This document shows positions 1-64,000 of a stretch of DNA of 64,000 nt, piece by piece. Each line of letters opens with the position of its first letter. The first letter of the stretch is position 1. Source of the DNA: Thermocrinis ruber. GTDB lineage: Bacteria > Aquificota > Aquificia > Aquificales > Aquificaceae. A model generated the notes under the pieces. The model made no database searches and was not told where the DNA came from. It was given only the letters and a program-made list of their open reading frames with translations. The DNA lies in assembly GCF_000512735.1 (NCBI RefSeq), contig NZ_CP007028.1, positions 1,178,001 through 1,242,000 of the forward strand, written 5' to 3'. The position numbers and the translations under genes were made by a program.

Positions 1-1
1 T

Positions 2-601
2 GAAGAGGTTGCAATGAGAGAGGCAGCCAAAGCTCTGCTTACCCGTAGGAATCCTACCATATTCCCTGGGCCTCTCGTCCTGTGGGGATGGAACGCCAGT
101 GCTATGGAGAAGGCAAAGGCAGTGTTAGAGCTTGCCATGGAAATACCCAACTGCCGGATCATACCCATGCCCGACTACAGACCCAAGTATCCCAAAATAG
201 ACCCAGAGGCGGAGATAAACCCAAACCATCCTAACCTGACCATCCTTCACAACAAGATAGAAGTTTGTATATTTGTGGGTGTCCATTGCCATTATGCCAA
301 TCTATCTTTGAGAATGATCAGGGCAGGGACCAACTGCTTTACCATAGCCCTGTGTGCGGAGATGGGACACGAAGACGCTATGGTATCCCTCAGGGACGTG
401 CATGCGGAGGAGATAAGAAGGTTTAAGGATGTTGTTGTACAAGTCAGAGAAGAGCTCGGTATAAAGTGGGAACCAAAGCTTCCCCCAGAGAATCCATCCC
501 TGCCCAAAGAAAATTGGGAGACTCTTTCGGTGGTGGATTACGGAGAGTATTCATACTTGCTTATTCCCAGAAAGGGTGAGTATGTCCCTGAAAGTGAATA
601 A
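2..601 (+). CDS. forD: 2-oxoacid:ferredoxin oxidoreductase delta-type subunit (CdhB-like), 5' end probably outside the window
   Basis: The frame is open from base 2, and an internal ATG at 14 has a weak AGAGGT upstream, so the true start may lie outside the window. The product, at least 195 residues, resembles the carbon monoxide dehydrogenase beta-subunit family (CdhB, Pfam CO_dh), which in Aquificales is the D subunit of five-subunit pyruvate or 2-oxoglutarate:ferredoxin oxidoreductases. It has no iron-sulfur ligand pattern and no visible catalytic residues, so a structural role is likely. It is followed after 18 bases by the alpha subunit and shares its operon. Order D-A-B-G-E matches the described for operon of Hydrogenobacter thermophilus better than its por operon (E first), but substrate cannot be read from the sequence. 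Confidence 0.7.
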   Translation, partial: EEVAMREAAKALLTRRNPTIFPGPLVLWGWNASAMEKAKAVLELAMEIPNCRIIPMPDYRPKYPKIDPEAEINPNHPNLTILHNKIEVCIFVGVHCHYANLSLRMIRAGTNCFTIALCAEMGHEDAMVSLRDVHAEEIRRFKDVVVQVREELGIKWEPKLPPENPSLPKENWETLSVVDYGEYSYLLIPRKGEYVPESE

Positions 602-619
602 AAAATTGGAGGTAATACC

Positions 620-1789
620 ATGCCAGAGCAAAGGGTTGTAGATGCAGATTACCTTTTGTTAGAGGCTCCGAGGGAGCGCAAGTTTATCACAGGCGCCCAA
701 GCTATGGCGGAAGCGGTAAAGCGTGCCAACGTGGATATAGCCATAGCCTATCCAATTACCCCCCAGTCTGAGGTTATGCACCTGGTGGGAGACCTGTGGG
801 CTCAGGGCTACCTCAAGGACTACTACAGGGCTGAAGAAGAGTACGGCGCCATGTCCGCTATAGCTGGTGCGGTCAGAGGTGGTGCGAGAGCCTTTACCGC
901 CACTTCTGGACCTGGACTTCTGAGGGGTCTTGAAGCTATAGCTTCTTGGCCTGGGCACAGAATACCGGCGGTCTTGGGAGTTCTCACAAGGGTCGTCAAT
1001 GCACCCCTTTCCATACAGCCCGACAATGTAGAGATCGCATACCTTCTCAATTGTGGTATGGTTGTCCTTCACGCAGAGAACCAGCAGGATGTCTTTGACT
1101 TTACCTTGGCAGCCTTTGTAATCTCCGAAAAGGTGGATGTTTATATTCCCGTAGCGGTATGCACGGAGGGCTTTTTCGTTACCCACGCAAAGGGTTATGT
1201 GAACATGACCCCTGAGGATATGAAATTGCCTCCAAGGGACCCCTACAAAGCACCTGTTCCCCCCACCGACTGTGAAATACCACCCGCAAGAATTCAAAGG
1301 GACGCACCTGTGCAAAAGTCCAACTTCATGAGCTATCTGATTCACGCAGTATGGCAGCAGGAGGTTTGGTCCTCTAACATAAGGGCTATGAAGTACATCT
1401 ACAAGTACTTGGGTGGTCCCATAGAGGTGGTCAACCCCGATGCGGAAGTGTTCATAGTGGCTTCCGGTTGTGCAGCGGCGCAGGGTAGAGAGGCGGTACG
1501 TTATGCCCAGATGGAAGGCCTCAATGTAGGTCTGGTAAAGGTAAAATCCATAAGACCCTTCCCAGAGAAGGAAATAAGGGAAGTGCTCAAAAAGGCAAAG
1601 GCGGTCATAGTACCCGAGCACAACATCGTGGGATGGCTTGCCAAAGAGGTAAAGGCAACCATTCCAGACAACGACAAGGTAATAGGTGGTCCAAGGGTCT
1701 ACGGTGGTATGACCCTACCAGTAGAGCTTATAATGGAAAAGATATATGACGCCTTTGGCATAAAGAAAGAAAGGAAAGTTGTAGTATAA
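620..1789 (+). CDS. forA: 2-oxoacid:ferredoxin oxidoreductase alpha subunit
   Basis: The protein of 389 residues carries the alpha-subunit signature YPITPQSE near residue 45 and the following TSGPGLLRGLEA region, typical of the pyrimidine-binding domain I of pyruvate/2-oxoglutarate:ferredoxin oxidoreductases; domain II follows from about residue 270. With the beta subunit it binds thiamine diphosphate and catalyses reversible, ferredoxin-driven reductive carboxylation of acetyl-CoA or succinyl-CoA in the reductive TCA cycle, in the cytoplasm. A GGAGGT site lies 7 bases before ATG 620. Length is normal for the family. Whether it acts on pyruvate or 2-oxoglutarate is undecided; gene order favours 2-oxoglutarate (For). 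Confidence 0.87.
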   Translation: MPEQRVVDADYLLLEAPRERKFITGAQAMAEAVKRANVDIAIAYPITPQSEVMHLVGDLWAQGYLKDYYRAEEEYGAMSAIAGAVRGGARAFTATSGPGLLRGLEAIASWPGHRIPAVLGVLTRVVNAPLSIQPDNVEIAYLLNCGMVVLHAENQQDVFDFTLAAFVISEKVDVYIPVAVCTEGFFVTHAKGYVNMTPEDMKLPPRDPYKAPVPPTDCEIPPARIQRDAPVQKSNFMSYLIHAVWQQEVWSSNIRAMKYIYKYLGGPIEVVNPDAEVFIVASGCAAAQGREAVRYAQMEGLNVGLVKVKSIRPFPEKEIREVLKKAKAVIVPEHNIVGWLAKEVKATIPDNDKVIGGPRVYGGMTLPVELIMEKIYDAFGIKKERKVVV

Positions 1790-1817
1790 AAAAAACTTAA
1801 AAAAAGGAGGTGTTACC

Positions 1818-2684
1818 ATGGGCTTGGAGTATGTAAGAATATCACCAGGCTTTGAGAAATACATGCCCAAGGACTATGTAGATCTAGTCAAGTATGGGCA
1901 GTTTGGCAGGCAGGTAGATGTCCAACAGCTTGGACAGTTCAAGGAGCTGGTGGAAGAGCATCCTATGTGTGCGGGTTGCTTTATGGCGTACTTCATCAGG
2001 ATCTTCTACGCAGCCCTCCCCAACCCAGAGGATACCATAGTCATCGGTACCGCAGGCTGTGCAAGGTTGGCACTATCTCAGGCAGCGGTTCCCTTCATCT
2101 ACGGAAACTACGGAGACACCAACGCGGTGGCATCCGGTCTAAAGAGGGCACTAACTATTAGGTTCCCCGACAAGGTAAAGGATGTGGTGGTTATCGCAGG
2201 AGACGGTGGTCTTATAGACATAGGCTTTGGAATGACCATGCACTCTTGGTTCAGGAGGGAAAAATTCACCACCATAATGGTGGATAACGAGGTTTACGGA
2301 AACACAGGTGGGCAAGAGAGCGGAATGTCTCCCAAGGGTGTTCAGCTAAAGATGGCTCCCAAAGGAAAGCAGTTTGACAAGATCAACGCGGTGGAGCTGG
2401 CAAAGGTTGCCGGTTGTGTCTATGTGGCAAAGCTTGCTCCCACCAATCCCAAAAGGATCGCAAAGACCATAAGGAGGGCTATCCTCGCCGCAAGGCACTT
2501 TGGACCCACCTTTATACACGCTTACACCTCTTGCAACATTGAGTACTCTATACCCACAGATAAGGTTCTTGAGGACGCACGCAAGAGGGAAAAGCAAGAC
2601 TTTGCCTTTTACGAGTGGATGACCGATGAAGTAAGGGAATACTTTGAAGAAATAGAGAAGCAGTCTCAGGAGGTCAAAGTATGA
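1818..2684 (+). CDS. forB: 2-oxoacid:ferredoxin oxidoreductase beta subunit (TPP binding)
   Basis: The 288-residue protein has the thiamine-diphosphate motif GDGGLIDIG near residue 130 and the NEVYGNTGGQ segment that follows it in beta subunits. Cysteines in MCAGC (about residue 53), GTAGCA (about 77) and TSCNIEY (about 236) are placed like the four ligands of the single 4Fe-4S cluster of this subunit. It is preceded by AAAAAAGGAGGTG and its stop overlaps the gamma start as ATGA, so translation is probably coupled. It forms the active site with the alpha subunit and passes electrons from the cleaved or formed C-C bond to ferredoxin. Confidence 0.9.
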   Translation: MGLEYVRISPGFEKYMPKDYVDLVKYGQFGRQVDVQQLGQFKELVEEHPMCAGCFMAYFIRIFYAALPNPEDTIVIGTAGCARLALSQAAVPFIYGNYGDTNAVASGLKRALTIRFPDKVKDVVVIAGDGGLIDIGFGMTMHSWFRREKFTTIMVDNEVYGNTGGQESGMSPKGVQLKMAPKGKQFDKINAVELAKVAGCVYVAKLAPTNPKRIAKTIRRAILAARHFGPTFIHAYTSCNIEYSIPTDKVLEDARKREKQDFAFYEWMTDEVREYFEEIEKQSQEVKV

Positions 2685-3364
2685 AGCGTTATAACATCAG
2701 AATAGCGGGCGTTGGTGGGCAGGGGGTGGTCACCTCCGCCCACATCCTTGGAAATGCTATGTCCGCCGCAGGCAAGTATGCTACACTGGTTCCCTTCTTT
2801 GGCTCTGAAAAGAGAATGGCACCCGTAGAAGCCTATGTGCGTGTGTCCGACCAGCCCATCTACGAAGTGGGTGAGGTGGTCTATCCCAACGTGATCATGA
2901 TCTACCACCCTCAGGTTATCACCCACGGCAAATCCTACACCATGCCCTTTTACTCCGGGCTGAAGGAAGGTGGCATGGTGATAATAAACACCGATGTGGA
3001 CATAATCCCACCCGAAGATTGGCAAATTCTCAGGGAGCTAAACACAAGGGTCTATATGTTCCCCGCTACTAAGCTTGCCTTAGAGGTAGCCGGTACTGAG
3101 CTCGCCACCAACATGGCAATGGTAGGACTTTTCTTTGGTATAACCAGGCTTGTGGGCTTTGAACACATAGAGCAGGCGGTAAGGGAAAGGTTCTTGGGTA
3201 ATACCTTCGTGGCATCCGGAGGAACCACTGCATTGGACAGCGCCATAGAAAAGAAATTCAAAAAGAAGATGGAACTCCTTGAAAAGAACATGCAGGTTAT
3301 CAGAGAAGCCTTCAAGATCGCAGAAGAGCGCGGTTGGGTAGAAGAAGAAGCATACACACCATAA
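2681..3364 (+). CDS. forG: 2-oxoacid:ferredoxin oxidoreductase gamma subunit
   Basis: The 227-residue protein opens with the family motif GVGGQGVVTSA at residues 10-20, followed by PFFGSEKRMAPVEAYVR, which is diagnostic of the gamma domain that contacts CoA in 2-oxoacid:ferredoxin oxidoreductases. The start overlaps the beta-subunit stop by 4 bases. The last 45 residues are charged and helical. It is the fourth gene of the D-A-B-G-E operon and should assemble in the same cytoplasmic complex. Confidence 0.88.
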   Translation: MKRYNIRIAGVGGQGVVTSAHILGNAMSAAGKYATLVPFFGSEKRMAPVEAYVRVSDQPIYEVGEVVYPNVIMIYHPQVITHGKSYTMPFYSGLKEGGMVIINTDVDIIPPEDWQILRELNTRVYMFPATKLALEVAGTELATNMAMVGLFFGITRLVGFEHIEQAVRERFLGNTFVASGGTTALDSAIEKKFKKKMELLEKNMQVIREAFKIAEERGWVEEEAYTP

Positions 3365-3388
3365 ACATAAACAGGAGGTTTTTGGAGC

Positions 3389-3613
3389 ATGTATTACGTG
3401 GCAGATGTGAATGAATCAGAGTGTGCAAAATACAACTGCAAGCAGTGTGTGTTATTCTGTCCAGAACCTAACACTTTGATGTATCACAGTACCAAACATA
3501 CCGCTTGGGTCAATTACTCAAGATGCAAAGGCTGTGCCATATGCGTCTATGTTTGTTCAGACCTTTTGAAGAGAAACTGCATACAAATGGTTATGATGAC
3601 TGCAGGAGATTGA
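3389..3613 (+). CDS. forE: Ferredoxin-like epsilon subunit with two 4Fe-4S clusters
   Basis: This 74-residue protein has C12, C17, C20, C24-Pro and C46, C49, C52, C56, a two-cluster bacterial ferredoxin layout, although the first group is spaced C-x4-C-x2-C-x3-C rather than the usual C-x2-C-x2-C-x3-C. An additional Cys occurs at 64. It follows the gamma gene by 24 bases with an AGGAGG site. It probably relays electrons between the catalytic beta subunit and the free ferredoxins such as those at 29.4-29.8 kb. The atypical first motif could tune redox potential; that is inference. Confidence 0.8.
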   Translation: MYYVADVNESECAKYNCKQCVLFCPEPNTLMYHSTKHTAWVNYSRCKGCAICVYVCSDLLKRNCIQMVMMTAGD

Positions 3614-3616
3614 GCC

Positions 3617-3898
3617 ATGGAGGGTGGTATGAAGGAAAAGTTGGAAAGGCTGGCGGAAGAGGTCCAAAAAAATATGGCAAATCCTGATGTGGATATAGAT
3701 GTTTGCTTTGATGAGGCTTGCGGAGTTCCCTACCTGACCGTTAGGTATGTGGTGGAAGGACACAGCGTCCATGAAAAGCGCATAGACATAGACAAAGAAT
3801 ACTGGGAAAAGGATGTGAATGATTTGGCTAACTTTGTAGCCTTTCAAATAGAACAGTTTATGGAGGAGATAGACTCGGTGGAATACGGAGGAGAGTAG
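3617..3898 (+). CDS. Small hypothetical protein downstream of the oxidoreductase operon
   Basis: I do not recognise this 93-residue acidic protein. It begins 3 bases after forE; ATG 3617 has AGGAG 9 bases upstream, and ATG 3629 (residue 5) is an alternative with GAGGGTGG in front. It has a helical N-terminus, a beta-rich centre with Cys30 and Cys35, and a helical acidic C-terminus. There is no signal peptide or membrane segment. It is probably co-transcribed with forDABGE and with the GTPase that starts 2 bases after its stop, so it could serve either. No function is proposed. Confidence 0.6.
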   Translation: MEGGMKEKLERLAEEVQKNMANPDVDIDVCFDEACGVPYLTVRYVVEGHSVHEKRIDIDKEYWEKDVNDLANFVAFQIEQFMEEIDSVEYGGE

Positions 3899-3900
3899 CC

Positions 3901-4791
3901 TTGATCCCGGCTTTCATAATTACGGGCTATCTTGGAAGCGGGAAGACTACTCTTCTCCTGAATGCTGCCAGGGAACATTTTTCTGAGAAAAGGGTGGCGG
4001 TTATCGTCAATGAGCTTGGTGAGGTGGGCGTTGACGGGAAGATTCTGAAAAACGCATATTCTGAGGTTTTGGAACTTCCAGAAGGTTGTATATGTTGCAC
4101 GATACACGCAGAATTTGAAAAGGCCATCAGGGAACTGAGGGAAAAGTATGAACCTGAACTGCTCATGGTGGAGACCTCTGGTTCTGCGGAGCCTTTTCCC
4201 GTTATGATAAGCCTTCAGAACCTAGGATGCATAATAGAAGGAGTAATATGCCTTATAGACACCAAGAACTTTCACCTATACAGTCAAGAGGATACCGCCA
4301 AACACCAGATAGGCAGTTCCAACGTGCTGGTTTTGAACAAAACAGACCTTGTGGATGAAAGCACGCTTAAACAGGTAGAGGATAGTGTTGTTGATATATG
4401 GAACAGGTATTTGCTTAGAAACCTCTTTACCAACGAGCCAGTTTTTAGGAGCTTTAAACTATACAAAACTTCTTTTGGAAAACTTCCCGCTGAAGTGTTT
4501 AGCGGTGTCTTTGCTTTGCAAGAAAAACTTTACCACCTTAACGGTGAAACGCACAGCCATAATCACGCACAACAAGTGATTTATCTTGACGAGCCTGTTG
4601 ATTATAATGAACTTCTTGATATAATCAATAAACTACCACCGGACGTTATTAGGCTGAAGGGTATACTGAAGTTAAAAGACTTCCCTGAAGCGTTAGTTGT
4701 TAATTACTCCTTTGGCAATTTAGATACGAGTTATACATTACCCCATTACGAAGGGAAGTCCTTCCTTGTTCTGATACGCTCTTTTAATTAA
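3901..4791 (+). CDS. COG0523-family GTPase (CobW/YjiA/ZNG1 type metallochaperone)
   Basis: The 296-residue protein starts at a TTG just after the preceding stop. Walker A is GYLGSGKTT (residues 9-17), the family metal-binding motif is CICC (C63, C65, C66), and the guanine-specificity motif NKTD is at 146-149. A histidine cluster HSHNH lies at 218-222, followed by the CobW C-terminal domain. Proteins of this family use GTP hydrolysis to deliver zinc, cobalt, nickel or iron to target enzymes. It sits 23 bases upstream of dabB, and DabA is a zinc-dependent, carbonic-anhydrase-like protein, so zinc delivery to DabA is an attractive but untested role. Confidence 0.82.
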   Translation: MIPAFIITGYLGSGKTTLLLNAAREHFSEKRVAVIVNELGEVGVDGKILKNAYSEVLELPEGCICCTIHAEFEKAIRELREKYEPELLMVETSGSAEPFPVMISLQNLGCIIEGVICLIDTKNFHLYSQEDTAKHQIGSSNVLVLNKTDLVDESTLKQVEDSVVDIWNRYLLRNLFTNEPVFRSFKLYKTSFGKLPAEVFSGVFALQEKLYHLNGETHSHNHAQQVIYLDEPVDYNELLDIINKLPPDVIRLKGILKLKDFPEALVVNYSFGNLDTSYTLPHYEGKSFLVLIRSFN

Positions 4792-4814
4792 AAACTCCTA
4801 CACGGAGGGTCCGC

Positions 4815-7097
4815 ATGGTTCTTGAAGCAATCATCGTGGCTATACCCCTGCTTTCCATAATAACTTCCCTGTTTTTGGAAAAGAGGCTTTACTCAAAGGT
4901 GAGCACCATTCTTACAGGCATTGCCTTCCTTCTGAGCCTGTATGTGTTTTTATTTACCAACAAAGAGGGTTCTTTTATCTTTCTCAGGTTTGATGGACTT
5001 GGCACCCTTCTTGCCTCCTACATACTCCTTGTGAGCCTTGTGATCCATAAGTACTCGGAAAACTATATGAAGGACGAGCAAGGGTTTAAAAGATACTTCA
5101 TCCTGCTTGACTTGATGACTTGGAATCTATTAACCCTTGTGCTTTCAAACCACCTGCTCGTTCTTTTTGCCTCCTGGCACTTGATGGGAGTAATCCTTTA
5201 CTTTTTGCTTACCTTTAACAACAGAAGATGGCAAGCGGTGGAGTGGGGAAGGCTCGCACTCTTTACTCACAGGCTTGCGGACGTTTCCCTTCTAATAGCA
5301 GTCCTTTTACTCTACAAACAGTATGGCACCTTTGAGATAAGCAAGTTAGTACAAATGGTCACCACAGAACCTTCGGATACCCTATGGATACCAACGCTCT
5401 TGATAATACTGAGCGGTATATTAAAGTCTGCACAGATACCCTTTCACGTTTGGTTGGTTTATAGCATGGAAGGTCCCACTCCTGTATCCGCCCTTATGCA
5501 TGCGGGCATAGTAAATGCTGGCGCCATCATAGCAGGCAAGTTTTCCTTCTTGTTTGCTTACGACCTCTATGGACTCAGTCTTTCCTTCTTGGTAGGTATA
5601 ATAACTGCGGTGTTGGGCTCCACCCTTATGCTGATGCAGAATGATGTGAAGAAGGCGTTGGGATACTCCACCGTAGGACAGATGGGCTATATGATGATGG
5701 AAGTGGGCGTGGGTGCCTTTGCCCTTGCCATCTACCACATGATGGCTCACGGCATATTCAAGGCTACCCTGTTTCTCTCCTCGGGTGGTGTTATACACGA
5801 GGCAAGAAAAGACCCTAACATTCCAAGGGACGAAGTTTACGACGCATTGATAAAAAAGGAGGGAACGTACAAAGATATGCCTACAGTGTTTTATGGAGCC
5901 ATTACCTTGTTGGTGCCACTTATTTTAGTTTTGATTACTCACTATATATTTAAGCCGGATTTCTTTAAATACCAAGCTCCCCTCATACTTTTGTTCTTTG
6001 GCTGGATCACGTCCGCCCAGGTACTTCTGAACCTTTTCAAGGTGGGCAGGGAAAAACCTCTGCTTACTGCCTTCTTAGGTATCGTTTCCCTGTTTGTTCT
6101 TCTGAGCATATATGTCCTTATGTCCCATCTCCTTAGAGGCTTTGTCTTTCCTTACGAAGGTCTTCAGGAAAAGGTATACGAAAGGGCTTTTTCTAACCCT
6201 GTGCTTTTTATACTTGGCATAGCTATAAGCTTAATTTTGGTCTTGGTGGGCTGGATACTCATATACTTTGCCAACAGGGAGGAACCTTTGAAGGTTCACC
6301 TGAGCCTTTACGCTCATCTTTCTAGGGAGCTTTACTTCCCAGACCTTTATAAGCTTATAGGAGAAGGCTTTATGAAGTTGGCACGCCTTTTATCCTTTAC
6401 TTCTCTTTCTGCGGTGTCTGCTTATGGAGTCTTCTACACAGGAGAAACTTCGGAGAATTTCCCTCTGGACGCACTCATACTTGCGTTCTTTATTCCCCTG
6501 TTTCCCATAAGTCTGATAACCTCTTACCTTATAAGAAGGTTCTGGATATACTCTTATCCGCTCATCGCCCTTTTGGGTGTGATAAGCCTTGAGTTCATAA
6601 AAATACCAAACTACGAGTTCCTCTACTACCTCGCAAGCTTTACGCTACTTTTCCACTCGCTAAGGGCTGTGGTAAGTCAGAGCTTTAAGGAAGGTATCTC
6701 GGAGCTGTATCCTGCACTCCTTAGCCTGATTTGGCTATCCAAGAAAGAAGCTTACTTTGCTTTCCTCCTCTTGCCTTCTGCCCTTCTCTATCTTCTTGGC
6801 ATTTACACTAAAAGGGTGCTACACACAGACAGCTTTTATTACGCCGGTGGATTTATAGAAAAGATGCCTATCTACTCCCTTCTGTTAGTAATCGCCTCTT
6901 TGCAGGCATGCCTTACACCCTTTATGCCGAGCTTCTATCCATTCTTTGATGCACTCTTGAAAGCCAATGCCCTACAGGCAGCTCTGCTAATAACAGGATG
7001 GTTTATGCTCGGTGTAGCCATGGCACTTACTGCATGGAGCCCACTGCACGGACGACCAAGAGAGGATATAAATTATTCAGACCTTCTGAGGAGGTGA
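4815..7097 (+). CDS. dabB: DabB, NuoL/MrpA-like membrane subunit of the inorganic-carbon (DAB) transporter
   Basis: This 760-residue, highly hydrophobic protein has the proton-antiporter family core, including FTHRLADVSLLIA (about residue 157) and the long conserved stretch with PFHVWLVYSMEGPTPVSALMHAG (about residues 213-235). It is not in a nuo operon but lies 4 bases upstream of dabA, the arrangement that defines DAB complexes, which couple an ion gradient to one-way hydration of CO2 to bicarbonate. At 760 residues it is longer than the DabB proteins I know of (roughly 500-600); the extra 200 or so C-terminal residues are predicted membrane segments. It is likely located in the cytoplasmic membrane. 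A GGAGGGT site precedes the ATG. Confidence 0.85.
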   Translation: MVLEAIIVAIPLLSIITSLFLEKRLYSKVSTILTGIAFLLSLYVFLFTNKEGSFIFLRFDGLGTLLASYILLVSLVIHKYSENYMKDEQGFKRYFILLDLMTWNLLTLVLSNHLLVLFASWHLMGVILYFLLTFNNRRWQAVEWGRLALFTHRLADVSLLIAVLLLYKQYGTFEISKLVQMVTTEPSDTLWIPTLLIILSGILKSAQIPFHVWLVYSMEGPTPVSALMHAGIVNAGAIIAGKFSFLFAYDLYGLSLSFLVGIITAVLGSTLMLMQNDVKKALGYSTVGQMGYMMMEVGVGAFALAIYHMMAHGIFKATLFLSSGGVIHEARKDPNIPRDEVYDALIKKEGTYKDMPTVFYGAITLLVPLILVLITHYIFKPDFFKYQAPLILLFFGWITSAQVLLNLFKVGREKPLLTAFLGIVSLFVLLSIYVLMSHLLRGFVFPYEGLQEKVYERAFSNPVLFILGIAISLILVLVGWILIYFANREEPLKVHLSLYAHLSRELYFPDLYKLIGEGFMKLARLLSFTSLSAVSAYGVFYTGETSENFPLDALILAFFIPLFPISLITSYLIRRFWIYSYPLIALLGVISLEFIKIPNYEFLYYLASFTLLFHSLRAVVSQSFKEGISELYPALLSLIWLSKKEAYFAFLLLPSALLYLLGIYTKRVLHTDSFYYAGGFIEKMPIYSLLLVIASLQACLTPFMPSFYPFFDALLKANALQAALLITGWFMLGVAMALTAWSPLHGRPREDINYSDLLRR

Positions 7098-7101
7098 GCC
7101 C

Positions 7102-10098
7102 ATGGAAAAGGGAAGAAAGCTGTACATAAGGTCTCTTGTAAATATATCTGCTGAACCGATAGCATATTTTTGGCCTATGAGAACTTTCATAACCCGGAAT
7201 CCACTAAGGGAGTTTGAAAATAAACCCTTTAAGGACGCCCTAAAAGAGGGAGAGCTTTTATTTGGAGGCAGGGGTTATCTCAAAAGGGAGGACTACAGAG
7301 AACTTTATTCTAAAGGCTACATGAAGGAACGGTTTCTAAGGGAAGGCATAAGAAGGTTCCTTTCCTTTGTGGAACCTAAGGCGGACCTTCCCTACGAAGA
7401 ACTGCTTTTTACCCTTTTGGTTGAGGACATAAAGGAGCCCACTTTAAACAACCTATACAAGGGGGAGATAAACAAGGATACAATGAACGCCCTATTGGAA
7501 CACTTTACAGAGGACCCAGCCCAAGTGTGCAGGGAGCTTTTGCTATCCATAGGTTTAAAGCATACAATACAGGACATCATAAAACTACTAACCGGTAAGG
7601 ACCTTTCCCAGACCATAGACGAGCTCACCATAAAGACAGCCTTTGACTTTTTGGACGAAGGACAATCCACCATAGACATGCCCGGTAGGAGTGCGGGCTT
7701 TTACAAAGCTTGGAGAGAGCTCGCAAAGAGGAACCTAAGGTTCTTCTTATGGGCAGGGAAGGGTTTAAAGGAAATGGTGGAATCCTTTGAAGAGCCCGAG
7801 CCCGCCATAGAGTATGTGCTAACTTCTTTTGAACTCCCCCAAGCCCTTTGGGAGGGATACATAACCCTTGAACTGGCCCGTCTAAAGGGTATAGTGGGTT
7901 TTATAAAATGGCGTTCTCACAACAAGTTTTACTACTGGCAAAAGGTACATCCTGTTGATGTTGTGGATTACACCGCCATAAGACTTTTGATAGCCAAGGC
8001 GGTAATAGATGCCAACAAAAAGGACCTTCCCTTTGAACCTACCTACAGGGCATTGGAAGAGTTTTTAAGCAAGGACTATGCCAGAGCCTACCTTAAATAC
8101 GAGCTTGCCACAAAGAGATGCCCACCCCAACTCTGGGATCGTATAAGGGATTATCTAAAGAAGCCTCACGAAAAAGTAGAAGAATACACAAAAGCAAAGG
8201 CGGAAATTCTAACGCTTAGCTATTATCAGTTTCTGGCAAACTGGACGAAAAAGGTAGGCATAGACATAAACAGCATCAGCCCAGAGCATGTCCTTGAACT
8301 GGTAAAAGTTTATGAAAAGTTCAAAGAGGAAGAAGGTTACATATGCCTCAGGGCCCTTGAGGATACACACATAGAGAACCTGATAGAGTCCATAAGGTTA
8401 TCCCAAGAGACGCAAGAAAAGCCCCTTGCTCAAGCTCTGTTCTGTATAGATGTACGTTCTGAGCGTTTCAGGAGGAACCTTGAGAGCTTAGGAAGGTATC
8501 AAACTTACGGTATAGCAGGCTTTTTTGGTGTTCCCTTTGCCTTAGTAAACCTTCAAAAAGGGCACGAAGAGTTTTTGTGTCCTGTGATAGTAATTCCAAA
8601 AAATGTGGTTTTTGAGATGCCCTACAAAAAGGGTGGAGTAGGAAAGGAGAAAGCCATACACCAGGTCCTCCACGGTGTAAAAGACCACATACTGGCACCC
8701 TTTGTGGCGGTGGAGATGATAGGACTTGCCTTTGGTTTTGACTTCTTGGGAAAGACCTTCCTACCAGAGAAGTATCTAAAGCTTAAAGAGCTCACCCTCA
8801 AAGACCACACAAGAACATCCTTAATGGTAAATAAGCTATCGGATGAAGAAATAGAACAGATAACAAGGACTTACTACTTTAACGTTATAAGGTCAGTATT
8901 GCAAGAGTACCTTGGAATGCAGGATATTGACGACAAGGTTGTAAGCCGGGTGTACGAAGCCTGTATAAACAGTGAGAACACGCTTGATGAAAACCTGAAA
9001 AAGGCGGTTGAAGTTTTGAAAAGCAAGTACAAAGTGGACCGCGGTTATGTGGAACTTTTCAAAGAAAGACTTAAAAGCGTAGGCTTTACAAAGGAAGAAC
9101 AGGCATTTCTAGTATCCACAGCCCTAAAAAGCATCGGTTTAACCAAAGACTTTGCCCCAATAGTTTTTGTGCTTGGACATGGGAGCAGGTCTGAGAACAA
9201 TCCTTACGAGTCCGCCTTAGATTGTGGTGCCTGCGGTGGTGCTTCAGGTATTTATAACGCAAGGGCATTCTGCATTATGGCTAACGACCCTGAGGTAAGG
9301 CAGATAATGGTCCAAAAGCACGGATTGGAGATACCATCAAGCACTGTGTTTGTACCCGGAATCCATAACACCACTACCGATGAAATACTCCTTTATGACC
9401 TTGAGTTTTTGCCTGCGAACTACCTACCACTACTTGAAAACATAAGGAAAGACTTTGAAAGAGCCAGGGAACTCACCCTTATAGAAAGAGGGCAGTTTTT
9501 GGATGCAAAGAAGCCGGAGGAGGTTTACAGGAAAGCCTACGATTGGTCTGAAGTTAGACCAGAGTGGGGTCTTTCTGGCAACTATGCCTTCATTATAGGC
9601 AGGAGAAGCCTTACGAGCTCCGCCAACTTGATGGGTAGAGTATTCTTGCACTCCTACGACTATCGCGTAGATAAAAAAGGTTTCTTGCTGGAAAACATAC
9701 TGGCAGGTCCAGCGGTTGTAGGTCAATGGATAAACTCTGAATACTATTTTTCAACAGTGGACAACGAAGTTTACGGTAGCGGAAGCAAGGTCTATCACAA
9801 CGTAGTGGGAAGAATAGGTGTCATGACTGGTAATTACAGCGACCTAAGAACAGGTCTGCCCGCCCAAACGGTGCTAAAGGAGGGTAAGCCCTTCCATGTA
9901 CCCGTAAGGTACACGCTTTTTATAGAGGCTCCCTTTGAGTTGGCAAAAGGAGCAATCAACAAAATAAGGAAAATAAGGGAGCTTATGCAAAACGAATGGA
10001 TTAACGTGATCATCCTTGACCCAGAAAGCGGAATCTTTTATAGATACTTAGAAGGCAATTGGGTTGAATATCTTAAAAAGGAGGAGGTAAAGGTATGA
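7102..10098 (+). CDS. dabA: DabA, DUF2309 zinc-binding subunit of the inorganic-carbon transporter
   Basis: The protein is 998 residues. Two blocks resembling the zinc site of DabA are visible: FCIDVRSE with C448 and D450, and GHGSRSENNPYESALDCGACGG with H693 and C708. The 15-residue His-to-Cys spacing equals that of the characterised DabA from Halothiobacillus (C351, D353, H524, C539), so all four ligands appear intact. It is a soluble, membrane-associated partner of DabB and is thought to hydrate CO2 vectorially, supplying bicarbonate for the carboxylases of the reductive TCA cycle. The stop overlaps the P-II-like gene by 4 bases. A GAGGAGG site precedes ATG 7102. Confidence 0.9.
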   Translation: MEKGRKLYIRSLVNISAEPIAYFWPMRTFITRNPLREFENKPFKDALKEGELLFGGRGYLKREDYRELYSKGYMKERFLREGIRRFLSFVEPKADLPYEELLFTLLVEDIKEPTLNNLYKGEINKDTMNALLEHFTEDPAQVCRELLLSIGLKHTIQDIIKLLTGKDLSQTIDELTIKTAFDFLDEGQSTIDMPGRSAGFYKAWRELAKRNLRFFLWAGKGLKEMVESFEEPEPAIEYVLTSFELPQALWEGYITLELARLKGIVGFIKWRSHNKFYYWQKVHPVDVVDYTAIRLLIAKAVIDANKKDLPFEPTYRALEEFLSKDYARAYLKYELATKRCPPQLWDRIRDYLKKPHEKVEEYTKAKAEILTLSYYQFLANWTKKVGIDINSISPEHVLELVKVYEKFKEEEGYICLRALEDTHIENLIESIRLSQETQEKPLAQALFCIDVRSERFRRNLESLGRYQTYGIAGFFGVPFALVNLQKGHEEFLCPVIVIPKNVVFEMPYKKGGVGKEKAIHQVLHGVKDHILAPFVAVEMIGLAFGFDFLGKTFLPEKYLKLKELTLKDHTRTSLMVNKLSDEEIEQITRTYYFNVIRSVLQEYLGMQDIDDKVVSRVYEACINSENTLDENLKKAVEVLKSKYKVDRGYVELFKERLKSVGFTKEEQAFLVSTALKSIGLTKDFAPIVFVLGHGSRSENNPYESALDCGACGGASGIYNARAFCIMANDPEVRQIMVQKHGLEIPSSTVFVPGIHNTTTDEILLYDLEFLPANYLPLLENIRKDFERARELTLIERGQFLDAKKPEEVYRKAYDWSEVRPEWGLSGNYAFIIGRRSLTSSANLMGRVFLHSYDYRVDKKGFLLENILAGPAVVGQWINSEYYFSTVDNEVYGSGSKVYHNVVGRIGVMTGNYSDLRTGLPAQTVLKEGKPFHVPVRYTLFIEAPFELAKGAINKIRKIRELMQNEWINVIILDPESGIFYRYLEGNWVEYLKKEEVKV

Positions 10099-10451
10099 AG
10101 AACGTAAAGCTTCACGAGATGAAAAAAGTAGAGATAGTTGTCAGAGGAGAAGACTTAGACTTTGTAATTGACCTGCTTGAGAGGGCGGGCGTCAGTGGCT
10201 ACACTATAATACACAACCTTTCCGGAAAGGGTAGCCATGGTTTCCACGAAGGACATCTCCTATTCAACGAAGAGGATACCCTTGTGATGGTTATCTCGGT
10301 AATGCCAGAAAACCTTGTTGAAGCGGTGCTTGAGGGCATAACTCCTTTTCTAAACAAGCACTCTGGAGTTGTGTTTGTAAGCAGTGTTATGGTAAGCAGA
10401 GTAGAAAAGTTTAGTGGTAGTATATCAACAAGCGCAGGTGGAGGGAGTTGA
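10095..10451 (+). CDS. P-II-like regulatory protein of the DAB cluster
   Basis: The protein is 118 residues with the beta-alpha-beta start of P-II proteins (KKVEIVVRGEDLDFVIDLL) and the VSGYTI segment before a short T-loop-like region, GKGSHGFHEGH. Genes of this group recur beside dabA and carboxysome operons and are thought to sense nucleotides or bicarbonate and modulate carbon transport. The start overlaps the dabA stop (ATGA) with GGAGGAGG upstream; Met9 is a less likely start. The C-terminal tail is Ser/Gly-rich and probably disordered. It has no uridylylation tyrosine in a standard GlnB T-loop, so nitrogen signalling is unlikely. Confidence 0.75.
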   Translation: MKNVKLHEMKKVEIVVRGEDLDFVIDLLERAGVSGYTIIHNLSGKGSHGFHEGHLLFNEEDTLVMVISVMPENLVEAVLEGITPFLNKHSGVVFVSSVMVSRVEKFSGSISTSAGGGS

Positions 10452-10456
10452 GCTAA

Positions 10457-10600
10457 CTTTTGGGGCTTACCAAAAGGTGCATAACTACAAAAGTGGTTAT
10501 AGGTGGGATTTTTACTTCCACTTTGCTTACACTACTCATTCTACCCTCAGTCTATGAAAAGTTTGGTGTTAAAATAGAAAAGCATGAAGATAGGCATTAA
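10457..10600 (+). pseudogene. Fossil C-terminus of an RND (CzcA/HAE-type) efflux pump
   Basis: Reading the frame from 10457 to the TAA at 10598 gives about 47 residues whose core, VVIGGIFTSTLLTLLILPSV (from 10493), followed by YEKF, matches the last transmembrane helix and tail of CzcA-type RND transporters. No RND coding sequence lies upstream: the P-II-like gene ends at 10451 and a stop codon closes the frame at 10454-10456. It is therefore a truncated relic. The sulP gene starts inside it (ATG 10584), and its last codons carry the likely sulP promoter. Confidence 0.72.
10567..10575 (+). promoter_or_regulatory. Extended -10 promoter for the SulP gene
   Basis: TGTTAAAAT is an extended -10 element (TG, one base, TAAAAT). 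It ends 8 bases before ATG 10584, so transcription should start at or next to the start codon, and no Shine-Dalgarno sequence is present. This predicts a leaderless or nearly leaderless mRNA. The element lies within the RND relic. Confidence 0.45.
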
Positions 10601-12365
10601 CTTCAATCCCGCACCCTTTCTTTTTTGGTTGAAGGACTACAACAGAGATAAGTTTATTAAGGATCTTATAGCTGGGCTTACTATAGCAGCGGTTTTGGTA
10701 CCCCAGAGTATGGCTTACGCCCTGCTGGCGGGTATGCCACCCATCTACGGGCTCTACGCATCCTTTTTACCGGTAGCTGTGGCTGCCCTCTTTGGCAGTT
10801 CAAGGTTTTTGGCAACTGGTCCAGTGGCAATAATTGCCCTTCTGTCTGCCTCTGCGGTGCAAGGGCTTGCAGAACCGGGCTCCCAAAGATGGGTAGAGCT
10901 GATGGCAATCTTAGCCCTCATGGTGGGCTTTATAACGTTTTTTGTAGGACTTTTTAAGTTGGGTTTTGTTGTAGAACTCATATCCACCAGTGTAATAACG
11001 GGTTTTGTAAGTGCGGGTGCCTTGGTTATAGCCCTGTCTCAGGTGGGGCACTTCTTGGGTTTTAGCGTGGCTAAAACTACTCATATATACACCGTGATTG
11101 CGGATATAATCCAAAAGATAGGGCAAGCTAACCCATACACACTGGCAATAGGAGTCTTAGCCTATGCCATTATTTGGCTCTCAAGGAAGATTCACCCTCT
11201 TGTGCCAGGAGCGTTGCTGGCGGTTATAATAACCTCCCTTCTATCTTACCACTTTCAGCTAAAAAACTTTGGTGTTTCCATCGTGGGAGATGTGCCTCAG
11301 GGCATACCAGGTCCATACATTCCATCAGTAGATTTTGAAACTTTGGCATCCCTCTGGGGTGGTGCCCTGGTGGTAGCTGCCGTTGGCTTGATGGAGGCTA
11401 TGTCTATAGCTAAACGTCTAGCCTTTCAGGCGGGGGACAGATGGGACGCAAACCAAGAGCTGATAGGTCAGGGGCTCGCCAACATCGTGGCAGGAATATT
11501 TAGAGGCTTTCCGGTGGGAGGCTCCTTTTCAAGGTCTGCCCTGAACTTTCAGCTGGGTGGCCAAAGCCCCCTGGTAGGCGTAATAACTGCCTCAGTTATT
11601 GGTCTTACCCTTTTGCTTATAGCCCCCGCTTTCTATTACCTTCCCAAGGCAACCCTGTCCGCCATAGTGCTTTCTGCGGTCATAGGCCTTATAAAACCTC
11701 AGGAGATTTTCAAGCTATATAAAATCAATAAAATGGATGGTATCATTGCGGGTATAACCTTCGTCAGCGTTTTCTTTATGGACCTGTGGGTTGCCCTTAC
11801 CCTCGGCATTGTAATATCGCTCGGCTCTTTTGTCTATAAAACCATGTATCCACGTATTGTGGTGCTAACAAGAAATCCCCAGTCTCATACCTTTGTAAAC
11901 GCAGAAAGAGAAAGATTGCCCGAATGTCCCCAGATACTATACATAAGACCTAACATGTCTATATACTATGCCAACGCAGAGTATGTTTACGAATACATTC
12001 TCCAAAAGGCACAGGAAAGACAAAAAGACAGACCATTAAAGTATGTGCTGGTAGATTTGGAGGCGGTCAATTACATTGATGCCACCGGTGGTCAGACCCT
12101 TATGAGGCTCTTTGATGAACTAAAAAGGATGGGCTTAGAGCCTGCCCTTGCAAACATTGGCTGTGATGTCTTCCCCATATTGGACAGGCTTGGTTTTGAC
12201 AAAAAGGTTAGAGAGGACCTTGTCTTTGACTCAAAGGGTCAGTCCATAACCGAACTGTTTAAAAAGCTAGACCATGAATACTGTGCCAAGGTTTGTCCCT
12301 ACGCGGTCTTTAAAGAGTGCTACAGTGTTAAGCCCGCCGATTTCAAACCTATAACGAGCTTGTAA
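10584..12365 (+). CDS. SulP-family anion transporter with STAS domain (likely bicarbonate or sulfate)
   Basis: The 593-residue protein has the SulP signature [20 protein letters not shown] at about residues 38-57, 10-12 hydrophobic segments, and a cytoplasmic C-terminal STAS domain (about 440-560) containing [16 protein letters not shown]. The final 30 residues contain three cysteines ([13 protein letters not shown]), which is unusual. SulP proteins move sulfate, bicarbonate or other anions; BicA-type bicarbonate uptake fits the position next to dabAB, but sulfate exchange would also suit a sulfur oxidiser. It is about 130 bases after the P-II-like gene, with its own promoter, so it need not be in the dab operon. 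Confidence 0.85.
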
Positions 12366-12371
12366 TATAAT
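12366..12371 (+). promoter_or_regulatory. -10 element for the rplS operon
   Basis: TATAAT begins immediately after the SulP stop codon and 31 bases before the rplS GGAGG/ATG. No clear -35 is visible. It probably drives rplS-rnhB-rsmH-ftsL. Confidence 0.45.
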
Positions 12372-12402
12372 ATTAAGTCTTTTAAAAAGCGGAGGTAAAG
12401 CC

Positions 12403-12777
12403 ATGGGTGGTTTGTTGCAAGAGGTCCAAAAAGTTTACACCCCCCAAAGGGAATTTCCCGAGCTAAAGGTGGGGAACACAGTTAGGGTGTATTACAAGAT
12501 AGTGGAAGGTGAAAAGGAAAGGGTTCAGCCTTTTGAGGGTGTGGTTATAAGAATAAGGGGCTCAGGGTTAGATAAGACCTTTACAGTCCGCAAGGAGTCC
12601 TACGGAGTGGGTATAGAGAGGACATTTCCCTATTACAGTCCTAACATTGAAAAGATAGAGCTCGTGAAGTATGGAAAGGTGCGTAGGGCAAGGCTCTACT
12701 TCCTGAGAAAGTACAAAGGTAAAGAAGCCCTAAGCAAGATAAGGGAGATCAAACCCTGGGAACTCAAGAAAAAGTAA
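12403..12777 (+). CDS. rplS: 50S ribosomal protein L19
   Basis: The 124-residue product has the L19 signatures [13 protein letters not shown]-like ([17 protein letters not shown]) and [21 protein letters not shown], and the tail KIREIK typical of the family. L19 lies at the 30S-50S interface. It has a GGAGGT site and its stop overlaps the rnhB start by one base (TAATG), the first link of a chain of overlapping genes to ftsL. Confidence 0.95.
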
Positions 12778-13388
12778 TGCTTGACTTTGAAAGGTCCCTT
12801 TGGGAGAAGGGACTTGTGGTGGCGGGTGTAGATGAGGCTGGGCGGGGTCCTTTGGCGGGTCCCGTGGTTGCCTGCGCGGTGATCCTCCCACCCTTCACAG
12901 AACCCTTTTTAAAGGGCGACTCTAAAAAGCTCTCCAAAAAAGAGAGAGAAGAAGCCTACGAACATATTAAAAAAATAGCCATAGCCATAGGCACAGCGGT
13001 GGTTGATAGCACGGTGATAGACAGGCTAAACATCCTGAACGCCACCAAGTTAGCGATGGAGAGGGCTTTGGAGGATCTAAAAACAAGGTTTGATGTGGTG
13101 ATCTCGGACTATGTGAAATTGGAAAAGTTTAACTGCATTCCTTTGGTTAAGGGGGACGAAAGGAGCTTAAGCTGTGCTTGTGCCTCTGTGGTGGCAAAGG
13201 TGCTGAGGGACAGGATTATGGAACACTACCATGGATATTTTCCGGACTTTAACTTTCACAAAAACAAGGGCTATCCTACCCCAGACCACCTGAGGGTCCT
13301 GAGGGAGTTAAAACCTACCCCAATACACAGAAAAAGCTTTTTACCTTTAAGACAGCCAGAGCTTTATGCATATTCCCGTTCTGCTTGA
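12777..13388 (+). CDS. rnhB: Ribonuclease HII
   Basis: The 203-residue protein has the catalytic [15 protein letters not shown] motif at about residues 17-31 and the conserved region [21 protein letters not shown]. RNase HII removes RNA from RNA-DNA hybrids and single ribonucleotides from DNA. It follows rplS with a one-base overlap, as in many bacteria, and its end overlaps rsmH by 23 bases. Confidence 0.93.
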
Positions 13389-14226
13389 GGAAGCGGTAGA
13401 CCTACTTCTGGGAAGCGGAGGAAGGCTTTTTGTAGATTGTACAGTAGGACTTGGGGGACACACAAGAAGAATTTTAGAAAAGAACCCGCAAGCCTTTGTT
13501 ATAGGCATAGACAGGGATCCCTTTGCCTTGGAGAAAGCGGAGGAAAACCTGAAAGAGTTTGAGGGAAGGTTCAGCCTATACAAAGCAAACTATTCGGACC
13601 TTGACTTGGTCTTAAAGGAAGAGGGCGTAGAGGCGGTAGATGGCTTTCTCTTTGACCTTGGCGTGTCTATGCTACAGTTAAAGAGCCCACGAGGTTTTTC
13701 CTTCCAGAGGGATGAACCCTTGGACATGAGAATGGACCCAGAAGAGAAGCTAACTGCCTTTGATGTGGTCAACAAATACTCGGAGAAGGATTTGGAAAGA
13801 ATACTTAGAGAGTACGGAGAGGAGAGAAAGGCAGAGGCAATAGCAAAGGCGATAGTTTTGCAAAGGAGCAAAAAACCCATAGAGACCACCGGCGAGCTTG
13901 TGGATGTGGTACTATCTGTGGTAAAAAGGACTGGAAGAATTCATCCAGCCACAAAGGTCTTTCAGGCAATAAGGATAGAAGTAAACAAAGAGTTGGAGCA
14001 TTTAAAGATTGCCCTCTGGAAGGTTCCCCGTTATCTCAGAAAGGGTGGAAGACTGGTGGTAATATCTTTCCACTCCTTGGAGGATAGGATCGTTAAAAAT
14101 TTCTTCAAAGAGCATGCCTCTCAGTTTAAAATTCTCACCAAGAAGCCGATTACTCCAAGTAGAGAAGAGGTGATGAGAAACCCAGCCAGCAGGAGTGCCA
14201 AACTTAGGGCGGGGGAAAAGCTATGA
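13366..14226 (+). CDS. rsmH: 16S rRNA (cytosine1402-N4)-methyltransferase
   Basis: The 286-residue protein begins [14 protein letters not shown] and has the S-adenosylmethionine loop [14 protein letters not shown] (about residues 24-37), plus the [12 protein letters not shown] and [14 protein letters not shown] blocks that are specific to RsmH (MraW). It methylates C1402 in the decoding centre. In many bacteria rsmH opens the division and cell wall cluster; here only an ftsL-like gene follows, with a 4-base overlap, and the rest of the cluster is absent. Confidence 0.93.
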
Positions 14227-14462
14227 TGTATATAGTTTTGTCTGTCCTTCTCATAGCCTTTAACCTTCTGTACTCTGCCTACGCCATAAAGTTCTCAAGG
14301 GAGTACGTGCAAAAAACCATGGAACTAAAGAAAGAATCCGAGAGAAACCTACTTTTGAAGGTAAAGTATGCCAATCTAATCAACTACACGAAGGCAAAGA
14401 AGTGGAGCATTGAAAGGGGCTTTGTTCCCGTAGATTGGGGAAAGGTGGGTTTTGTGGATTAA
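14223..14462 (+). CDS. Small FtsL-like membrane protein
   Basis: The 79-residue protein has one N-terminal transmembrane helix (residues 3-20) followed by a charged helix, with no recognisable enzymatic motif. Size, topology and position directly after rsmH (4-base overlap) match FtsL, the short bitopic division protein that pairs with FtsB and FtsQ. Sequence similarity among FtsL proteins is very low, so the call rests on context. Confidence 0.6.
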
Positions 14463-14582
14463 ACAGCGTTGTCAGGCTTTGCGGAGCGGATAGCTAAATA
14501 ATTCGGACAAGGCGATGTTGATTTAAGACATGGTGAGAGCTCAATAGGTGAATTATTTTTATCTTCTGAGGAGGGAATAGCC

Positions 14583-15989
14583 ATGATAGAAAAACTTTTA
14601 GAAAAACAAAACCTAAGCAGGAGGGAAAAGCTCGCCTTCTTTCGCAGTATGCTAAAGCGGGAAATGGATGTTATGAACGAGTATTGTGCCATGAATCTTC
14701 CACCCGAATACCGGGCAGAACTCTGCCACATTGAAAACATAAAAAAGCTCAACATAGCCCGGCTACTTCAAGTAATAGAGTATTACGATCCAGATTTTAT
14801 CAAAATCCTTGCCACTACAGACCCAAGGGTCAGAACCTTCATAGGATACTACTTTGACTTTCTCAAGGCTAACCCATACCAATACGAAGCCCTGGAGCAC
14901 AAAAACCTCTTTGGCAACTGGGACTTTATAAAGTATAAACTCCGAATACTTTTCCCAAAGCTGACTCTAAACGAAATAGAAAGCTTTAAGTTCAAAAGAA
15001 AAGAGTTCATAGACTATGTGATGAAAAAGACGGGAGAGAGCAGGGAATCTATAGAGATGAAGCTCAACAACGCCACATGGTATGAATCGGTGCCTTACTT
15101 GGAGCTTGAAGAGGAAATGTCCAAACTGTGGCATCCTGAACCCATTATGACCGACGAGGAGTGGGCATTCATAAAAAGGCACATAAGGGGCAGGAAAAAC
15201 ATATTCATAAAGGAAAACGGTACAGAAAAGTTCGTCTATGTGGATGTGGATATTCCTGATGAGGAATTGGACAAATACAGAAAGGACAGAGAGGGACTAA
15301 AGAGGTTGCTTATGGAAAGGCTAAACATTGATGAGAGCGGTGCGGAGCAAATTCTGCGCAAAGCAGGCTGGGAATCGGAAACTTATCACATAATGCCACC
15401 CGTGCATACGGATGTGGTCCTTGACTACGGAAGCACGCAGGCGGTAGAAGAAAAGGTGGAGGAAGAAAGGCAGGAGTTGTATTATGGGAACGTGGCAAAC
15501 TTCATAAGGCATATTGGAGGTCTTGAGCTTGAAACACTAAACTACTACGACCTCATATACGAAAAGGTGGAGGAGGATGTTCAGTTGATCCTTGATAGGA
15601 TAATTCTAACCCACAGGAGGGTGTTAGGAAAGCTTTTTGGCATCTTCTACACCGCAGACCCTCTCATGGCGGAGGCTATACTGACTATAGATCCCCAAAG
15701 GTTGGAATTTCTTAAGGAACTAACCGCCAAGATAACAGTAAAAGACAAAAAATTTGACCTTTATAGCAACACTACCGCTTGGAAAATCGTCAAGCAGAGG
15801 ATAACATCAAGGCTTCCAGAGGTCTCTGAGGAAGAGATAGAAAACTTTAAGGGCAAAAGGGCAGAGTTTATAAAGTATGCCTCTCAAAAGACAGGAAAGC
15901 GTGAAGAAACCGTGGATATGATCTTGGAGGAATGCGGTTGGACAAAAATGGAAGAGATTCCACCTTTCCTCAGACAGATAGGACCTTGA
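14583..15989 (+). CDS. Protein with three CsbD-like repeats and a duplicated helical domain
   Basis: I do not recognise this 468-residue protein as a named family. Residues 112-166 and 400-453 share the pattern W-x-IK-x-RL-x(3)-P-x-L/V-x(3)-EI-x-F-KxKRxEFI-x-KTG-x-E-x-L-x-W, and 192-263 is a more diverged third copy ending KAGW. This pattern resembles CsbD stress proteins (GKR and terminal W). Residues 26-95 and 315-383 are also similar to each other (E-x-N-Y ... DP ... DPR/Q), giving helical-CsbD, CsbD, helical-CsbD. There is no signal peptide or membrane segment, so it is cytoplasmic. A GAGGAGGG site fixes ATG 14583. The 120 bases upstream hold no gene I can support. Confidence 0.6.
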   Translation: MIEKLLEKQNLSRREKLAFFRSMLKREMDVMNEYCAMNLPPEYRAELCHIENIKKLNIARLLQVIEYYDPDFIKILATTDPRVRTFIGYYFDFLKANPYQYEALEHKNLFGNWDFIKYKLRILFPKLTLNEIESFKFKRKEFIDYVMKKTGESRESIEMKLNNATWYESVPYLELEEEMSKLWHPEPIMTDEEWAFIKRHIRGRKNIFIKENGTEKFVYVDVDIPDEELDKYRKDREGLKRLLMERLNIDESGAEQILRKAGWESETYHIMPPVHTDVVLDYGSTQAVEEKVEEERQELYYGNVANFIRHIGGLELETLNYYDLIYEKVEEDVQLILDRIILTHRRVLGKLFGIFYTADPLMAEAILTIDPQRLEFLKELTAKITVKDKKFDLYSNTTAWKIVKQRITSRLPEVSEEEIENFKGKRAEFIKYASQKTGKREETVDMILEECGWTKMEEIPPFLRQIGP

Positions 15990-16031
15990 TACTGTTCTGA
16001 AAATACGAACTGAGGAAAAGTTTTTGAGAAG

Positions 16032-16040
16032 TGATATAAT
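16032..16040 (+). promoter_or_regulatory. Extended -10 promoter of the structured RNA
   Basis: TGATATAAT is a near-ideal extended -10 (TG-A-TATAAT) with a T-rich discriminator. No convincing -35 is present. Transcription should begin near 16047, between two convergent protein genes, where a promoter serves only a non-coding RNA. Confidence 0.6.
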
Positions 16041-16046
16041 TTTTCC

Positions 16047-16249
16047 TGTGCAAAGCTTTCAGAGCTTGCTGGATGCCCGTTGTGGGACCAGTGGAAGGAA
16101 TCTTGCCCGGCAGGTTCTGAAGGTAGCCCTCATTTTCCCTGTTCTTGAGAGGAAGACATTCCTCTCCTCCCGCAAGGGAGCGTGGGACAAAGTAGGGAAA
16201 GGGTTAGTTCCCTTAGAGGCTGGGGGGACGGTCCCGATAAGGGATTTTT
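16047..16249 (+). ncRNA. ssrS: Independently transcribed structured RNA, candidate 6S RNA
   Basis: A transcript of about 200 bases runs from the extended -10 to a terminator, with no credible open frame. It can form a long hairpin: ATGCCC/GGGAT and GGGACC/GGTCCC (16083-16089 region with 16229-16235) enclose an internal loop, TTTCCCT pairs AGGGAAA further in, and two perfect local hairpins occur (GAGAGGAA/TTCCTCTC, and CTCCC-GCAA-GGGAG). The 5' stretch GATGCCCGTTGTGGGACCAG is similar in layout to the E. coli 6S closing stem and central bubble (GATGTTCGCAAGCGGGCCAG). Size, fold and own promoter fit 6S RNA; the identity is inferred by eye. SRP and RNase P signatures are missing. Confidence 0.48.
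16209..16249 (+). terminator. Rho-independent terminator of the structured RNA
   Basis: The perfect arms TCCCTTA (16209-16215) and TAAGGGA (16238-16244) are followed by five T residues; GGGAC/GTCCC can pair inside the loop. It ends one base into the convergent metF stop codon region. Confidence 0.6.
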
Positions 16250-17141
16250 AGAACAGCCTCGATAGGACCTTAGGCGGTATAAGGTGCTTTATGGCTTGGT
16301 AGATAAGCAGAGTTGCCCTTGATTTGTTGAGGGTGTAAAAGTGAAGCCCGGGAACACCGTTGGCTATTAGGTCTTCGCACTGTTTTATAGCAAACTCTAC
16401 ACCCCTTTTTGTGGTCTCCTCCGGATCCTCCGCGTAGGGCTCCAAGATATTCACCAAGCTCTGTGGTATGGTTGCCCCGCACATGCTGGCAAACTTCTTG
16501 ATCTGGGAAAAATTGGTTATGGGCATAATGCCCGGTATTATGGGTATGTTTATGCCTTCCTTATGACACCTTTCCACAAACCTGTAATAGTATGAGTTAT
16601 CAAAGAACATCTGAGTTATGGAAAAGTCAGCACCTGCCAAGACCTTTTCTTTGAAAAACCTTATTTCCCACTCCATGTTGGGAGACTCGGGATGCTTTTC
16701 TGGATAGCTGGCAACACCCACTGAAAAAAAGTTGTCAAAATTTTCCCTTATAAACTTTACCAATTCCACCGCATACTTGCAAGCACCTTTTGGAGCCTGG
16801 AAATCTCCCTTTGGCATATCACCCCTGAGGGCTAATATGTTTTCAATGCCTATGTTTTTGTAGTCTTGAAGGATCTCCAAAAGTTCTTCCTTTGAGTGGG
16901 CTATGCAAGTTAGATGTGCCATAACGGTGAGCTTTGTTTCTGTGTGTATTCTATAAACTATCCTTCTTGTTCTGTCCCGAGTACTCCCACCTGCTCCATA
17001 GGTAACCGACACAAAAGTAGGCTTGAGTGCTTCAAGCTCCTTTATGGTTTCAAAGAGTTCTTGCTCTCCCTCGGGAGATTTTGGAGGAAAAAACTCAAAG
17101 GATATGCTGAACTCACTCTTGAGAAGCTCTCCGATCTTCAA
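16248..17141 (-). CDS. metF: 5,10-methylenetetrahydrofolate reductase
   Basis: The 297-residue protein has the MTHFR barrel signatures [15 protein letters not shown] at the N-terminus, [16 protein letters not shown] (about residues 43-58) and [11 protein letters not shown] (about 102-112), with QMFFDN later. It reduces methylene-THF with an FAD cofactor to methyl-THF, the methyl donor for MetE, which lies at 53.6 kb. It overlaps the upstream hypothetical gene by 29 bases and is the last gene of a helicase-GYD-hypothetical-metF run. Confidence 0.93.
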
Positions 17142-17448
17142 TGAGCACCTCCGAAAAGTTTATTAGCCTTATTTTACACGGAACGGGAGACTTTATGAAT
17201 AAACTTAAAAGCTTTATAAGGGTTTCCACATCCTCCGGATGCTCTTTAACAAAGCTAGCAAACCTTTCCAAAAAAGCCTCAATGCCCGAGCTAAGTTCCT
17301 TGTTTTTCTTTACCTTCTCTAAATCCTCCTCCCTAAGAGCCCTCAGGGCTTTTATGGACCTGCTTATGAGCTCGTCCTTACTCCTTCCAAAGGTAAGGTC
17401 AGTATATTCCTTTGCTACGCTTAAAAAGAGCTCAAGGGCGTGGCGCAT
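17113..17448 (-). CDS. Hypothetical protein between the GYD gene and metF
   Basis: I do not recognise this 111-residue, mostly helical, charged protein. It has no membrane segment or signal. It lies 4 bases after the GYD gene and overlaps metF by 29 bases, which supports translation as part of the operon. A plus-strand frame covering the same bases (17141-17458) was judged a shadow because the minus strand continues a tight co-directional array. Confidence 0.6.
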
Positions 17449-17452
17449 AAAC

Positions 17453-17746
17453 TTATAGGCTCTTGAGGTCCTCTATTAACCTTTCCACCTCTATGGCGGG
17501 CATGGTAAGGGTCCTTATGGTTCCCCTGGAGCCAAGCTCTATTGCCATCTTTACCACCGTGTCGTTATCGGGCGCTTCAATGATATTGACAAAGTCATAG
17601 GGTCCCATCAGAGCATACTGGGCGATGATCTTAACTCCAAACTTTTCCATCACCTCCCTATCCACCTCTTTGATCCTTTCGGGCTTGTGCTTTAGGGTTT
17701 TCATACCTTCATCGGTTAATGTGGTTAGCATTACAAATATTGGCAT
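17453..17746 (-). CDS. GYD domain protein
   Basis: The 97-residue protein has the GYD-family hallmarks MPIFVMLTTLTDEG at the start, YALMGPYDFVNIIEAPDNDTV in the middle and GTIRTLTMPAIEVE near the end. GYD proteins are small ferredoxin-like-fold proteins of unknown function, sometimes next to folate or one-carbon genes. A strong AAGGAGGTGG site precedes the ATG. Context with metF suggests, weakly, a link to one-carbon metabolism. Confidence 0.8.
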   Translation of the reverse strand: MPIFVMLTTLTDEGMKTLKHKPERIKEVDREVMEKFGVKIIAQYALMGPYDFVNIIEAPDNDTVVKMAIELGSRGTIRTLTMPAIEVERLIEDLKSL

Positions 17747-17768
17747 GGCACCACCTCCTTAATTTAAA

Positions 17769-18872
17769 TTATAACCCTAAGCTTTTCTGATTTTCCTTAA
17801 GTTTTTTTATCCTCCACAGTGCCCGGCTGTCTTCGGGCGTTGCAAAGCTGTAAGCTTTCCCGTAGTTCCCAATTCTTCCAGTTCTACCTATGCGGTGGAT
17901 ATATACCTCTGGGTCTTCGGGTATATGGTAGTTGATCACCACACCTACACCCTTTATATCTAATCCTCTTGATGCCACATCGGTAGCCACCACAATTCTT
18001 ACCTTCCCATCCTTAAAGAGCCTAAGGGCATTTTCCCTCTGCCTTTGGGTCATATCTCCATGCAAGGCAACCACTTTAAAGTTCTTGGCTTTTAGCTTTT
18101 CTGCCAATTCCTTTGCATCCTTGCGAGTTTTAACAAAGATGATCACCTTCTCCAAAAGATGTTCCCTTAGAAGCTTTTCCAACTCTGAAAGTTTTTGCGC
18201 AGGAGAGCTAAGCCTTATTAACCTTTCCTCTATCTTTGGCTTTAGTTCAGCGTTTATCACTCTCACCAACTTGTAGTCTTCCCTTAAGTATTTTCTCGCA
18301 AGCTCTTCCACCTGCCTTGGTATGGTGGCGGAGAACATAAAACTTTGCCTTTGGGTAGGGATATGGGAAATTATCTCCTCCACATCCTCAATAAAGCCCA
18401 TATCAAGCATAAGGTCCGCCTCGTCAAGGACAAAGTAAGAAACATTGCTAAGGTCCAAAGCGGAACGGTTTATAAGGTCCTTGATCCTGCCGGGCGTTCC
18501 CACCACTATGTTGTGGGTGTATTTTGCTAAAAACTCAATGTTGCCCGCCACGGGTGTTCCACCGTAAAAGACAGATACCCTCAGACCCTTATACTTGGCA
18601 AGCTCTTGCAGTTGTTCCTTTACCTGAATGGCAAGCTCCCGGGTGGGAGTAAGTATGAGCGCCTTTAAACCCTCTTCCTTTTTTACCTTTTCTATTATGG
18701 GTATGCCAAAGGCTGCGGTCTTGCCTGTGCCCGTTGCCGCCTGTCCCAAAATATCGTAGCCCTTGAGTGCTAAGGGTATTGCTTCCTTTTGTATAGGTGT
18801 GGGTTTCTCAAACCCCAAATCTTTAAGCGCCCTCCTCACTGGTTCGCTCAGTTGCGAAAAATCAAATTCCAT
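17769..18872 (-). CDS. DEAD-box RNA helicase
   Basis: The protein of 367 residues has a Q motif (FEKPTPIQKEAIP), Walker A AATGTGKTAAF, the DEAD box VLDEADLML, SAT (motif III) and HRIGRTGR (motif VI), so both RecA-like domains are complete. It ends soon after motif VI and lacks the long C-terminal RNA-binding extension of CsdA or DbpA, so it is a minimal helicase. ATG 18872 is preferred over an upstream GTG (18884) because the GGAGG site overlaps the latter. It is likely to act in ribosome assembly or RNA decay. Confidence 0.9.
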   Translation of the reverse strand: MEFDFSQLSEPVRRALKDLGFEKPTPIQKEAIPLALKGYDILGQAATGTGKTAAFGIPIIEKVKKEEGLKALILTPTRELAIQVKEQLQELAKYKGLRVSVFYGGTPVAGNIEFLAKYTHNIVVGTPGRIKDLINRSALDLSNVSYFVLDEADLMLDMGFIEDVEEIISHIPTQRQSFMFSATIPRQVEELARKYLREDYKLVRVINAELKPKIEERLIRLSSPAQKLSELEKLLREHLLEKVIIFVKTRKDAKELAEKLKAKNFKVVALHGDMTQRQRENALRLFKDGKVRIVVATDVASRGLDIKGVGVVINYHIPEDPEVYIHRIGRTGRIGNYGKAYSFATPEDSRALWRIKKLKENQKSLGL

Positions 18873-18911
18873 AAAAACCTCCACCCTTAATTATAAGCCT
18901 AAATAGGAAGA

Positions 18912-18942
18912 TAAAGCAATAAGGTTTTGAGTTATAATTTTT
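18912..18942 (+). repeat. 31-bp direct repeat, left copy, containing a promoter
   Basis: These 31 bases match 20052-20082 with one mismatch (position 18923 G versus A). The repeat contains TTTTGAGTTATAATTTTT, with TATAAT as a -10 element. The left copy lies upstream of the broken mscS gene and the right copy upstream of ccsA, so the two copies bracket the decayed region. Confidence 0.75.
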
Positions 18943-18970
18943 GCACGAGTGTTTTACAGGAGGGGGTTGT

Positions 18971-19875
18971 ATGGTGAGGCAGGAACTTTTATTGAGCGGT
19001 TTGATATTCTTGGGATCGCTGTTAGTTTTGCTGTTAGTTAGGAGTCTGTTTTTTGGCTTTATAAAAAGATCTTCCCAAGACTATGCGGTAATGCTCCTTC
19101 GGGTACTCCGTCTGCCCTCTTTGTTTTGGGCAATTGTTATTAGCCTTTACCTTACGGTAGAGCTCAACCCTGGGCAACTTTCGGGGTACTCCTCGGTAGT
19201 AGAAAAGGTTTTAATATCCCTATTGATCCTTTCTATAACCTCGTTTTTTCTAATCTACTTCCTGAACTTTTACAGGTTTATATTTCAAAGGCAAACTTAA
19301 AATTTCCCAGAACTGGTATTGTCTTTGTGATAATTAAACTGTTCGTCTTTATTTTGGGTGTTATAACCCTCCTGTCCTATTTTGGCATTCAGGTAGCCCA
19401 TTTTATAACTACCCTGGGCATTGCTGGACTTGCGGTCTCCCTTGCCCTTCAGGGCACGCTTTCTAACATCTTTTCCGGGCTTAACCTAATTGCCAGCAGA
19501 CAGATTGAAGTGGGAGATTTTATTAGGTTAGAAAACGGTGAAGAAGGTTATGTGGAAGACATAACATGGATGAACACAGTCATTAGGAGGAGGGACAACA
19601 ACCTTGTGGTGGTGCCAAACTCCCGTTTGGTTAACTCCATAGTAATAAACTACGGAAAACCAACGCCCTCAATGAACATTACAGTTTCCGTTGTGATCCC
19701 ATATTCTTCGGACCTTGAAAAAGCAGAGGTGCGGACCCAAGCTTTGAGCCCTCTGTGCGCTACAGTGCCTTTATAGAGCTTGGAATCACCTTAAACATCA
19801 CGCTCAGAGTTCTTAACCCAGACAGTCAGTTTTTTATTCGCCACGAGTTTATAAAAAGGAAGTGCTTAGAGCTTT
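18971..19875 (+). pseudogene. Broken MscS-type mechanosensitive channel gene
   Basis: The ATG at 18971 has AGGAGGGG upstream. The first frame gives a membrane region ending at a TAA near 19298; homology continues in another frame from about 19290 (RTGIVFVIIKLFVFILGV), through the pore helix and beta domain (GTLSNIFSGLNLIASRQIEVGDFI), to about 19735. There it shifts again to a third frame encoding DPSFEPSVRYSAFIELGITL, with about 20 residues of the usual sequence missing between. The C-terminal end runs into the antisense of an alcohol-dehydrogenase relic. Two frameshifts plus a deletion make a functional channel unlikely, unless part of this is sequencing error. Confidence 0.78.
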
Positions 19876-20050
19876 ACAAGTATCTGTGGGCTTCCTGGGC
19901 ATCCTTGAGGTCACAAACCTTGTCCACCACTGACTTTAAAAGCCCCCTCTCAAAGAGTTCGGTGATCTTAAAGAGGTCTGCCCTTGGTCCCATGTAAACA
20001 CCCAAAAGTTCAATTTCCCTAACAAAAACATACCTTATATCTATGTCCGC
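19874..20050 (-). pseudogene. C-terminal fragment of a zinc-type alcohol dehydrogenase
   Basis: Read on the minus strand from 20050 to the TAA at 19874-19876, the sequence encodes 58 residues in one frame: REIELLGVYMGPRADLFKIT followed by a VVDKVCDLKDAQEAHRYL end. This is the pattern of the last domain of medium-chain alcohol dehydrogenase/quinone reductases (G-x-Y-M-G ... VVD-x-V-x-L-x-x-A-x-EAHRYL). It lacks the start, the catalytic and Rossmann domains, and the final GKVVL strand. The next upstream codon is a stop, and the 31-bp promoter repeat begins directly there. It is a non-functional remnant in the gap between mscS and ccsA. Confidence 0.72.
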
Positions 20051-20051
20051 C

Positions 20052-20082
20052 TAAAGCAATAAAGTTTTGAGTTATAATTTTT
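20052..20082 (+). repeat. 31-bp direct repeat, right copy; promoter of ccsAB
   Basis: This copy is 31 bases with one mismatch to 18912-18942. TATAAT at 20073-20078 lies 31 bases before ATG 20110, with GGAGG between, so this is the probable ccsAB promoter. The left copy is in the same orientation in front of the mscS pseudogene. Confidence 0.7.
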
Positions 20083-20109
20083 ATCATAACTTTTTGACGG
20101 AGGTAGAGT

Positions 20110-21399
20110 ATGAACCTGTACGAATACGAAGCCTACGATAAGATCTTCAAAAAGTATGGCATACCTACTCCCAAGTATATATTTACAGACCATCTGAACG
20201 ACGAAGTGGTAGAGTTTATCAACCAACTGGGTGAGTGCATGGTAAAGTCTCAGGTGCTGGTGGGCAAAAGGGGTAAAGCTGGGGCGGTCAAGCTGTGCAA
20301 AACTCCCCAAGAAGGTGTGGAAACGGTGGAAGCTCTTCTGAAATACCCCGTGTATGGCGAAATGCCCGTTGGTGTTATAGTTTGCGAAAAGGCAAACATA
20401 CTTAAGGAACTTTACGCATCCATCACCTACTCCACAGAAGTGCGGGCGCCCGTTTTGACCCTTAGCTTAGAGGGCGGTATGGACATAGAGGAAGTGCCAC
20501 CGGAGAAGGTAAAGAGCTGGCCCATAGATCCTATCAAGGGGCTCTATCCCCACATGGTAAGGAACTATCTTTTGGGGCTGAACTTTCCTCAGGAGTTTAT
20601 GGGTGTTTTGAGGGAACTCTCCGAAGTTATAACCAACATGTGGAAGGCTTTTTGGGAGGTGGAAGCGAGGCTTTTGGAGATTAACCCCTTGGCTATATGC
20701 GATGTGGATGGTAAGCAAAAGGTATTAGCTTTGGATGCGGTGGTGATCATTGACGATGATGCGTCAGTGCCACCCGCCAAGATATATGGCCTGAGGACAG
20801 CCCTAAAGAGACCACCTACAGAAAGGGAAATAGAGGCCTCTTTAATAGACAGGGATGACCATAGAGGTAAGGCAGGTTCCTATGTGGAAATGGATGGCGA
20901 CATAGCCATGATGACCTTTGGAGGTGGTGGCTCCACCGTAACCATAGAGACCGCCTACGCAGTTGGTTTAAAGCCCGCTAACTTTACCGACATTGGTGGC
21001 AACCCACCGGCGGAGAAGATGTATAAGATCACCCGCATCATCCTCTCCAAGCCCGGTATAAGGGGTGTGCTGGTGTGCGGTGGAACTGCCAACAACACAC
21101 GAATAGACGTCACCCTTGGAGAAGGCGTAGCCAACGCCATAAGGGACCTCTACAAGGAGGGCAAGCTGGACCCCAACTGGATATGGGTGGTCCGCAGGAA
21201 CGGTCCGGAAGCGGAAAAGGGCTTGAGAATGCTCTATGAAGCCTTCAGAGAGTGCGGTGTAAAAGGGGAAATTTACGATTCCACACTGCCCTTAACGGAA
21301 GCACCAATAAGATTAAAGGAGCTTTTGGATAAGTGCCAAGGTTCCAAGAAGGAAGAGGGGACCTTAACAGAAGAGCAAGCGAAAGACTTAGGTATTTAA
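20110..21399 (+). CDS. ccsA: Citryl-CoA synthetase large subunit
   Basis: The 429-residue protein has an N-terminal ATP-grasp region and the conserved LEINPLAICD and FTDIGGNPPAEKMYKI blocks of the succinyl-CoA synthetase beta/ATP-citrate lyase group. Its length matches CcsA of Hydrogenobacter (about 46 kDa) rather than SucC, and it is followed 12 bases later by the small subunit. CcsAB makes citryl-CoA from citrate, CoA and ATP, which a separate citryl-CoA lyase then splits into acetyl-CoA and oxaloacetate: the citrate-cleavage half of the reductive TCA cycle. The lyase gene is not in this window. GGAGG precedes the ATG. Confidence 0.87.
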   Translation: MNLYEYEAYDKIFKKYGIPTPKYIFTDHLNDEVVEFINQLGECMVKSQVLVGKRGKAGAVKLCKTPQEGVETVEALLKYPVYGEMPVGVIVCEKANILKELYASITYSTEVRAPVLTLSLEGGMDIEEVPPEKVKSWPIDPIKGLYPHMVRNYLLGLNFPQEFMGVLRELSEVITNMWKAFWEVEARLLEINPLAICDVDGKQKVLALDAVVIIDDDASVPPAKIYGLRTALKRPPTEREIEASLIDRDDHRGKAGSYVEMDGDIAMMTFGGGGSTVTIETAYAVGLKPANFTDIGGNPPAEKMYKITRIILSKPGIRGVLVCGGTANNTRIDVTLGEGVANAIRDLYKEGKLDPNWIWVVRRNGPEAEKGLRMLYEAFRECGVKGEIYDSTLPLTEAPIRLKELLDKCQGSKKEEGTLTEEQAKDLGI

Positions 21400-21411
21400 G
21401 GAGGAGAAACT

Positions 21412-22431
21412 ATGAAGGGAACAGTTTATCTTAACGAGAACACAAGGATAATAGTAATGGGTATTACCGGAAGGGAAGCGTCTCAAGTGGTCACCGAATC
21501 GGAAGCTCTCTATCCGGGCTTTGTGGTGGCTGGCGTTACACCCGGGAAGGGTGGCACTCAGGTGGCAAACAAGCCTGTTTATAACACTGTAAAGGAAGCC
21601 CTGCAGAAACATCCCGAGATAAACACGGGACTTGTCTATGTACCACCCACATCCGTAAAGGATGCAGTCATTGAGCTGATAGACGCAGGTATCAAGCTTA
21701 TATACATAGTAACGGAGCATGTGCCCATAAGAGATACGGTGTATTTTTACCATTATGCCAAAGAAAGGGATGTAATCATAGTTGGACCCACTTCTTTAGG
21801 TTGCATTGTGCCTGAAATTCCTGCAAGGATAGGTGCCATAGGTGGAAAGGACCCGACCATAGCATACGCACCGGGTGGTCTTGTGATCCTGTCCAAGTCT
21901 GGTGGACTTACTACCACCACTGCGGAGATGTTTAAAAGAAGAGGGTGGGGTGTTTATATGGCGCTTGCCCTCGGTGGAGACGTGATCTCTTGCACCACCT
22001 TTGCGGATGTGTTAGAAAAAATAGCCGACGATCCTAAGGTGAAGGGTGTGATCATTCAGGGAGAGGTGGGTGGCTCTTATGAAGAGAAAGCTGCGGAAAC
22101 AATCCTAAGATTGTACAAAGAAGGCAAGTGGAACAAGCCCGTTGCTGCCTTTGTGGCTGGAAGGTTCCAGGAGAACTTGGAAGGTGTGTCCTTTGGACAC
22201 GCTGGTGCTATAGTGGAAAGGGGCAAAGGTAAGGCTACCGACAAGATCAGGATGTTCAACGAAGTGGGCAAAGAGACGGGACTTGTAAAGGTGGCAGAGT
22301 TTTACCACGAACTGGTACATTGCATAGAGGAACTTGGAGTTCCAAGGGACTTTGAAGACACCACTCCCGGTGGAAAGGTAAAACCTCTTTATTCTACCAT
22401 AGACGAAGAAACCTGCAAATTTGTAGGATAA
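21412..22431 (+). CDS. ccsB: Citryl-CoA synthetase small subunit
   Basis: The 339-residue protein resembles SucD: the CoA-binding Rossmann start NTRIIVMGITGREAS, PGKGGTQVANKPVYNTV, and the active-site GHAGAIVERGKGKA with the phosphorylatable histidine (about residue 263). It is longer than SucD and has the N-terminal SQVVTESEALYPGF segment seen in ATP-citrate lyase and CcsB. It shares 12 bases of spacing and the promoter with ccsA. The genuine sucD of the window is at 29.9-30.8 kb, so the two are paralogues with separate steps in the cycle. Confidence 0.86.
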   Translation: MKGTVYLNENTRIIVMGITGREASQVVTESEALYPGFVVAGVTPGKGGTQVANKPVYNTVKEALQKHPEINTGLVYVPPTSVKDAVIELIDAGIKLIYIVTEHVPIRDTVYFYHYAKERDVIIVGPTSLGCIVPEIPARIGAIGGKDPTIAYAPGGLVILSKSGGLTTTTAEMFKRRGWGVYMALALGGDVISCTTFADVLEKIADDPKVKGVIIQGEVGGSYEEKAAETILRLYKEGKWNKPVAAFVAGRFQENLEGVSFGHAGAIVERGKGKATDKIRMFNEVGKETGLVKVAEFYHELVHCIEELGVPRDFEDTTPGGKVKPLYSTIDEETCKFVG

Positions 22432-22432
22432 G

Positions 22433-22458
22433 AAAAGGGGGCTTTGCCCCCGCTTTTA
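22433..22458. terminator. Bidirectional terminator between ccsB and the soe operon
   Basis: GGGGGC-TTT-GCCCCC forms a six-bp stem flanked by AAAA on the left and CTTTT on the right, so it can end both the rightward ccsAB transcript and the leftward soe transcript. Confidence 0.7.
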
Positions 22459-23469
22459 TCTGTAAGAGATCTTCGTTTTCTTTCTTTCCATGTAACCCTT
22501 TCTTAGAGTGTATCCTTCTTCTGGATAGAGACCATAGAAGAGGTTCTGCACATGATTACCTTCTACAAAGAAACACCATCTCTCTAAGGCACTACCTACC
22601 ACAATAAAGAGGAAAGTAAATTTTATAAAGTTGTAATCCACCCTGCCAGTGATCCACATATAAAGCACAAAAAACAGAGGGACTATGAAGGTAAGAATGT
22701 ATGCCAAGGGAAGAATGCTGGGAAGCAGCTCCTTACCTTTTTTGTAGTAAAACTCCTCTGTGCAGTAATTATCCGTTGTAGTACCGGTGTCCAAAACCCT
22801 TATGGGTCTGTTGTGTGGAAGGTTCAGGGCTTCGTTAATGGTAGGTCTTTTTATGTAAAACTGCCTTATGTTGAAGGCAAGCCTGAAGGCAAGCCCCAAA
22901 GCCAAGAAGAGAAACGTCAAGAATATGTACGTTCCCACAAACTCTTTGCGATAAAAGTAAGTCAAAGCCAAAAAGGCAGAGGAGCCTAACATTAGATACA
23001 TGTTCAAATAGTAAAGCACAGAGATGGAAGTATTCCACTCCAGGACAAACCTGTTGGATGCGTAAATCATGGCTGTAGAGAAGGCGCTCAGCCACCCAAG
23101 GATGAAAGTTATTATGCCAAAGAAGTGATACCAAAAGCCCGTATGATCAAAGAACCTCAAAAGGGCAAAGATCAGAAGGGTAAAGCCATAAGCTCCGCTA
23201 AAGACCGCCTCCCGCGAAAGCCAAGAGGTATGAAATCTCTTTATGGCCTTCCATGCCCTGAGCTTGTGGCCTAAGTGAAAGCTGGCACCTATGGCACCAA
23301 GACCTATAAGCACCAAGGATATAACGTTGGATATCAACACCATATGCTTGGGTAGGGCAGTATCCTTACCAAAGAGTGTCAAAAATTCCATAAAGTAGGT
23401 AAAGTTAAAGAGCCCAATGGAGATACCCGCAGTCAAAAAAAACCAAATCAAGGAAAGTGGTGGATGCAT
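22456..23469 (-). CDS. soeC: Membrane anchor of sulfite dehydrogenase (DmsC/SoeC type)
   Basis: The 337-residue protein has the DmsC-family start HPPLSLIWFFLTAGISIGLF, the motif SFHLGHKLRAW and SWLSREAVFSGAYG, and about eight hydrophobic segments. It anchors the molybdopterin and iron-sulfur subunits on the inner face of the membrane and exchanges electrons with quinone. Last gene of the soeA-Uma2-CZB-soeB-soeC run, 3 bases after soeB. It has a long hydrophilic loop at about residues 212-250. Confidence 0.83.
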   Translation of the reverse strand: MHPPLSLIWFFLTAGISIGLFNFTYFMEFLTLFGKDTALPKHMVLISNVISLVLIGLGAIGASFHLGHKLRAWKAIKRFHTSWLSREAVFSGAYGFTLLIFALLRFFDHTGFWYHFFGIITFILGWLSAFSTAMIYASNRFVLEWNTSISVLYYLNMYLMLGSSAFLALTYFYRKEFVGTYIFLTFLFLALGLAFRLAFNIRQFYIKRPTINEALNLPHNRPIRVLDTGTTTDNYCTEEFYYKKGKELLPSILPLAYILTFIVPLFFVLYMWITGRVDYNFIKFTFLFIVVGSALERWCFFVEGNHVQNLFYGLYPEEGYTLRKGYMERKKTKISYR

Positions 23470-23472
23470 CCT

Positions 23473-24171
23473 TCAACCTCCTTTATAGTGTCTTCTAACC
23501 ACCTCAAGGAAAAGTGGGTTTTCTGCTTCTAAAAGATGTTCATCCACATGAACCTTGGTCTCGGTCCGTGGGAGGTAATGGTTGGCTGGGTTTGTGCCCA
23601 TGTCTGGGAATAGCACAAAGCCGTTGCGTTCCTTTATCATCCTGTAGGCTTCGCTGTTTGGATCCTCTATGTCTCCAAAGAACCTTGCCTTTGCAGGGCA
23701 TGTTAGCACGCAGGCAGGCTTTCTGTGTTCCGGTGGCAAAGACTCGTCGTATATCCTATCTATACACAGTGTGCATTTTTTCATTACCTTGTCCGCCTCG
23801 TCAAACTCCCTACAACCGTAGGGGCAAGCCCAAGAGCAAAGCTTACAACCTATGCAATCGTCGTAATTGACGAGCACTATGCCATCCTGTTCCCTTTTGT
23901 AGCTGGCACCGGTTGGGCAAACGGGTACGCATGGTGCATCCTGACAATGTAGGCAAGACTTGGGAAGGTGGAAAACTTGCGTATCTGGAAATTCTCCCAT
24001 TTCGTAGGTCATGATGCGGTTATACCAAACACCCTTTGGGTTCCTGCCGTAGGGATCAAAGTCCGATAGGGGTCCAAAGGAAGCTTGTGTGTTCCACTCC
24101 TTGCAGTTTGTAGCACAAGCATGACAACCAACACATGTGTTTAGGTCTATTACCAACGCATACTGGGGCAT
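23473..24171 (-). CDS. soeB: Iron-sulfur subunit of sulfite dehydrogenase (four 4Fe-4S clusters)
   Basis: The 232-residue protein contains four cysteine groups of DmsB type: CVGCHACATNC (about residue 13), CLHCQDAPCVPVC (73), CIGCKLCSWAC (107) and CTLCIDR with CVLTC (about 133-160). It should carry electrons between the molybdopterin subunit and the membrane anchor. No signal peptide is seen, which fits the cytoplasmic Soe enzyme rather than periplasmic polysulfide or DMSO reductases. A GGAGG site precedes the ATG, and the CZB gene ends 2 bases upstream. Confidence 0.87.
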   Translation of the reverse strand: MPQYALVIDLNTCVGCHACATNCKEWNTQASFGPLSDFDPYGRNPKGVWYNRIMTYEMGEFPDTQVFHLPKSCLHCQDAPCVPVCPTGASYKREQDGIVLVNYDDCIGCKLCSWACPYGCREFDEADKVMKKCTLCIDRIYDESLPPEHRKPACVLTCPAKARFFGDIEDPNSEAYRMIKERNGFVLFPDMGTNPANHYLPRTETKVHVDEHLLEAENPLFLEVVRRHYKGG

Positions 24172-24173
24172 GG

Positions 24174-24563
24174 TTACTCCTCCTTTACAAGCCTTTTTGA
24201 TAAAAGCCTTTTTAAGGCTAAAAGCTTACGAAGCAATAAGTTGCTCATTTCTCTCATTCTATTAAGCTTTTCCTCGTCTGAGGGCTGAGGATTTTTGGGG
24301 TCTATTTGCATGCTAATTCCATGAAACTCGCAATGAATTTTTTCTATTTCGTCCACCAAAGTCCTTACTTCCTCAGGAAGCTCACTCTTTACAGGTACCA
24401 CCGTACTGTCCCACTCTACACCAAAATTACATTCATGGCAAGTTTTGTGGGTAAACTCTTCACCATCTTTTATGGCCCTTTCTAATCTAGATACATAAGT
24501 ATCGTGGTGAGAAATAAAAATACCCACTTTGTTAGCAAGCTCCTTTAATACTGTAGACGGCAT
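24174..24563 (-). CDS. Stand-alone CZB (chemoreceptor zinc-binding) domain protein
   Basis: The 129-residue soluble protein has the zinc-binding layout of CZB domains: His20 in the first helix, Cys45 in ECNFGVEW (family motif C-x-[LF]-G-x-W), and His77 with His81 in KIHCEFH. In known CZB proteins the zinc-bound Cys reacts with oxidants such as hypochlorous acid and alters a partner, usually a chemoreceptor or diguanylate cyclase; here no effector domain is attached. The C-terminal 30 residues form a basic helix. It lies inside the soe operon, 2 bases from each neighbour, so a redox or metal-sensing role for this complex is suggested. I inferred the family from motif spacing. Confidence 0.68.
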   Translation of the reverse strand: MPSTVLKELANKVGIFISHHDTYVSRLERAIKDGEEFTHKTCHECNFGVEWDSTVVPVKSELPEEVRTLVDEIEKIHCEFHGISMQIDPKNPQPSDEEKLNRMREMSNLLLRKLLALKRLLSKRLVKEE

Positions 24564-24565
24564 CT

Positions 24566-25123
24566 CTATACACCTCCTTCAAAGACTTCTTTTAGGTCTA
24601 TTTCTATACCTAAAATCTCCGAGAAAACCTTTCCCTTTTCCCTTGCTTGGGAACTAAGTTTAAAACCGTCTTCTGTGTTCTTATAAATCTCAAAGGTCTT
24701 TCTATTTGGGTCTAAAAGCCAATACTCTTTTACTCCTACCCTTTCGTAAACCTCCTTTTTCACAATCAGGTCGTAGTAAGCGGTGGAGGGAGAGAGAATT
24801 TCCACCACCACATCGGGAGGTCCAAATATGCCCTTTTCTTCAACCTTTGCCTTGCCCTCTTTAAGAAGGACCGCTATATCCGGTTGAAAAACATTCTTCT
24901 CGTCAAGATAGAGGTCTATTAAATGAATTACAGTGCCCATTTTTGTTTCTTTCTCAAGTTTATGGAGAAGATAGAGGAGCCTTCCTGCCACTTTCTGATG
25001 TATAACCTCAGGGGTGGGGGTCTTTATCAACTCCCCATTTATGAGCTGATAGTAGGGCGGTCCTTCTGGAAGCCTTTCAAAGTCTTGGACGGTGTATTTT
25101 CTTTCTTCCGAGAGAACTTTCAT
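24566..25123 (-). CDS. Uma2 (DUF820) family putative nuclease
   Basis: The 185-residue protein has the Uma2 features YQLINGELIKTPTP near the start, FQPDIAVL (about residue 75), VVVEILSPSTAYYDLIVKKEVYERVGVKEYWLLDP in the middle (about 105-140) and a short C-terminal segment. The D...E-x-[S] plus K arrangement is that of a PD-(D/E)XK nuclease fold. The biological role is unknown, and such genes are common in cyanobacteria and other genomes. It overlaps soeA by 4 bases (ATGA), so it is translated with it, an odd partner for a sulfite dehydrogenase. Confidence 0.82.
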   Translation of the reverse strand: MKVLSEERKYTVQDFERLPEGPPYYQLINGELIKTPTPEVIHQKVAGRLLYLLHKLEKETKMGTVIHLIDLYLDEKNVFQPDIAVLLKEGKAKVEEKGIFGPPDVVVEILSPSTAYYDLIVKKEVYERVGVKEYWLLDPNRKTFEIYKNTEDGFKLSSQAREKGKVFSEILGIEIDLKEVFEGGV

Positions 25124-27963
25124 GGCTTATACCTTAACACCTTCACCCATCTTTCTTTGATGTAATCCAGTGGTTCAACTTCAAACTGCGGATAAGTCTC
25201 TGGCGTTTGGTCCTCTGCTTTGTAAACCTTTACCTTTGTGTCAAACCACGCCAAGTGTCCGGTTATGGGGTCTCCGTAGTAAATCTCCCTTCCGCCTATA
25301 TTGATGCTGTGTGGAATTACATGGTTTAGCAGAAAGCCCTGATGCCCTTCCTCCGCCTCGGGCTTTAGTCCCCAAGCACCTTTCATCTTTCCTATGGCGT
25401 TCCAAGTCCATACAGAGTTGGGTTCTGTGGTGTTGGTTAAAAAGACCTGACATTTTACCTTGCCGATTCTTGACTCTACCCAGACCCAGTCCAAGTGCTT
25501 TATGCCAAGCTTCTCTGCAGTCTTGGGGTTCATGTAAAGGTAGTTCCTTGTGGATATCTGCCTTAGCCATGCGTTTTGAGAGTCCCAGGAGTGATACATC
25601 CACTGGGGTCTTTGGGTAAAGGCATAGAGAGGATAGTCTTTACCAGAGACCTCCTCCTCAAAGGGTGGATACCAGAAGGGTAGTGGGTCAAAGTATTTGA
25701 CTAACCTGTCCCTGAGTATAGGGTCGTTGGGTGGTTGATTTTTACCTTCCCAGAGCCCTTGACCCGCAAGCCTGAAGGTTTGCAAGGTCTCAAGGTAAAA
25801 GTTAAAGATTATTGGTGCCACCTTTTTAAGGAAGCCCACACTAACCGCCCACTCTTGGTAGTCTTTGTTAACATGCCTGTAAAATCTCATATTTTCTGGC
25901 AGTTTGTAGTAGAAAAAGCCCTTATTCTTTATGTACATCTCAAGCTGGTTGGGGTTCGGTTCTCCCACAAAGTGCTTGTCTCCGTTTTTACCCCTCCAAC
26001 CCGCCAGAGCACCCACGCCCGGTCTTATCTGCCAGTTTATAAGAAAGTCTTTGAAATCTTTGTATTTCCTTGAACCATCCGGATTGACAAAACCCGGAAG
26101 CTTTAGCCTTGAACCAAGCTCTACCATTACATCACCCCAACCCATCACATCGTAACCGTTAGCTTTGGGGTCTATAATGGGATGCCTTAGGGCATCTACA
26201 GGTCCATCCACTGCAGAAGGGGGTCTGTCAAGCAAAGACAAAGCAAACCACTGCTCCAAGTAGGTAGCGTCGGGTAGAACTAAGTCTGAGTATGCTACCT
26301 GTTCACTGTAAAAGGCGTCTATGGTGATAATCCTGGGAATTATGTAGTTTCCTGCAGGGTCTGTGGCGGTAAGGGCTTGAATGATGTATGGTATGTTTTG
26401 GGAGGAGTTCCAAGCCATATTTGCCATGTAGATCATCAAAACCTCTATACCGTAGGGATTTTGCTGGTATGCGGCGGGAATCACATTCTGGATAAGCCCG
26501 TGGGCGGTAAGTGGAAACCACCAGCTGTATGCCCAGTCTATTCTAACCGGGTTTCCTTTCTCATCCACCAAGAGATCATCAGGGTTCTGCGGATATCCAA
26601 GGTGGGGTCCTGGATACACTTCTCCATACTTTATTTCGTCTGGTCTAGTGATTTTGTAGGGTTTTGGTAGGTCTTCTATGTGTTTGGGGTACGGGGGCTT
26701 GTTCAAAAAGCCTCCGGGCACATCCACCACCCCCAACATCATCATGAGCATAAAAACAGTCCTTGCGGTCTGAAAACCGTTGGTGTGGGACGCTATGCCC
26801 CTCATTATGTGAAAGGAGACGGGTCTTCCTATGAACTTTTTGTGTTTTCTGCCCCAAACATCGGTCCATTCTATTGGAATCTCTATGGGATGGTAGAGGG
26901 CTATAGTGCCCATCTCTTTGGCGATCCTTTCTATATCCTTTGCGGGGATGCCAGTGATCTTTTCTACCTTTTCGGGGGAGTAATCTTTCACAAGCCTTTC
27001 TGCGAATATATCAAAGGCGGGTCTGACCTTGTAGCCCTCGGGAGTGGTAAATTCTCCAATAAAGGCAGGGTCCAAGTCCTCTGGGACGATGCGGTCTGCA
27101 GGCTTAAAGCTTTGGCTCTTTTTGTCAAAGACCATGGGTTTGCCTTCTGAGTTCCTGTAAAAGAGACCATCCTTTGAAGTGCCGGGTGCTTGAATAACAA
27201 GCCATGGTGCGTTTGTGTATTCTTTTAAAAACTCCCAATTTACCAGATTGTACTTAAATAGCACATGCATTATGCCGAGGAAAAAGGCGCCGTCCGTTCC
27301 CGGCTTTATGGGCACCCATTCGTCAGCTACCGCACCGTAGCCCCAACGGACGGGATTTACCACCACAAACTTTCCACCCTTACGTTTCATCTCCTGAATG
27401 CCAAGCTTGAATGGGTTGGAGGAGTGGTCTTCTGCCACACCCACCAGCATAAAGTATTTGGTGTTTTCAAAGTCCGCCTCTCCAAACTCCCAGAAGGAAC
27501 CACCTATAGAGTAAAGCCCTGCTGCAGCGATATTTACCGAGCAAAAGCCACCGTGCGCCGCCCAATTGACGGTTCCTAGCTGGCTTGCAAACCAGCTATT
27601 TATAGCCTGCATCTGGTCCCTTCCTGTGAAGAAGGCAATTTTGTAGGGACCTTTCTTCCTTGCCTCTTCCAGCCATTGGGTTGCGATCTGAAGGGCTTCT
27701 TCCCATTCTATTTCCTTAAACTGCCCTGAGCCACGGGGTCCTACCCTTAAAAGAGGTTTTCTGAGCCTTGCGGGGCTATATTCTTTCATTATGCCCGACG
27801 AACCTTTTGCACACAAAACACCCTTGTTGGTGGGGTGTGCGTCATTTCCCTTTATGTATGCAACCTTGTTGTTTCTAACATATACTTCTATACCACATCT
27901 ACAGGCGCACATATAGCAAGTGCTGTAGGCCTTCCTGTCGTAAAAGCTACCGCCTATGTCCAT
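25120..27963 (-). CDS. soeA: Molybdopterin subunit of sulfite dehydrogenase
   Basis: The protein is 947 residues. An N-terminal 4Fe-4S site is formed by C16, C19, C23 and C51 (TCYMCACRC ... GVLCAKG). Blocks such as FFTGRDQMQAI, AAHGGFCSVN, GGSFWEFGEADFE and GVAEDHSSNP identify the bis-MGD enzyme group that contains SoeA of sulfur oxidisers; the C-terminal half has the molydopterin dinucleotide-binding domain. There is no twin-arginine signal, so the enzyme is cytoplasmic, as expected for SoeABC, which oxidises sulfite to sulfate and feeds electrons to quinone. GGAGG precedes the ATG. Sulfur reductase or another related role cannot be excluded from sequence. Confidence 0.8.
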   Translation of the reverse strand: MDIGGSFYDRKAYSTCYMCACRCGIEVYVRNNKVAYIKGNDAHPTNKGVLCAKGSSGIMKEYSPARLRKPLLRVGPRGSGQFKEIEWEEALQIATQWLEEARKKGPYKIAFFTGRDQMQAINSWFASQLGTVNWAAHGGFCSVNIAAAGLYSIGGSFWEFGEADFENTKYFMLVGVAEDHSSNPFKLGIQEMKRKGGKFVVVNPVRWGYGAVADEWVPIKPGTDGAFFLGIMHVLFKYNLVNWEFLKEYTNAPWLVIQAPGTSKDGLFYRNSEGKPMVFDKKSQSFKPADRIVPEDLDPAFIGEFTTPEGYKVRPAFDIFAERLVKDYSPEKVEKITGIPAKDIERIAKEMGTIALYHPIEIPIEWTDVWGRKHKKFIGRPVSFHIMRGIASHTNGFQTARTVFMLMMMLGVVDVPGGFLNKPPYPKHIEDLPKPYKITRPDEIKYGEVYPGPHLGYPQNPDDLLVDEKGNPVRIDWAYSWWFPLTAHGLIQNVIPAAYQQNPYGIEVLMIYMANMAWNSSQNIPYIIQALTATDPAGNYIIPRIITIDAFYSEQVAYSDLVLPDATYLEQWFALSLLDRPPSAVDGPVDALRHPIIDPKANGYDVMGWGDVMVELGSRLKLPGFVNPDGSRKYKDFKDFLINWQIRPGVGALAGWRGKNGDKHFVGEPNPNQLEMYIKNKGFFYYKLPENMRFYRHVNKDYQEWAVSVGFLKKVAPIIFNFYLETLQTFRLAGQGLWEGKNQPPNDPILRDRLVKYFDPLPFWYPPFEEEVSGKDYPLYAFTQRPQWMYHSWDSQNAWLRQISTRNYLYMNPKTAEKLGIKHLDWVWVESRIGKVKCQVFLTNTTEPNSVWTWNAIGKMKGAWGLKPEAEEGHQGFLLNHVIPHSINIGGREIYYGDPITGHLAWFDTKVKVYKAEDQTPETYPQFEVEPLDYIKERWVKVLRYKP

Positions 27964-27987
27964 AACGGAACCTCCTGAACATAAAAG

Positions 27988-28050
27988 TTTATAAGCCTTT
28001 CTCCTTTTTTACTTTCAACTCTCTTATAATTTTATAAGCCTCTCTTATAC
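27988..28050. promoter_or_regulatory. Direct-repeat regulatory region upstream of soeA
   Basis: TTTATAAGCCT occurs at 27988-27998 and 28031-28041, and CTCTTATA occurs at 28021-28028 and 28042-28049 (21-base period, two helical turns). The region is AT-rich with several TATAA-like elements on the minus strand, and lies just before soeA. It is a candidate promoter/operator; the exact -10 cannot be chosen. Confidence 0.4.
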
Positions 28051-28103
28051 ATTGGTAGGAAAATATTTAAGCAGACTCCTTTACAGACTTCACTCCAAGG
28101 TGT

Positions 28104-28109
28104 TATAAT
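28104..28109 (+). promoter_or_regulatory. -10 element of the tRNA gene
   Basis: TATAAT lies 11 bases before the mature tRNA 5' end, with TTTACA at 28080-28085 as a possible -35 (18-base spacing). Confidence 0.55.
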
Positions 28110-28120
28110 TATAGATAGAT

Positions 28121-28192
28121 GGGTGCGTAGCTCAATGGCAGAGCGGGCGGCTCATAACCGCCCGGTTGGGGGTTCGAGTCCTCCCGCACCCA
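28121..28192 (+). tRNA. tRNA with CAT anticodon, probably elongator tRNA-Met
   Basis: A complete cloverleaf is present: acceptor GGGTGCG/CGCACCC, D stem GCTC/GAGC with a short D loop, anticodon stem GGCGG/CCGCC around CTCATAA (anticodon CAT), and a T arm GGGGG-TTCGAGT-CCTCC with one G-T pair; discriminator A, CCA not encoded. The G1-C72 pair and lack of a GGG/CCC anticodon stem exclude initiator tRNA. A lysidine-modified tRNA-Ile2 also reads as CAT and cannot be ruled out. A T-run follows directly. Confidence 0.93.
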
Positions 28193-28195
28193 TTT

Positions 28196-28648
28196 TTAGC
28201 TTAAAAACCTCTTCAGCACATCCCCAAAAAAGACAAAAATGCCTATCCTCACCCCACGAGCTATCATACTTGCTATAAGAAAGGTAAACAGAGGCATGTT
28301 GAAGATGCCCGCAAGCCAACAAACTAACTTGTAAGGCTCTCCCAAAAGCACCGCAAAGAAGCCATACCTATTGAAAAGGGCTTCCCCCTTTGTGTATAGC
28401 CTCTCTCCAAAGATCTTTTTTACAAAGCTTTCCCCCAAAAGCTTTGCCAAAAAGAAGGCTACAAGAGCACCCAACAAGTTGCCAATAAAAGCCACAAAAC
28501 CGGCGGTGTATGGGTTTAGCTTAAAAAAGGGTGCGGCGGTTATGAAGGGATAAGGTGGTATAGGCTGGATTATAGACTCAGTAAAGGAAAGAACAAAGAG
28601 AGCAGTGTATCCATGCTCCATGACAAAATCTTCTGCCCACTTTTTCAA
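28196..28648 (-). CDS. VTT-domain (DedA/YqaA-like) membrane protein
   Basis: The 150-residue protein has about four to five hydrophobic segments and the VTT features FTESIIQPIPPYPFI, GNLLGALVAFFLAKLLG and the RYGFFAVLLGE-PYKLVCWLAGIFNM helix-loop-helix with an amphipathic reentrant region. The family is linked to undecaprenyl-phosphate or lipid scrambling. The start is uncertain: TTG 28648 is shown, and ATG at 28621 (Met10) has AGAAG in front. It is co-directional with the MBL-fold gene and converges on the tRNA terminator. Confidence 0.75.
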   Translation of the reverse strand: MKKWAEDFVMEHGYTALFVLSFTESIIQPIPPYPFITAAPFFKLNPYTAGFVAFIGNLLGALVAFFLAKLLGESFVKKIFGERLYTKGEALFNRYGFFAVLLGEPYKLVCWLAGIFNMPLFTFLIASMIARGVRIGIFVFFGDVLKRFLS

Positions 28649-28668
28649 CTCAGGAAAAAACTGCTCTA

Positions 28669-29430
28669 TCAGATTTCTACCTCCATTCCGTCATAGGCAC
28701 AGAGGGTTTTCACTCCTGTTTCCTTTTCCACCTCTAAGGCTATGTCTTGCAGGTAATGGTTCATAAGAATTTCATAGCCAAAGTGGGTGAGTATGGCAAG
28801 CTTTGGTTTTAGGTGAGCCAGTAACTTTTTTGCGTCTTGAACTGTAAGGTGCTCTATATACTTGGTTTTTTTGTAAAGGGTGGTGTTTATGATCATTAAA
28901 TCCAACCCTCTGGGATAAACCTCAAGCATACGGTCCTCATAGAGAGCACAGGAAACATAAAGTATTCTCTCGTTGTAGAGTATGGCGTAGGTCTCTGTGT
29001 GATGATGTTTGTGCTTCATAACCGCCTTTATGCGGAGACCATTGTAGTTGTACTCTTTGCCCTCCTCTAAGATAAATTCTCCTGCAAGCCTCTCTTTTCT
29101 TATAAAGGGAAGGACTACTCTGCTTTCTCCTTCAAGGGCAGACCTTGGTGCAAACAGAACCACTTCCCTCTTCTTTCCACCGTCGGTGGCAGACTCTATG
29201 ACAGAGTTTATATCCGCAGAGTGGTCCAAGTGTATGTGAGACAGAACAACGCAGTTTATCTGCCTTGGGTCAAATCCCATTTGGTGGAGATAAACAAAGG
29301 CACCCGGTCCAGGGTCCGTATGAACCCAGAGGTCCGAAAGCCTTAACAAAAAGCCACCAGCCCTACGTAGATGTCTGAAGACGCTTGCCCTTCCGCCTGC
29401 AGTGCCGAGAAATATAAGCCTATCACTCAA
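28669..29430 (-). CDS. Metallo-beta-lactamase-fold hydrolase
   Basis: The 253-residue protein has the metal motif SHIHLDHS (HxHxDH, about residues 64-71), an earlier HTDPGPGAFVYL segment and a late HFGYE histidine, giving a dinuclear site of the RNase Z/PhnP-like branch rather than a beta-lactamase. Substrate is unknown. It overlaps the second ferredoxin gene by 8 bases, so it belongs to the ferredoxin-MBL-VTT transcription unit. Nothing in the sequence says whether the target is RNA, a phosphodiester or a thioester. Confidence 0.8.
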   Translation of the reverse strand: MSDRLIFLGTAGGRASVFRHLRRAGGFLLRLSDLWVHTDPGPGAFVYLHQMGFDPRQINCVVLSHIHLDHSADINSVIESATDGGKKREVVLFAPRSALEGESRVVLPFIRKERLAGEFILEEGKEYNYNGLRIKAVMKHKHHHTETYAILYNERILYVSCALYEDRMLEVYPRGLDLMIINTTLYKKTKYIEHLTVQDAKKLLAHLKPKLAILTHFGYEILMNHYLQDIALEVEKETGVKTLCAYDGMEVEI

Positions 29431-29638
29431 GTATTATAGACCCGCTGGGGCAGTCCTGAGCTACTTTCTGTAGCCTCTGGAGGGTGTCCTCTTTGAAGGG
29501 CTTGATATAGACTATAGGCAAACCATCTCCCCTGTTTGCAAAGACCTCAGGCACTTCTTCGTAGCAGAGACCGCAGGCGGTACAGGTATCTATATCAACT
29601 ATTATGCTTCCTCTGTAATTATGGAGCCACTGGGACAT
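29423..29638 (-). CDS. Single 4Fe-4S ferredoxin (second of a tandem pair)
   Basis: The 71-residue protein has ligands C19, C22, C25 and C63-Pro, the one-cluster arrangement of the Hydrogenobacter Fd2/Thermotoga type. Its N-terminus overlaps the end of the first ferredoxin gene by 37 bases in another frame, adding about 8 residues compared with its neighbour; no other ATG, GTG or TTG lies closer to the first Cys, while AGAGGAAG stands 3 bases before an in-frame ATA. It probably supplies low-potential electrons to the 2-oxoacid oxidoreductases. Confidence 0.85.
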   Translation of the reverse strand: MSQWLHNYRGSIIVDIDTCTACGLCYEEVPEVFANRGDGLPIVYIKPFKEDTLQRLQKVAQDCPSGSIILE

Positions 29639-29820
29639 TCGTCTGTGACCTCTTTTACCTCAGCCTCAAGCTCAGGGGGCACTACCATATATCCATCGGG
29701 TCCAGGAGAAACGACCTCCGCAATGCCATCACCCCTGTTTTTGTAAACCTCTGGAACCCTGTCGTAGCATAGCTCACAGGCGGTGCAAGTGTCTGGGTCC
29801 ACCTTTGTCTTTATAGCCAT
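29602..29820 (-). CDS. Single 4Fe-4S ferredoxin (first of a tandem pair)
   Basis: The 72-residue protein has C12, C15, C18 and C62-Pro and closely resembles Hydrogenobacter Fd1 (PDTCTACELCYDRVPEVYKN). These ferredoxins donate electrons to pyruvate and 2-oxoglutarate:ferredoxin oxidoreductases in the reductive TCA cycle. A GGAGGT site and the extended -10 TGCTATAAT (29854-29862) precede it. It is 68 bases downstream of sucD. Confidence 0.9.
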   Translation of the reverse strand: MAIKTKVDPDTCTACELCYDRVPEVYKNRGDGIAEVVSPGPDGYMVVPPELEAEVKEVTDECPSGSIITEEA

Positions 29821-29853
29821 ACCTTAACCTCCTAAAAGTTTTGAAGTGGATAA

Positions 29854-29862
29854 ATTATAGCA
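29854..29862 (-). promoter_or_regulatory. Extended -10 promoter of the ferredoxin operon
   Basis: On the minus strand the sequence reads TGCTATAAT, an extended -10, ending 34 bases before the first ferredoxin ATG. It lies between sucD and the ferredoxin pair, so the pair can be expressed independently of sucD. Confidence 0.5.
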
Positions 29863-29888
29863 CATTTAGAAAATAAATATGTTTTTAA

Positions 29889-30770
29889 TCATCTTTTGCC
29901 CAAAACCTCCGCTACAGTTTTTCCTATAAAGGCGGGATTTTCTATTACATGAACCCCTGCGTCCCTGAGGGCCGACATCTTAGCTTGGGCAGTACCTTTC
30001 CCACCGGTGATTATAGCACCTGCGTGTCCCATTCTTCTACCCGGTGGTGCGGTTATACCGGCAATGTATGCAAAAACAGGCTTCTTTACGAACTGCTTTA
30101 TATACTCTGCCGCTTCCTCCTCTGCAGTCCCACCTATCTCACCTATCATGAGTATAGCCTCTGTCTCTGGGTCCTCGTTGAACATAGCAATCACATCCTT
30201 GTGGGATAACCCATGTACAGGGTCTCCACCTATACCCACTGCGGTAGATTGCCCAAGCCCATAGCGGGTAAGCTGATGGGATGCCTCATAAGTCAGTGTT
30301 CCACTCCTTGAAACGATCCCTATGGTGCCCCTCTTGAATATGTGTCCGGGCATTATGCCCACCTTTGCCTCTCCTGGGGTTATTACACCGGGACAGTTGG
30401 GACCTATAAGCTTTGCCTTTGGGTAATTCCTTAGCATGTAATGCTTTACTTTAAGCATGTCTCTTACAGGGATACCCTCCGTTATGCAGACTATCAATTC
30501 TATACCCGCATCTAAGGCCTCCACTATAGCATCCGCTGCAAAGGCCGGAGGTACAAAGATCAAGGAGCAATTGGCAGAGGTTTCCTTTACCGCTTCCTCT
30601 ACCGTATTGAAGACGGGGATGTCTTCTACCTTTTGCCCACCTTTACCGGGGGTAACGCCCGCTACAACCTGAGTGCCATAAGCCTTACACTGGAGGGCAT
30701 GGAAAGAACCCTCCTTTCCTGTGATACCTTGCACCACTACCCTGGTGTTTTTATCCACCAAAATTGCCAT
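29889..30770 (-). CDS. sucD: Succinyl-CoA synthetase alpha subunit
   Basis: The 293-residue protein has the CoA-binding start [36 protein letters not shown] and the phosphohistidine loop [14 protein letters not shown] near residue 246. Its length is standard. It catalyses succinyl-CoA formation in the reductive TCA cycle with a SucC partner that is not in this window. A GGAGGAGG site precedes the ATG. It is divergent from the bc1 operon. Confidence 0.93.
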
Positions 30771-30883
30771 AGGCCTCCTCCAAAAGTTTATGATAGAGGT
30801 TATATAATTCTAACACTTTTCCGCAAAATGGCGTTTTAAAAACTTCAGGTGATAATTTTTCAGTATATTTTAGAGTATGCGAT

Positions 30884-30889
30884 TATAAT
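30884..30889 (+). promoter_or_regulatory. -10 element of the bc1 operon
   Basis: TATAAT lies 32 bases before ATG 30922 with GGAGG between. The upstream AT-rich stretch contains no -35 that I would defend. Confidence 0.45.
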
Positions 30890-30921
30890 TAACTTGTTAT
30901 ACCACCAAAGGAGGTTGTGTT

Positions 30922-31440
30922 ATGGAAGCCTCAAGGAGAGACCTTTTAGGCTTTGCGGTGGGAGGCTTGGGCGTCCTGGGGGCAATAGGTGTGTTATATC
31001 CTATAGTTAAGGTGCTTTCTCCCAGCCAAGCTTCTCTGGCAGGAGCCAGAGTGGAAGTGGATGTTTCCCAAATACCAGACCTTCAGGTCAGGGTTGTTTC
31101 TTGGAAGGGCAAACCTGTCTTTGTAGTCAAGCTACCGCAGGGATTTCAGTGGAATGGCAAGAGGGCAAACGACAGAAACACAAAGCTTCTGCAAGGACAA
31201 GACGCCTACGCCCTTGTGGCAGTATGCACCCATCTTGGCTGTGTACCCCTCTGGAAACCACAGGGAGAAGGAGAGTTTAACTATCCCGTGTTCCACTGCC
31301 CATGTCATGGAGGGTTCTACTCACCATGGGGCGACAACATTGCAGGTCCTCCACCAAGACCACTGCATGTACCCCCTCAAAAGAGGGAAGGCAACAAGCT
31401 TATCATTGGAGAAGAAGGTTTCGTAAAGGAATTAACTTAA
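30922..31440 (+). CDS. petA: Rieske iron-sulfur protein of the cytochrome bc1 complex
   Basis: The 172-residue protein has an N-terminal signal-anchor with RRDLLG (a twin-arginine-like motif) and one membrane helix. The 2Fe-2S ligands are C102, H104 in CTHLGC and C126, H129 in CPCHGG, with C107 and C128 forming the usual disulfide. It oxidises quinol at the Qo site and reduces cytochrome c1. GGAGG precedes the ATG; petB follows after 12 bases. Confidence 0.95.
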   Translation: MEASRRDLLGFAVGGLGVLGAIGVLYPIVKVLSPSQASLAGARVEVDVSQIPDLQVRVVSWKGKPVFVVKLPQGFQWNGKRANDRNTKLLQGQDAYALVAVCTHLGCVPLWKPQGEGEFNYPVFHCPCHGGFYSPWGDNIAGPPPRPLHVPPQKREGNKLIIGEEGFVKELT

Positions 31441-31452
31441 GGAGGTTTGGCC

Positions 31453-32667
31453 ATGATCGGAAGGATCGGAAGATGGTTTAACGAAAGAGCAAAGCTGTCA
31501 GAACTATGGCAGTCCCAAATGGTAGATTACAAAGTTCCAAAAAATCTAACATTTCCTTACGCCTTTGGCGTAATGGCTATGGTGGCTTTCCTAATTCAGA
31601 TAATCTCTGGCATATTCTTGGTAATGTACTACCAACCCAACATCCACACTGCCTTCGATAGCGTTAACTACACCATAATGAAGGAAGTTCCCTTTATGTG
31701 GCTAATTAGGCATGTCCATGCAGCAGGTGCTAACTTCTTCCTCGCCATAGTTTATCTTCACATATTCACTGGAATATACTACAACGCATACAAAAAACCT
31801 AGGGAACTAACCTGGATTGTGGGCTTTTTCATATACTTTGTCCTTCTTATGACCGCCCTATCCGGTTATCTCCTACCTTGGGGACAGCTCTCCTACTGGG
31901 GAATGGTGGTTACCACTGAGATACCCACCTCCATAGACAGCGCCCCCATCATAGGCAAGCTAAAGATCGGAGAAACCATATCTATATGGATGAAGGGTGG
32001 TTATGAACTGGGACAGATAACACTCGGAAGGTTCTATGGACTTCACATATGGCTATTGCCTCTAATTCTTTTGGGTCTTGTGGCCTTTCACTTTTACCTT
32101 ATCAGGGCACATGGCATAACCTCACCAGATGGCAGGGAGATAGATAAGAAGAAGGAGGGTGTTCCCTTCCATCCCTACATAACCCTTAAGGAAGGTGCTT
32201 ACTTGATGGGATATTTGGCAGTTTTCTTCTTCTTTGTGTTCTTTTATATGAAACACTTTTTGCCCGCAGATAACTACGACCCAGCCAATCCCTTCAAAAC
32301 ACCCGCCCACATAGCACCCGAGTGGTATCTTTTGGCTTTTTACACCATGTTTAGGTCCATTCCAGACAAGTTCTTGGGTTTTGTAGTGTTCAACTTAGCC
32401 CTTCTCCTTCTGTTGATCCTACCATTCTTGGACTTTTCGCCCCTAAGGAGTGCAAGAAATAGACCTCTATTCTTTGTGATGTTTTTGGTGCTCGTAATAT
32501 CCTCTATGGCTCTTACCATATTGGGAACAATGCCTCCAACCCCAACCAACGCATTGCTTGGACTCATATTTACCTTAGCCTTTCTCTCTTTCTTTATCTC
32601 CATGCCCATAATATCCATCTTGGAATGGGGTTGGTACAAAGCCAAAGGAGGTAGCAAAAATGATTAA
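31453..32667 (+). CDS. petB: Cytochrome b of the bc1 complex
   Basis: The product of 404 residues is a full-length cytochrome b, not split into b6 and subunit IV. Two pairs of heme-ligand histidines can be placed in helices B and D (RHVHAAGANFF; FYGLHIWLLPL and FHFYLIRAHG), and the Qo-site sequence PEWY appears as APEWYLLAFY. ATG 31453 is preferred over TTG 31447, which lies within the GGAGG spacing. Quinol oxidation here is the entry point of electrons from the sulfite dehydrogenase. Confidence 0.93.
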   Translation: MIGRIGRWFNERAKLSELWQSQMVDYKVPKNLTFPYAFGVMAMVAFLIQIISGIFLVMYYQPNIHTAFDSVNYTIMKEVPFMWLIRHVHAAGANFFLAIVYLHIFTGIYYNAYKKPRELTWIVGFFIYFVLLMTALSGYLLPWGQLSYWGMVVTTEIPTSIDSAPIIGKLKIGETISIWMKGGYELGQITLGRFYGLHIWLLPLILLGLVAFHFYLIRAHGITSPDGREIDKKKEGVPFHPYITLKEGAYLMGYLAVFFFFVFFYMKHFLPADNYDPANPFKTPAHIAPEWYLLAFYTMFRSIPDKFLGFVVFNLALLLLLILPFLDFSPLRSARNRPLFFVMFLVLVISSMALTILGTMPPTPTNALLGLIFTLAFLSFFISMPIISILEWGWYKAKGGSKND

Positions 32668-33289
32668 GACAATATTCTTCACAGTGCTTACCGTGGCCTT
32701 TTTCTACATAGTATGGATCAACAACATCTTTGCCCCACACGAAAAGTATGAAATGCCCCAAGAACACGGAAAGATCGCTATGGACTACAAGTATGCAAAG
32801 GAAGGGAGAGAACTATTCATTCAGAACTGTGCGTCTTGCCACTCGGTAAGGTATGATGCCCTCTACTTGACACAGGTGCAGGCTAACCCTATGCTGGCAT
32901 CCCTTCAAGAAAAATACGGAAAGGTCCTTCCAAGAGATGTTTACGAAGCTGTCTTTATGAACGACCTAAACGCCCTTAAGGAAGCCTTCGGAAAGGTTCC
33001 CCCAGACCTCTCTACCATATACTTGGTAAAAGGTCCAGAGTATCTTTACAACTTTATCCTGGAACCCCAAAAAGTTCTCCCCGGGACTATGATGCCACCT
33101 GTTATGACTGGAAGACCAGAGGAGACAGCCAAAATCATTGCCTATTTGAGGTCTGTATCTGAACCACCCCCTCAGGAAAAGGCAAAGAGAAATCTTATGG
33201 GCATAGTGACCATAGGCTATCTTATAGTTATGGGCATTCTAATATGGCTTTGGAGAGATAGAATTCTCAAGAAGATGGGACTGCACTAA
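32660..33289 (+). CDS. petC: Cytochrome c1-type heme protein
   Basis: The 209-residue protein has an N-terminal hydrophobic segment, one heme c motif CASCH (C57, C60, H61) followed by SVRYDALYL, and a methionine-rich GTMMPPVM segment supplying the axial Met. A C-terminal transmembrane helix anchors it. Its start overlaps petB by 8 bases. As the third gene of the petABC operon it completes a minimal bc1 complex delivering electrons to a soluble cytochrome c and then to a terminal oxidase elsewhere. Confidence 0.9.
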   Translation: MIKTIFFTVLTVAFFYIVWINNIFAPHEKYEMPQEHGKIAMDYKYAKEGRELFIQNCASCHSVRYDALYLTQVQANPMLASLQEKYGKVLPRDVYEAVFMNDLNALKEAFGKVPPDLSTIYLVKGPEYLYNFILEPQKVLPGTMMPPVMTGRPEETAKIIAYLRSVSEPPPQEKAKRNLMGIVTIGYLIVMGILIWLWRDRILKKMGLH

Positions 33290-33920
33290 GACAGAAGTTT
33301 TTCAAAAAACATCCCCCACACCGGGGGGTGCTTTTACAATATTTTTTTGCATGTTCATCAATCAAAGCGTGAAACTCCTTATAGATGGTTAGGTCTTTTG
33401 GAATATTCTCCTCCACATAGCTTTTTAGGTCTTCGTATCCACCATCCAGACCATACAGCCTTTTGAAAAGCCTTTTTGTGTAGGTGTCTATTACAAAGCT
33501 CAGGCGACCTCCCGCATACAAAAGAATTGCGTCTGCAGTTTCCTTGCCAATACCTTTTACCTTCAAGAGTTCTTCTCTGCTCACTTTTTCCACCACATCC
33601 GTTGGATTAAAAAACTCCGCAACATGCTTTAACCTCTGGGCTTTTAGCCTGTAAAAGCCTGAGGGTCTTATTAATTCCTCAAGCTCTTTAGTGGATACCT
33701 GCCGAATAAACTCAAGGGAAAGCTCTCCATATTTTTTAAGGTTTTCCAAAGCTTTTTCTACGTTCCTCCATGCGGTGTTTTGCGTCAGCACTGCCCCTAT
33801 TATTATCTCATCCCTCGGGTCTGTGCCCTTGGCTCTATGATAGCCTTCGTCCACAGGCCACCAACCTTGATAGCCGTAAAAATCAAGTAGCAATTGATAA
33901 AGCTGAACTAAGGATAGCAT
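33267..33920 (-). CDS. Endonuclease III-like DNA glycosylase
   Basis: The 217-residue protein has an HhH-GPD core (LLKVKGIGKETADAILLYAG) with a catalytic Lys/Asp region (VIDTYTKRLFKRL) and four C-terminal cysteines (CKSTPRCGGCFLKNFC), the 4Fe-4S site of the Nth/MutY group. It removes damaged bases. It ends convergently, overlapping petC by 23 bases, and its start overlaps the kinase gene by 38 bases. It may belong to the AfuNth or MagIII-like branch rather than canonical Nth. Confidence 0.82.
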   Translation of the reverse strand: MLSLVQLYQLLLDFYGYQGWWPVDEGYHRAKGTDPRDEIIIGAVLTQNTAWRNVEKALENLKKYGELSLEFIRQVSTKELEELIRPSGFYRLKAQRLKHVAEFFNPTDVVEKVSREELLKVKGIGKETADAILLYAGGRLSFVIDTYTKRLFKRLYGLDGGYEDLKSYVEENIPKDLTIYKEFHALIDEHAKKYCKSTPRCGGCFLKNFCLSAVPSS

Positions 33921-34485
33921 GAACCTTTTCCTTTACCAACTTTGGCTCTTTTTTGTATTCCTTTCCCAGCTCAAGAGCTTGCGTTGTGGATATTATTCCT
34001 TCCTTCCTCAAAAACTGTAAAAACTGGGTAAAGTTGTGTGGTTTTTTAACATCCAAGGCACCCCTCTCAAAGTCAAGGAGGTAAATCCTTCCGTCTTTCC
34101 CTACCAGTAGATTCTTGTCAAGCCTCGCAAACTCATCCCTGTTGATCCTAAGACTGTCCAGGAGATAGGCGATCTCCAAAACCTGCATGTATAAACTCAG
34201 CTTCTCCTCAGGACTAAGGGAAAGCTTTTCCATGGGCACACCATCAATAAACTCATACATGATAAAATCTTCTCCACTGAGAATAAGCTTTGGAAAGTAA
34301 GGGTAGTCCTTTAGCCTTTCTAAAATTCTTGCCTCCTTCCTTATGGCGTACTCTTTCTCCTGGGCTTTTGCCACCTTTATGGCAACTTCCTTCCCTTCAA
34401 AAAAACCCCTGTATACAATTCCCCTCCAGCCCTCATCCAAATAGGTTAGACCTTGTATCTTGGGCTTTAGCTCCTCAAACCTCAT
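33883..34485 (-). CDS. Protein kinase-like (Bud32/RIO-type) protein
   Basis: The 200-residue protein has the small kinase-fold pattern: a glycine-rich stretch YLDEGWRGIVYRG, a Lys in VAIKVA, hinge MYEFIDGV, a catalytic-loop-like RLDKNLLVGKDG and LLDFERGA in place of DFG. It resembles the single-domain atypical kinases (RIO/Bud32) rather than Hanks-type kinases. The substrate is unknown. It overlaps the copper-chaperone gene by 11 bases. Confidence 0.6.
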   Translation of the reverse strand: MRFEELKPKIQGLTYLDEGWRGIVYRGFFEGKEVAIKVAKAQEKEYAIRKEARILERLKDYPYFPKLILSGEDFIMYEFIDGVPMEKLSLSPEEKLSLYMQVLEIAYLLDSLRINRDEFARLDKNLLVGKDGRIYLLDFERGALDVKKPHNFTQFLQFLRKEGIISTTQALELGKEYKKEPKLVKEKVHAILSSALSIAT

Positions 34486-34687
34486 CTACCACTTTGTATC
34501 CCCAGCTTTCCACTGCGGACTTTAGGCTCTCAAAAGACACATGATCTTCCACCTTCACCTTTGCACGCTGTTCATGAAGGGATACGTCCACCTCAGAGAC
34601 ACCCTCCACGCTGTAGAGGGCATTCTTTACTGTCCTAACGCAATGCTCACAAGTCATACCTAAAATCTTTAGCTCTATCTCTTTCAT
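34475..34687 (-). CDS. copZ: Heavy-metal-associated (HMA) copper chaperone
   Basis: The 70-residue protein is a single HMA domain with the metal motif GMTCEHC (MTCxxC) and the ferredoxin-like fold pattern ending VESWGYKV. It is typical of CopZ, which carries Cu(I) to P-type ATPases or cuproenzymes; a specific partner is not visible in the window. It overlaps mobA by 4 bases and the kinase gene by 11. Confidence 0.85.
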   Translation of the reverse strand: MKEIELKILGMTCEHCVRTVKNALYSVEGVSEVDVSLHEQRAKVKVEDHVSFESLKSAVESWGYKVVDEV

Positions 34688-35247
34688 AATATTTCTAGTA
34701 TAACCCTTGCATCCTCTTTGGTGTTCATGTTGATAAAGGCGTAAGAAAAAGGTTCCACATCCTCCACCACTTCGTAGCCTACCTTCTCCACAAATTCCAT
34801 AGCCCTCAGCCCACCACCCTTCAAATACTCCTCAAGGGCGGGTTTTACTCCCTTGGGATACACCCCAAAGAGTGGGAAGATTTTACCCTTAACCTTAAAA
34901 AGCGTTATCTTGTCTTTTGACCTTTCCCAAATCAGAGAAATTAGTTCTCCTTTAATAAGTGGCATGTCTGCGCTTAAAACGACCACTTTATCTTGGTTGG
35001 TATGAGATAAGGCTGTATATAGACCCGCTAAGGCGAACTGCTCTTGGAGGATGTCCTTCAAAAGTTCTACTCCTTTCAGAAAGCTATACTTTTGTGGTTC
35101 CTTTGCCACTATGAAAACTCTGTCGCATACACTCTGGGCTTGTTCAACCACCCACTGGATGCAAGGTTTACCCTTTAAGGGAAAAAGTGTTTTATCCTCT
35201 CCAAACCTTCTGCTTTGCCCACCCGCAAGTATATAGCACTCCATCAT
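34684..35247 (-). CDS. mobA: Molybdenum cofactor guanylyltransferase
   Basis: The 187-residue protein starts with the nucleotidyltransferase motif LAGGQSRRFGEDKTLFPLKGKP, has SADMPLI in the middle and NMNTKEDA near the end. MobA converts molybdopterin to the guanine dinucleotide form required by bis-MGD enzymes, such as the SoeA subunit of this window. It overlaps the TPR gene and copZ by 4 bases each. Confidence 0.9.
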   Translation of the reverse strand: MMECYILAGGQSRRFGEDKTLFPLKGKPCIQWVVEQAQSVCDRVFIVAKEPQKYSFLKGVELLKDILQEQFALAGLYTALSHTNQDKVVVLSADMPLIKGELISLIWERSKDKITLFKVKGKIFPLFGVYPKGVKPALEEYLKGGGLRAMEFVEKVGYEVVEDVEPFSYAFINMNTKEDARVILEIL

Positions 35248-35675
35248 TCTTTTTTGAGTATTTCCTCCAGGGTTTTTCTGTAGAAAGGGTCGTCCTTCAT
35301 CTCCAAAGCCTTTTTTATATAAAGGAGGGCTTCCTCTTTTTTACCCTGCTTGTTTAAAACGTAGGCTAAGTTGTTCAGCACATCTGGGTCCTCCTTTAGC
35401 TTAAGGGCTTTTCTGTATTGCCTTTCAGCCTTCTCATACTCTTCTCTTTGGGCATAGATATTTCCCAAATTGAAGTACGCTAAATAGTTTTTCTTATCTT
35501 TCCTTATGGCTTTTTTATACTCTTCCTCCGCCAAGTCCAACTTTCCCTGTTTTTCGTATAGATACCCTAAGTTTATATGTTCCTCCGCGGTCAAAGGGTC
35601 TTTTAGGATTATGATCTGTGGCACCGCACAGCTCCCGCAGAGCATAATAATGAGAAGAGAAACAAGCTTTTTCAT
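35244..35675 (-). CDS. TPR-repeat lipoprotein
   Basis: The 143-residue protein has a signal peptide ending in the lipobox LCGSC (Cys at 16), then three to four tetratricopeptide repeats (AEEHINLGYLYEKQGKLDLA, NYLAYFNLGNIYAQREEYEKA, DVLNNLAYVLNKQGKKEEA). It is likely anchored in the outer or inner membrane facing the periplasm and mediates protein contacts, as in PilF- or NlpI-like proteins. It overlaps its neighbours by 4 bases. Confidence 0.8.
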   Translation of the reverse strand: MKKLVSLLIIMLCGSCAVPQIIILKDPLTAEEHINLGYLYEKQGKLDLAEEEYKKAIRKDKKNYLAYFNLGNIYAQREEYEKAERQYRKALKLKEDPDVLNNLAYVLNKQGKKEEALLYIKKALEMKDDPFYRKTLEEILKKE

Positions 35676-36280
35676 TCTAAGGGAATATTGTATGTTTCGT
35701 AGCCAAAAAAGTAGCCATGTCCGTAGTCCGCACCGCAGTCTATGGCTAACTGAACCTTTTTGTATGTGTCTATTTTTTTGAATATTACCTTTGCCCCAAA
35801 GCTCTTGGCATAGGACACCGCCTTGGCAACGTCAGACTTGCTGGAGTTCATATAAAATTCCTCTTTTACAAAAACAAAATCAAAGGCACCCAACTTTATT
35901 TCCTCTGCCTCTTCTCCCATACCATATTTTGCTATATAAAAATCGTCCAGGGCACTTTTCAGCTTAAGTTTTTTTATGCTAAGCAAGATTTTTGCAAGAG
36001 TGTCAGAGCTTAGGTCAGCAGGTAGGCAGATTACAAAATTGCGACCATATAAAGGTAGGCTTTCTATGTGTATAGATATTGGCATATTTATGAAAATCTC
36101 TTTGTCCCTTGAAAATTTTGTCACTCCCTTCAAAACGCTTAACTCTGCCCTCTTCTTTAAACTTTCATCGCCGACCTCTTGAAACCTTAGTTCTTTTTCA
36201 CCATCCGTAATAATGCGGGACAGCACTTTGTACCCAAAGAGCTGTTGTGTCTTTAAATCTACTATGTGTTCAAGTACCAT
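35672..36280 (-). CDS. Degenerate EAL-domain protein
   Basis: The 202-residue protein has the fold pattern of EAL phosphodiesterases (Q-x-L-x-G-Y-K-V-L-S-R, later GADYGHGYFFG as the end loop) but lacks the EAL/ELL catalytic glutamate motif and most metal-binding acidic residues. It probably does not hydrolyse cyclic di-GMP and may bind it or act as a protein adaptor. It starts 42 bases after the DUF294 gene and overlaps the TPR gene by 4. No HDOD domain follows, unlike YuxH-type two-domain proteins. Confidence 0.62.
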   Translation of the reverse strand: MVLEHIVDLKTQQLFGYKVLSRIITDGEKELRFQEVGDESLKKRAELSVLKGVTKFSRDKEIFINMPISIHIESLPLYGRNFVICLPADLSSDTLAKILLSIKKLKLKSALDDFYIAKYGMGEEAEEIKLGAFDFVFVKEEFYMNSSKSDVAKAVSYAKSFGAKVIFKKIDTYKKVQLAIDCGADYGHGYFFGYETYNIPLE

Positions 36281-36322
36281 CTCTGCTTTTAATTTTTTAG
36301 CCCTTTCCCCTATGATTATATT

Positions 36323-38176
36323 TTACTCAAAAAGCACACTACTAAAGCTATGCCTTAAAAATTCCTGAAAGTTCTCCACGACCCTGAAGGCATCCTTTAA
36401 AAGTCCCCTTTCTTGCTTTGAGAGTTTTTCCGGGTCTATGTAGTTATCCGGCTCCTTTCCTTTGATGATCTTGTCCGCCTGTTCTCTAAATCTTAACATG
36501 TTCAAAAACCTGTACGCTTCCAAAAGGTCTCTTCCAAAATTCTTCTCCAAGATGCCCCTCTCCATAAGCACCCTTATTCGGTCGTAGGTGTTTCTCTCCA
36601 AAATCACATTAAAAAGACTAAGACACCTGACGCCGTGGGTTATAGGAAATATTCCACCCTTCTTTAGGTCAAGCTCTCCCTTGTGTTCTCCACTTCTTTC
36701 TACCACGAAGCCTTTAAAGAATGTTAAAGGTGGCTTGAACTTTAAACCTTCACTTATAAAATAACCCATGAATAAGCTTTTCCCTTTTATTTTCTTATGA
36801 ACATATTCTTCCAGTCCATCCGCCAAAGTTTTATCTCCAAAGACGTTCCTAAAGTCAAAAAATATGGCGGAGTTCAAAACATTTTCTGGAATGGGAGTGT
36901 CTATCCAAGCGCTGATCCTTTTTTCCCACTCTCTTTCTGAACCTCTCCACTCTGGGTTTGATAGCATCACATTCCCCGGACAGGGTGGAAAGCCTACCTT
37001 TAATAGCACCTTTATATACTCCTCCGAGAACCTTTTGAAATACTCCTTGGCGTCAAAGTCAATGATGGGAAGGTCTCTGTATATTAGGGCGTTGTCTTGG
37101 TCTGTTTTTAGGCTCTGCTCTTGCCTACCCTCACTCCCCAAAACTAAAATACAGAAAGGAACTAAAGGCTCCTCTCCAAGCCTTGATATGGTCAAAAAGA
37201 CTGCCCTTTTCATAAAGCGGTCGTTTAACTCCGAGACATACTTTCCTACCCTCTCTGGGTCAGCCCCTTCCAAAACAAGTTCCACCACCGCCTTTGTGGT
37301 CTGCCTGTATAGAAAAGCCAAACTTTCCTCATCCTTAGCCTTCTCTATCTCCTTAAACAGAAACACAAAGTTCTTGCTCTCATAGAGGATAATATCCCTA
37401 TCTTCCAAAATCCCCGAGGGCTGTTGGTTGGAAAAGACAACCACCCTCCTTATGGCATGCTTGGACATTAGGGTAAGCACATCCATAAGGTAATCCCTTT
37501 CATCCACTCCAATTACGGGAAAGGTTGCCACCTCAGAGGCTTTTGTCTCCCTTGGGTCTTTACCCTCTCCTAAAACCCGCTTGATTATATCCCTTTCTGT
37601 GATTATGCCGTAGCCATCTTTGAATTTAACGAGGACTGCCCGATGATCCTCCTTTGCCATCAGGTTTATTACTTGGTCTATGCTGTCATTTTCTCCCACA
37701 ATGGGTATCCCTTTTGGGTTTAGGTCTTTTACTTGCACCCTTGCCAGCCTTTCCAAAAGGGAACTACTTTCTTCTTTCCTTCTTTCAAACCTTCCGGTTA
37801 GCTTTCTTAGAAAGTATTGGTTAAAAGCTTCAAAATCCTTGCAGAGCTTTTTGAAGATCTTATCCGGCAAGAGGAAAAGCAAGGTATCCTCGTAGGCTAT
37901 CGCGGTGGAAGAGGGTCGCTCACCGGTCAGAAGGGACACAAAACCAAAGCTATCACCCTCCTGAAGGTAATCCAGCACCTCGGAACCTCTCTTCAAAAGA
38001 ACCACACCCTTTCTAACTATGTAAAGACTGCTGAGCGGTGCAGAACCCTCTTGGAATATTACCTCATCCTTTTGGTAATACTGAACTTGAAGGTTATAGA
38101 CCACGCTTCTTAAGACCTCCAGGGTAAGGAGGTTAAAGGGCTCGTGTTCCCTCAAAAACCTTTCTGCATCAAGCAT
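36323..38176 (-). CDS. cNMP-binding, CBS-pair and DUF294 nucleotidyltransferase regulator
   Basis: The 617-residue protein has, in order, a cyclic-nucleotide-binding domain (about 10-125), a CBS pair (about 150-270, with AEVATFPVIGVDERDYLMDVLTLM as second half), a GlnD-like nucleotidyltransferase domain DUF294 (about 285-440, with GSEGRQEQSLKTDQDNAL), and a C-terminal helical DUF294_C. Such proteins recur next to acetate symporter and acetyl-CoA synthetase genes and are thought to regulate them by nucleotidylation or sensing of energy charge. It lies 1 base after the YggT-like gene. Confidence 0.85.
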   Translation of the reverse strand: MLDAERFLREHEPFNLLTLEVLRSVVYNLQVQYYQKDEVIFQEGSAPLSSLYIVRKGVVLLKRGSEVLDYLQEGDSFGFVSLLTGERPSSTAIAYEDTLLFLLPDKIFKKLCKDFEAFNQYFLRKLTGRFERRKEESSSLLERLARVQVKDLNPKGIPIVGENDSIDQVINLMAKEDHRAVLVKFKDGYGIITERDIIKRVLGEGKDPRETKASEVATFPVIGVDERDYLMDVLTLMSKHAIRRVVVFSNQQPSGILEDRDIILYESKNFVFLFKEIEKAKDEESLAFLYRQTTKAVVELVLEGADPERVGKYVSELNDRFMKRAVFLTISRLGEEPLVPFCILVLGSEGRQEQSLKTDQDNALIYRDLPIIDFDAKEYFKRFSEEYIKVLLKVGFPPCPGNVMLSNPEWRGSEREWEKRISAWIDTPIPENVLNSAIFFDFRNVFGDKTLADGLEEYVHKKIKGKSLFMGYFISEGLKFKPPLTFFKGFVVERSGEHKGELDLKKGGIFPITHGVRCLSLFNVILERNTYDRIRVLMERGILEKNFGRDLLEAYRFLNMLRFREQADKIIKGKEPDNYIDPEKLSKQERGLLKDAFRVVENFQEFLRHSFSSVLFE

Positions 38177-38177
38177 T

Positions 38178-38411
38178 TCACAAAAGTTTTATCACAAGAA
38201 ACCTAAGGATCAAAAGGCTCACCAAAAGCAAGAGGGTATGACAGCAGGGAAAGAGTTTTCTGTAGGGCTTGTATAAAGGCTCGGTAAATTGGTAGAAGAA
38301 CCTGTAAAAAAAATTGTTAAGGTCCCTTGTAAAAAATTCAAGGGCGGCCCGCCCAAGGACGAGCCACATAAAAAAGGCAAGGGTGTAATTCAAAAACTGC
38401 TCTAAGGTCAT
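38178..38411 (-). CDS. Small YggT-like membrane protein
   Basis: The 77-residue protein has two hydrophobic segments separated by QFTEPLYKPYRKLFP, a pattern like the TEPLL-P-R-x-x-P loop of YggT proteins. It overlaps the symporter by 4 bases and precedes the DUF294 regulator. Two adjacent cysteines (FPCCH) follow the loop. Its function is unknown; a role with the symporter is suggested by the coupling only. Confidence 0.6.
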   Translation of the reverse strand: MTLEQFLNYTLAFFMWLVLGRAALEFFTRDLNNFFYRFFYQFTEPLYKPYRKLFPCCHTLLLLVSLLILRFLVIKLL

Positions 38412-40408
38412 TCCTCAGCACCGGCCTTGACCGCACCCTTGGGATACCTAATGTGTTCCACAAACTCTTGAATTTCCTTGGGTGGCGGAGGAGTAAGACG
38501 GGAGACCACAAAGGTAACTATGAAGTTAAGGGGCATGCCAAAGATTCCCGCAGCGATGGTCTTTATTCCAAATAACTCAAAGCCGTAGAACCTGCTGGCT
38601 ATTAGGTAAGCAAGGGTTACACTAAGACCCACCAGCATGCCAGCCACAGCACCGTATTTATTGGTCCTTTTATCCCAAATACCCAACACCAGGGCAGGAA
38701 AGAGAGAAGAGGCGGCTAAGGAGAATGCCCAAGCTACCAGCTCAACGATTATGGCGAGCCTGAAGGATGCTACATAGGCACCGAGCAGGGCGACCACTAA
38801 GAGCAGAGCCTTTCCGATCTTAACCCTTGTGGATGGAGAAAGGTTTGGGTTGATGATCTTGTAGTAAAGGTCGTGGGATATGGCGTTGGATATGGTGATC
38901 AAGAGACCGTCTGCGGTGGACAGCGCCGCTGCAAGACCACCCGCTGCCACAAAGCCTGCTATAACATAGGGAAGACCGGCGATCTCAGGGGTGGCCAGCA
39001 CTACCATGTCTGGGTGGATCTTTATCTCCGCAAACTGTATTATTCCGTCGCCGTTGAGGTCCTTTATGGTAATAAGTCCAACCTTTGCCCACTTTTCAAC
39101 CCAGGAGGGCATTTCGGAGAAGGCTTTGCCCACCAGGTTTAGCATCTCATACCTGCCAAAGGCGGCGTAGGCGGGTGCGGTTAGATAAAGGAGAAGTATG
39201 AAAAACAGTGCCCATGCTGCGGAGGTTCTTGCTTCCCTAACGGTGGGTGTGGTGTAGAACCTCATTATGACGTGGGGCAATCCTGCAGTTCCGAGCATGA
39301 GCATTAGGGTTAGTGCTAAGAAGTTAGCCATACCCTTAACGTCAGAGGGAGGTGCTACGTAAGATTTTGGAGGCTTTGATGCGGCCTCTGCCTCCTTCAT
39401 AGCCTGTGTCCATTTTTCCTTAGCCTCTTCGGGAGACTTTGGATAGTCTTTTAACTGTTTTTCAAGCTCGGCCCTCTTGGGGTCGTCGGGTGGCAAAGAG
39501 GCGAGCTTTTCTTGTAGCTGTTTCCTTCCTTCTTCCCAACTTTGAGGCAGTGCGGCGATCTTGGCTTTCAGCTCCTCTGCCCTTTTCTTGTGAATTTCCC
39601 TAACTTCCTGCTCTTTGGGGTCATCCTTTAGCTGGGCAAACTTTTGCTCTATTCCTTGCAAGGCAAAGCCGTAAGATATTTGGGATATGGGATTTCCTGT
39701 GTATTTAAAGGATAGAACGGTAACGGGTATAAGGTAGGCAATTATTAGCACTATATACTGGGCAACCTGCGTCCATGTAACTGCCTTCATTCCACCCAGG
39801 AAAGAGCAGACCAATATTCCCACCAGACCCAAGAAAACACCCACCTCAAAGGGCAAACCCAAAAGCCTACTGGCTATGATACCCACACCGGTAATCTGAG
39901 CAACTAAGTAAGTAAAGGAAGTTATGAGGGTTGCTATTATTCCCACAAGACGGGGGATCTTTCCACCATATCTTGCGTCCAAAAAGTCGGGTATTGTGTA
40001 TGCACCAAACTTTCTGAGGTATGGTGCGATCAGAACACCAAGGAGCACATAACCACCAGTCCATCCCATTATGAAGGCAAGTCCGTTGTAGCCTTGCAGT
40101 GCCAAGGCACCAGCCATACCTATGAAAGAAGCGGCAGACATCCAGTCGGCGGCTGTAGCCATACCGTTGAAAACCGCAGGCACCCTTCTCCCCGCCACAT
40201 AATACTCCGCCACTTTGCCCGTCCTTGAAAGAATACCTATAGCGGCATAAACTGCAATGGTACCAAACAGGAATACATAACCTATAAAGGTGGGAGAGAG
40301 CCCAAAGAGCTTTTCACCTATGCCCAAAAGGATCAAAAGCAAAATCAGACCGCCAGTATAAATAGAATAGACCTTCTTTAGCCTGCTAACAAAGCTGTCC
40401 TGCACCAT
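38408..40408 (-). CDS. Sodium:solute symporter of the VC_2705 subfamily, probable acetate uptake
   Basis: The 666-residue protein has about 13 hydrophobic segments and solute:sodium symporter motifs (ADWMSAASFIGMAG; ALSTADGLLITISNAISHD). An unusual hydrophilic, coiled-coil insertion spans about residues 251-357, and a loop at 450-461 reads D-L-N-G-D-G-I-I-Q-F-A-E, a canonical EF-hand calcium loop. It is paired with the DUF4212 gene as in the YjcH-ActP type. Position opposite acs suggests acetate or another short organic acid. One base separates it from the DUF4212 stop. Confidence 0.85.
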   Translation of the reverse strand: MVQDSFVSRLKKVYSIYTGGLILLLILLGIGEKLFGLSPTFIGYVFLFGTIAVYAAIGILSRTGKVAEYYVAGRRVPAVFNGMATAADWMSAASFIGMAGALALQGYNGLAFIMGWTGGYVLLGVLIAPYLRKFGAYTIPDFLDARYGGKIPRLVGIIATLITSFTYLVAQITGVGIIASRLLGLPFEVGVFLGLVGILVCSFLGGMKAVTWTQVAQYIVLIIAYLIPVTVLSFKYTGNPISQISYGFALQGIEQKFAQLKDDPKEQEVREIHKKRAEELKAKIAALPQSWEEGRKQLQEKLASLPPDDPKRAELEKQLKDYPKSPEEAKEKWTQAMKEAEAASKPPKSYVAPPSDVKGMANFLALTLMLMLGTAGLPHVIMRFYTTPTVREARTSAAWALFFILLLYLTAPAYAAFGRYEMLNLVGKAFSEMPSWVEKWAKVGLITIKDLNGDGIIQFAEIKIHPDMVVLATPEIAGLPYVIAGFVAAGGLAAALSTADGLLITISNAISHDLYYKIINPNLSPSTRVKIGKALLLVVALLGAYVASFRLAIIVELVAWAFSLAASSLFPALVLGIWDKRTNKYGAVAGMLVGLSVTLAYLIASRFYGFELFGIKTIAAGIFGMPLNFIVTFVVSRLTPPPPKEIQEFVEHIRYPKGAVKAGAEE

Positions 40409-40409
40409 C

Positions 40410-40667
40410 TTACTCCTCCTCTACACCGTATTTTTTGTCTATTTGGTCCATCTTTTTGGAGTAGAAGATGATAAGCAGTAGAAATACTATCAAAGATCCC
40501 TGCGCACCCATATAGTATCCCAAAGGAAATCCAAAGATTACGATCTTGTTTAACCAGCCAGATATGAGGGCTGCGCCGTAGGAAACCAGCGCCCATATTA
40601 TTAGCACCACAACCATAAGGTTGCGGTTCTCTCGCCAATAGCTCTCTAATTGCTCCTTTGACAGCAT
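40410..40667 (-). CDS. DUF4212 small membrane partner of the symporter
   Basis: The 85-residue protein has two transmembrane segments and the family layout YWRENRN ... GFPLGYYMGAQGSL ... FYSKKMD. DUF4212 proteins are nearly always encoded with a sodium:solute symporter of this subfamily. ATG 40667 has GGAGGTGG in front and is preferred over a longer frame starting at 40730. Confidence 0.87.
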   Translation of the reverse strand: MLSKEQLESYWRENRNLMVVVLIIWALVSYGAALISGWLNKIVIFGFPLGYYMGAQGSLIVFLLLIIFYSKKMDQIDKKYGVEEE

Positions 40668-40698
40668 CCTACCACCTCCTCTTAAAAGTTTGTGATTT

Positions 40699-40726
40699 AT
40701 TTTAGCTATTTTTTGATTCAAGTCAA
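40699..40726 (-). promoter_or_regulatory. Promoter of the symporter operon with an FNR-like box over the -35
   Basis: On the minus strand TTGACT (40721-40726) and TAAAAT (40699-40704) form a -35/-10 pair with 16-base spacing. TTGAT-TCAA-GTCAA at 40713-40726 (plus strand) differs from the FNR/CRP-type box TTGAT-N4-ATCAA by one base and overlaps the -35. Confidence 0.5.
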
Positions 40727-40769
40727 GCATATAAGACTATTCTAATAAGCTAAAAGTCCTTTTTAATTT

Positions 40770-40801
40770 CAAAAATATACGATTTTAATCATATGTTTTT
40801 G
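40770..40801. promoter_or_regulatory. 32-bp imperfect palindrome in the symporter/acs divergent region
   Basis: The two 15-base arms match at 13 positions around a 2-base centre: CAAAAATATACGATT and AATCATATGTTTTTG. It lies between the two divergent promoters, centred about 68 bases upstream of the predicted acs start, so an operator for a dimeric regulator is likely. Confidence 0.55.
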
Positions 40802-40817
40802 AATTTTAAATTTTCTC

Positions 40818-40847
40818 TTGCCAGCTAAATAGACAACGGTTTATACT
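40818..40847 (+). promoter_or_regulatory. Promoter of acs
   Basis: TTGCCA (40818-40823) and TATACT (40842-40847) form a pair with 18-base spacing, about 30 bases upstream of ATG 40876, which has AAGGAGG in front. Confidence 0.5.
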
Positions 40848-40875
40848 TTTTAAAAACATCACAAGGAGGTAAAAC

Positions 40876-42771
40876 ATGGAAGAAAGGAGTGAAGTTCTTT
40901 TGAAGGTAGAGGACAAGTATTACCCTCCCAAGCACATTGTAGAAAGGGCGTGGGTAAAGGACTACGAGAGCCTGTATCAGGAGTCCATCAAAGACAGAGA
41001 GGGTTTTGGGGCTAAGGTGGCGGAGGAGCTTCACTGGTTCAAAAAGTGGGACAAGGTTTTAGATTGGCAGTTTCCCTACGCCCAGTGGTTTGTAGGTGCC
41101 CAAACAAACATTACCTACAACTGCCTAGACAGGCATGTCTTAAACGGTAGGAGAAATAAGGTCGCATACATATGGTTGGATGAGGACAACAACGAGCAGA
41201 AGATCACTTACGGAGAACTTTTGGAACTTGTCAATCGCATCGCCAACGGTCTAAAGTCCTTAGGTGTTAAAAAGGGAGACAGGGTATCTATATACATGCC
41301 AAACAGCATACCCGCCATAGCTTGCATGTTAGCCTGTGCCAGAATTGGCGCTATACACAGCGTGGTTTTTGCGGGCTTTAGCGAAGGTGCCCTCAGAACT
41401 AGGATAGAGGACGCCAAGGCTAAGGTGCTCATTACCGCCACCTATACCAAGAGAAGGGGCAAAAAGATAGACCTTCTGGCAACCGCTCAGAGGGCTATAG
41501 ACGGGCTATCCTTTGTGGAAAAAGTGGTGGTTTGGGACAGGGATGGAGATGTGCTCAACGGAGAAAATCCACTCTTGGTTAGCTTAGACAAGCTGATAAA
41601 AGAGTCTTCTCCTGTTTGCGAGCCGGAAGTTATGGACGCAGAGGACCCGCTGTTTATCCTCTACACCTCTGGCACAACAGGAAAGCCAAAGGGAGTTCTC
41701 CATACCACCGGTGGTTATATGGTGGAAACTTACTACACCACCAAGGTAGTCTTTGATGCCCATGAGGATGACATTTACTGGTGCACCGCAGACATAGGCT
41801 GGATTACAGGGCATTCGTACATAGTCTATGGACCTTTGGCAAATGGGCTAACCTCTCTAGTGGTGGAGGGTGCTCCAGACTATCCAAACCCAGGCAGATG
41901 GTGGAGCTATGTGGAAAGGTATAGGGTAAACATCTTTTACACTGCACCCACCGCCATAAGGATGTTCATGAGATTTGGAGAGGAGTGGCCTGCCAAGTAC
42001 GACCTGTCTTCTTTAAGGATACTTGGTTCTGTGGGTGAGCCTATAAACCCAGAGGCTTGGGAGTGGTACTACAAACACATAGGAAGGGAAAGATGTGTGA
42101 TAGTGGATACTTGGTGGCAGACAGAAACGGGAGCCCATATGATCACCACCATACCCTCCTATCCAGCCAAACCCGGTAAGGCAGGAAAGCCCTTCTTTAC
42201 CATAGAGCCCGCAGTGGTGGATAGCCAAGGTAATCCACTTCCTCCTAACACAGTTGGAAACCTGGTTATAAAGTCCCCTTGGCCCTCCATGCTAAGAACA
42301 TGCTGGGGAGAGCCCGAAAGGTATGAAAAGTATTGGACCACCATACCCGGTCAGGTCTATTTCACCGGAGACTTGGCTACCTACGATGAAGAGGGCTACA
42401 TAATGATCCTCGGAAGGGCTGACGATGTGCTGAATGTGGCAGGGCATAGGATAGGAACCATGGAGGTGGAATCTGCTTTGGTGGATCATCCAGCGGTGGC
42501 TGAAGCGGCGGTTATAGGAAAGCCTCACGAGATAAAGGGAGAATCTATAAAGGCTTTTGTGATCCTAAAGAAGGGTGTGGAACCCTCCGACAGGCTAAAG
42601 GAGGACATAAAACAGCATGTCAGACAGGTGCTTGGTGCCATTGCGGTGCCAGATGAAATAGAATTTGTGGAAAAACTACCAAAGACCAGAAGCGGTAAGA
42701 TTATGAGGAGGGTTCTGAAGGCTCAGGAGCTTGGACTGCCGGTAGGAGATGTTTCTACCTTGGAGGACTAA
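40876..42771 (+). CDS. acs: Acetyl-CoA synthetase (AMP-forming)
   Basis: The 631-residue protein has the adenylate-forming motif YTSGTTGKPKGV (about residue 260), the WWQTETG block (about 415), the hinge and GRADDVLNVAGHRIG core, and the C-terminal PKTRSGKIMRR, whose Lys is the usual acetylation-regulated residue. It converts acetate, CoA and ATP to acetyl-CoA. It is divergent from the symporter-DUF4212 pair, a pairing known from acetate-using bacteria. A GGAGG site precedes ATG. A perfect terminator follows. Confidence 0.94.
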   Translation: MEERSEVLLKVEDKYYPPKHIVERAWVKDYESLYQESIKDREGFGAKVAEELHWFKKWDKVLDWQFPYAQWFVGAQTNITYNCLDRHVLNGRRNKVAYIWLDEDNNEQKITYGELLELVNRIANGLKSLGVKKGDRVSIYMPNSIPAIACMLACARIGAIHSVVFAGFSEGALRTRIEDAKAKVLITATYTKRRGKKIDLLATAQRAIDGLSFVEKVVVWDRDGDVLNGENPLLVSLDKLIKESSPVCEPEVMDAEDPLFILYTSGTTGKPKGVLHTTGGYMVETYYTTKVVFDAHEDDIYWCTADIGWITGHSYIVYGPLANGLTSLVVEGAPDYPNPGRWWSYVERYRVNIFYTAPTAIRMFMRFGEEWPAKYDLSSLRILGSVGEPINPEAWEWYYKHIGRERCVIVDTWWQTETGAHMITTIPSYPAKPGKAGKPFFTIEPAVVDSQGNPLPPNTVGNLVIKSPWPSMLRTCWGEPERYEKYWTTIPGQVYFTGDLATYDEEGYIMILGRADDVLNVAGHRIGTMEVESALVDHPAVAEAAVIGKPHEIKGESIKAFVILKKGVEPSDRLKEDIKQHVRQVLGAIAVPDEIEFVEKLPKTRSGKIMRRVLKAQELGLPVGDVSTLED

Positions 42772-42775
42772 AATC

Positions 42776-42806
42776 CCGGGGGCTTTTGCCCCCTTAGGCT
42801 TTTTAT
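42776..42806 (+). terminator. Rho-independent terminator of acs
   Basis: GGGGGC (42778-42783), TTTT loop, GCCCCC (42788-42793), followed by TTAGGCTTTTT. Confidence 0.75.
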
Positions 42807-42911
42807 CCTGCACCCGTTGACACCATTTGCAGTTAATTAAGCGGTTTTCTTTTACTGAGGTTTAATACTCTCTCTTGAAACGGCGAGCAAGATAAAAGAA
42901 TGTTGACAGAT

Positions 42912-42917
42912 TATATT
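42912..42917 (+). promoter_or_regulatory. -10 element of the DUF29 gene
   Basis: TATATT ends 7 bases before ATG 42925 and no Shine-Dalgarno sequence is present, so the mRNA is predicted to be leaderless. The 120 bases between the acs terminator and this point show no gene. Confidence 0.4.
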
Positions 42918-42924
42918 TAAAGCT

Positions 42925-43431
42925 ATGGAGACAAAGACCCAAAACCTAAAGGAAATTTATGAACAGGACTTCTACCTGTGGGTAATGGAGAACCTAAGAC
43001 TTCTCAAAAACAAAGAGTATGACCTTGTGGATTGGGAGAACCTGTTGGAGGAAATAGAAGATATGGCAAGGAGGGAACTGAGGAGTCTAATAAACCTCAT
43101 GGCAGTTATTATGGAGCATCTCTATAAATGGGAACATTTCAGAGAAACCAAATGTATGGGAAGTAAATGGAAGAAAAGCATTATTAGCGCAAGAACTGAC
43201 ATAGTAAAACTTTTCAAGGATGCGCCTTCCCTTAAGGCTAAGGCTCAGGAAAAAGAAATCTTGCAACGAGCATGGGAGGATGCGGTGTTAAACCTAACAG
43301 CATGGTTCAAATGGAATGAGAAGTTAGCCCTTAGGTACTTTGGCACGTTTCCCAAAAAAGAAGACTTTCCAAAAGAATGTCCCTATAGCTTTGAACAAAT
43401 TATGGAGTACGAACCATGGCTTGAAGGGTGA
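42925..43431 (+). CDS. DUF29 family protein
   Basis: The 168-residue protein has the DUF29 pattern: YEQDFYLWVMENLRLLKNKEYDLVDWENLLEEIEDMARRELRSL at the start (positions 13-57 of the protein), a helical middle with HLYKWEHFRE, and CPYSFEQIMEY near the end. The family is widespread in cyanobacteria and other accessory regions, with no known function. Start and end look intact. It is the first gene of a patch whose later genes are broken or atypical. Confidence 0.82.
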   Translation: METKTQNLKEIYEQDFYLWVMENLRLLKNKEYDLVDWENLLEEIEDMARRELRSLINLMAVIMEHLYKWEHFRETKCMGSKWKKSIISARTDIVKLFKDAPSLKAKAQEKEILQRAWEDAVLNLTAWFKWNEKLALRYFGTFPKKEDFPKECPYSFEQIMEYEPWLEG

Positions 43432-43498
43432 GGCAGTTATAAAAATTTTTGTGGTTTATTGGACAATCCCTTTTAAGGGAATAAATTTTGAAAACAAT

Positions 43499-43642
43499 AT
43501 GATTTTTGATAACAGGGAGACCGCCGGGCGCTTGCTGGGTGAATGGTTAAAGGAAAAGCTCGGAAAGGAAGGGAATTACATAGTTCTGGGTATTCCAAGG
43601 GGAGGAGTGCGGGAATTGGGTAAAAGCGCCCCTGCCCCATAG
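43499..43642 (+). pseudogene. Truncated phosphoribosyltransferase
   Basis: ATG 43499 opens a 47-residue frame, MIFDNRETAGRLLGEWL then YIVLGIPRGGV, the N-terminus of COG1926-type phosphoribosyltransferases (F-x-R-x-AG-x-L ... L-x-IPRGGV). After GGV the family sequence is lost and a short unrelated tail ends at TAG 43640. The PRPP-binding DD loop is missing, so the fragment is inactive. It sits between the DUF29 gene and the lipoprotein. Confidence 0.7.
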
Positions 43643-43657
43643 TTGATAGGGCAGGGT
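43630..43657. terminator. GC-rich hairpin between the PRT fragment and the lipoprotein
   Basis: CCCTGCCC and GGGCAGGG form an eight-bp perfect stem around CATAGTTGATA-type loop bases. No long T-run follows on the plus strand; on the minus strand TTTTA follows a few bases later, so it may end the lipoprotein transcript. It also marks the edge of the patch. Confidence 0.45.
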
Positions 43658-43678
43658 AGGAGCATTTGCATCTCCGCT

Positions 43679-44998
43679 TCAGGGAGAGGTGCCCTGGAAC
43701 GGATCTCCTACAAGGACAAAGACCTCGTCCCGATTAGTGGTAGGGTTATAGGCAACGCCAACCATAACGCGGTTGTCAAGGCTTACCGCAGAGATAGATT
43801 TAAGGGTAACCCCTGACGGTAGCACGCTTGCAAAGACGGTGTTAAGGTTCTCCATTGTCGTGGTGTCGCTCCTCCAGCGAACGGCATTTGACCCATCGCT
43901 TCCGAAAACGTAAGCAACTCCACTCCTGACGCGCACGGCACCAACACCAATGCTCATGTTGACGGTGTAAACATTGCCTCCGTACCAAACCTTGATTCGC
44001 GCAATAGTACTAGAGTTGCTGTCCGAGAAGGCCACCGCCTGCCCATCGGGGGAGATCCGGCTCCAGTAAGCCCCGCCAATTGAGGAGACCAGCTGGGTGT
44101 AATTATTGCTGTTCAGGTCGTAGACCCACCCTTGGTATGTCAACTGAGCGGAGGCCTTGCTGGCATCCGGGGTGATGTCGTGGAAGATGCCGTAAGCAAC
44201 GCTGGTGTTCTGATGCCAGATGTTGTAGTTTTTCCAGATGGTAGGCGTAGGGGAGCTCGGGTATACCCGTCCCACGATGTAGACATCGCTTCCACTCTTG
44301 GCACAGGCGTAGGCTACGTTGCCGCCATTGGGATCATCGGGAAGGGGGATGGGCTGGAGTGTGGTTAGGTCCCAGGCCAGAGCCCTGTCCGCCCAAGATG
44401 CGTCGGTATACGGGCTACCGTAGCCGCATCCAATCGTGCCGTCGGCGGTGACTCCCAGAACAACCCCATAAGGATAACTGGAAAGACCCGTGCTCAGGAC
44501 GATAGTCTGTGTAGCAATGTTTGCCAGCCAGTAAAAGCCCGGAGAGAGGGAGCCGGCGTTGATCCTCCAGACCATGGGCTTAGTATTGCCGGACACGGAG
44601 GCACGCCCAACAAGAACGCTTCCATCACCTGAAACCTGGTAAACGTAAGCGTTGGTGATCGTGATGGTGGTGGTGAAGTTAGCGGAGCATGTTTTGTTGG
44701 CATCCATGTTTATGCTGCATGTGGTGCTGGTGCCACAACTAGAGCAATCACCAGTCCATCCTGCAAAGGTGTAGCCAGAATCTGGTGTAGCAGTCAGTAC
44801 TACTGTGCCAGAGAAGCTTGCAGAGCATGCGGAACCACCAGAGCCACAGTTTATACCCGCAGCAGTGGCTGATACAACAGTCCCGTTTGTGGGTGTTGGG
44901 TTGATGGAGAGCGTGTAAGAACCCCCACCGCCGCCGCATGCGGTTAGGAAAGCACTTAGGGTCAGCATCAGCAAGGCAAGAATGAAAACTTTTCTCAT
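43679..44998 (-). CDS. Surface lipoprotein with an InlB-type beta domain and HAF-like repeats
   Basis: The 439-residue protein has a signal peptide ending in the lipobox LTAC (Cys21) followed by a glycine run. Residues about 27-110 form a Bacterial InlB B-repeat-like domain (ATPDSGYTFAGWTGDCSSC, then four more cysteines). The remaining part has repeated VSGDGSVLVGRA, VTADGTIGCGYG and ISPDGQAVAFSD segments like the HAF/beta-propeller repeats of extracellular proteins. It is predicted to be exported and lipid-anchored. Base composition looks more GC-rich than the neighbours by eye, which suggests transfer. GGGAGG precedes the ATG. Confidence 0.7.
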   Translation of the reverse strand: MRKVFILALLMLTLSAFLTACGGGGGSYTLSINPTPTNGTVVSATAAGINCGSGGSACSASFSGTVVLTATPDSGYTFAGWTGDCSSCGTSTTCSINMDANKTCSANFTTTITITNAYVYQVSGDGSVLVGRASVSGNTKPMVWRINAGSLSPGFYWLANIATQTIVLSTGLSSYPYGVVLGVTADGTIGCGYGSPYTDASWADRALAWDLTTLQPIPLPDDPNGGNVAYACAKSGSDVYIVGRVYPSSPTPTIWKNYNIWHQNTSVAYGIFHDITPDASKASAQLTYQGWVYDLNSNNYTQLVSSIGGAYWSRISPDGQAVAFSDSNSSTIARIKVWYGGNVYTVNMSIGVGAVRVRSGVAYVFGSDGSNAVRWRSDTTTMENLNTVFASVLPSGVTLKSISAVSLDNRVMVGVAYNPTTNRDEVFVLVGDPFQGTSP

Positions 44999-45019
44999 GA
45001 CTTTACCTCCCTAGCTTTT

Positions 45020-45049
45020 AGAGAAAAATATACACTCTGAGAGAAAAAT
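45020..45049. promoter_or_regulatory. Paired 10-bp direct repeats upstream of the lipoprotein
   Basis: AGAGAAAAAT occurs at 45020-45029 and again at 45040-45049, exactly 20 bases apart, two helical turns, in the promoter region of the minus-strand lipoprotein gene. A TTGATT/TATTTT pair on that strand overlaps it. Confidence 0.4.
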
Positions 45050-45233
45050 CAAGCGAAGAGATTATAAAGAGGGTAGCTATTTGAGCATTTGAGAGTTTTG
45101 GAATGTTAAGCATTTTAACACCTTCTGCCGGGAGTTAGTGAGTGTTATTATACTCCCTGCCTCAGCAAGTTTTTTTGCTACCAAACCTTAGCCTTAAGCT
45201 AATTTCTCACCCGAGGTATCAAAAAAACTACCC

Positions 45234-45239
45234 TATAAT
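45234..45239 (+). promoter_or_regulatory. -10 element of gspC
   Basis: TATAAT ends 10 bases before ATG 45250, with no Shine-Dalgarno sequence between, so transcription would begin only about 4 bases before the start codon. The 250 bases between the lipoprotein and gspC contain no other gene that I can support. Confidence 0.45.
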
Positions 45240-45249
45240 ATCCATAGGC

Positions 45250-45996
45250 ATGAATTTCAACCTTTTTGGCTATCTGTTCCTTCTACTTGCGGTATGCTTT
45301 TCCTTGCCTTTGCTGATTTACTCTAACCTTATTAGCAGAGGGATAAGCTCGGTGCCAGTGCTGAGGGTGGAAAAGCCAAGGGTAGCAGACTTTAGACCTG
45401 TGTTCAAAAGGGAAGAGCAAAAGCAGCAAAGAGAAGTGTCCGTCAGACTGCTTGCTACTGCAGTGGGGAGCGTAAATTTGGCACTAATTGACGCGAACGG
45501 ACAGGTTAAGACGGTTCGGGTGGGCTCTGAGGTGGGTGGCTACCGGGTTGCACATATAGACAGGAACTACATAATCCTTTCAAGGGGTGAGGAGAAAAAG
45601 GCAATAGGCTTTAGCTTTGCAAGGGTGGAGGCTAAGACTACAGAACCTAAAGCCATAGCCCAAGGGGAAACACAAACCCTTCAGGCGGTAGTCCAAAAGA
45701 GGGAAATAGAAAGCGTTACCGCGGACCCTGGCGTTATGTTCAGACAAATAAGGCTTGTACCTTATGTGCAGGATGGAAGAACTACAGGCTTTCTCTTTGA
45801 ATGGGTGGACCCTCAGAGCATGTTTTCAAAAGTGGGCATAGTGCCCGGAGATGTGCTCGTTAGCATAAACAATCAGCAGATAAAGAGCGGAGAAGATGCC
45901 TTTAGAATACTGCAAGTTCTGAGAAACGAGAGCAGTTTTAAAATAGGGCTTATCAGAGAAGGCAAACCAGTGGAACTTTTGGTGAGGGTGGAATAG
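45250..45996 (+). CDS. gspC: Type II secretion system inner-membrane protein C
   Basis: The 248-residue protein has one N-terminal transmembrane helix, a periplasmic HR-type domain (RLLATAVGSVNLALIDANGQ, residues about 77-96) and a C-terminal PDZ-like domain (DPQSMFSKVGIVPGDVLVSINNQ). GspC couples the inner-membrane platform to the secretin. ATG 45250 is chosen because earlier in-frame codons lie upstream of the -10 element. gspD follows directly. Confidence 0.82.
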   Translation: MNFNLFGYLFLLLAVCFSLPLLIYSNLISRGISSVPVLRVEKPRVADFRPVFKREEQKQQREVSVRLLATAVGSVNLALIDANGQVKTVRVGSEVGGYRVAHIDRNYIILSRGEEKKAIGFSFARVEAKTTEPKAIAQGETQTLQAVVQKREIESVTADPGVMFRQIRLVPYVQDGRTTGFLFEWVDPQSMFSKVGIVPGDVLVSINNQQIKSGEDAFRILQVLRNESSFKIGLIREGKPVELLVRVE

Positions 45997-48003
45997 ATGC
46001 TAAGGTTAATACTGTTTTTGCTTTTGGGCTTATCTGTATGTGTTTATCCGCAAACTGCGGAGGAACTTCAAAAATTAGCCCAAGAGCAAAAAAAGACGGG
46101 CAGGGTCTTTTTAAACTTTCAAGATGCGGACATATCCCTTGTAGCTAAGTTTATGTCTGAGCTTACGGGTAAAAATATCATCTTGGACCCGGCAGTGAGG
46201 GGCACCATTACGGTGAGCTCCGCAAAGCCCGTCAGCGTGCAAACCGCATGGGAAATATTTCTCTTAGCATTATCCCTGCAGGGCTACGGAGTGGTGGAGG
46301 AGAAGAACTACGTAAGCATAGTGCCCCTGCAAAAGGCTACCTCTCTGGCGCAGTTAAAAAAACCCTCCCACTCAGGGGAAGTGATCGTATACATCTACAA
46401 GGCGGAAAACACCCAAGCCCTCCAGCTTCAGCAGGCGGTCCAACCCTTTCTCTCTCCCAACGCTAAAATTACGGTACATGTCCCTTCCAACAGCCTGATC
46501 ATTGCAGACGTAGCCCAAAACGTAGAAAGATTAAAGAAGCTCTTAAAAGAGCTTGACTCTCCAGAGAGGGGCTTGAGCGTCAAGTTGTATAAGCTACAGA
46601 AGGCTAAGGCGGAAAGCGTTTTTCAAAGCATTCAGGCTCTGAGCTCTGCCTTTCAACAACAGCTCGGCACACCAATTTTTATAACCTTTAGCAAAGACAG
46701 CAACTCAATAGTGGTGGTTGCCAATGAAAAGGTTCAAGGTTTAATAAAGGAAGTTATAGAAACCCTTGATGAAGAAAGCCTCGGTCCCTTAGAGAGGAGC
46801 TTTTATATCATAAAGCTGAACCATATCTCCGCAGAGGAACTATACAGAAGCTTACAGACCCTCTTTGGGAGCGGACCTCCCACAACTCAGGCAGTCCAAC
46901 CTCAAGTTCAACCTCAAGAGCGTAGGACAACTCCACCGGATACGAGGGGCACGGAAATACCACTGAGAAGGGAAGAATACAGAACACCCCAAAGGCAGAC
47001 AACTCCTCTGACAGCTATAGAAACCAGGGAAGGGCTAAGGATAGGCTTTGACAGGGGCACCAACTCGGTAATAATTTACGGCACTCCACAGGAGTATGAA
47101 AGCTTAAAGTCCTTCATAGAAAAGATAGACGTCCGAAGGAAGCAGGTGTTGATCGCCGCCACTGTAGTGGAGATGAGCACACGTCAGGCTCTGGAGTTAG
47201 GTGTTCGGTGGCAGATACTTGGAACACAGGGGGGTGCTGCCTTTGGGGGTGCAAGCCTTCAGGACGTTTATAGCGCGCTCCTTTCGGGAAGCTTTGTGAT
47301 GGGCACCCTCAGCAGAAGCGGTACATCAGTTACCATACAATCCACTACCCTCTTCTTTCCAGATCTAGTGCTTTTGTTCTCCCTTTTGGAAAAGGGTAGT
47401 GGTTTTAACATTATTTCTAACCCGAAGGTGCTAACCCTTGACAACCAAGAGGCGATCATAAAAGTGGGTCAGGTGGTGCCCTTTGCGTCTGGGGTCAAGT
47501 TTGACATAAACGGACAACCTATCATTACCTACGACTACAAGGAGGTAGGATTAAGCCTAAGCGTCACGCCTACCATCTCAGGAAAGGACCTAAGGCTTTT
47601 GATCAATCTCAACCTTCAAGAGATAATAGACTTTCTTAGACCGCAGATAGGTACCCTCAGCTATGCAGTACCCGTCACATCCAACCGCCAGCTAAACTCC
47701 GACGTGGTGGTGGAAAACGGACAAACCATAATAATTGGTGGGTTGGTGAGCACAAGGACCTTAGACAATATAGAGGGTGTGCCGGGGCTAATGAATGTGC
47801 CGATCCTTGGCTGGCTCTTTAAGAGAAAAACCACCTCCGAAGACAAGGTGTCCCTGTTCATATTCCTAACGCCCTATGTGATAGAAAAGCCAGAGGACCT
47901 ATCAAAGATCACGGAGGAACACCAAAAGCTCGCACAGGAGCTGAGAAAGAGGGTGGAGGAGGCAAACAAAAAGAAGAGAACAAAAAATGAAGCTGAAGAT
48001 TAA
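45997..48003 (+). CDS. gspD: Type II secretion system secretin
   Basis: The 668-residue protein has a signal peptide, an N0 domain, three N-domain modules (for example VPSNSLIIADVAQNVERLKKLL) and a C-terminal secretin domain with TSEDKVSLFIFLTPYVI at its end; the VPVTSNRQLNSDVVVENGQTIIIGGL block is the secretin signature. It forms the outer-membrane pore. A Pro/Gln/Arg-rich linker is at about 305-340. The start touches the gspC stop. The assembly ATPase and pseudopilins are not in this window. Confidence 0.93.
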   Translation: MLRLILFLLLGLSVCVYPQTAEELQKLAQEQKKTGRVFLNFQDADISLVAKFMSELTGKNIILDPAVRGTITVSSAKPVSVQTAWEIFLLALSLQGYGVVEEKNYVSIVPLQKATSLAQLKKPSHSGEVIVYIYKAENTQALQLQQAVQPFLSPNAKITVHVPSNSLIIADVAQNVERLKKLLKELDSPERGLSVKLYKLQKAKAESVFQSIQALSSAFQQQLGTPIFITFSKDSNSIVVVANEKVQGLIKEVIETLDEESLGPLERSFYIIKLNHISAEELYRSLQTLFGSGPPTTQAVQPQVQPQERRTTPPDTRGTEIPLRREEYRTPQRQTTPLTAIETREGLRIGFDRGTNSVIIYGTPQEYESLKSFIEKIDVRRKQVLIAATVVEMSTRQALELGVRWQILGTQGGAAFGGASLQDVYSALLSGSFVMGTLSRSGTSVTIQSTTLFFPDLVLLFSLLEKGSGFNIISNPKVLTLDNQEAIIKVGQVVPFASGVKFDINGQPIITYDYKEVGLSLSVTPTISGKDLRLLINLNLQEIIDFLRPQIGTLSYAVPVTSNRQLNSDVVVENGQTIIIGGLVSTRTLDNIEGVPGLMNVPILGWLFKRKTTSEDKVSLFIFLTPYVIEKPEDLSKITEEHQKLAQELRKRVEEANKKKRTKNEAED

Positions 48004-48634
48004 AGAGGTTCTTCTGCTGGCAGTTCTCTTTGTGCTTTTTTCTGTCTTTATTTTGTTTATTACCCTCCCAAAGTTTTTACTGCTTGATAGGGTGCTAATG
48101 GAGAAGGGCATATACCTTATGGCACAGGGTGTAGAGGAGGGTCTGTTTCATGTAAAGCTCAGTAAGGTTCAGGTCTATGATAAAAGCTCAAAGCTTGCGG
48201 AATTTGACTCTGCAGTGTTTTCTATAAAGCCCTTTTATCTCTCTCTGAAGGGTACCTGTCAGGGTGGTAGCTTGGAGACAAAACTTTTTTTAAACAAAAA
48301 GATTGAGATAGAAGGAAAAAACTTTGGTTGTCTGAGAGGAGCACGCGTAAAGTTTGTAAGCTTGGAGCTGATGGATGGCATAAAGGGAAAGCTTGAACTT
48401 GAGGACCTAAGGCTTAGGGATTTAAAGGTGGATGGGCTGACGGTGGAGTTCAAAGGCAGAACCTTCAGCGGGCAAGCGAGGATTCTGGATTCCCTGATCG
48501 TAGGAGATGGTGTGGTTTCCTTCAACAGGGCAGACCCGCTCCGCTCTTCCATCAACGGCAAGCTAACAGGCATGGGCTTGAACCTTCAGATTTCGGGAAC
48601 CCTTCAAAATCCATCGGTAGAAGTGGTGCGATAA
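47987..48634 (+). CDS. gspN: Type II secretion system protein N
   Basis: The 215-residue protein has a N-terminal membrane helix (about 8-30), then a beta-rich periplasmic domain with the phrase GKLTGMGLNLQISGTLQNP near the C-terminus, as in GspN proteins. Similarity in this family is low, and I rely on the operon position after gspC-gspD and the fold pattern. It overlaps gspD by 17 bases. Confidence 0.7.
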   Translation: MKLKIKEVLLLAVLFVLFSVFILFITLPKFLLLDRVLMEKGIYLMAQGVEEGLFHVKLSKVQVYDKSSKLAEFDSAVFSIKPFYLSLKGTCQGGSLETKLFLNKKIEIEGKNFGCLRGARVKFVSLELMDGIKGKLELEDLRLRDLKVDGLTVEFKGRTFSGQARILDSLIVGDGVVSFNRADPLRSSINGKLTGMGLNLQISGTLQNPSVEVVR

Positions 48635-48635
48635 A

Positions 48636-49061
48636 CTACCTGACCATCTGTGCGATCTTTGAGTATTTTTTATACACCTTTAGCACATACTCGCTGTTAT
48701 CCTTTGCCCTCTCTCCCTTGTTGTAGCAATCTATTGCCTTCTTTAGGTTGTTTGGGTAGGAGTCCATGCATCTTCTTAAAACCATGGCGCCAAAGTGTAT
48801 GTTATAGCAGGGTTCCCATATCCACTCCTTGGGAATTTTGTATTTTTTCAGCCAAAAGGAGTTTATCTGCATAATACCGTAATCTACGCTTCCGTTTTTG
48901 TTGTAATTGACCGCCTTTGGGTCAAAACCGCTCTCCACACTGGCAATGGCAGAAAGAAGGTACGGGTCCACTCTGTACCTTTCCCCCGCATCAAAAAAGC
49001 AGTGATAAAAACCAAAAGAAAGGTTAAAGAAAGCCAAGAGAATTAGCCACCTCAGCCCCAT
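48636..49061 (-). CDS. Lytic transglycosylase-like protein (SLT domain)
   Basis: The 141-residue exported protein has a signal peptide and an SLT fold with the catalytic Glu in SVESGFDPKAVNY (about residue 43), the YGIMQIN motif and a late YVLKVYKKY. Cysteines CYNIHFGAMVLRRC probably form a disulfide. This short type resembles IpgF/VirB1-like and T2SS-associated transglycosylases that open the cell wall. ATG 49061, with GGAG upstream, is preferred over TTG 49073. It converges on gspN. Confidence 0.85.
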   Translation of the reverse strand: MGLRWLILLAFFNLSFGFYHCFFDAGERYRVDPYLLSAIASVESGFDPKAVNYNKNGSVDYGIMQINSFWLKKYKIPKEWIWEPCYNIHFGAMVLRRCMDSYPNNLKKAIDCYNKGERAKDNSEYVLKVYKKYSKIAQMVR

Positions 49062-49681
49062 AGCCCACTCCAAAGCTTTTCTATTCTTGCGTCCCTTTGC
49101 AAAAGGTTTAGGTAATTCACCACATACTTGCCCAAGATGTCCAGCTCCACATTCACCAGGTCTCCCTTTTTTCTTGACCTAAGGTTTGTGTTTTGGTAGG
49201 TGTGTGGGATAATGTTTATGCTTATAATTTCTCCCTGAATGTAGTTTATGGTTAGGCTTATGCCGTCTATGCCGATGGAGCCCTTTTCTACCACATAGGG
49301 TAAATACTCCTTTGGCACTCGGACCCTCAGTTCCCAATGTTCTCCTCTTTGGGAAAGGGCTTCTATGGGAGAGGTAAAATCCACATGCCCTTGCAAAAAG
49401 TGTCCCCCTATGCGGTCCCCCACCCGCAGGGCTCTTTCAAGATTTACTGGGTCTCCTTTCTTTAAAAACCTCAGATTACTCCTGCTAAGGGTTTCTTGAG
49501 ATAGGTCAAAGCTGAGCAACTGACCTTTCCATTCCACCAACGTAAGGCACACACCATTGACCGCCACGCTATCACCCAACTTTAACTCCCCCAAAGAGCT
49601 CCTTACTACCAACCTTGCACCCCCCGGTGTGGGCTTCAGACCCTCAACGATTCCCACCTCTTCCACTATGCCGGAGAACAT
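49052..49681 (-). CDS. ribE: Riboflavin synthase alpha chain
   Basis: The 209-residue protein begins MFSGIVEEVG and has two tandem lumazine-binding domains (VNGVCLTLVEW and IDGISLTINYIQ with GHFLQGHVDF between). It forms riboflavin from two molecules of 6,7-dimethyl-8-ribityllumazine. The upstream frame to 49789 is not part of it; the start at 49681 shares a base with the pyrK stop (TAATG). Confidence 0.93.
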   Translation of the reverse strand: MFSGIVEEVGIVEGLKPTPGGARLVVRSSLGELKLGDSVAVNGVCLTLVEWKGQLLSFDLSQETLSRSNLRFLKKGDPVNLERALRVGDRIGGHFLQGHVDFTSPIEALSQRGEHWELRVRVPKEYLPYVVEKGSIGIDGISLTINYIQGEIISINIIPHTYQNTNLRSRKKGDLVNVELDILGKYVVNYLNLLQRDARIEKLWSGLWG

Positions 49682-50427
49682 TATAGGACCACCTCCTCCG
49701 CAGGAAAGACAGGTCCCTCGTAGCAAACCCTCAAAAATTTTCCATCCTTTGATGGCACCACACAGCCAAGGCATACACCCCAACCGCAAGCCATGTCCGC
49801 CTCCAAAGAGAGATAAACCTCCCTGCCCTTTGCCATCTCCTTGAGAGCTTTCAGCATCTTTTTAGGACCGCACGCATGAACAACCCAGGATTCATCAAAG
49901 TCCTTTAGGGCTTGTAGAACGCTACCCCTTTGCCCCTCGGAGCCATCGTCGGTAAAAAGTTTGTGCTCTATGCCATTCTCCTTCAGCCACTCCTTCATTA
50001 CCAAAAGGCTTGAACTCCTCGCTCCGTAGCATACAAAGACCTCTTTGCCAAGGGCTTTTAACTCCTTTGCCAGAAGGGAAAGTCCAGGCATGCCTATGCC
50101 ACCACCTAAAAGAAGGTGCTTCTGTCCATCCAACCTAAAGAGCCTGTTTCCCAAAGGACCAAGAATTTCCACGCTGTCGCCTTCCTTGAGCCTTGCCATC
50201 AGGGCGGTGCCCCTACCAACCACTTGGTAGTATATGCTTATTCGGTCCTCTTTTTTGTCCGCTATGGCAAAAGCCCTCCTGCCCATAGGGTCAAGCCCAT
50301 TCCAACCCTTCAACATCACAAAATGTCCGGGTTTTATTTCCTCCGGAAAAGGAAACTCCAACTCCATAAGGTAGGTTTGCGGACCCACCTCTAAGTTTTT
50401 TAACACTTTAACCCTTAACTCTCTCAT
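49681..50427 (-). CDS. pyrK: Dihydroorotate dehydrogenase electron-transfer subunit (PyrK-like)
   Basis: The 248-residue protein has a ferredoxin-reductase FAD domain (MGRRAFAIADK), an NAD domain (LLLGGGIGMPGLSLLAKELK) and C-terminal cysteines ACGWGVCLGCVV ... CYEGP that hold a 2Fe-2S cluster, the PyrK layout. It carries electrons from dihydroorotate dehydrogenase B to NAD. No pyrD is adjacent; a partner may lie elsewhere or it may serve another oxidoreductase. Its start overlaps the permease gene by 20 bases. Confidence 0.83.
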   Translation of the reverse strand: MRELRVKVLKNLEVGPQTYLMELEFPFPEEIKPGHFVMLKGWNGLDPMGRRAFAIADKKEDRISIYYQVVGRGTALMARLKEGDSVEILGPLGNRLFRLDGQKHLLLGGGIGMPGLSLLAKELKALGKEVFVCYGARSSSLLVMKEWLKENGIEHKLFTDDGSEGQRGSVLQALKDFDESWVVHACGPKKMLKALKEMAKGREVYLSLEADMACGWGVCLGCVVPSKDGKFLRVCYEGPVFPAEEVVL

Positions 50428-51394
50428 TGCTCTTCCTCAAAAGCTGATCTCCAAGCAGGTTAAAGGCAAAGACCACCAAAAAGAGGGCAACACCCGGCGT
50501 CAAAAGCCACGGATAGGCACTGATCAGAGGAATATTCCTTGCTTCCGAAAGCATGTTACCCCAGCTGGGCACAGGCTCCGAAACACCCAAACCCAAAAGG
50601 CTTAAAGCAGATTCTCCCAAGATAAAGCCCGGAAAGGAAAGAGTGGCAGAAACGATCAGATAGTAATAAGTGTTCGGAAGGATATGCTTAAAGAGAATGC
50701 GGAATGTGCCCGCACCGTAGGTCCTCGCTGCATAGACAAACTCCTTTTCCCTCAAAGAGAGCACCATTCCCCTGACCACTCGCGCCAGCCCCGCCCATCC
50801 CACAAAGGAAAGAATGAACACGATGGCAAGAAAGAGCTCAAAGCTACCCATGTTTAAAGGAAAGACAGACCTCAAAGAGAGCATAAGGTAGAAGGTAGGA
50901 ATAGAAAGAAGGACCTCCACAAGCCTCATCAAAATACTATCCACCCTGCCACCCAAAAGACCGGAGATCCCCCCTATAACCGAGCCCAAAATAAAGGTAG
51001 TAAGCACACCCACCAAACCAATGGTCAAGGAGACCCTTGCCCCATACACAAGCCTTGAGAAGATGTCTCTGCCCAACTTGTCTGTGCCCAAAAGGTAAAG
51101 ATGACAGGGCTCTGCCACCGAAAGGAGCTTAAAGCCATAGGGTGTTTTACGGAAAAACTCAAGCCTGCAGGTGGTGTTCGTTTTCTCATAGACCTTAAAG
51201 AGGGGGTCCTTTAGCTCGTACTTATGCACGTAAGGTAGAGTAGGTCTGCCATCCTTAAAGAAATGAATGCGCGTGGGTGGATGGTAAGGTACCTGTCTGT
51301 TTTGCAGGGCGTAAGGATAGGGGGCTATAAAGTCTGCCAGAAGGGCAAAGAGAACAAAGATAAAAATCACCGTGTATGCAAACCTCAAACCCAC
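50408..51394 (-). CDS. Oligopeptide-type ABC transporter permease (OppC/DppC)
   Basis: The 328-residue protein has an N-terminal transmembrane helix, a large external loop (about 35-110) and five further helices, with DKLGRDIFSRLVYGARVSL, the EAA-loop region AARTYGAGTFRILFKHILPN and WGNMLSEAR. These are features of OppC-type permeases that import peptides, nickel or sugars. No ATPase, binding protein or OppB partner is adjacent, so it depends on distant subunits. The divergent coiled-coil gene begins 20 bases away. Confidence 0.83.
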   Translation of the reverse strand: MGLRFAYTVIFIFVLFALLADFIAPYPYALQNRQVPYHPPTRIHFFKDGRPTLPYVHKYELKDPLFKVYEKTNTTCRLEFFRKTPYGFKLLSVAEPCHLYLLGTDKLGRDIFSRLVYGARVSLTIGLVGVLTTFILGSVIGGISGLLGGRVDSILMRLVEVLLSIPTFYLMLSLRSVFPLNMGSFELFLAIVFILSFVGWAGLARVVRGMVLSLREKEFVYAARTYGAGTFRILFKHILPNTYYYLIVSATLSFPGFILGESALSLLGLGVSEPVPSWGNMLSEARNIPLISAYPWLLTPGVALFLVVFAFNLLGDQLLRKSNERVKG

Positions 51395-51398
51395 CGCT

Positions 51399-51404
51399 TA
51401 TATT
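51399..51404 (+). promoter_or_regulatory. -10 element of the coiled-coil gene
   Basis: TATATT ends 9 bases before ATG 51414 with no Shine-Dalgarno sequence, suggesting another leaderless transcript, in the 19-bp divergent region. Confidence 0.35.
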
Positions 51405-51413
51405 TTAAAACTA

Positions 51414-52625
51414 ATGCTAACACTGATAAAAGAGCCAATTCTGCTTGCCTTCTTGATCGTCTCCTACAACTTTGCCCTGGTGCAACTGTCCCAAATGTTG
51501 GATGTTAGGCTCTATCCTTCTTCTCTGCCTGAACAACTTCATCTGACATTCTTTTTATCCGCCCTGTATGTAGCCTGGCTCTTTGGTGAGAGGCTGAGGA
51601 CTGTGGCGTGGATCGGTCTTCTGTTTGTGTTTAATGTGCTTTTGCAGGCAGTGGTGGAGCAGAGGTTCAGCCTTGTGTTGGAGCAAATGCCCGCCTTTTT
51701 AATAACCCTGCTTGTCATAAGGCTCTTTGAGTCGCCCGTAGAAAAAAGGTGGAGGCAATTCCAAGAGGAAAAGCAAAGACTTGAGGAGGAGCTTTCAAAA
51801 AACCAAAAGGAACTAATGGAAGCCCTAAAAACTAAAAAGCTGTATAAAGAGTTAATTGAAAAGCTCACCAAAGAAAAGTACGAGCTTGAAAAAAGAATAG
51901 AGAAGCTAACGGAGGAGGAAACGGCAGAAAAAGAAAGGCTCTTGAAGGAAAAGGAAGACATCGTAAAAAAGTTAAACTCCCTCAAAGAAACCCTTAAAGA
52001 CTACGAGGAAAGGGTAGAGAGGCTAAAGGAGGCAAACAGAAGGCTTTTTGAGATGTTGGAACTTCAACAGGAGAGAACAACCGATAGAGAAGACAGAGAA
52101 CTTTCAAAGCTCAGAAGCGAAAGAAAAAAATTAATGAAGGAGCTTTTGGCTTTGGAGGAGCTTTTGGAGGAAGTCTCAAGGGAAAACTTAAGACTTAACG
52201 AGGAAAAGGAAAACTTACGCCGTCAAGTGGAAGAATTGCAAAGGCAACTCTCTTTGACCCAGCTTCGTCTGGAGGAGTATGAAAGAATAAAATACACAAA
52301 AAAAGAACTCTACCAAGAGATGTTGGATTTGGTCCTTGACCGTATAGAGTGGGAAGGTCAAGCCCTTGAGGAATTTATCCAATTGGACCATCAAAGAAAG
52401 AGAGAGTTTTTAAAGGAGCTCATGCTTTTGAACATGAAGGAACTGGGAGAGGTCTTTGAAACCATAAAGGGTGTAAAAAACACCTTTAAGCTAAAGCCAA
52501 AGGGTGGTAGAATTTACTTTACCTATGGCAAAGAAAAAACTTGGCGTATTCTTGGTATTCTTGATGAAGAGGACCAAAAGCATAAAGATAGGTTCATAAG
52601 GGAGTTTGTTAAATGGAGAGGGTAG
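51414..52625 (+). CDS. Membrane-anchored coiled-coil protein
   Basis: The 403-residue protein has three hydrophobic segments in the first 90 residues, then a very long, charged coiled coil (about residues 100-320) rich in K, E and L heptads, then a folded C-terminus (about 330-403: LKELMLLNMKELGEVFETI ... FKLKPKGGRIYF). I know of no family. It could tether something to the inner membrane, as polar or septation proteins do. ATG 51414 is chosen because earlier codons lie upstream of the -10. It overlaps the next gene by 13 bases. Confidence 0.65.
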   Translation: MLTLIKEPILLAFLIVSYNFALVQLSQMLDVRLYPSSLPEQLHLTFFLSALYVAWLFGERLRTVAWIGLLFVFNVLLQAVVEQRFSLVLEQMPAFLITLLVIRLFESPVEKRWRQFQEEKQRLEEELSKNQKELMEALKTKKLYKELIEKLTKEKYELEKRIEKLTEEETAEKERLLKEKEDIVKKLNSLKETLKDYEERVERLKEANRRLFEMLELQQERTTDREDRELSKLRSERKKLMKELLALEELLEEVSRENLRLNEEKENLRRQVEELQRQLSLTQLRLEEYERIKYTKKELYQEMLDLVLDRIEWEGQALEEFIQLDHQRKREFLKELMLLNMKELGEVFETIKGVKNTFKLKPKGGRIYFTYGKEKTWRILGILDEEDQKHKDRFIREFVKWRG

Positions 52626-53554
52626 CCATCACCGGTGCCACGGGCTTTGTGGGTAGGTATGTAGTCAAGGAGCTTTTAAACAGAGGCTACCAAGTTTATG
52701 CGCTCGTTAGAAACGCCAAGAAAGTAAGGGATATTTTCCCCGATGGCGTTGATGCCCTTGAGGTGGATTTTTCCGACAAAGATTCTTTAAGGAAAGCCCT
52801 TGAGAAAGTTCAGCCCCATTATGTTATCCATCTGATTGGCATACTAGTTGAAGACAGAAGGTCTGGCTCCACCTTTCAAAGGGTGCATTATCTTTATGCA
52901 AAGAACTTGTATGAGATATTAAGGGAGCTATCTCCCAAAAGGGTGGTTCATATGAGCGCACTCGGTACCCATAAAGACGCACCCTCTTTATACCACCAAA
53001 CTAAGTTCATGGCGGAGGAGTTTTTGAAGACTTCCGGGCTAAAGTACACTATACTTAGACCCTCCCTAATCCTTGGTCCAGAGCAAAGGCTCTTTGCGGA
53101 TATGTGGAACATTACCAAATATCTGCGGGTGGTAGCCTTGCCCGGAGGGGGTGGGTATCTCTTTCAGCCGGTGGATGTTAGGGATGTGGCCTGCGCCTTT
53201 GTGAGCGCCATGGAAAAGGAGGAAGCGGTAAACAAAACTTACGAGCTATGCGGTCCAGACAGGGTTAGCTTTAAGGAACTCTTAGAGGACATCTTTTCCC
53301 GTTGGAACAGAAAGGTTCTCCTTTTACCAGTGCCAAAAATTTTTATGTATATTGCGGGAAAAGTGGCGGAAAAGGTCCTCAGCCCACCACCCTTTAGCTC
53401 AGACCAGATGCTCATGATGTGGAGGGATAACATCTGCGGGCTTGACAAGGATGTGGAGTCAGACGGTGTTAGAAAGCTGTGCAACAAAGAGCCCATACCT
53501 TACAAAGAAAGCTTGGAGTGGAGTTTGAAAGAGTTTGCTAAAAGAATGGTATAA
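52613..53554 (+). CDS. NAD(P)-binding epimerase-like protein (NDUFA9/complex I assembly type)
   Basis: The 313-residue protein has a Rossmann start [19 protein letters not shown], the atypical short-chain dehydrogenase (NmrA/NDUFA9-like) pattern, [12 protein letters not shown] with the Tyr-x3-Lys pair replaced by H-x-x-x-K around the K of TKFMAEE, and [10 protein letters not shown]. It is related to the complex I accessory subunit and to nucleotide sugar epimerases. Its true substrate is unknown. Its stop overlaps the metE promoter. Confidence 0.8.
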
Positions 53555-53555
53555 T
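53547..53555 (+). promoter_or_regulatory. Extended -10 promoter of metE
   Basis: TGGTATAAT is an extended -10 that overlaps the stop codon of the preceding gene and lies 31 bases before ATG 53586, with GGAGG between. No SAM riboswitch or T-box leader fits in this short gap. Confidence 0.5.
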
Positions 53556-53585
53556 TTTCAGTCCAAAATTTGCGGAGGTGTTGGT

Positions 53586-55862
53586 ATGAAAACTCTGGCT
53601 TATGGATTTCCAAAGCTCGGCGAAAAGAGGGAGTTCAAGTCTTTGCTTGAAAACTTTTGGAAGGGTAAGATAGACGAGACCCAGTTTGTGGACGGAATGA
53701 ACAACCTCCGTCGGTGGATGGTGGAAAACTACAGGCAAAATGTGGATATGATCCCCTCCAACGAGCTATCTTACTACGACTTTGTCTTAGACACTGCGGT
53801 AATGCTTTCTGCCATACCCTCCCGCTTTGGACAGTATGAAGGCTTAAAAACCTACTTTGAAATGGCAAGGGGCAAGTATGCCCTTGAGATGACCAAATAC
53901 TTCAACACCAACTATCACTACTTGGTGCCAGAGCTGGAAAATGCAGAGCTAAAGCTCTTGAAGAACTACCTCCTTGAGGAGTATAGGTTCTTTAAGGCTA
54001 TGGGAGTGGAGACCATCCCAAAAATCCTTTCACCCTTCACCTTCTTAAAGCTTTCAAAAGTCCTCAAAAGAAAAGAAGAGGGTCCATTCCCAATCCTTGA
54101 ACTTTCAAAAATAGAAGACCAGGCTACCTTTGAAAAATACTTCAATGCAGTTTTTGGAGTTTATGAGGAGGTTTTCAAAGAGTTAAAGGAGGAGGGTGTA
54201 AAAGAGGTTCTTGTAGAAGACCCAGCCCTCTGCTTGGAACTCAAAGACTATGAGTGGGACCTGGTGGAGGAGATGTATTCGTGCCTTTCAAAGTACTTGG
54301 ACATATACCTTTTAACTTACTACGACAGCGTTTCCGACTACCAAAGGTATATAAAACTACCCGTGAAGGCTCTGGGCTTTGACCTTGTTTCCAACAGGGA
54401 AAACCTTGAGAATATAAGAAGGTTTGGTTTTCCAGAGGACAAAGTGCTCATAGCGGGTGTAATAAACGGCAGGCAGGTTTGGAGGGCATGCTTGGATGAG
54501 AAGGTCCGATTGGTGGAAGAGCTTAGCAAACATGCTAAGGATGTTATCATTGCTAACTCCTGCCCTCTCTTTCATCTGCCCGTTAGCGTGGAGCCAGAAA
54601 ATGAGTTGGATGCTGAGCTAAAAGAAAGGCTTGCCTTTGCAAAGGAAAAGCTTTTTGAGCTGAGAACCATAAAGTCCGCCATTGAGGGCGACCAACAGGC
54701 AAGGTTGGAGGTGGAAAGGGTTAAAAAGCTCCTCTCCATTAAGTTTGGAGAGGTTCCTGAGGTTAGGGAAAAGGTCAAGAATCTGCGGGAAGAGGACTTT
54801 GTGAGAGATGTGCCCTACCAGGAGAGGATAAAGCTCCAGCAGGACATCCTAAAGCTTCCATTGCTCCCCACCACCACCATAGGCTCTTTCCCACAGACGG
54901 AGGAAGTCAGAAGGGCAAGAACCGAATACCGCAATGGCAAGCTAAGCCCAGAAGAGTACGAAAGGTTTATAAAAGAACAGATAGAGAAGGTCATAAGGAT
55001 TCAGGAAGATATTGGACTGGACGTTTTGGTACACGGTGAGTTTGAAAGGACAGACATGGTAGAGTTCTTTGCAGAAAAACTTGGTGGAATTGCTACCACC
55101 AAACACGGATGGGTTCTATCTTACGGTTCAAGGGTCTATAGACCACCCATCATATACGGAGATGTTTATCGCCCAGAACCCATGACCCTAAAGGAAATCA
55201 CCTACGCCCAGTCGTTGACCCAAAAGCCCGTTAAGGGCATGCTAACTGGACCTGTCACCATACTTAACTGGAGCTACTACAGAGAGGACATTCCCAAGGA
55301 AGAGATCGCATACCAAATAGCTTTAGCTTTGCTGGAAGAGGTAAAGGATTTAGAGAATGCTGGCATCAAGATAATACAGATAGACGAGCCTGCCTTTAGG
55401 GAAGGGGCACCCTTAAAGAAAAGGGATTGGCCCCATTACTTTAGCTGGGCGGTAAAAGCCTTTAGGCTCTGCTCCAAGGCAAAACCCCAGACCCAAATTC
55501 ACACCCACATGTGCTACTCGGAGTTTAACGAAGTCATAGAGTACATATATCAGATGGATTTTGATGTTATATCCATAGAGGCATCCCGGAGCAAGGGAGA
55601 GATCTTGTCCGCCTTTGAAAACTTCAAAGGTTGGGACAGACAGATCGGCATAGGTGTTTATGATATACACTCTCCCGCTATACCGGACAAGAACAGCATA
55701 AGGCAAATTCTGGAAAGGGCGATGAAGGTGTTGCCCGTGGAACTACTTTGGGTAAATCCAGACTGTGGACTAAAGACAAGAAGGTGGGAAGAGGTAGTGC
55801 CAGCCCTCAAAAACATGGTGGAATGTGCGGAGGAACTGAGAAAAGAGCTGGTTAGTGTTTAA
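53586..55862 (+). CDS. metE: Cobalamin-independent methionine synthase
   Basis: The 758-residue protein has the two-barrel MetE layout, with the second barrel holding the zinc ligands (HTHMCYSEF, about residue 640, and NPDCGLKTR, about 727) and EPAFREGAP. It transfers a methyl group from methyl-tetrahydrofolate polyglutamate to homocysteine. Its methyl donor is made by MetF (16.2 kb). ATG 53586 is chosen because GGAGGTGTTG lies in front; the longer frame starts within the preceding gene. Confidence 0.95.
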
Positions 55863-56515
55863 GAGATATAGACCACTTCGTTCATGTGGAAGAGCTTTCC
55901 CACCACTCCGGGGGAAAGCCTTTCCTCCAAACTGTTTAAGAGGTCTTCCTCGGACTTCTTAAGCTGGTAGTTGGTGGTGATGAGAGTACTGAGTTGATGA
56001 TTGTAGCGGTATGTGATGAGCAAAGAGAGAACCTCTATGCTCCAGTCGGAGAGCCTTTCACTGCCCAGGTCATCCAGCGCCAAAACAGGAACCCTCATCA
56101 AAAACTTGAGCATCCTACTGTATTTATCTTCCTCGGAGCCTGCGTAAAATCTAAGTTGAAAGAGCATCTCCTTAGTATCAAAGAAAAAGCCTCTGATCCT
56201 TTTTTGTCTGTATAGTGCCTTTAGGACACCCACTACCAAATGGGTCTTTCCCATCTGGGGAGGTCCCACTAAGGTAATGCCCTTGCCCTCCTCGGGATTA
56301 AAATTGAAAACAAACTCCTTACAAACTTCAAGGGCTCTCCTTTGGGCTGGTGAAATGGGTTGGTAGTTATCAAGCTCCGCACTCCAGAACTTTTTAGGAA
56401 TGTTCAAAAGCCTTTGAAAGTTCTCCTCCTTAAACCTACATTGGCACAATTCAACCACATTACCCTTATCCACAAAGCCCGTTCCCTTACAGATTGGACA
56501 GTTTTTGTCTGCCAT
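55859..56515 (-). CDS. dnaC: DnaC/IstB-type AAA+ ATPase, probable replicative helicase loader
   Basis: The 218-residue protein has an N-terminal zinc-binding CPIC ... CQC (C6, C9, C24, C26), Walker [10 protein letters not shown] (about 82-90), Walker B ALDDLG, sensor ITTNY and an arginine-finger SLEERL. Helicase loaders of Aquifex belong to this group; the lack of a transposase neighbour argues against IstB. It ends 4 bases into metE on the opposite strand. Confidence 0.83.
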
Positions 56516-56546
56516 GGTATTATATTAATCCCACGGGGAGGAAAAA

Positions 56547-57479
56547 ATGAAAATAGTAATGCTTCTTACCCTTGCCCTCTTGTTCTCCTGCACGCCCACC
56601 ATAAGGCAGAGCATATTCCCTTACAAAAACAGCAACATAGATGTGGTCAAAAAGGGAAACTTTGGCTTTTCGGAGGAGGAGGAGAAGTTTTTAGCACAAG
56701 AGGCTAAGGTCTTTAACATAGAGATCCCAGACAGAGAGGAGATAAGAAGGTTTGTCAATTATTTTCTGGCAAACAGGCAGTCCTTTGAAAATACCCTAAG
56801 AAGGGCTAGCTACTACATACCAATAATACTCCCTATATTGCAAAAGCACGGTCTGCCGGAGGAGCTTGCCCTATTGCCCGCAATAGAAAGCGCCTTCAAT
56901 CCATTTGCGGTTTCCCGTGCTGGCGCTGCTGGGCTGTGGCAGTTTATACCCTCTACCGCAAGGAGGTATGGACTTAGGGTGGATGGGGAAATAGACGAGA
57001 GGTTTGATGTGATAAAATCCACCGAGGCTGCCGCCATGTATCTGAAAGACCTCTATCAGGCGTTTAAAAACTGGGAGCTTGCCCTGGCAGCCTATAACTG
57101 TGGAGAAAGTTGCGTAGCAAGGAGGACAGGTGGGATCAACTTTTGGGAGACGCAGAACTTTCTCCCTCTCGAAACAAAAAATTATGTACCCGCCTTTTTT
57201 GCCGTTTTACTTCTTACAAGATACCCAGAAAAGTATGGCCTGAACATCAACATGGAAAAGGTCGGATTGGTGGTAAACAAAGTTCAGGAAGAAACAAAAG
57301 TAGAGAAGGTTTTAGCGGATAAGAACCTAAAAGAGAGCGTCTTTAGGGACTTTAACCCTCACATAAGGGGAGATAGGATTCCGGCGGGGACATACATATA
57401 TTTACCCCAAGGGCAGACCGCCTTAAAAGAAGAAAAAACGATACTACTGGAAAACGGCGCAAAAGTAATAATCAGATGA
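56547..57479 (+). CDS. Membrane-bound lytic murein transglycosylase D-like lipoprotein
   Basis: The 310-residue protein has a signal peptide and lipobox LLFSC (Cys at about 15), then the SLT domain: catalytic Glu in AIESAFNPFAVS, then GAAGLWQFIPSTARRYGL, AAAMYLKDLY and NCGE. The C-terminal 60 residues (GDRIPAGTYIYLP) resemble a degenerate LysM-like region. It cleaves peptidoglycan glycan strands. The stop overlaps bioF by 4 bases. GGGGAGG precedes the ATG. Confidence 0.86.
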   Translation: MKIVMLLTLALLFSCTPTIRQSIFPYKNSNIDVVKKGNFGFSEEEEKFLAQEAKVFNIEIPDREEIRRFVNYFLANRQSFENTLRRASYYIPIILPILQKHGLPEELALLPAIESAFNPFAVSRAGAAGLWQFIPSTARRYGLRVDGEIDERFDVIKSTEAAAMYLKDLYQAFKNWELALAAYNCGESCVARRTGGINFWETQNFLPLETKNYVPAFFAVLLLTRYPEKYGLNINMEKVGLVVNKVQEETKVEKVLADKNLKESVFRDFNPHIRGDRIPAGTYIYLPQGQTALKEEKTILLENGAKVIIR

Positions 57480-58612
57480 TGGATTGGATTGAGGAGGAGC
57501 TACAGAAAATACAACAGCAAAAACTCCTCAGAAGGCGATCTCTACGGGAGGGCTTAATAGACCTTTGCTCCAACGACTATCTTGGTTTAAGAGAACATCC
57601 CGAGGTAAAGGAGGAAGCCATCAGGGTAATAAAGGATTACGGTGTTGGTAGCGGTGCATCCGCCTTGGTTTCTGGCTACACGATTCACCACAAGTCTTTG
57701 GAGGATAAGCTGGCGGATTTTAAAGGGGTTCCCGCCTGCGTCCTATTTGGTTCTGGATATCTGGCAAACCTGGGCACAATACCCGCCTTGGTCTCCGAAG
57801 GAGACATGATCCTCAGCGACCAACTCAACCATGCGTCCATCATAGACGCTTGCAGGCTCTCAAGGGCAAAGGTATTCGTTTTCCCACACCTTGACTATGA
57901 GAAGGCTGAGGAGATTCTAAAGGAAAACAGAAAGGCTTACAGAAGGTGTCTGTTGATCTCCGACAGTGTTTTTAGCATGGATGGAGACATAGCCCACCTT
58001 CCCACCCTGCTAAAACTCTCTCAGGAGTACGATTGCATGCTAATGCTTGACGAAGCCCACGCAACGGGCACTTTGGGGGAAAAGGGTAAAGGAATACTTT
58101 ATGCCTTTGGTATTCCTTGGCAGGAAAACATTATATTAATGGGGACCCTCTCAAAGGCTCTGGGCTCTTATGGCGCCTTTGTGTGCGGTTCCCAAAGGCT
58201 CGTGGATTACCTCGTAAACAGGGCAAGAAGCCTCATTTTTTCCACCTCTTTGCCTCCTTCCCTGTGTGCGTCCGCAAAAAAGGCTTTGGAGATTTTGGAG
58301 AGGGAAAAGTGGATGGTGCCCACTTTGAAGAGTGTGGCGGAGGAGATATACAGAAGACTTTCAGAAATGGGCTTTTTTGTAAAGTTCTATGGTACTCCCA
58401 TTTTACCCATAATGCTCTACTCGGAAGAAAAAGCCCTTGAGTTGTCCAAGTATCTACTTGAAAGGAGCGTCTTTTTACAGGCTATAAGATATCCCACAGT
58501 GCCAATGGGCGAGGCAAGGCTAAGGCTTACTGCAAGCTTGAAATACAAAAAGGAGGACTTGGAATATTTCTATACGTTGCTAAAATCCCCTCCCCCACCC
58601 TCCCTTCACTGA
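57476..58612 (+). CDS. bioF: 8-amino-7-oxononanoate synthase
   Basis: The 378-residue PLP enzyme has the class II aminotransferase motifs: N-terminal DLCSNDYLGL, YGVGSGASALVSGY, LDEAHATGTLG and the PLP lysine in GTLSKALGSYGAF (about residue 225). It condenses pimeloyl-CoA or pimeloyl-ACP with alanine in biotin synthesis. 2-amino-3-ketobutyrate CoA ligase is a close relative; size and the LGL start favour BioF. It overlaps the transglycosylase by 4 bases. Confidence 0.87.
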   Translation: MMDWIEEELQKIQQQKLLRRRSLREGLIDLCSNDYLGLREHPEVKEEAIRVIKDYGVGSGASALVSGYTIHHKSLEDKLADFKGVPACVLFGSGYLANLGTIPALVSEGDMILSDQLNHASIIDACRLSRAKVFVFPHLDYEKAEEILKENRKAYRRCLLISDSVFSMDGDIAHLPTLLKLSQEYDCMLMLDEAHATGTLGEKGKGILYAFGIPWQENIILMGTLSKALGSYGAFVCGSQRLVDYLVNRARSLIFSTSLPPSLCASAKKALEILEREKWMVPTLKSVAEEIYRRLSEMGFFVKFYGTPILPIMLYSEEKALELSKYLLERSVFLQAIRYPTVPMGEARLRLTASLKYKKEDLEYFYTLLKSPPPPSLH

Positions 58613-58641
58613 CCCCCTCTCTCCGGAACCCAACTTCTAAT

Positions 58642-60009
58642 CTACCTCACCAAGTTTATAGTATCATCAAGGATCGTATTGGTCGCAGTTATAGTTCTTG
58701 CGTTAGCCTGATAAGCCCTTTGGGCGGAGATCAGGTTTATAAATTCGGAGGCAATATCCACGTTTGACATCTCCAACATACCAGAACGCACCTTTTCTGA
58801 ACTACCGGCAACCATTATGGTTGGCGTTGAAATGGAGGTATACAGATTTGCACCCTTTTTTATCAACTCCTCAGGGTCGGAAAAGACCGCTATGGCTACC
58901 CTGTACGAGGGCAAAGATTTTCCATTGGAATACACACCAACGACTGCACCATCCTCAGATAGCACGTAAACATCCACCAGGTCGCCCTTAGCATATCCAT
59001 TCTGGTCTGCGGTTATTACAAAGTCTGCGGAATACTGGGTAATGTAAGAGTTTGATATGGAGCCTCCTACACCTGGGGCCCCAGTTTGAGGTGTTTCACC
59101 CACATATATACGCCAATCGGTGTTGGCGGGGAATGTTCCACCGCTGGGGGTAGCGGTGGGAACAGTTAATGTGGCTGGATTTAGGTAATATAGAAAATTC
59201 CTTCCATCTGGAGAAGGTTCCCTGAGAACCGTAGTATTGTCATATATCAACTTCCCTGACGGGTCAAAGCTCACAGTCCAATCTCCCGACAGTTCGTATC
59301 CGGGTGTAGCTGGGTCTATATCAGACCTAAGATATATTTCCCACGTGTTTGTTGTAACTCTTCTAAAGAAGAGGTCCGCCTGATAAGGAGTTCCCAAGCT
59401 GTCGTATATGGTTATGGTGTATTTGTAGTTATAGGAAGCAGGGTTTGTAGGGTCAAAAGCTACCGCTGGTATACCTGCATCCGCGTTTAGGTTGGAAGGT
59501 TGTAAAAAGTTTATGGTGCTTGTGGCTTTTGGCGTAAGCTGTTGCACAACATGTATATCCTCCAAACCTGTGCCAACAATATTTCCTTTTTCATCAACTT
59601 TAAAGCCCTGAAGCTTAAATCCTGCCGAATTTACCATATACCCATCCCTGCTTAGTCTAAACTGCCCATCCCTAGTGTAATAGGATATTTTGCTGATTGG
59701 ATCTTTTACTATAAAAAGCCCCTTTCCCTGTATTGCAAGGTCTGTGTTCACGCCTGTTTGCTTAAAGTTGCCTATAGTCCAAAGCTTTTGGGTGCTATCC
59801 ACCAAAACACCAGCACCGTAGGTGGTAGATTTCACGGTATTGGTTACAGTGTTTAGTCCTATGGTAACGGAGGATACCACGTCCTGAAAGATAGGTCTAC
59901 TTCCCTTGAAACCAATATTATTCACATTTGCCAAATTGTCTGAGGTTATATCCATCCATGTTCTGTAGGCATTTAGCCCAGTTACTGCGTTAAAAAAACT
60001 TCTCATCAT
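58642..60009 (-). CDS. flgE: Flagellar hook protein
   Basis: The 455-residue protein begins with the flagellar basal-body rod motif FFNAVTGLNAYRTWMDITSDNLANVNNIGFKGSR and ends with the conserved C-terminal helix ASEFINLISAQRAYQANARTI. Both ends fold together in the hook polymer; the centre has a hook FlgE D2-like domain. It is the last gene of the AbrB-flgD-flgE unit. Confidence 0.93.
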   Translation of the reverse strand: MMRSFFNAVTGLNAYRTWMDITSDNLANVNNIGFKGSRPIFQDVVSSVTIGLNTVTNTVKSTTYGAGVLVDSTQKLWTIGNFKQTGVNTDLAIQGKGLFIVKDPISKISYYTRDGQFRLSRDGYMVNSAGFKLQGFKVDEKGNIVGTGLEDIHVVQQLTPKATSTINFLQPSNLNADAGIPAVAFDPTNPASYNYKYTITIYDSLGTPYQADLFFRRVTTNTWEIYLRSDIDPATPGYELSGDWTVSFDPSGKLIYDNTTVLREPSPDGRNFLYYLNPATLTVPTATPSGGTFPANTDWRIYVGETPQTGAPGVGGSISNSYITQYSADFVITADQNGYAKGDLVDVYVLSEDGAVVGVYSNGKSLPSYRVAIAVFSDPEELIKKGANLYTSISTPTIMVAGSSEKVRSGMLEMSNVDIASEFINLISAQRAYQANARTITATNTILDDTINLVR

Positions 60010-60011
60010 GA

Positions 60012-60638
60012 CTACACACCCCCCAAGTATATTATTTTTGATGGGTCTATCATGCTACCATCCAAAAGCTCAAAAAGTAGCTGTCCGTTCATCACTGCTG
60101 CAGCTTTTATACTACCCTTTATCCCAAGTTGCACGTTTGGATACTCTAAACCATCTTTAAAAACCTTTACCCGAAACTGTCCCTTTGGAAGACCGTCCAA
60201 ATTCAATTCGTTTAAGCCTTTTTTTAAATCTATCTTTATCTCTTTCACCACTTGATCTCCATCAAAGAATTTAACGGTAGCTTGAGATACATCCTCAGGT
60301 GATAAAAGGTAATATTGCCCTCCCTTTACAGTATTTACCTCTTCTGTGGAAAAGATAACATCCTTTCCTACCAAAGAAAGGCTTGAGATAAGCGTTGATT
60401 GATTAAAGAGGGCTTTAAGACCTTCGGTAAAGGAGCGTATATCGTTAAAGAACCTGACTTGGTTTAGCTTTACCATATCGTCAAGCATCTTAGAAAGGTC
60501 TTGGGTTTGGAAAGGGTCTTGATAGCGCAGAGTTTCCATATAGATCTTCAAAAAGTCCTCAGAGGTAAGGTTATCCACCCCCGGCGCGTAGTTAGACGGG
60601 AGAACCTTCGGCTCCTGTGGTTTAAAGCTCACTTGCAT
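60012..60638 (-). CDS. flgD: Flagellar hook capping protein
   Basis: The 208-residue protein has the FlgD N-terminal pattern LTSEDFLKIYMETLRYQDPFQTQDLSKMLDDMVKLN (residues 24-60), then an Ig-like/FlgD tudor region (SLVGKDVIFSTEEVNTVKGGQYYLL). It caps the growing hook and is needed for FlgE assembly. It precedes flgE by 2 bases and follows the AbrB-like gene by 3. Confidence 0.9.
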   Translation of the reverse strand: MQVSFKPQEPKVLPSNYAPGVDNLTSEDFLKIYMETLRYQDPFQTQDLSKMLDDMVKLNQVRFFNDIRSFTEGLKALFNQSTLISSLSLVGKDVIFSTEEVNTVKGGQYYLLSPEDVSQATVKFFDGDQVVKEIKIDLKKGLNELNLDGLPKGQFRVKVFKDGLEYPNVQLGIKGSIKAAAVMNGQLLFELLDGSMIDPSKIIYLGGV

Positions 60639-60641
60639 TTT

Positions 60642-60884
60642 TTATCCCTCCCTGTGCTTTTTACTCAACTCCTCTTGCAAAATTTGAGCAAAGCTTTTGT
60701 CTTGCACCTTTGCTCCCTTCAAACTTCCCTTGAGGTCGTACAGCCTTTCCTCCTTTCTGATCACTATTTCGTTTTCCTTCACTTCTAACTTTACTATGTC
60801 ACCCTCCTTTAGGTTCAATTTCTTCCTGACTTCGCTGGGCAGGGCTATGAGCCCCCTTGCCATAATCTTTACTACCTCATCCAT
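60642..60884 (-). CDS. AbrB/SpoVT-type DNA-binding protein
   Basis: The 80-residue protein has the swapped-hairpin barrel pattern MARGLIALPSEVRKKLNLKEGDIVKLEVKENEIVI at residues 8-42 and a short charged tail. AbrB-like proteins bind as dimers to their own promoters, as antitoxins or transition regulators. No toxin is adjacent; instead flgD and flgE follow, so it may set expression of the hook genes. The -10 element lies 8 bases before the ATG, so the mRNA should be leaderless. Confidence 0.82.
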   Translation of the reverse strand: MDEVVKIMARGLIALPSEVRKKLNLKEGDIVKLEVKENEIVIRKEERLYDLKGSLKGAKVQDKSFAQILQEELSKKHREG

Positions 60885-60892
60885 GGTGTATG

Positions 60893-60921
60893 AATATATG
60901 CCATATGTTTGACAATGTCAA
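60893..60921 (-). promoter_or_regulatory. Promoter and palindromic operator of the AbrB-flgD-flgE operon
   Basis: On the minus strand TTGACA (60916-60921) and TATATT (60893-60898) form an ideal -35/-10 pair with 17-base spacing. The -35 lies inside the perfect 13-base palindrome TTGACA-A-TGTCAA (60909-60921). The ATG is 8 bases after the -10 and lacks a Shine-Dalgarno sequence. Confidence 0.7.
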
Positions 60922-61028
60922 GAGGTTTGATGAAAAACCTTAATCTAACATACTCAACTTTCAAACATCCCTTGTTTCCAGAGAACTTGAGTTAAAATAA
61001 ATAGGCTAAAACTCTTCAGGAGGTGTGC

Positions 61029-62096
61029 ATGAAAGCTCTGGTGGAGCTTGCCAACAAGGCAAGGGAAGTAAGCGGAGTAAGGATTTACAAGAGGAATGTG
61101 GAAGCGGTGCTTTCTGCAGTTTTGAAAAGTGGAGATTTTTGGGAAATAGTAGATATGTCAAGCCTGCCTGTGCCCGCCGCATCGGGCATAGTAAAGGTTT
61201 TAATTGACGAAGGCATTCTCTTTATTGACGATGAAGAAAACATAAAACTGACCCAAAAAGGTTTTGATTTTGTTAGAGAGCTGGGCATAGAAACCTTTGA
61301 AGATCACTCTTGCAAAGCCTGTGAGGGCAGAGGAATACCCTTTTATGCAAACATAGAACTGTACAGGGAGTTTTTACAGCTAACAAAGGACAGACCAAAG
61401 GCTATAAGGGACTACGACCAGGGTTCAGTTACTCCCGAGACCACCATATCTCGGGTGCTTTTCATGGATTCAAGGGGAGACCTAAGAAACAAGGACATCA
61501 TAGTTTTAGGGGCGGAGGATGACTTAACTGGTCTTGCAATAGCCCTTACCCGAAAGGCAAAGAGCGTTTTGGTCATAGACATAGACAAAAGGCTCATTGA
61601 TTTTGACAATCAAATATTCAAAGAGTTGGGCATAGACAACGCCAGGGCGATGGTTTGGGATCTCAGGAACCCGCTACCTGAGGATATCCTGGGGAATTTT
61701 GATGTTTTTGTCTCGGACCCACCGGAAACATTGCCCGCCTTTAGGGCTTTCATAGGAAGGGGCATTGCTACCCTGAGGGAAGAGGGAGGAGTAGGATATT
61801 TTGGCTTGACCCTAAGGGACTCTTCTGTCTTCCGTTGGAGGGACTTTCAGATATCCCTCACATCCGAGTTTGGCGTAGCCATCACAGACATAGTGCAGAA
61901 CTTTAACCATTACATAACCTGGGATTATCACTCGGAGACAAAGGCGGCAGAGTTAGCCCCTGTAAAGAGGGAACCTAAGACCATATGGTATAAATCCGCT
62001 TGGTACAGGATAGAAGCCCTGCCCGGCTTTAAGAGGTGGAACGAACCCATTTCCGATGATGTCTTTTATCTTGACGAGGAAGGCTCCACCACTTGA
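61029..62096 (+). CDS. bpsA: Branched-chain polyamine synthase
   Basis: The protein of 355 residues has an N-terminal helix-turn-helix-like domain (to about residue 90), then a C-x2-C (KACEGRG) region and the aminopropyltransferase core with DQGSVTPETT, the nucleotide-binding loop LGAEDDLTG and SDPPETLPAF. These match BpsA of Thermococcus and of Aquificales relatives, which makes N4-bis(aminopropyl)spermidine; such branched polyamines stabilise nucleic acids at high temperature. ATG 61029, with AGGAGG, is preferred over GTG 61023. Confidence 0.85.
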   Translation: MKALVELANKAREVSGVRIYKRNVEAVLSAVLKSGDFWEIVDMSSLPVPAASGIVKVLIDEGILFIDDEENIKLTQKGFDFVRELGIETFEDHSCKACEGRGIPFYANIELYREFLQLTKDRPKAIRDYDQGSVTPETTISRVLFMDSRGDLRNKDIIVLGAEDDLTGLAIALTRKAKSVLVIDIDKRLIDFDNQIFKELGIDNARAMVWDLRNPLPEDILGNFDVFVSDPPETLPAFRAFIGRGIATLREEGGVGYFGLTLRDSSVFRWRDFQISLTSEFGVAITDIVQNFNHYITWDYHSETKAAELAPVKREPKTIWYKSAWYRIEALPGFKRWNEPISDDVFYLDEEGSTT

Positions 62097-62994
62097 GGAG
62101 AGACTGAGGGAAATTTTAGAAAAGGAATACGGAATTTCTGACGAAGGGACCTACCAAGCCCTCCTCAAGCTAATGAAGGGCTGGCTAAAGCCTTCCGTAC
62201 CAGGGGAAGGCATTTCTCTTACAAAGGATGGTTCTTACACCTTAATAGCCAAAGAGTATGGTGAGCCCTACCATAGCCTTACCGCAGGAGCCCTAAGTGA
62301 ATGCGTAGAGAAGTTCCTAAAACCCTCCGGACTTCTTGAAAGGGTAGAAGGGAGTAAGATAATCAGAGTGGTGGATGTAGGCTTTGGACTGGGCTACAAT
62401 GTGGTGGTCATGCTTAAGCACCTGAGGGATGTGAAAAAGGACTTATACATTGAGGTTCTATCCTTTGAAAAGGAACTACCCAAAGAAGTTCCCCCACCGC
62501 CGGAGGAATATTTGCCATACTGGAAGCTACTTTGGGATAACCTACCCTCCTTTGAAAAGGATGGTATCTCCTTCAGACTACTTTTGGGGGATGCGAGGGA
62601 AAGGGTAAAAGAGATTAAAAGTTTTGATGCAGATGCCATTTTTCACGATGGGTTTTCTCCTTACAAAAATCCCGAGCTATGGACCTTGGATTTTTTGGCT
62701 CTTCTCACAAAGCTTTTAAAAAGGGATGGTGTGTGGGTTTCTTACACCTCTTCCCTTGCGGTTAGAAAAGCCCTAAAGCTTTTGGGCTTTAATCTGCAGA
62801 GCACGTATCCTGTAGGAAGGAAGATGGGAGGGACAAAGGCAGGCTTTGAAATTGAGGAGTCTTTGACGGAAGTAGAAGCTCAAAAGCTCAAAAATTCTCC
62901 CTTTGCGGTGCCCTTTAGGGATCCCACTCTGAACAGAGAACCCTTGCACATACTAGCAGATTATGGGCTTAGGGTGCTTTATAATAAAAGTTAA
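62056..62994 (+). CDS. MnmC2-type tRNA 5-methylaminomethyl-uridine methyltransferase
   Basis: The 312-residue protein has a DUF752/MnmC methyltransferase core: VVDVGFGLGYNVVVML (SAM loop, about residues 110-125), DAIFHDGFSPYKNPELWT and the following GVWVSYTSSLAVRKAL. It lacks the FAD oxidase half of MnmC, like the single-domain enzyme described in Aquifex. It would methylate the nm5U34 wobble base to mnm5U. The frame overlaps bpsA by 41 bases. ATG 62056 or 62059 is possible. Confidence 0.82.
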   Translation: MMSFILTRKAPPLEERLREILEKEYGISDEGTYQALLKLMKGWLKPSVPGEGISLTKDGSYTLIAKEYGEPYHSLTAGALSECVEKFLKPSGLLERVEGSKIIRVVDVGFGLGYNVVVMLKHLRDVKKDLYIEVLSFEKELPKEVPPPPEEYLPYWKLLWDNLPSFEKDGISFRLLLGDARERVKEIKSFDADAIFHDGFSPYKNPELWTLDFLALLTKLLKRDGVWVSYTSSLAVRKALKLLGFNLQSTYPVGRKMGGTKAGFEIEESLTEVEAQKLKNSPFAVPFRDPTLNREPLHILADYGLRVLYNKS

Positions 62995-63005
62995 GGAGGT
63001 GCATT

Positions 63006-64000
63006 ATGAAAATCACACTGAGCGTAATAAAGGCAGACATAGGGGGATTTGTGGGACACTCCGGTGTGCATCCGGAGGTTTTGCAAAAGGTTCAAGAGGT
63101 AGGGCTTAAAGAGGTAGAAAAAGGTAATCTCATTGATTGTCAAACACTGGTCTGCGGTGACGATATTGCCCTGGTTATGACCCATCAGCACGGTGTGGAC
63201 AGCGAGCTGGTGCACGGTATAGCCTGGAGGGCCTTTGAGGAGGGAACGGCAGTTTCCAAAAAACTAAAACTGTATGGCGCAGGACAGGACTTGCTCTCGG
63301 ACACCTTCTCCGGGAATGTTAAGGGTATGGGTCCGGGTGTGGCAGAGATGGAGTTTGAAGAAAGACCATCCGAGCCTGTAATTGTGTTTTTTGCGGATAA
63401 AACCTCCCCCAGTGCGTGGAACTTGCCCCTTTATGAGATGTTTGCAGACCCAATGGTCTGCGCAGGCTTGGTCATAGACCCCAAAATGCACGACGGCTTT
63501 ACCTTTGAAGTGTTGGATACCTATACAGGAAAGGCAGTTAAGCTATCAACTCCCGCGGAGCTGTATGACCTTCTGGCGCTGATCGGCAGTGTGGAAAGGT
63601 ATGCGGTCAAGAGTGTATGGAGGAATTCGGACGGAGAGATTGCGGCGGTTGCTTCCACCCAAAGGCTCTCCCTTATCGCTGGCAAGTATGTAGGAAAGGA
63701 TGACCCGGTTATGATCGTTAGGGCTCAGTCTGGTTTTCCTGCGGTTGGTGAAGTGCTTGAGCCCTTTGCAAGACCTTGGATAGTGGAAGGATGGATGAGA
63801 GGGTCCCACAACGGACCTCTTATGCCCGTATCCTTTAAGCAGGCAACTCCCACCCGTTTTGATGGACCACCGAGGGTAATAGCGGCGGGCTATCAGATCG
63901 CCAACGGCAAGCTAATAGGTCCTAGGGACCTCTTTGATGACCCAGCCTTTGACAGGGCAAGGGAACAAGCCCAGCTTATGGCAGACATCCTCAGAAGGCA
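63006..64000 (+). CDS. Bifunctional fructose-1,6-bisphosphate aldolase/phosphatase, 3' end outside window
   Basis: The visible 331 residues start at ATG 63006 after AAGGAGGTG and continue to the window end with no stop. Features include MKITLSVIKADIGGFVGHSG, DDIALVMTHQHGVDS (metal and substrate region) and ADKTSPSAWNLPLYEMFADP. This is the archaeal/thermophile type V FBP aldolase/phosphatase, whose single active site first condenses DHAP and glyceraldehyde-3-phosphate, then dephosphorylates FBP. It makes gluconeogenesis from reductive TCA products irreversible. The gene is cut at the right edge. Confidence 0.93.
   Translation, partial: MKITLSVIKADIGGFVGHSGVHPEVLQKVQEVGLKEVEKGNLIDCQTLVCGDDIALVMTHQHGVDSELVHGIAWRAFEEGTAVSKKLKLYGAGQDLLSDTFSGNVKGMGPGVAEMEFEERPSEPVIVFFADKTSPSAWNLPLYEMFADPMVCAGLVIDPKMHDGFTFEVLDTYTGKAVKLSTPAELYDLLALIGSVERYAVKSVWRNSDGEIAAVASTQRLSLIAGKYVGKDDPVMIVRAQSGFPAVGEVLEPFARPWIVEGWMRGSHNGPLMPVSFKQATPTRFDGPPRVIAAGYQIANGKLIGPRDLFDDPAFDRAREQAQLMADILRR

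Follow-up and report, generated by a model that had tools for sequence, protein, structure and literature searches.

A decayed copy of mscS, probably a dispersed duplicate, lies between 31-bp direct repeats upstream of ccsA in Thermocrinis ruber

Results

The window (the whole 64,000-nucleotide stretch of the Thermocrinis ruber chromosome that we analyzed) contains an open reading frame at 20110-21399 on the plus strand, which we take to be ccsA, the large subunit of citryl-CoA synthetase; it matches the Pfam families ATP-grasp_2 and Citrate_bind. To its left, at 17769-18884 on the minus strand, is a divergent gene for a DEAD-box RNA helicase. Between these genes lie two copies of a 31-bp repeat, at 18912-18942 and at 20052-20082, both on the plus strand, and the right copy occupies the place of the putative native promoter core of ccsA. 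As a first-pass annotation had described, the copies agree at 30 of 31 bases (the sole mismatch is AAGG/AAAG), are in the same orientation, and each contain a TATAAT (18933-18938 and 20073-20078). Allowing up to 3 mismatches, the repeat has these two matches in the window, where shuffled sequences lead us to expect 0, and the same two in the entire 1,521,037-bp genome. The annotation had said that many more copies elsewhere, as in a general intergenic element, would speak against its reading; the repeat occurs just twice in the genome, and we rejected the idea of such an element.

The DNA at 18947-20052 (plus strand) matches another part of the same chromosome (G000:C1:1124566-1125781), with 95.6% identity over the aligned bases. 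The segment was originally about 1.2 kb and is now 1106 bp. This parent locus, which we found by searching the region against its own genome, is about 72 kb from the copy in the window and on the same strand; we found no further copies of the insert in this genome. The parent segment comprises the very end of a rhomboid protease gene, an mscS that is intact (335 amino acids; L004 6592-7599), and part of a convergent gene for a zinc-type alcohol dehydrogenase (adh). The insert accordingly holds the end of the rhomboid gene, the whole length of mscS as a pseudogene (18971-19858, plus strand), and an internal fragment of adh that is cut at both ends (19859-20051, minus strand). The ends of the copy fall at arbitrary points within the donor genes and are cut exactly at the repeats.

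When the insert is compared with its intact parent, single bases are missing near 18971 and near 19243 (the latter is a frameshift), as are 46 bp following 19726 and 62 bp following 19858, so mscS is indeed broken, as had been proposed from the sequence of the window. The adh fragment is also real. However, it is antisense, so what had been read as its last codon, abutting the right repeat, is instead its upstream truncation point, at 20051/20052.

In three sister genomes (G001, G004, and G006), the flanks on the helicase side and on the ccsA side are joined through a single 31-bp copy, without the insert. The identity of these flanks to the window is 92-97%, and their matches overlap by 31-32 bp. 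Therefore, the repeat arose as a target-site duplication, about 31 bp long, in a single event. The mscS-adh parent is found at a separate locus of its own in G001, G004, G005, and G006. In G001, a single contig carries both loci, spaced and oriented as in T. ruber, so no inversion was involved. A scan of genome contigs found the insert in no named close relative, and we saw no relative with both repeat copies around intact genes.

The first-pass annotation had suggested that recombination or a duplication had deleted DNA from this locus, and it had proposed looking in sister genomes for a single repeat copy and for an intact mscS-adh order. The single copy is there in three sisters; the intact gene order is there too, but at another locus. 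So the duplication stands and the deletion of resident DNA does not: the bracketed DNA was copied in from 72 kb away, and we found no sign at the locus of deleted resident DNA. We are fairly sure that the region is a dispersed duplication, that is, a decayed extra copy that was inserted within its own chromosome.

At the left junction, the bases GCAC (18943-18946, plus strand) lie between the repeat and the insert. The G is the next base of the target, as seen in the sisters, and the CAC is either filler or mutated bases of the donor or target; the target reads TTTTTGTCATAAC here, and the donor has CTCGTTA before GAGTG. At the right junction, base 20052 (a T) is common to the insert and the right repeat. 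Template switching would predict microhomology at both junctions; here it amounts to 1 bp on the right and 0-1 bp on the left, with about 3 bp of possible filler on the left. The insert has no terminal inverted repeats (GAGTGTTTTACAGG at one end and CTCCGCC at the other do not match in this way), and we found no transposase or recombinase within it. In Pfam searches, the genome had no match to Ku or to reverse transcriptase (RVT_1).

Several candidate processes were rejected on these grounds: insertion of a transposon or IS element (no terminal inverted repeats and no transposase in the insert), a retrocopy (no RVT_1 match in the genome), nonhomologous end joining with Ku (no Ku in the genome), and an inversion-linked duplication (the copies are on the same strand and the loci are collinear with G001).

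Differences between the insert and its parent are unevenly distributed. From left to right, the segments differ at 21/138, 8/192, 1/465, 10/118, and 9/193 positions, so that about 450 bp in the core of mscS is nearly identical to the parent while the flanking segments differ by 4-15%. In comparisons of the parent copies of different species, the differences are spread throughout. The longest run of agreeing variable sites is 84 of 217, which was reached in 0 of 20000 shuffles. The near-identical tract (19277-19726, plus strand) is bounded by the 46-bp deletion on one side and ends near the 1-bp frameshift on the other. It is best read as the result of gene conversion between the two mscS copies, in either direction.

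The TATAAT of the right repeat copy is 37 bp ahead of the ATG of ccsA. Most of the 26 loci from the family have a TATAAT at 37-43 bp before the start of ccsA, including the sisters without the insertion. Because insert-free genomes and most of the family have this motif at the same distance, the insertion did not give the ccsA genes their promoter, contrary to what the annotation had supposed. Rather, the putative promoter appears to be native and conserved in the family. A simple scan found no acceptable -35 box, so the conservation supports this promoter but does not prove it. The duplication left the putative core promoter beside ccsA and a second copy ahead of the broken mscS. Because the duplicated piece includes this core, ccsA presumably kept its expression signals. 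In G005 (L044 1-90), the similarity upstream of ccsA ends inside the 31-bp segment (20052-20082 in the window), just upstream of the TATAAT. This may be another rearrangement breakpoint at the same place; the contig starts there, so it may also be the edge of the assembly.

In G001, the helicase gene beside ccsA is interrupted by a 1.64-kb element, with the loss of about 136 bp (L038 3108-4748; G001:C15:190107-191747). The ends of this element are GAGACTGTTCTAAAAAT and ATTTTTAGAACAGCCT, and it contains an open frame, more than 500 codons long, whose product looks like a transposon protein of the TnpB type. A remnant of its right end (58 bp at 97% identity and 39 bp at 87%) is at 16109-16259 in the window, at one border of a 1.8-kb region (about 14463-16246) that is missing from G001 and that contains an open reading frame of 468 amino acids without a Pfam match. 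Insertions of 0.5-1.9 kb between T. ruber and G001 are found at G000:C1:1051340-1053248, 1058377-1058875, and 1090756-1091913, with target overlaps of at most 5 bp. Across the roughly 160 kb that can be aligned between T. ruber and contig C15 of G001, we found no other indel with a target duplication of over 15 bp and no other long self-duplicates.

Discussion

How might this insertion have arisen? The 1.2-kb stretch with the end of the rhomboid gene, mscS, and the antisense part of adh was most likely copied to a site 72 kb away, in the short region between the helicase gene and ccsA, and some 31 bp of the putative native promoter of ccsA were duplicated on both sides. A replication or repair fork could have moved from the ccsA promoter to the mscS locus, copied it, and then come back to a point about 31 bp behind the one it had left. 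Alternatively, a fragment captured at a staggered break that was then filled in would give the same product. We infer the route from the scar, and one scar cannot separate the two; we slightly prefer template switching by a fork to capture at a break, and we hold that preference tentatively, at a little short of an even chance. After the insertion, the unneeded copy of mscS decayed by small deletions, but about 450 bp in the middle of the pseudogene probably stayed identical through ectopic gene conversion between it and the intact copy.

The reading that we started from, in which DNA between two repeats was lost through recombination or ccsA was supplied with a promoter in that way, was suggested by the two promoter-like copies with broken genes between them. 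But the sisters have one copy with nothing between the flanks and the TATAAT at an equal distance, and the parent of the broken genes survives intact at another locus of this genome. We give this reading almost no credence and rejected it on the basis of the sister genomes. It also seems very improbable that a small mobile element was integrated by a site-specific recombinase, with the 31 bp as its att repeats. Att sites are typically direct repeats of about this length, but this insert has no recombinase, its content is plain chromosomal DNA with arbitrary ends, and the 31 bp is absent from the parent locus and from everywhere else in the genome; nor did we see a circular or integrated relative that carries the 31 bp along with an integrase.

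The age and source of the insert are a different matter from the duplication and insertion, and the conclusion about those is untouched by it. In its outer segments, the insert differs from its own parent about as much as the parent copies of different species differ from each other, and trees of these segments group the insert with the T. ruber copy, without support. Because the outer parts are about equally far from the parent and from the sisters and the trees are unresolved, the insert may be older than expected, may derive from the DNA of a relative, or may be fast evolving. For instance, the fragment could have arrived by transformation from a related Thermocrinis strain and then have been partly converted to the resident mscS. 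The genome encodes a ComEC-type competence protein, the 5' part of the insert differs from its own parent at 21/138 positions versus 16/138 from G001, and there are 11 sites where the T. ruber parent alone differs. On the other hand, the core of the insert resembles the T. ruber copy, the trees of the outer parts are weakly supported, and neutral decay together with a fast T. ruber branch could yield the same pattern, so we consider transformation unlikely, if worth keeping in mind. Or the insertion could be ancestral to this group and have been lost from the sisters when the 31-bp repeats recombined with each other, an event that would restore the empty site exactly. Direct repeats do permit such precise loss, and the divergence of the outer insert is close to that of the species split. 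Yet all three of the sister sites that we could resolve are in the single-copy state and several separate losses could be needed, which makes this distinctly improbable.

We judge that this duplication is a further example of an insertion with long target duplication, with ordinary chromosomal DNA as its cargo. Passages in PMC1643837 and PMC3031569 describe this class as having been named from comparisons of Helicobacter pylori genomes (Nobusato et al. 2000). By those accounts, the flanking target repeat is longer than transposases usually make (it is 31 bp here), and relatives have a single copy of the target without the insert, as in G001, G004, and G006. The H. pylori insertions are often linked to incoming restriction-modification genes, whereas here the DNA is resident, or nearly so, and the host is a hyperthermophile. 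The insert has no restriction-modification genes, just mscS and part of adh; this association is not strictly defining for the class.

The locus also resembles templated insertion, or microhomology-mediated template switching (similar to MMBIR), in that a distant donor was copied with little homology at the junctions. A short flanking duplication is expected if the fork returns upstream, although for a single locus this is a resemblance only. Another kind of event known from work on H. pylori, DNA duplication associated with inversion, similarly duplicates a chromosomal segment at a distance. It requires an inversion and inverted copies, while here the orientation is the same and the order is conserved.

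What we see here is the well-preserved trace of a type of accident that is already known, not a new system. With the donor locus, the insert-free site, and the two junctions all in view, together with the decay and the mosaic of identity, it shows cleanly how a bacterium that lacks Ku-type end joining can acquire a dispersed duplicate with a long target duplication. It suggests that an insertion ahead of a central carbon-fixation operon can be harmless, because the core promoter is duplicated along with the insert, and that part of a pseudogene can stay young through ectopic gene conversion. More speculatively, in hyperthermophiles that lack Ku, copied chromosomal DNA might enter repeatedly where DNA breaks or forks stall at the melted -10 regions of strongly transcribed genes, with the copies then exchanging sequence with their parent genes. 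We doubt this strongly, but if it were true, variation would be fed back into the parent genes.
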